From positions 1 to 15,296 of the forward strand of contig CAMYJV010000041.1 of the NCBI GenBank assembly GCA_947258805.1: DNA of 15,296 bases, in the 5' to 3' direction. Under the pieces are notes generated by a model. It did no database searches and was not told the origin of the DNA. It saw only the letters and a program-made list of their open reading frames with translations. The DNA is from an uncultured Gammaproteobacteria bacterium. GTDB taxonomy: Bacteria > Pseudomonadota > Gammaproteobacteria > GCA-2729495. This document shows, one piece after another, positions 1-15,296 of the stretch (position 1 is its first letter; each line of letters begins with the position of its first letter). Both the position numbers and the translations under genes were made by a program.

Positions 1-741
1 TTCCCGAACCGCGCGCATGCGCTGCAACATTGGGTCAGCTTCCGACGGCAGTCGTTTGACGACATACCGACCCTTTTTTTCCTCGAGGTACTCGTCGAAG
101 GCATCCGGGACCAGTTCCGCCGCAAAGCGCAGTTCTGCAACCTGGCGAATGCGCTCGAGGTCATTTGCCGCCATCCCTTGCCGCATCTTCAGCAGGTCAT
201 TGGCCACATTGTTGTAGATGGCCTGGTAGGGATCCTGGCTGCGGTCCCGATAGTTTGAATACGCCTTCTGGGCGATCTTGGCCTTGTACGTCTTGTTGAG
301 CCACTCGCGCCCGGTGGCGTCCCAGGCCGCGATACGCATTTCCACATTCAACCCGTCGCTACGATCGATACGACCACCAACCAGCAGGTCGACAGCGTCA
401 GAACGTTCCGGCACGACCCAGACAGAGCCCCAGTAGCCGCTGTCTTCGAGTGTGGCCTTCAGGTGGTACGGCATGAACCGCGCTTCGGCGCGACGCACGG
501 CCGGGAAGGTGAAGCCGTCAGGTTCGGTGACGTCCTCCGGCACGCCGGGGTCGAACAACATGATGCCCACGTCGAGCAGTTCGGCCGGCGGCACGTCCGT
601 TTCGGCGCGCACCATCTCTACCTGGTCGTACTGGACCGTGCGCGATGCCGCACAGCCGCCAACGGCGGCCACCAGGCACATCAGGCCAACCAGGCGCATC
701 AGCCGGGCAAATGGGGAGTGTGTTGTCTGTGGACTATGCAT
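1..741 (-). CDS. Predicted outer-membrane lipoprotein, 3' end cut by window edge
   Basis: The frame is open for 247 codons from the ATG at 741 to base 1 with no stop, so the C-terminus lies outside the window. The N-terminus has basic Arg13/Arg16, a hydrophobic stretch (residues 17-28) and a lipobox V-G-G-C with Cys30 as the lipidation site; Ala at +2 predicts Lol sorting to the outer membrane. The body (about 45-190) has the pattern of an 'LVGGRID-SDG' strand followed by 'AAWDATGREWL', which resembles the CsgG/LpoB-type lipoprotein fold (vGxi...D..tG..vw); this is similarity of pattern only. It starts 6 nt after the stop of the Gly/Ser-rich lipoprotein gene, so the two are almost surely co-transcribed. 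No clear Shine-Dalgarno precedes the ATG, suggesting translational coupling. The function is not recognised; lipoprotein nature is secure, fold assignment weak. Confidence 0.82.
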   Translation of the reverse strand, partial: MHSPQTTHSPFARLMRLVGLMCLVAAVGGCAASRTVQYDQVEMVRAETDVPPAELLDVGIMLFDPGVPEDVTEPDGFTFPAVRRAEARFMPYHLKATLEDSGYWGSVWVVPERSDAVDLLVGGRIDRSDGLNVEMRIAAWDATGREWLNKTYKAKIAQKAYSNYRDRSQDPYQAIYNNVANDLLKMRQGMAANDLERIRQVAELRFAAELVPDAFDEYLEEKKGRYVVKRLPSEADPMLQRMRAVRE

Positions 742-747
742 AGCAGA

Positions 748-1764
748 TTACTTTTTCTTGATACCCATGTGCCGACGGTACTCGTCCCAGAGCGCGTCTC
801 GAATCTGCGGATCCGTTTCCGCCATGGCGGCTTCGCGGATCTGCTCTGCCACCTGGTCTTCGCCCGTGCCGTCGGTTGGGATGTCTTCCGGAATTTCGGC
901 AACTTTCCCGCCATCACGATCTGAGGACTCGAAGTCACCGCCTTCGCCGTCGTACTTGACCTTGTCCTGACCCTGGCCGGCGTCGGCGCCGGCCGCGCCC
1001 TCACTGCTGCTGTCCGCTCCGTTGGACCCGTCTGAGCTGCTGCCTTCCATGCCACCGCTCATGCCGCCGGCCTGACCAACACTGCCCGCCTGGCCACCGC
1101 CCATACTGCCGCCAACGTCGCCGAAACCGCCCATGCCGCCGGTGCCCGCTTCTTCGACCTGGGCCGCATCGGCGGCCTCACGATCGGCGGCGCCGCGGCC
1201 CGAGCCTTGCCCGGTGCTGGCAATTCGTTCGCGTTCGCCGTCCATTTCGCCGTCGAAATCGCCGAGGGAGCCGTCGAAAATTGCTTCCAGTTCGGCATCA
1301 CTGCCGTATTCGCCGCTGCCCTGGCCGGCTGCACCGCCCTGGGAACCGCCGCCGGGGACGTCGGCCTGCCCCCCGCCCTGGTTGCCCTCGCCCTGTCCCT
1401 GCTGGGAGCCTTCGCCCTGCTGGGAGCCTTCGCCCTGCTGGGAACCTTCGCCCTGCTGGGAACCTTCGCCCTGCTGGGAGCCCTGCTGTTCGCCACCGGT
1501 CGATGGCATACCGCCACTGGCTCCGGGCATTCCGGAACCCTGGCTGCCGCTTTGCGGCATGCCGCCGCTGCCGGACGACCCCGATGACGACGGCGGCGAC
1601 CCGCTGCTCCCGGAGGACCCACTGCTGCCGGACGAGCCGGATTGCGGCGACGGCAGAGAACTCCCGGAAGACCCTGAACCCCCCATGGAGCTTGAGCTGC
1701 AACCTGCGACAGCGAGCAGCAAAATTAGTACCGGAACTAAGACGGGTCTAAACAATGAATCCAT
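748..1764 (-). CDS. Gly/Ser/Gln-rich repeat lipoprotein
   Basis: The protein is 338 residues. A hydrophobic signal (residues 5-20) ends in a lipobox V-A-G-C with Cys22, followed by Ser at +2, predicting an outer-membrane lipoprotein. Residues 23-90 are Ser/Gly/Pro-rich, 91-132 hold near-perfect EGSQQG hexapeptide repeats, 133-265 are Gly/Ala/acidic, and only the last ~45 residues (about 290-338, acidic then basic with a KKK end) look like an ordinary folded segment. This suggests a long flexible tether carrying a small C-terminal module. AGGA abuts the ATG at 1764, which is too close; a TTG at 1755 (codon 4) has the same AGGA at 9 nt and keeps the signal intact, so it may be the real start. 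The gene leads a pair with the next lipoprotein (6 nt gap) and has its own promoter. The family is unrecognised. Confidence 0.8.
   Translation of the reverse strand: MDSLFRPVLVPVLILLLAVAGCSSSSMGGSGSSGSSLPSPQSGSSGSSGSSGSSGSPPSSSGSSGSGGMPQSGSQGSGMPGASGGMPSTGGEQQGSQQGEGSQQGEGSQQGEGSQQGEGSQQGQGEGNQGGGQADVPGGGSQGGAAGQGSGEYGSDAELEAIFDGSLGDFDGEMDGERERIASTGQGSGRGAADREAADAAQVEEAGTGGMGGFGDVGGSMGGGQAGSVGQAGGMSGGMEGSSSDGSNGADSSSEGAAGADAGQGQDKVKYDGEGGDFESSDRDGGKVAEIPEDIPTDGTGEDQVAEQIREAAMAETDPQIRDALWDEYRRHMGIKKK
1397..1481. repeat. 18-bp in-frame tandem repeat, about 4.7 copies
   Basis: Four full 18-bp units run 1397-1414, 1415-1432, 1433-1450 and 1451-1468, followed by a partial unit from 1469. Units are identical except for a G/A change, with copies 1-2 alike and copies 3-4 alike. 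On the minus strand each unit encodes the hexapeptide EGSQQG in the linker of the lipoprotein. Copy-number change by slippage would stay in frame. Confidence 0.95.
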
Positions 1765-1767
1765 TCC

Positions 1768-1781
1768 TGTTCGTCAGAACA
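1768..1781. other. Short dyad over the predicted transcription start
   Basis: TGTTC and GAACA form a perfect 5-bp inverted repeat separated by 4 nt. It lies just downstream of the predicted -10 box and overlaps the expected start of the lipoprotein transcript, ending next to the AGGA ribosome-binding sequence. It could be an operator or simply chance; no regulator gene is adjacent. Confidence 0.35.
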
Positions 1782-1784
1782 CCC

Positions 1785-1813
1785 ATTATAAGGTGCCACG
1801 GCCAGCCTATCAT
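1785..1813 (-). promoter_or_regulatory. Sigma70-type promoter of the Gly/Ser-rich lipoprotein gene
   Basis: On the minus strand the -10 box is a perfect TATAAT (1790 to 1785). The -35 box is ATGATA (1813 to 1808), four of six matching TTGACA, with a 17-nt spacer. The start is expected near 1778, giving a leader of only about 14 nt before the ATG at 1764. This is the best housekeeping promoter in the window. Confidence 0.65.
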
Positions 1814-1880
1814 TTGGAACCCGGCGTGGGCCGCGAGTTCACAAAAGTTCGCTAGGGATTTACCGATGGTTTCGCCCTTT

Positions 1881-2576
1881 TCAGCCATTCCCATCGGCTG
1901 TGGCCCCAGGCAGCTCGGCGAACAATCGCGCGGCAGTCAGGCGGCACAGCTCCTCGAAGGTCACGGGATTCTCCCTGCCGGTGTCGTAGGCAAAGTTCAG
2001 TTCGCCGCTGCCCTCCCATACCACGGTGCCGGATTCAGCGTCCCAGATCTGCAGAAACACGCGCAGGTTGCCCTGCTGGGTTTCCAGCATGCGAAAGCCG
2101 AACAGGGAAAAGCGGCCCCGATTGCCCTGGGAAAACCCTGCCAGGCTGAGTTGCGCCAGGTAGCGGACCTCACTGGTCCGGCCAACGTCTGCCAGCACGT
2201 CGCCGTCGAGAATGCCGGTTTGCAGGTAATCCCGGTACATCGCCTTGTATTGCTGGTCGAGGTCCGCCGCGTTGACACTATTCAGCACCTCAGCGAGCCC
2301 CCTGACCCGCACGTCGGGGCGGGCTTCGATCAGCGCCTTCACAAAACTCTGCGCCAGGGCCTGCTTGTCAGCCTCGCGCCCGGTGCCCGCGGCGGGCGTC
2401 AGGAACCCGATACCATGGGCCTCGAGGTCCGTCGGCCCGAGGCTCAGGCCCGTATGCTCGACGTTATAGTTCAGCTGCCCCGTGCTGCAGGCAACCAGCC
2501 CGACGCACAGATACAGCAGCCACCCACGAGCGGCCGAAAAACCCACTAATCTCAACGGTCGTTGCGGTTTCAGCAT
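1881..2576 (-). CDS. CsgG/LpoB-like outer-membrane lipoprotein
   Basis: From the ATG at 2576 the protein has 231 residues. A hydrophobic segment (about 19-29) ends in the lipobox L-V-A-C with Cys30 and Ser at +2, predicting an outer-membrane lipoprotein. The in-frame TTG at 2657 would add 27 residues ahead of the signal and is less likely. Mature-region features are 'DKQALAQSFVKALIEARPDV' (about 70-90) and, near residues 180-200, a strand pattern ending 'IWDAESGTVVWEGSGE'. A D-xx-TG-x-VVW signature after a hydrophobic strand is typical of CsgG, LpoB and related periplasm-facing lipoproteins that assemble or activate envelope machinery; assignment rests on this pattern only. It lies 116 nt upstream of the repeat lipoprotein gene in the same direction and is divergent from the MFS gene. 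No strong Shine-Dalgarno was seen. Confidence 0.72.
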   Translation of the reverse strand: MLKPQRPLRLVGFSAARGWLLYLCVGLVACSTGQLNYNVEHTGLSLGPTDLEAHGIGFLTPAAGTGREADKQALAQSFVKALIEARPDVRVRGLAEVLNSVNAADLDQQYKAMYRDYLQTGILDGDVLADVGRTSEVRYLAQLSLAGFSQGNRGRFSLFGFRMLETQQGNLRVFLQIWDAESGTVVWEGSGELNFAYDTGRENPVTFEELCRLTAARLFAELPGATADGNG

Positions 2577-2610
2577 AGTTAACGAAAGCCGGCGCCTCAG
2601 GTTGACAGAG

Positions 2611-2633
2611 TTTGCCAGATTCAGGGTGGCAAA
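2611..2633. promoter_or_regulatory. Perfect inverted repeat, candidate operator in a divergent gap
   Basis: TTTGCCA (2611-2617) and TGGCAAA (2627-2633) form a 7-bp perfect dyad with a 9-nt spacer. It sits between the divergent lipoprotein and MFS genes. A TTGACA lies 3 nt to its left (2602-2607), but no convincing -10 box is placed to use it. Size and symmetry fit a dimeric regulator site; the regulator is unknown. Confidence 0.4.
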
Positions 2634-2746
2634 AGTCCCGGTACGGTAGACTCGCAAACCGCCGCCGGTCCCGCCAGCCAGCCCGACCTGCGATACGAGA
2701 ACCTGGGAGCCAGGCCGCGCCTGGCGACCGCTAAGAGAAGCAACAC

Positions 2747-4105
2747 GTGGACAAAGCCGCAGAGTCCGGCGCGAAACTGGGTTACCTGTGGCTGCAGCCC
2801 GGCGTTACGCGCACCAACGGCAAGGCCTTGCTCTATTGTGGCCTGACCGGCATCCCGGTCCTGGCGTTCATCAATTTTATCCAGCCGGTCATCCTTGAGG
2901 TCATACTCGGTATCCCGAAAGAATCCCAGGGCGCCCTCACCGCCAACCTTGCCGTCGCCCAGGAAGTCATCCTGCTGTTGCTGGTCGGCCCCTTTGGTGC
3001 GTTGGCCGATCGCATTGGCAGGCGGCCGATCGTTGCCTTTGGCTACCTCTTCGTTGCCATGGGTTTCGTCGCCTACCCGTGGGCCGGCTCTGCCGAGCAA
3101 CTGGTTCTGATCAGGGCGCTGTATGCAGTCGGTGCCGCCGCCATCGTGTCGTCGTATTCTGCGCTGCTCGCCGACTACCCGCAGGAACGCTCGCGGGGCA
3201 AGATGGTGGCCCTGCTCGGCGTGCTGAACGGTCTCGGCATCGTTCTGCTCGGCACCGTGGGCGGCAATCTGCCCAAGTGGCTGGCAGCGGCCGGAATCTC
3301 TGAAATGGGCGCCAGTCGGATCGCCATGACGGCCGTCGCGATCCTTTGCGGGGTCAGTGCCCTGATTCTGTTCGCGGGGTTTCGCGGCGGCCGGCCCGGC
3401 ACCGGGCAGCAACGCCAGCCCCTCGCTACCTTGCTGCGGACCGGCCTGGCGGAAGCGCGCAATCCCCGCATCGCACTGGCTTACGGCTCAGCCTTTGCCG
3501 CGCGCGGTGACGTGGTGGTTATCGGCACCTACGTGTCGCTGTGGATCTCCCAGGCCGGCATTGCCCAGGGCATGAGTGCCACCGAGGCCCAGGGTCGGGC
3601 CGGCATCGAGTTCGGTATCGTCAACCTGGCGGCGCTGCTGGCTGCCCCCCTGCTCGGGATTCTTAATGACCGGATTCCGCGCGTCCCGGCGCTGGCCATC
3701 GGCATGTCATTCGCGGCCATCGGCTACCTGGTCTTCGGGCTGCAGACCGATCCGCTGGCCAACTTCGCATTTGTCGCGGCCGTGCTCCTTGGCATCGGGC
3801 AGATGAGCTCGATCCTGGCCGGCCAGACCCTGATATCGCAGGAAGCCCGGCCGGAAATCGCCGGGTCGGTGATCGGGGTCTTCAGTTTCTTTGGCGCCAT
3901 CGGCACGCTGGTCGGCAGCTGGGTGGGCGGACAGCTCTTTGGCCTGTGGCGCCCTGGCGCACCGTTTCTATTAATGGGTGGATTCAACCTCCTGATCTGT
4001 GCAGCCGCCATCTATGTCGGCGCCCGGGAACGCAGCGGCAACAGCGCGGCGAAGGGGGATTTGCTAGCATCCACAGCCGTTGTGAAAGAGGACGGATCAC
4101 CATGA
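2747..4105 (+). CDS. MFS transporter
   Basis: This is a 452-residue inner-membrane protein with about 12 hydrophobic segments, the usual size of a major facilitator superfamily porter. The loop between helices 2 and 3 holds the MFS motif A as GALADRIGRRP (84-94), including the Asp and the basic pair. A central hydrophilic loop near 205-235 divides the two halves. The start is GTG at 2747, preceded by the purine-rich AAGAGAAG at a suitable distance. The stop overlaps the ATG of the MaoC-like gene as ATGA (4102-4105), so the two are translationally coupled. The neighbouring hydratase and crotonase suggest uptake or export of an organic acid metabolised as a CoA ester; the substrate cannot be read from the sequence. 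Confidence 0.9.
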   Translation: MDKAAESGAKLGYLWLQPGVTRTNGKALLYCGLTGIPVLAFINFIQPVILEVILGIPKESQGALTANLAVAQEVILLLLVGPFGALADRIGRRPIVAFGYLFVAMGFVAYPWAGSAEQLVLIRALYAVGAAAIVSSYSALLADYPQERSRGKMVALLGVLNGLGIVLLGTVGGNLPKWLAAAGISEMGASRIAMTAVAILCGVSALILFAGFRGGRPGTGQQRQPLATLLRTGLAEARNPRIALAYGSAFAARGDVVVIGTYVSLWISQAGIAQGMSATEAQGRAGIEFGIVNLAALLAAPLLGILNDRIPRVPALAIGMSFAAIGYLVFGLQTDPLANFAFVAAVLLGIGQMSSILAGQTLISQEARPEIAGSVIGVFSFFGAIGTLVGSWVGGQLFGLWRPGAPFLLMGGFNLLICAAAIYVGARERSGNSAAKGDLLASTAVVKEDGSP

Positions 4106-4575
4106 ACGATGCGGCTGCCGGCGCCCTGGCGAAACTGCAGACCCAGGTGGGCCAGGAGGTTCACTGCAGCGACTGGCTGGAGGTGACCCAGGACCTCGTC
4201 AACCGGTTTGCCGACGCTACCGGAGATCACCAGTGGATTCACGTCGACCCGGACCGAGCCGCGGCCGAATCGCCCTATGGTGGGACAATTGCGCACGGCT
4301 ACCTCACGCTGTCGCTGTATCCGATGCTGCGCGGCTTGATCAACAGCGACAAGCCGATGTTCCCCGGCGTGACCAACGTGATCAACTACGGTCTCAACAA
4401 GTTGCGTTTCCCGAACGCCGTGCGCGTTGGCAAGCGAATTCGTGCCCGGTGCACGCTGGTAAGCGTCGAAGAAACCAAGGGCAGCCTGCAGATCACCGAA
4501 CAGTATGCGGTGGAAGTCGAAGGTGAGGAACGTCCCGCCTGCGTCGCCGAGTGCGTGATGCGCCTTTACTTCTGA
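4102..4575 (+). CDS. MaoC/NodN-like single hot-dog (R)-hydratase
   Basis: The protein is 157 residues, the normal length for a single hot-dog MaoC-type enoyl-CoA hydratase, which adds water to trans-2-enoyl-CoA to give the (R)-3-hydroxy product. The hydratase signature is present: FADATGDHQWIH at about 36-47, with Asp42 and His47 at the catalytic positions, then SPYGGTIAHGYLTL (57-70). The wording of this block is closest to the NodN-like subgroup. The ATG at 4102 overlaps the MFS stop by 4 nt and is preceded by AAGAGGA, so it is preferred over any earlier in-frame start, which would lie inside the transporter gene. The substrate is not deducible. Confidence 0.9.
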   Translation: MNDAAAGALAKLQTQVGQEVHCSDWLEVTQDLVNRFADATGDHQWIHVDPDRAAAESPYGGTIAHGYLTLSLYPMLRGLINSDKPMFPGVTNVINYGLNKLRFPNAVRVGKRIRARCTLVSVEETKGSLQITEQYAVEVEGEERPACVAECVMRLYF

Positions 4576-4586
4576 TTCCTACGACC

Positions 4587-5375
4587 GTGCCCGACCCGCA
4601 CCTGCTGACCAGCCTCCACGACGGGGTGCTGACGATCACGATCAACCGGCCTGACCAACGCAACGCGCTGAGCCTGCGCCTGCTGGATGATCTCGCCGCG
4701 GCCCTCAACTCGCATCGCAATGAGCCCGGACTGCGCGCGGCCATCATCACTGCCACCGGCGATCGCTGTTTCGCCGCCGGCGGGGATCTGAAAGAACTGG
4801 ACGCGGTCCGTACGGAAGCCGACGCGACGGCCATGTCTCAACGCGGCCGAACCGTGCTGGATGCCGTGCGCGAATTTCCGCTCCCGGTGGTGGCCGGCCT
4901 GAACGGCCTGGCGCTGGGTGGCGGCGCCGAGCTGGCGATGGCCTGCGACCTGCGCGTGGCGAGCCAGAACGCCGAAATCGGCTTTCTGCAAGGGCAGCTG
5001 AACCTGACCACCGCATGGGGCGGCGGCATCGACCTGTGCCTGGCCATCGGTACCCACCGGGCCCTGGAGATTCTCGCGTCGGCCCGGCGAATTCCGGCGG
5101 AAGAAGGGCGGGAACTCGGTCTCATCAATTACGTGTGTCCTGCGGATGCGGAACTCGATGCGGGGCTGGCCGAGTTTCTGCGCCCCTGGCTGCAGCGCAG
5201 TCCGGGCGTGCTGCGCGGCTTCAAGTCCATCACGAAGGCTTCGCGGCTGCGCATGCACGCCGCGCTGGCCGCCGTCGAAGAACGGGAATTCGTCAGCACA
5301 TGGGTCCACCAGGACCACTGGGATGCGCTCGAAGCCGCTCAACGCAAACGCGACGGCGGCCGGCGAGGAAATTGA
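4587..5375 (+). CDS. Crotonase-family protein with one catalytic Glu replaced
   Basis: From the GTG at 4587 the product is 262 residues, typical of the enoyl-CoA hydratase/isomerase family. Seen are the N-terminal strand 'VLTITINRP' (14-22), the first oxyanion-hole block FAAGGDLKEL (62-71) and the second block NGLALGGGAELAMACD (106-121). Compared with rat enoyl-CoA hydratase, Glu144 is kept as Glu115, but the 'G-x-P-E' bearing Glu164 reads Q-G-Q, giving Gln137. Glu164 is the acid that protonates the alpha carbon, so classical hydratase activity is doubtful; isomerase, decarboxylase or hydrolase chemistry is possible. An in-frame GTG at 4551 overlaps the MaoC gene; the GTG at 4587 lies 11 nt after its stop and leaves the usual N-terminus. 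Neither has a clear ribosome-binding site. Confidence 0.85.
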   Translation: MPDPHLLTSLHDGVLTITINRPDQRNALSLRLLDDLAAALNSHRNEPGLRAAIITATGDRCFAAGGDLKELDAVRTEADATAMSQRGRTVLDAVREFPLPVVAGLNGLALGGGAELAMACDLRVASQNAEIGFLQGQLNLTTAWGGGIDLCLAIGTHRALEILASARRIPAEEGRELGLINYVCPADAELDAGLAEFLRPWLQRSPGVLRGFKSITKASRLRMHAALAAVEEREFVSTWVHQDHWDALEAAQRKRDGGRRGN

Positions 5376-5376
5376 T

Positions 5377-7044
5377 TCAGTCCTCTTCCCTGCGTAACGC
5401 CCGGCGCAGGATCTTGCCGACGTTTGACTTCGGCAATTCGTCGCGGAACTCCACCTTCTTCGGAATCTTGTAGCGAGCCAGGTGCTCGCGGCAGAACTCG
5501 CGCAAGCCGTGGGCATCGATGCCTGCTTCGGGCTGGGCAACCACGAACGCCTTCACGATTTCACCAGACTCCGTATCCGGCACACCGACAACCGCCGCTT
5601 CCGCAATGTCGTCGTGCAGAGTCAGTATGTTCTCAATTTCGTTCGGGTAGACGTTGAAGCCGGACACCAGGATCATGTCTTTCTTGCGATCGACGATCTT
5701 GAAATAGCCGTTTTCGTTCACGACGGCCACGTCGCCGGTCTTCAGGAACCCATCTTCGGTCATTACGGCCGCCGTTGCCGCCTCGTCGGCCCAGTATCCG
5801 GACATGACCTGCGGCCCCCGCGCGCACAGTTCGCCCGCCTCACCGATTGGCACCTCCCGACCGCTGTCGTCGCGCAAGGATATCTCGGTGCCGGGCAACG
5901 GCAAACCAATGAACCCCGTGTACTCGGTCAGGTCCGGGCGATTGCTGGTGAGTACCGGTGAAGTCTCCGACAGGCCGTAGCCTTCAATGATCTCCGTGCC
6001 CGTCAGTTGTGCCCAGGCCCTGGCGGTAAAATCCATGACGGCCATACCTCCGGCCGACGCGATTTTCACCGACGAGAAATCCAGTTTCGCGAAATCCGGA
6101 TAATCGATCAGGCTCTGGTACAGCGTATTGACGCCGGTAATCGTGTTGAACCGCCACTTGCCCAGCTCGGCAACAAAACTCCGCGTATCACGCGGATCGG
6201 TAATCAATATGTTGTGGCCGCCCAGGTCCAGGTAGGCAAAAAAGTTACAGGTCAGCGCATAGACGTGGTACAGGGGAAGCGCAGTGATGACAATCTCTTT
6301 GCCGGGCACGCAGATCCTGCTGAACCATACGTTGATCTGCGCGACGTTGGCGACCATGTTGCTGTGACTGAGCATCGCACCTTTCGATCGACCGGTCGTA
6401 CCGCCGGTGTACTGCAGAAACGCGAGATCACTCCCGTCGACAGCGGGAGGAACCAGCTGTCGGCGGTCCGCCTTCAGCATGGCCTCAAAATGAATCGCAC
6501 CGGGCAAACGGTAAGACGGGACCAGGCGTTTGATGTAGCGAACCGCGAAGTTTACGAGCTGCCGCTTCGGAAACCCGAGCAGGTCACCGATTTGCGTGAC
6601 AATCACGTGTTCCACCGGAGTCTGGTCAACCACCTCCGCCAGCGTCCTGGCGGCGTTGGCGACGACAACAATAGCCCGTGCCCCGGAATCCTCGAGCTGA
6701 TGGTGCAATTCGCGCGGCGTATACAGGGGGTTGACGTTGACGACCACCAGGCCCGCACGCAAGGTGCCAAGCAGTGCGACAGGGTACTGCAGCAGGTTCG
6801 GCATCATCAGCGCGACGCGATCACCCTTGCGCAGGCCGAGATTGTTCTGCAGAGCCGACGCGAAACTCGCGCTCAGTTCGTCCAGCTCTGCATAGGTGAT
6901 GGTGCGGCCAAAGTTGGTGAAGGCCGGCAAAGAAGAGTAGCGGGCGCAGGCGTCTTCCAGCACCGATACCAGGGATCGTTGCGGGTCCAGCTCGAGATCG
7001 GCCGGCACGCCGGGCGGATAACTGCTGAGCCAGATTTTTTCCAT
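5377..7044 (-). CDS. fadD: Long-chain fatty-acid--CoA ligase
   Basis: The protein is 555 residues, close to E. coli FadD (561). It activates free fatty acids with ATP and CoA via an acyl-adenylate at the inner face of the membrane. The ANL-superfamily motifs are complete: P-loop YTGGTTGRSKG (212-222), GYGLSET (355-361), TGD with Asp438, the hinge VDRKKD (451-456), the 'LVSGFNVYPNEIE' block (459-471) and the C-terminal catalytic Lys544 in KSNVGKILRR. AAGGGAA precedes the ATG at 7044. The gene converges on the crotonase gene with one base between stop codons and no terminator hairpin. It is divergent from the HMG-CoA reductase fusion gene. FadD paralogues with other acyl preferences cannot be excluded. 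Confidence 0.93.
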   Translation of the reverse strand: MEKIWLSSYPPGVPADLELDPQRSLVSVLEDACARYSSLPAFTNFGRTITYAELDELSASFASALQNNLGLRKGDRVALMMPNLLQYPVALLGTLRAGLVVVNVNPLYTPRELHHQLEDSGARAIVVVANAARTLAEVVDQTPVEHVIVTQIGDLLGFPKRQLVNFAVRYIKRLVPSYRLPGAIHFEAMLKADRRQLVPPAVDGSDLAFLQYTGGTTGRSKGAMLSHSNMVANVAQINVWFSRICVPGKEIVITALPLYHVYALTCNFFAYLDLGGHNILITDPRDTRSFVAELGKWRFNTITGVNTLYQSLIDYPDFAKLDFSSVKIASAGGMAVMDFTARAWAQLTGTEIIEGYGLSETSPVLTSNRPDLTEYTGFIGLPLPGTEISLRDDSGREVPIGEAGELCARGPQVMSGYWADEAATAAVMTEDGFLKTGDVAVVNENGYFKIVDRKKDMILVSGFNVYPNEIENILTLHDDIAEAAVVGVPDTESGEIVKAFVVAQPEAGIDAHGLREFCREHLARYKIPKKVEFRDELPKSNVGKILRRALRREED

Positions 7045-7053
7045 TTATTTCCC

Positions 7054-7081
7054 TTGACGCGCTGCTACCCGCAGCTATTGT
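7054..7081 (+). promoter_or_regulatory. Possible sigma70 promoter of the mevalonate operon
   Basis: TTGACG (7054-7059) and TATTGT (7076-7081) are separated by 16 nt on the plus strand, within the 178-nt divergent gap. The leader to the GTG at 7223 would be about 135 nt. Match quality is moderate and this is the only pair noticed in the gap. Confidence 0.33.
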
Positions 7082-7222
7082 CGCACCGGGCACAGGTCTT
7101 TGCACCCGGGCCATGGCGCGGTGCGGACAGATGCTGACATGGCGAAGTCGCGGCATTCCTGCTAGTTTTCAGCGCCAACGCGGCGTCGAGCCGCCTCGCG
7201 TCGTCAACCATGGGAGTCAGCC

Positions 7223-9472
7223 GTGGCCGGGTCCAGAATCCCCAACTTCTATCGAATGAGCGTGAGTGAGCGTGTGCGTGCGGTGCACGAGCGCGGCTTG
7301 CTGACGGACGCCGACTTCGAACGCCTGGTTACGGGCGACATGACGCTCGACCTGAGCGCCGCCGATAAAATGATCGAGAACGTGATTGGCGTGCTCGGCA
7401 TGCCGATCGGGCTGGCGCTGAACTTCCTGGTGAATAGCCGCGAGTATGTCGTGCCGCTGGCCGTCGAAGAGCCGTCGATTGTTGCGGCCCTGAGTGCAGC
7501 GGCAAAGCAGGCTCGACCGGCCGGCGGGTTCGCGGCAACCTCCACCGCACCGGTACTGATCGGGCAGATCCAGGTGCTTGACGTGCCGGATCTCCAGCAG
7601 GCAAAAGCCAGGGTGCTGGAGCGCAAGCAGGAAGTTATCGACCTGGCCAACAGCTTCCACCCACGCATGGTCGCACGCGGCGGCGGTGCAGTAGGGCTGG
7701 AAGTTAACAGCTTTCCGATGACCTCGACCGACGGCGAAATGCTGGTCGTGAACCTGCTCGTGGACACACGCGACGCGATGGGCGCCAACCTCGTCAATGG
7801 CATGTGCGAGGGCGTAGCCTCGCTGATTGAAAGCCTGACCGAAGGCAAGGTCTTCCTGCGCATCCTGTCGAACCTGGCGGACCGGGCCCTGGCCTGCGCG
7901 GAAGTCACGCTGCCCGTCGACCAGCTGGGCGGCAAGGGCTTCGCCGGCGAACAGGTGCGCGACGGGGTGATTATCGCGGCCGATTTTGCCGAGGTGGACC
8001 CGTACCGCGCGACGACTCACAACAAAGGCATCATGAACGGTATCGACGCTGTCGCGCTGGCAACGGGCAACGACTGGCGGGCCATCGAAGCCGGGGCTCA
8101 TGCCTACGCGGCCCGGCACGGCCGCTACACCTCACTGTCGCAGTGGTGGAAGGACGAAGACGGCAACCTGCGCGGTCGCCTGGAACTGCCGTTAAAGGTG
8201 GGCATCGTCGGCGGGCCGCTGGAGTCGAACCCGGCCGTGGCCATGAACCTGCGCCTGCTCGGGGTAAAGACAGCCTCCGAACTGGCTGAAGTGATGGCAG
8301 CCGTGGGCCTGGCGCAAAACTTTGCCGCACTTCGGGCCCTGGCAACGGAAGGAATACAGAGCGGGCACATGACGCTGCACGCCCGCAGCGTGGTGAAAGC
8401 GGCCGGCACACCGGCAGATCTGTTCAACGAAGTGCTCGAGGGCCTGCTGCGCAGTGGCGAAATCAAGGTCTGGAGAGCGCGCGAAATACTCGAAGACCTG
8501 CAGGAGCAGCGCAGCAGCGGCCGGCGCGCGAAGCGCACCGAGGTCGAAACAGGCACGGGTTTCGGCAAGGTCATCCTGCTGGGTGAACACGCGGTGGTGT
8601 ACGGACGCCACGCCCTCGCGGTACCGATTCCGCTGGCCATGCGAGCGGTCGTTGAAGACGGCGACCAGGGTGTGCAGCTGATGATTCCGCGCTGGGGTAT
8701 CGAGTACCAGCTGGCCAAGGCGCCAGAACAGCGCCGGTCCTTCGAGCGGGCCGCAGGCGCCATCATGGACCAGCTGGGCCTGGGCGATCGGCCGATTCGT
8801 ATCGAGGTGTTCCCGGACGTACCGCGCGGTATGGGCCTGGGCGGCTCAGCGGCGCTGGCCGTCGCGATCGTTCGCGCCCTGGATCTGCACTTCAAGCTCG
8901 GCCTGTCGGACGAACAGGTGAACCAGCTGGCCTTCGAGTCAGAGCAAATTGCCCACGGTCAGCCCAGTGGCATCGACAACACGGTGGCAACTTATGGCGA
9001 GCCGCTGTTGTTCCGCAAGGGCTCGCCGCCGCTGATTGAACCGCTGAATGTGCCGGTGCCCCTGACCATGGTGGTAGGCATGACGCATCAGGAAGGGCTG
9101 ACCGCGAAGACAGTCGCACGCGTGCGGGAAGCGCGCGACCGCAATCCGCGCCTCTACGAGAAGGTCTTCGACGACATCGATGCGCTGGTCCTGCAGGCCG
9201 TCGCAGCACTGCAGGATCGCGACGTCGCTGCGCTGGGCGAACTGATGAACGTTTGCCAGGGACTCCTGAACGCGCTGCAGGTATCCACGCCGGAACTCGA
9301 GCAGCTGATCGGTATCGCGCGTCGGGCCGGCGCGGTGGGCGCGAAGTTAACCGGAGGCGGTGGCGGGGGCGCCATGGTTGCACTGTGCCAGGACAATGCC
9401 GATTCGGTCCAGGCAGCCATAGAGCGGCGCGGCTTCCGCACCCTGCGCTTCGAAGCGGGATCGGCGCCCTGA
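7223..9472 (+). CDS. Fused class II HMG-CoA reductase and mevalonate kinase
   Basis: One uninterrupted 749-residue frame encodes two enzymes. Residues 1-428 are a full class II HMG-CoA reductase: ENVIG (52-56), AVEEPS with Glu83, DAMGAN (184-189), HNKGIMNGIDAV with Lys268, TGNDWRA with Asp284 and SGHMTLHAR with His382. These match the catalytic Glu83, Lys267, Asp283 and His381 of Pseudomonas mevalonii. A short charged linker (about 429-446) leads to a GHMP kinase: GKVILLGEHAVVYG with Lys449, the ATP loop PRGMGLGGSAA (534-544), SGIDNTVATYG with Asp585 and KLTGGGGGGA (708-717). This is mevalonate kinase by motif set and size (~300 residues). Fusion should convert HMG-CoA to 5-phosphomevalonate. 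P. mevalonii reductase degrades mevalonate, but the fused kinase and following idi point to biosynthesis. The GTG start follows GGGAG at 6 nt; the ATG at 7210 is out of frame. Confidence 0.93.
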   Translation: MAGSRIPNFYRMSVSERVRAVHERGLLTDADFERLVTGDMTLDLSAADKMIENVIGVLGMPIGLALNFLVNSREYVVPLAVEEPSIVAALSAAAKQARPAGGFAATSTAPVLIGQIQVLDVPDLQQAKARVLERKQEVIDLANSFHPRMVARGGGAVGLEVNSFPMTSTDGEMLVVNLLVDTRDAMGANLVNGMCEGVASLIESLTEGKVFLRILSNLADRALACAEVTLPVDQLGGKGFAGEQVRDGVIIAADFAEVDPYRATTHNKGIMNGIDAVALATGNDWRAIEAGAHAYAARHGRYTSLSQWWKDEDGNLRGRLELPLKVGIVGGPLESNPAVAMNLRLLGVKTASELAEVMAAVGLAQNFAALRALATEGIQSGHMTLHARSVVKAAGTPADLFNEVLEGLLRSGEIKVWRAREILEDLQEQRSSGRRAKRTEVETGTGFGKVILLGEHAVVYGRHALAVPIPLAMRAVVEDGDQGVQLMIPRWGIEYQLAKAPEQRRSFERAAGAIMDQLGLGDRPIRIEVFPDVPRGMGLGGSAALAVAIVRALDLHFKLGLSDEQVNQLAFESEQIAHGQPSGIDNTVATYGEPLLFRKGSPPLIEPLNVPVPLTMVVGMTHQEGLTAKTVARVREARDRNPRLYEKVFDDIDALVLQAVAALQDRDVAALGELMNVCQGLLNALQVSTPELEQLIGIARRAGAVGAKLTGGGGGGAMVALCQDNADSVQAAIERRGFRTLRFEAGSAP

Positions 9473-10029
9473 ATACGGTTCACAAAGCGGTCTCCAGCCC
9501 CGGTGAATCGCTGATCCTCGTAGACGAACAGGACCGGGAAATCGGCTTCGCCTCCAAACAGGACTGCCACGCGGGTGAAGGTGTGTTGCACCGGGCTTTC
9601 TCCGCCTTCCTGTTCAATGATGCGGGCGAACTGCTGTTGCAACAACGCAGTGAACTGAAGCCCCTCTGGCCCATGTACTGGTCGAACAGCTGTTGCAGCC
9701 ATCCGCGCGAAGGCGAGAGCGTAGAGACTGCCGTGCATCGCAGGATTCGCGAAGAACTCGGCCTGGATTGCGCGCCGCGTTTTCTCTACAAGTTCAGTTA
9801 CCACGCACACTTTGGCGAGATTGGCTCGGAACGGGAACTCTGCTGGGTATACGCTGGCCGGCACAGCGGTGAAGCGATCAGTCACCCGGACGAAATTGCC
9901 GCAACCCGCTATGTCACGCCAGCTGAGCTGAGTGCAGAAATGGCAGCAGAGCCGGATCGCTTCACGCCCTGGTTCAAGATGGAGTGGCAACGAATTGAAC
10001 GCGACCATCTGAGCGAGATACTCGCCTAG
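9469..10029 (+). CDS. idi: Type I isopentenyl-diphosphate delta-isomerase
   Basis: This Nudix-fold metalloenzyme interconverts IPP and DMAPP. From CTG at 9469 it has 186 residues, close to E. coli Idi (182). Metal and catalytic residues are all visible: His34 and His41 (DCH..., VLH), Cys76 and His78 in NSCCSHP, and Glu121/Glu123 in ERELCWVYA, matching E. coli His25, His32, Cys67, His69, Glu114 and Glu116. The start is the problem. No ATG, GTG or TTG occurs in frame between 9385 and well inside the protein. CTG at 9469 overlaps the upstream stop as CTGA and would be coupled to it. GTG at 9385 adds 28 Arg/Pro-rich residues, and TTG at 9253 more. A -1 frameshift could instead join it to the upstream fusion protein. 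An isomerase is needed in mevalonate-pathway organisms because the route yields only IPP. Confidence 0.88.
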   Translation: MNTVHKAVSSPGESLILVDEQDREIGFASKQDCHAGEGVLHRAFSAFLFNDAGELLLQQRSELKPLWPMYWSNSCCSHPREGESVETAVHRRIREELGLDCAPRFLYKFSYHAHFGEIGSERELCWVYAGRHSGEAISHPDEIAATRYVTPAELSAEMAAEPDRFTPWFKMEWQRIERDHLSEILA

Positions 10030-10052
10030 ATTACGGGCAGGAGACTAGAACA

Positions 10053-10865
10053 ATGGCGAACGTCGTAGTCACCGGCAGCACCAAAGGTATAGGCCGCGGT
10101 CTTGCGGAAGAATTTATCCGCCGCGGCCACAACGTCACAGTATCAAGCCGCAGCCAGGCGGATGCCGAACGCGTCGCGACCGAACTGAGCGAACTGGGCC
10201 CCGGAAAAGCCGCAGGGATTGGCTGCGATGTCAGCATCAAGGCGCACGCACAGGGGCTCTGGGACCACGCCGCAGCCAGTTTCGGCAGTGTCGATATCTG
10301 GATCAACAACGCCGGCCATGCCACGGCGCGATTCTTTGTTCATGACCTGCCGGAAAACCTGGTGCATACGCTGATCGACAGCAATCTGAAGGGCGCGGTG
10401 TTCGGCTCGCAGGTTGCTGTCACCGGCATGCGCAGGCAGGGCCACGGGGCGCTTTACAACATGCTGGGCGGCAGCTTCCAGGGCAACCGGCTGACCCCGA
10501 AGATGGGGGTTTACAGCGCGACCAAGTCCGGCATCTGGCGGCTGACCAAGTACCTGCTGGAAGAAAACAAGGACCAGGGCCTGATGATTGGCAGCATTAG
10601 CCCGGGTATGCTGATCAGCGATAACTGGTTCGATGAGCAGAAGCATCTGACCGAGGACGAGTGGCTGGAAATCAAGCCCTTGCTGAACACCCTGTGCGAT
10701 TACGTCGACACCGCAACGCCGTGGATCGTGGAAGAAGTGCTTGCGAACAAAGAGCCCGGGAAGCGCATTGCCTGGCTGACCAGCGGCAAGATTATGAAGC
10801 GCTTCTTCGACGCGAAGGTGCTGGGAAAGAAGCGCGACTTGTTCTCACGTTACGGGCTTCCGTAG
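10053..10865 (+). CDS. SDR-family NAD(P)-dependent oxidoreductase
   Basis: The protein has 270 residues, the classical short-chain dehydrogenase length. Motifs in order are the nucleotide-binding TGSTKGIG (7-14), CDVS near 58-61, NNAG (85-88), Asn111, Ser141, and the catalytic YSATK with Tyr154 and Lys158. Arg33 after strand 2 (SSRS) fits an NADP(H) preference. A distinctive basic tail follows residue 235. The start ATG at 10053 has AGGAG at 9 nt, and the gene follows idi by 23 nt in the same direction, so it likely belongs to the mevalonate operon. An isoprenoid alcohol or aldehyde substrate would fit the context but is inference; chlorophyllide-reductase-like SDRs look similar in the WINNAG block. 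No terminator is visible after it. Confidence 0.88.
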   Translation: MANVVVTGSTKGIGRGLAEEFIRRGHNVTVSSRSQADAERVATELSELGPGKAAGIGCDVSIKAHAQGLWDHAAASFGSVDIWINNAGHATARFFVHDLPENLVHTLIDSNLKGAVFGSQVAVTGMRRQGHGALYNMLGGSFQGNRLTPKMGVYSATKSGIWRLTKYLLEENKDQGLMIGSISPGMLISDNWFDEQKHLTEDEWLEIKPLLNTLCDYVDTATPWIVEEVLANKEPGKRIAWLTSGKIMKRFFDAKVLGKKRDLFSRYGLP

Positions 10866-11015
10866 CATCCACTGGCGTCTGCAAGTCCGGAACCTGCGAG
10901 CGCAACCGGGACGCAGCGATATTGATTGATTAAACCATCAGGGCTGTGCGTACCCTGGTCGCAAGCCGCTGCAGCCTCCGTTCGGCATGAGGCAACCTCA
11001 AGAAGTTTTACTTTC

Positions 11016-12305
11016 TTAGGGAATAGCGTACTTCACGCGCCAGATGATGTTGGCGCCGTCATCCGCCACGAGCAGTGAGCCGTCCGGCAGTTCGGCGAGC
11101 CCTACGGCGCGGCCCCGCACTGTACCTTTCGTGTCGTCCTCGACAAAACCGGTCAGGAAGGGCTGTATCTCTCCGGTTGGCGAGCCGTCCGCAAAGGGTA
11201 GAAATACCACGTCCGGCCCGATGAAAGTGGCGCGGCCCACGCCCGCGCGGCGCGCGACGAAGGCGCCGTTCCGATAGCTGGACGGGAAAGACCTGCCCCG
11301 ATAAAACAGCAGCCCCAGCGGTACGGAGTGACCGCCGAGCGCGAGGTCGGGTACCCGTGCCCGCTTTGCGGCTTCGGCCACGGCGACGGGATCTTTCTTC
11401 GACCAGGTCGGATCCGGGTAGGTGCCGAAATACACGTAGGGCCAGCCGTAGAACGCACCGTCCACGACCCGCGTGAGGTAGTCGGGCGGGACATCAGCGC
11501 CGATCCCGTCTCGCTCATTGACGGTCGCCCACAGGTCGCCGGTTGCCGGGTCCAGGGCCAGGCCCACCGGATTACGCAGCCCGGTGGCATACAGACGTTT
11601 AGCCGAGCCGTCGGGGCGCAGCGTCCAGATCGCGGCCCGTTCCGGTGGCTCATTACCGTCGGCGTTCACGTCCGTCGCAGAACCGACGGTCAGGTACAGG
11701 GTCTTGCCGTCCGGTGTGGCGATCACGTTGCGGGTCCAGTGATTGTTCCAGGGATTCGCATCCTCACCGGCGGGGATGTCGAGAATCTTCTTCGGCTGGC
11801 CGCTCAGGCGCACGGCGCCCGGCAAATACGGAAAGCGCACCAGGGAATCGGTGTTCGCGACGTAGAAATGATTGCCCAGCAGCAGCATCCCGAGGGGCTG
11901 ATTGAGTCCTTCAACGAAGGTATGCCGCCGGATGCCCTCGCTCGTCCGTCGCAAAAGGATGATGCTGTCGGCCGATGGGCCGAAGGCATTCTGCGCGGTC
12001 AACGCCTCGATCACGGCGGGCGGAAACCCGCCCATGCTCTCCGTTCGCGACTGGGCCACCAGCACGTCGCCATTCGGCAGCACGTACAGCCAGCGGCCGC
12101 TGTCGAAACCCTCCGCAAAGCGCTCGACGGTGAAGCCACGCGGTGCGGACGGCTGCGCGCCTTGATCCCACCCCACGACCACCGGGCGCTTGTAGGTAGC
12201 GCCGCCAAGGGGCGGCAGTTCGGGCACGGGCGGGCTGCCAGGCGGCTGCGCGGCGGAGGTCGACGCAAGAATCAGCGCCAGCAGGAAAAGCGAAAAGCGG
12301 ATCAT
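11016..12305 (-). CDS. Secreted sorbosone/glucose dehydrogenase-like beta-propeller
   Basis: The product has 429 residues with a Sec signal at residues 1-19 (hydrophobic core 4-15, Ala-x-Ala-like end before Gln20), so it is periplasmic or exported. The mature part resembles the PQQ-dependent soluble glucose/L-sorbosone dehydrogenase propeller family, which oxidises sugars. Recognisable blocks are WLYVLPNGDVLVAQSRTE (about 72-89), 'NHWTRNVIATPDGKTLYLTVGS' near 190-213, and the 'GLRNPVGLALDP' and 'DGAFYGWPYVYFG' blocks in the second half. Cofactor use and substrate are not proven by these. The ATG at 12305 directly precedes the signal peptide, but no Shine-Dalgarno is visible; only about 30 nt separate it from the Hsp20 terminator, so the leader must be very short. 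The gene is not coupled to a cytochrome or sugar gene here. Confidence 0.83.
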   Translation of the reverse strand: MIRFSLFLLALILASTSAAQPPGSPPVPELPPLGGATYKRPVVVGWDQGAQPSAPRGFTVERFAEGFDSGRWLYVLPNGDVLVAQSRTESMGGFPPAVIEALTAQNAFGPSADSIILLRRTSEGIRRHTFVEGLNQPLGMLLLGNHFYVANTDSLVRFPYLPGAVRLSGQPKKILDIPAGEDANPWNNHWTRNVIATPDGKTLYLTVGSATDVNADGNEPPERAAIWTLRPDGSAKRLYATGLRNPVGLALDPATGDLWATVNERDGIGADVPPDYLTRVVDGAFYGWPYVYFGTYPDPTWSKKDPVAVAEAAKRARVPDLALGGHSVPLGLLFYRGRSFPSSYRNGAFVARRAGVGRATFIGPDVVFLPFADGSPTGEIQPFLTGFVEDDTKGTVRGRAVGLAELPDGSLLVADDGANIIWRVKYAIP

Positions 12306-12335
12306 AAGCGAAGCATAGCCCAGCTTGCGGCAGAC

Positions 12336-12362
12336 AAAAAAAAGAGGGGGCTCACGGCCCCC
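12336..12362 (-). terminator. Intrinsic terminator of the Hsp20 gene
   Basis: Read on the minus strand, GGGGGC and GCCCCC (12362-12357 and 12351-12346) form a 6-bp GC stem around a 5-nt loop, followed by CT and then eight T (12343 to 12336). It lies 24 nt past the Hsp20 stop. This is a textbook rho-independent terminator and the clearest in the window. Confidence 0.88.
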
Positions 12363-12386
12363 CCACTTCGGTCAGGCGACCGGATG

Positions 12387-12824
12387 TCAGTTCACTTTTA
12401 CGTCTATGGACTTGGGCTGCTCGGCCTCAACCTTGGGCAGGTAAACCTTCAGCACGCCATCTTTGCTCTCTGCGGATATCCCGCCCTGATCGACGTCCGA
12501 CGGGAGGCTGAAGCTGCGCGAGAATTGTCCATAGAAACTCTCGACACGATGCTGCTGCTCGCTGTCATCCGTCTTCTCGTAGCGGCGCTCGCCCTTGATG
12601 GTAATGACACCGTCATGCACGCTGACGTCGACGTCTTCCTTGCGCACTTCCGGCAACTCGGCCTTGATGATGTAGGCCTTATCGGTTTCGGCAATGTCCG
12701 CCGCGGGTCGCCACCCCCCCGCGCGCTGGCCCTCTGCGGACAGCACGTCCCGGCTGCCCGTGCGGCCGTAGCGGCTCAACATATCATCCAGTTCGCGGAA
12801 CGGGTTCCAGGTCACTACGCTCAT
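12387..12824 (-). CDS. Small heat-shock protein, Hsp20/alpha-crystallin family
   Basis: From the ATG at 12824 the product has 145 residues, the usual size of a bacterial small heat-shock protein, an ATP-independent holdase in the cytoplasm. The N-terminal 'WNPFRELDDML' (6-16) is typical of the family. The alpha-crystallin domain spans about 39-135 and ends in the signature GVLKVYLPK (123-131). A C-terminal I-D-V (140-142) fits the I-x-I/V oligomerisation motif. The longer in-frame start at 12863 is rejected because GGAGG (12837 to 12833) lies 8 nt before the ATG at 12824. A sigma32-type promoter and an intrinsic terminator bracket it, so it is a single-gene heat-shock unit. Confidence 0.95.
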   Translation of the reverse strand: MSVVTWNPFRELDDMLSRYGRTGSRDVLSAEGQRAGGWRPAADIAETDKAYIIKAELPEVRKEDVDVSVHDGVITIKGERRYEKTDDSEQQHRVESFYGQFSRSFSLPSDVDQGGISAESKDGVLKVYLPKVEAEQPKSIDVKVN

Positions 12825-12853
12825 CTGTCTAACCTCCGAAAAGCTTGTCTCTG

Positions 12854-12870
12854 GCCGGGGCAATCCCGGC
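12854..12870. other. Hairpin in the Hsp20 5' leader
   Basis: GCCGGG (12854-12859) and CCCGGC (12865-12870) form a perfect 6-bp stem with a 5-nt loop, between the predicted start site and the GGAGG of Hsp20. It does not cover the ribosome-binding site, so an RNA-thermometer role is not shown; it may stabilise the leader. Confidence 0.45.
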
Positions 12871-12882
12871 GCGTTGACGACT

Positions 12883-12910
12883 ATCTGGGGGCTATCGGAA
12901 GGTTTTCAAG
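12883..12910 (-). promoter_or_regulatory. Sigma32 (RpoH) heat-shock promoter of Hsp20
   Basis: On the minus strand a perfect CTTGAAA -35 box (12910 to 12904) is followed after 13 nt by CCCCAGAT (12890 to 12883), near the CCCCATnT consensus of the heat-shock sigma factor. The start is expected around 12876, giving a leader of roughly 50 nt. Position directly upstream of an Hsp20 gene makes the call strong. Confidence 0.82.
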
Positions 12911-12975
12911 CGCTCGCTGACGCGGCGCGATCCGCATTTCTACGTACCAGCTGCCCGGCCGATACGGCGGGCTGA

Positions 12976-13896
12976 TCAGGCGGGACGGCTGTCGGGCTTG
13001 AGGATGAGCACGTCACAGTCCAGGCAGTCCAGCGCGCTTTCCGCGGTGCTGCCGATCAACCAGCGCCTGAGCCGGCTGCGAGCCACCGCACCCATGACGA
13101 CCAGGTCTGCACCCAGGCGGGCAGCGGTGTCCGGGATCAGCTGGCGCGGATCGCCGGCCTCAAGGATCACGTTGGCTTCGGTCAGGTCACGGCCGGCCAG
13201 CAGCTCATTCAGCGCTCTGCGGTGCACCGTTGCCGGCGGCTCACCGCTGAACGGGGGCGGCAACGCAGCGCCCGGCGCCACGAAAGGAACGTACTCCCCG
13301 GTCAGGTAAGCGTGCACGACAGATAACCGGCCGCCCCAGGCCGCGGCGAAAAGCTGCCCGGCATTCAGCAGGTTTCCATCCAGCGCAGCCGGCTTGTCGT
13401 GCTCGTGCACCGGATCTACGGCCACCATGACCTGCCCATAACCGCTGCCAGCCGCCGAGCCGACCAGCAATAAGGGTGGTTCCAGTTTGCGAATCAGCTG
13501 CCAGTCGGTATTGACCAGGCCCAGGCGCTGCAAGGGTGAGTGGTGAAACGTGCCGGCGACGACCAGGTCCGGGCCGTAGTCAGCCACCCCCTGCAGCACG
13601 CCGTCCACCACCGGGTAGGACCACTCGGCCGACACTGAGGTATCAACGCCGTCGGCAGTGTCGCCATTGGCCAAGGCGAGCAGCTGATCCCTTCGAGCGG
13701 CCACGAGTTGCGCGCGCGCCGTCTCCAGGCCAGGCGAATCGCTGAAGCGCTCACCGGCGATATGCGGATCGTAGACGACACCCAGCAGGTGCACACTGGC
13801 ACCAAAGCGCCGCGCAATGTCGAAAGCCCGGGCCGCGACTGTCGCACCCAACTCGCTGGGAGGGATCGCGGCCAGGATGCGATGGGGTTGCTGCAT
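12976..13896 (-). CDS. Tandem universal stress protein, UspE-like
   Basis: From the ATG at 13896 the protein has 306 residues and two UspA domains (about 5-147 and 154-301), the arrangement and length of E. coli UspE (316). The first half has 'GPDLVVAGTFHHSPL' (108-122); the second ends in LGADLVVMGAVARSRLRRWL followed by IGSTAESAL (261-289) and 'CDVLILKP' (294-301), the nucleotide-loop region. The usual G-x-x-G of the ATP loop reads G-A-V-A here, so the second Gly is lost, as may happen in domains with altered nucleotide binding. The in-frame start at 13929 lies inside the upstream gene; the ATG at 13896 is 7 nt after that gene's stop and has GAGAG upstream. It is probably co-transcribed with the cystathionine synthase gene. 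Confidence 0.9.
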   Translation of the reverse strand: MQQPHRILAAIPPSELGATVAARAFDIARRFGASVHLLGVVYDPHIAGERFSDSPGLETARAQLVAARRDQLLALANGDTADGVDTSVSAEWSYPVVDGVLQGVADYGPDLVVAGTFHHSPLQRLGLVNTDWQLIRKLEPPLLLVGSAAGSGYGQVMVAVDPVHEHDKPAALDGNLLNAGQLFAAAWGGRLSVVHAYLTGEYVPFVAPGAALPPPFSGEPPATVHRRALNELLAGRDLTEANVILEAGDPRQLIPDTAARLGADLVVMGAVARSRLRRWLIGSTAESALDCLDCDVLILKPDSRPA

Positions 13897-13903
13897 GCCG
13901 CTC

Positions 13904-15049
13904 TCAGCCGAGGGCCTCCTGCAGCGCATCGATCAGGTCTTCGGTATCTTCCAGGCCGACGGACGCGCGCACGAGGCCGTCGGTAATGCCGACTCTGCGC
14001 CGCTCCGCCTCTTCCACGTCGGCATGGGTCATGGTGGCCGGATGCGTAATCAGCGACTCCACGGAGCCCAGGTTCTCGGCAAGACTCCACAAGTCGATGC
14101 GGTCCATCAATGCCTTGCCCGCCGCAACACCGCCGTCGACCTCGAACCACAGCATTGCACCAAAACCGCTGGCCTGCGACCGGGCGAGATCCGCCTGGGC
14201 GAAAGACTCCAGGCCCGGGTAGCAAACCTGCTTCACCTTCGGATGACTCTCCAGGAATTGCGCAATGGCCAGCGCGCTCGCCGACTGGCGGTCCAGGCGC
14301 ACGGACAAGGTCTTGCAACCCTGCAGCGTCAGAAATGCTACGAACGGCGACATGATGGCGCCGGTCGCGTTCTGGACAAAACGCAGCTGCTCGTCGAGGT
14401 CCTGGGTCGCGGCAACGACGGCGCCACCAACTGTGGCGTTATGGCCGTCGAAGTACTTGGTCGTGCTGTGAACCACCAGGTCGGCGCCGAGTTCGAGCGG
14501 CCGCTGGTAATAAGGCGTCAGAAAAGTATTGTCCACCGCGTGCAGAATACCCCGCGCCCGGGTCAGCTCTGAGACCGCCGCCAGGTCCGTCAGCTTCAGC
14601 GTCGGGTTCGCCGGTGTCTCAGTCAGAACCAGGCGGGTGTTGTCGCGCAGACTGGCGGCGACCGCGTCAGGATTGGAGGTGTCCGCAAAGGTGAAATCGA
14701 CGCCAAAACGGCTGAAGATTTTCGTCGCCAACCGGTAGGTGCCACCGTAGGCTACGTCGGAAATCACACAATGCTCACCCGCGTTCAGACAGGCCATGAA
14801 CAGAGCGTTGATGGCGCCCATGCCGGTCCCGTAACAACTGCAATCGGCGCCACCTTCGAGGTCGGCGAGCTTCATCTCCAGCGCACGAACCGTAGGATTC
14901 GCGGAGCGGGAATAGGAATAGCCCCTGGCCAGGTACTCGTCCACCGAGTCCTGCACGTAGGTCGTGGTCTGATAAATCGGCGTGACGATCGCCCCGGTGA
15001 CGGGGTCGGGCTCGACACCGCTGTGTATTTGCCTGGTGGTGAAACCCAT
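13904..15049 (-). CDS. metB: Cystathionine gamma-synthase/gamma-lyase (trans-sulfuration enzyme)
   Basis: This is a 381-residue PLP enzyme of the Cys/Met metabolism family, of normal length. It joins an activated homoserine with cysteine to form cystathionine for methionine synthesis, or cleaves cystathionine in the reverse route. Visible are Y46-S-R (phosphate contact from the neighbouring subunit), YGTGMGAI (73-80), the AYGGTYR block with Tyr101, AVDNTF with Asp173, and the PLP Schiff-base Lys198 in HSTTKYFDGH. The C-terminal LGSVESLITHPATMTH (about 334-349) is shared by synthases and lyases, so the symbol is tentative. AGGAG (15064 to 15060) lies 10 nt before the ATG. A GC hairpin lies just ahead of that site. 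The stop is 7 nt from the universal stress gene. Confidence 0.88.
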   Translation of the reverse strand: MGFTTRQIHSGVEPDPVTGAIVTPIYQTTTYVQDSVDEYLARGYSYSRSANPTVRALEMKLADLEGGADCSCYGTGMGAINALFMACLNAGEHCVISDVAYGGTYRLATKIFSRFGVDFTFADTSNPDAVAASLRDNTRLVLTETPANPTLKLTDLAAVSELTRARGILHAVDNTFLTPYYQRPLELGADLVVHSTTKYFDGHNATVGGAVVAATQDLDEQLRFVQNATGAIMSPFVAFLTLQGCKTLSVRLDRQSASALAIAQFLESHPKVKQVCYPGLESFAQADLARSQASGFGAMLWFEVDGGVAAGKALMDRIDLWSLAENLGSVESLITHPATMTHADVEEAERRRVGITDGLVRASVGLEDTEDLIDALQEALG

Positions 15050-15066
15050 GGCTCGCCGTCTCCTGA

Positions 15067-15083
15067 CCGGCCTGCGGGGCCGG
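15067..15083 (-). promoter_or_regulatory. Leader hairpin next to the metB ribosome-binding site
   Basis: CCGGCC (15067-15072) and GGCCGG (15078-15083) form a perfect 6-bp stem with a 5-nt loop. On the minus strand it ends 2 nt before AGGAG of the metB-like gene. It could affect initiation or mRNA stability; no T-tract follows, so it is not a terminator in this direction. Confidence 0.4.
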
Positions 15084-15130
15084 CTTTGCTGGGCCGCGGA
15101 GTTTAGCAGGGCGGCGTGCGAGGGTGGGGA

Positions 15131-15176
15131 ATCGCGGCTAAAGCCGCTCCCACGGCGGCGCTTGCGGCGGCGCCTA
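15131..15176. repeat. REP-like palindromic element
   Basis: GCGGCT and AGCCGC (15134-15139, 15142-15147) form a tight palindrome followed by CTCCCAC, the usual layout of intergenic REP sequences in Xanthomonadales and Pseudomonas (GTGGGAGCGGCT...AGCCGC). To its right are two CGGCGGCG copies (15153-15160, 15165-15172) and a second possible hairpin of GGCGC/GCGCC (15157-15161, 15170-15174). The outer CTAC end overlaps the TAG stop of the acyl-CoA dehydrogenase gene. Genome copy number cannot be seen here. Confidence 0.6.
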
Positions 15177-15296
15177 CAGCAATTCTTCGGGGACGCTCAT
15201 CACCGCGCCGGCACCGCTGCTGAGGGCCTTGGCATAGGCGCCGGCCTGCGGCATGACCTGCTGCGCGTAGAACTCTGCGGTTGCCAGCTTGGCCTG
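15174..15296 (-). CDS. Acyl-CoA dehydrogenase, C-terminal 40 residues only
   Basis: The minus-strand frame is open from the right edge (15296) to a TAG at 15174-15176, giving the last 40 codons of a gene that begins outside the window. The residues 'AKLATAEFYAQQVMPQAGAY' and then 'SSGAGAVMSVPEELL' match the C-terminal helix pattern of acyl-CoA dehydrogenases of the DmdC-like group (K-L-x-x-A-x-F-Y-A...P, then G-A-x-A-V-M). Subfamily and substrate cannot be determined from the tail. The stop codon lies in the end of a REP-like element. Confidence 0.68.
   Translation of the reverse strand, partial: QAKLATAEFYAQQVMPQAGAYAKALSSGAGAVMSVPEELL

Follow-up and report, generated by a model that had tools for sequence, protein, structure and literature searches.

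Why would a bacterium join HMG-CoA reductase and mevalonate kinase, two enzymes that act in succession, into one protein? The reductase catalyses the rate-limiting step of the mevalonate pathway according to the available text of a 2026 survey (PMC13001223), and a gene of an uncultured gammaproteobacterium appears to tie this step to the next one. The gene lies in a stretch of 15,296 nucleotides, here called the window, and it raises several questions. Is the fusion real? Does the protein serve the synthesis of isoprenoids or the breakdown of mevalonate? Is mevalonate handed from one active site to the other, or is the kinase simply held nearby? And where does the HMG-CoA come from?

A reductase and a kinase in one frame

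The frame runs without interruption through a class II reductase, a linker and a kinase (Table 1). The initial annotation had placed the catalytic residues of both enzymes at named positions, joined by a charged linker of fewer than 20 residues, and the alignment agrees on both counts: Glu83, Lys268, Asp284 and His382 of the reductase and Lys449 and Asp585 of the kinase are invariant in all 81 aligned fusions (the window and 80 relatives), as are Gly540 and glycines 711-716 of the kinase half. The roles of the Glu, Lys, Asp and His in catalysis are established for the reductase family. The kinase half carries the three GHMP motifs, with the Lys and Asp, that define a mevalonate kinase. NCBIfam model TIGR00532 (class II HMG-CoA reductase) matches residues 3-387 with 408.6 bits (cut-off 259.95), and the mevalonate kinase equivalog TIGR00549 matches residues 448-721 with 257 bits (cut-off 163.05), spanning model positions 3-276 of 276. 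Pfam places PF00368 at residues 14-387, PF00288 at 508-591 and PF08544 at 660-736, all above cut-off; the same search found no thiolase domain, so the protein is not a fusion of the MvaE type. Alignment to solved chains ends the reductase at residue 427 (6dio) and begins the kinase at about residues 442-448. In the two relatives nearest to the window, both the GGAG and the GTG start are conserved.

Table 1. Features of the fusion gene and its neighbours in the window
Feature	Position	Strand	Remarks
MFS transporter	2747-4105		Closest NCBIfam models, MamH and MamZ (magnetosome transporters), both score under the cut-off
MaoC-type dehydratase	4102-4575		Upstream of the fusion; cluster recurs in 19 loci
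Enoyl-CoA hydratase	4551-5375		Upstream of the fusion; cluster recurs in 22 loci
FadD-like ligase	5377-7044		Upstream of the fusion; cluster recurs in 41 loci
Putative ribosome-binding site GGGAG	7212..7216	+	6 bases ahead of the fusion GTG
Fusion gene: HMG-CoA reductase, linker, mevalonate kinase	7223..9472	+	Single open frame, 749 residues, GTG to TGA
Class II HMG-CoA reductase half	7223..8503	+	Residues 1-427; Glu83, Lys268, Asp284, His382
Cofactor helix HPRMVAR, NADPH-like signature	7658..7678	+	Residues 146-152
Linker: charged, unconserved, partly disordered	8504..8557	+	About residues 428-445, ~18 residues
Mevalonate kinase half	8558..9469	+	Residues 446-749; Lys449, GLGGSAA 538-544, Asp585, glycine run 711-716
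Isopentenyl-diphosphate isomerase (idi, type I)	9469..10029	+	NF002995 167 bits (cut-off 127); TIGR02150 154 bits (cut-off 105.8)

In sequence and in fold, the two halves resemble HMG-CoA reductases and mevalonate kinases of solved structure. The stand-alone class II reductases of Pseudomonas mevalonii, Delftia acidovorans and Burkholderia cenocepacia share the fold and the catalytic residues at about 50% identity, but lack the kinase half, and the P. mevalonii chain has an Asp in the cofactor helix where the fusions have His146. The stand-alone mevalonate kinases of Leishmania major (2hfs) and Methanosarcina mazei (6mde, 4hac) share fold and motifs at 31-33% identity among the matches listed and, unlike the window protein, are unfused.

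Could an error of assembly or sequencing have joined two adjacent genes? The initial annotation had named two observations that would speak against the fusion, a stop or frameshift in the linker and a lack of fused homologues in relatives, and neither was encountered. Scanning genome contigs turned up 299 relatives, of which the best 80 were kept; all 80, from independent records, hold both halves in one frame, a count that is not a rate because the choice of the best 80 favours whole fusions. Other assemblies also contain proteins of equal length that, across the 91 scored residues, are 99-100% identical. An artefact is thus ruled out for practical purposes. The annotation had further proposed to look for single proteins with both profiles, and in a protein database search PF00368 and PF00288 occur together in 120 of the 120 entries listed, of 567 matches; the search words came from residues 470-560 and a length rule excludes stand-alone kinases, so this figure speaks to abundance and naming and not to a ratio of fused to unfused proteins.

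Spread and origin of the fusion

Across the 80 kept relatives, identity to the window is 63-94% in the reductase half and 52-93% in the kinase half, and in more distant members the halves fall to 55% and 49%. Of 369 genomes drawn evenly from the class to which the nearest complete chromosome (G001) belongs, 10 bear the fusion, nine whole and one cut by a contig end, with G001 itself counted. The class of an actinobacterial bearer (G014) gave one in 296, namely G014, the centre of the draw. In records titled Nakamurella (L071, genome G015) and Actinobacteria (L076, genome G014) the fusion stands with genes for MvaD and a PMK-like kinase; its presence there looks like transfer, since G014 is the sole bearer among the 296 genomes of its class. 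Another locus (L072), titled Calditrichaeota, lies on a contig of 4.4 kb that may have been misbinned. Stand-alone reductases with up to 54% identity were also recovered, and none of those fetched, which are part of those listed, carries a kinase in frame.

Did the fusion arise once? A quick tree built from 58 reductase domains places all 39 fused domains on one side of a branch with an SH-aLRT of 97; their neighbours are nine stand-alone reductases. For the kinase, 49 domains gave a tree that also keeps the 39 fused ones together, with an SH-aLRT of 91, which is under the mark for strong support. Some branches are long. To limit their size, the trees leave out 48 of the 80 fused loci; also dropped were duplicates from double retrieval, the fused L132-L134 and L171, the cut L140 and L170, and the contig-edge pieces L168 and L169 of genome G066. 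Over the 81 fusions, the distances of the two halves covary (Mantel r 0.917, with none of 999 permutations as high). The histories of both halves fit a single fusion event.

A probable biosynthetic setting

Is the protein biosynthetic, or does it serve catabolism during growth on mevalonate? The best-matching model, TIGR00532, is a 'degradative' equivalog, and the nearest solved reductases come from Pseudomonas mevalonii, Delftia and Burkholderia, which would favour catabolism. The gene context points the other way. In the window and in all 80 relatives the kinase is fused on, and idi lies directly downstream on the same strand, at a spacing that ranges from a 23-base overlap to a 93-base gap. 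Fusion and isomerase would then be made from one transcription unit. No ATG, GTG or TTG is present near the expected idi start in the window; at 9469-9472 a CTG in the idi frame overlaps the fusion stop (CTGA). Since start-type codons overlap the fusion stop in frame in relatives (ATG in 17 of the 80, GTG in 14, TTG in 3 and CTG in 3), idi of the window likely starts at the CTG at 9469, with translational coupling.

The pathway of the window's bacterium has to be read from relatives, because the genomes searched exclude its own. On the G001 chromosome, FPP synthase, MvaD, a PMK-like kinase and a divergent HMG-CoA synthase (TIGR01835, 163.7 bits, below the cut-off of 360.35) sit in one cluster; the fusion is the sole match to the fusion protein there, with no second copy of either half, and Dxr and IspH are absent. 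MvaD is above cut-off in each of 16 fusion genomes. For the PMK-like genes, TIGR01220 stays below cut-off throughout (0 of 16 above), and it also matches the fusion itself below cut-off. Dxr passes its cut-off in 3 of the 16 and in none of 50 further fusion genomes (3/66), a 33-residue piece in one of the 16 being below cut-off, and IspH passes in the same three of the 16. The control UppS was detected in 48 of the 50. With Dxr and IspH mostly missing while the control is found, the MEP route seems to have been lost from most bearers tested.

The genes around the fusion vary. In 43 of the 80 loci the 3.5 kb upstream of the fusion contain a PMK-like gene, mostly together with MvaD; within the same distance neither probe matched in 33, and 4 are short of upstream DNA. 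The window is of the kind without local MvaD or PMK-like genes and has acyl-CoA-type genes upstream. Squalene synthase-like genes are found near the fusion in L056, the same cluster recurs in L054 and L061, and L061 also has a squalene-hopene cyclase and an HpnG-type gene nearby.

The cofactor helix bears on the same question. According to the available text of a 2026 preprint citing Miller and Kung (PMC13370337), the helix motif is Dx(V/L)xxxL in NADH enzymes and (H/Y)xSxxxR in NADPH enzymes, and a 2025 study (PMC12292504, in the text at hand) reports that an Asp to Lys swap opens an NADH reductase to NADPH. All 81 fusions have His146 and Arg152, and thus lack the Asp of the P. mevalonii-type NADH enzymes; where the published NADPH motif has Ser, 38 of them carry Arg, 26 Lys and 17 Asn. 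NADPH is the likely cofactor. Was the preference switched when the fusion formed? The sister stand-alone reductases have Asp at 146 in nine of nine cases; a switch from NADH to NADPH at that time is weakened by ten outgroup reductases, all with an Arg immediately before GGG. As the outgroup shares the Arg, the NADPH-like state may predate the fusion, having been inherited, and the NADH type may be the derived one.

On this evidence (the idi neighbour, the MvaD and Dxr counts and the helix without the NADH-type Asp) a catabolic role is highly improbable. The fusion gene looks biosynthetic despite its database label, and its product is very probably a bifunctional enzyme of the mevalonate pathway. 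The N-terminal reductase would convert HMG-CoA to mevalonate, probably with NADPH, and the C-terminal GHMP kinase would convert mevalonate and ATP to 5-phosphomevalonate.

Tether or channel

What could the fusion add? Class II reductases are dimers whose catalytic His sits on a mobile C-terminal domain. In the proposed mechanism a flexible linker would tether the kinase to the end of this domain, the irreversible kinase step would drive the reversible reductase forward by trapping mevalonate as it is made, and the two activities would be set at one to one. The pull of an irreversible kinase on a reversible reductase is sound chemistry, and a separate kinase would partly achieve the same.

The initial annotation had gone further and suggested that mevalonate passes directly to the kinase. 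True channelling would require that the mobile domain bring the kinase over the reductase site, so that mevalonate does not mix with the cell pool. The position of the kinase, attached where the domain with catalytic His382 ends, would suit this, as would the retention of the fusion in all of the 80 best of 299 relatives and the joint divergence of the halves, although the latter is expected for any fused gene. The linker argues otherwise. Its mean pairwise identity is 18%, against 71% for the reductase half and 62% for the kinase half, and the alignment stretch that contains it varies from 23 to 39 residues across the fusions. In a single structure model (mean pLDDT 82.3) residues 432-440 have a pLDDT below 50, and the pTM of 0.54 gives the halves no fixed arrangement; among the 50 structure matches listed there is no solved chain that spans both. 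An unconserved linker of variable length and low pLDDT, together with this pTM, speaks for a loose tether rather than a fixed tunnel, and channelling appears unlikely.

At the other extreme, the fusion might only equalise the amounts of the two enzymes, or might have been fixed by drift, with no kinetic gain. This deserves appreciable credence: the linker is flexible and unconserved, and idi is coupled by gene overlap only and never fused. It is countered by the retention of one ancient fusion over a divergence deep enough to bring the halves down to 55% and 49% identity, and by the lack of a split copy among the 80 kept relatives, a set that as the best of 299 favours whole fusions. We prefer tethering with equal dosage to a tunnel, and the tethered kinase most likely traps mevalonate as it forms. 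Of the annotation's interpretation, what stands is a conserved fusion of consecutive-step enzymes in a biosynthetic setting; the direct passage of mevalonate finds less favour, given the linker and the pTM.

The source of HMG-CoA

HMG-CoA synthase (PF01154) was found in 46 of 66 fusion genomes and went undetected in 20 (G009-G012, G014-G016, G684, G700, G712, G713, G716-G721, G723, G724 and G726). In the first 16 genomes, the probes PF08540 and the G001 synthase failed to detect the enzyme in the same seven. It was detected in 32 of 33 genomes whose loci lack upstream MvaD or PMK-like genes, against 11 of 29 whose loci have such genes, 4 being undecided. Within Wenzhouxiangella, W. limi has a detected synthase, whereas none was detected in W. 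sediminis. How, then, would the remaining bearers obtain HMG-CoA? Leucine breakdown might supply it, because in Marinobacter gelidimuriae HMG-CoA lyase adjoins carboxylase-like genes and a hydratase, a grouping known from leucine breakdown. Among the 20 genomes in which no synthase was detected the lyase scores at least 368 bits in 16, 287 and 303 bits in two, and appears only as contig-edge pieces in two. The presence of the lyase by itself is no sign of such a supply: above cut-off in 62 of 66 fusion genomes, it is as common with the synthase as without and does not separate the two groups. The gap may also reflect incomplete drafts or a divergent synthase that was missed.

The best match of the kinase half among solved sequences is Leishmania major mevalonate kinase (145 bits), and incorporation of leucine into sterols is reported for trypanosomes (PMC5993337, in the text available); the parallel is possibly a coincidence. 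A wider reading is tentative and rather doubtful as a whole: one ancient fusion would mark the gammaproteobacteria that moved from the MEP route to mevalonate, and trapping of mevalonate would tap a shared HMG-CoA pool that in some of them is leucine-derived and synthase-free.

Known systems and significance

How does the protein compare with what has been described? The nearest parallel is MvaE of Enterococcus faecalis, as presented in the available text of the 2026 survey (PMC13001223), which likewise joins a class II reductase to another enzyme of the mevalonate pathway. In MvaE the partner is thiolase, the enzyme of the first step, which does not neighbour the reductase step, whereas here the C-terminal side of the reductase is joined to the kinase of the next step. 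The same survey text names the thiolase-reductase protein, uses 'fusion' once (for IspDF) and 'fused' never, and the available text of the preprint on a network of 6,924 bacterial reductases (PMC13370337) contains neither 'fused' nor 'kinase'. The mevalonate pathway of Wenzhouxiangella, whose loci carry the fusion in our scan of genome contigs, is already in print (PMC7691419); 'HMG-CoA' is absent from the main text of that paper, which describes no fusion in those words. The initial annotation knew of no characterised reductase-kinase fusion, and we found no description of one in open-licence PMC papers. Public names for the protein are 'hydroxymethylglutaryl-CoA reductase', often 'degradative', or 'mevalonate kinase', and none of those listed (some shortened) gives both halves. 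Because each name covers one half, a gene survey that relies on names could overlook the kinase or mistake the pathway for a catabolic one.

The fusion is a natural and old tie between a rate-limiting step and the one that follows, and lets tethering and channelling be compared on one protein. It marks gammaproteobacteria in which the MEP route has seemingly been replaced, some of them without a detectable HMG-CoA synthase, and the latter touch on a gap that the 2026 survey, in its available text, leaves open for Legionella. The fusion is common to many little-studied gammaproteobacteria, most of which, among those examined, seem to use mevalonate instead of the usual bacterial route.
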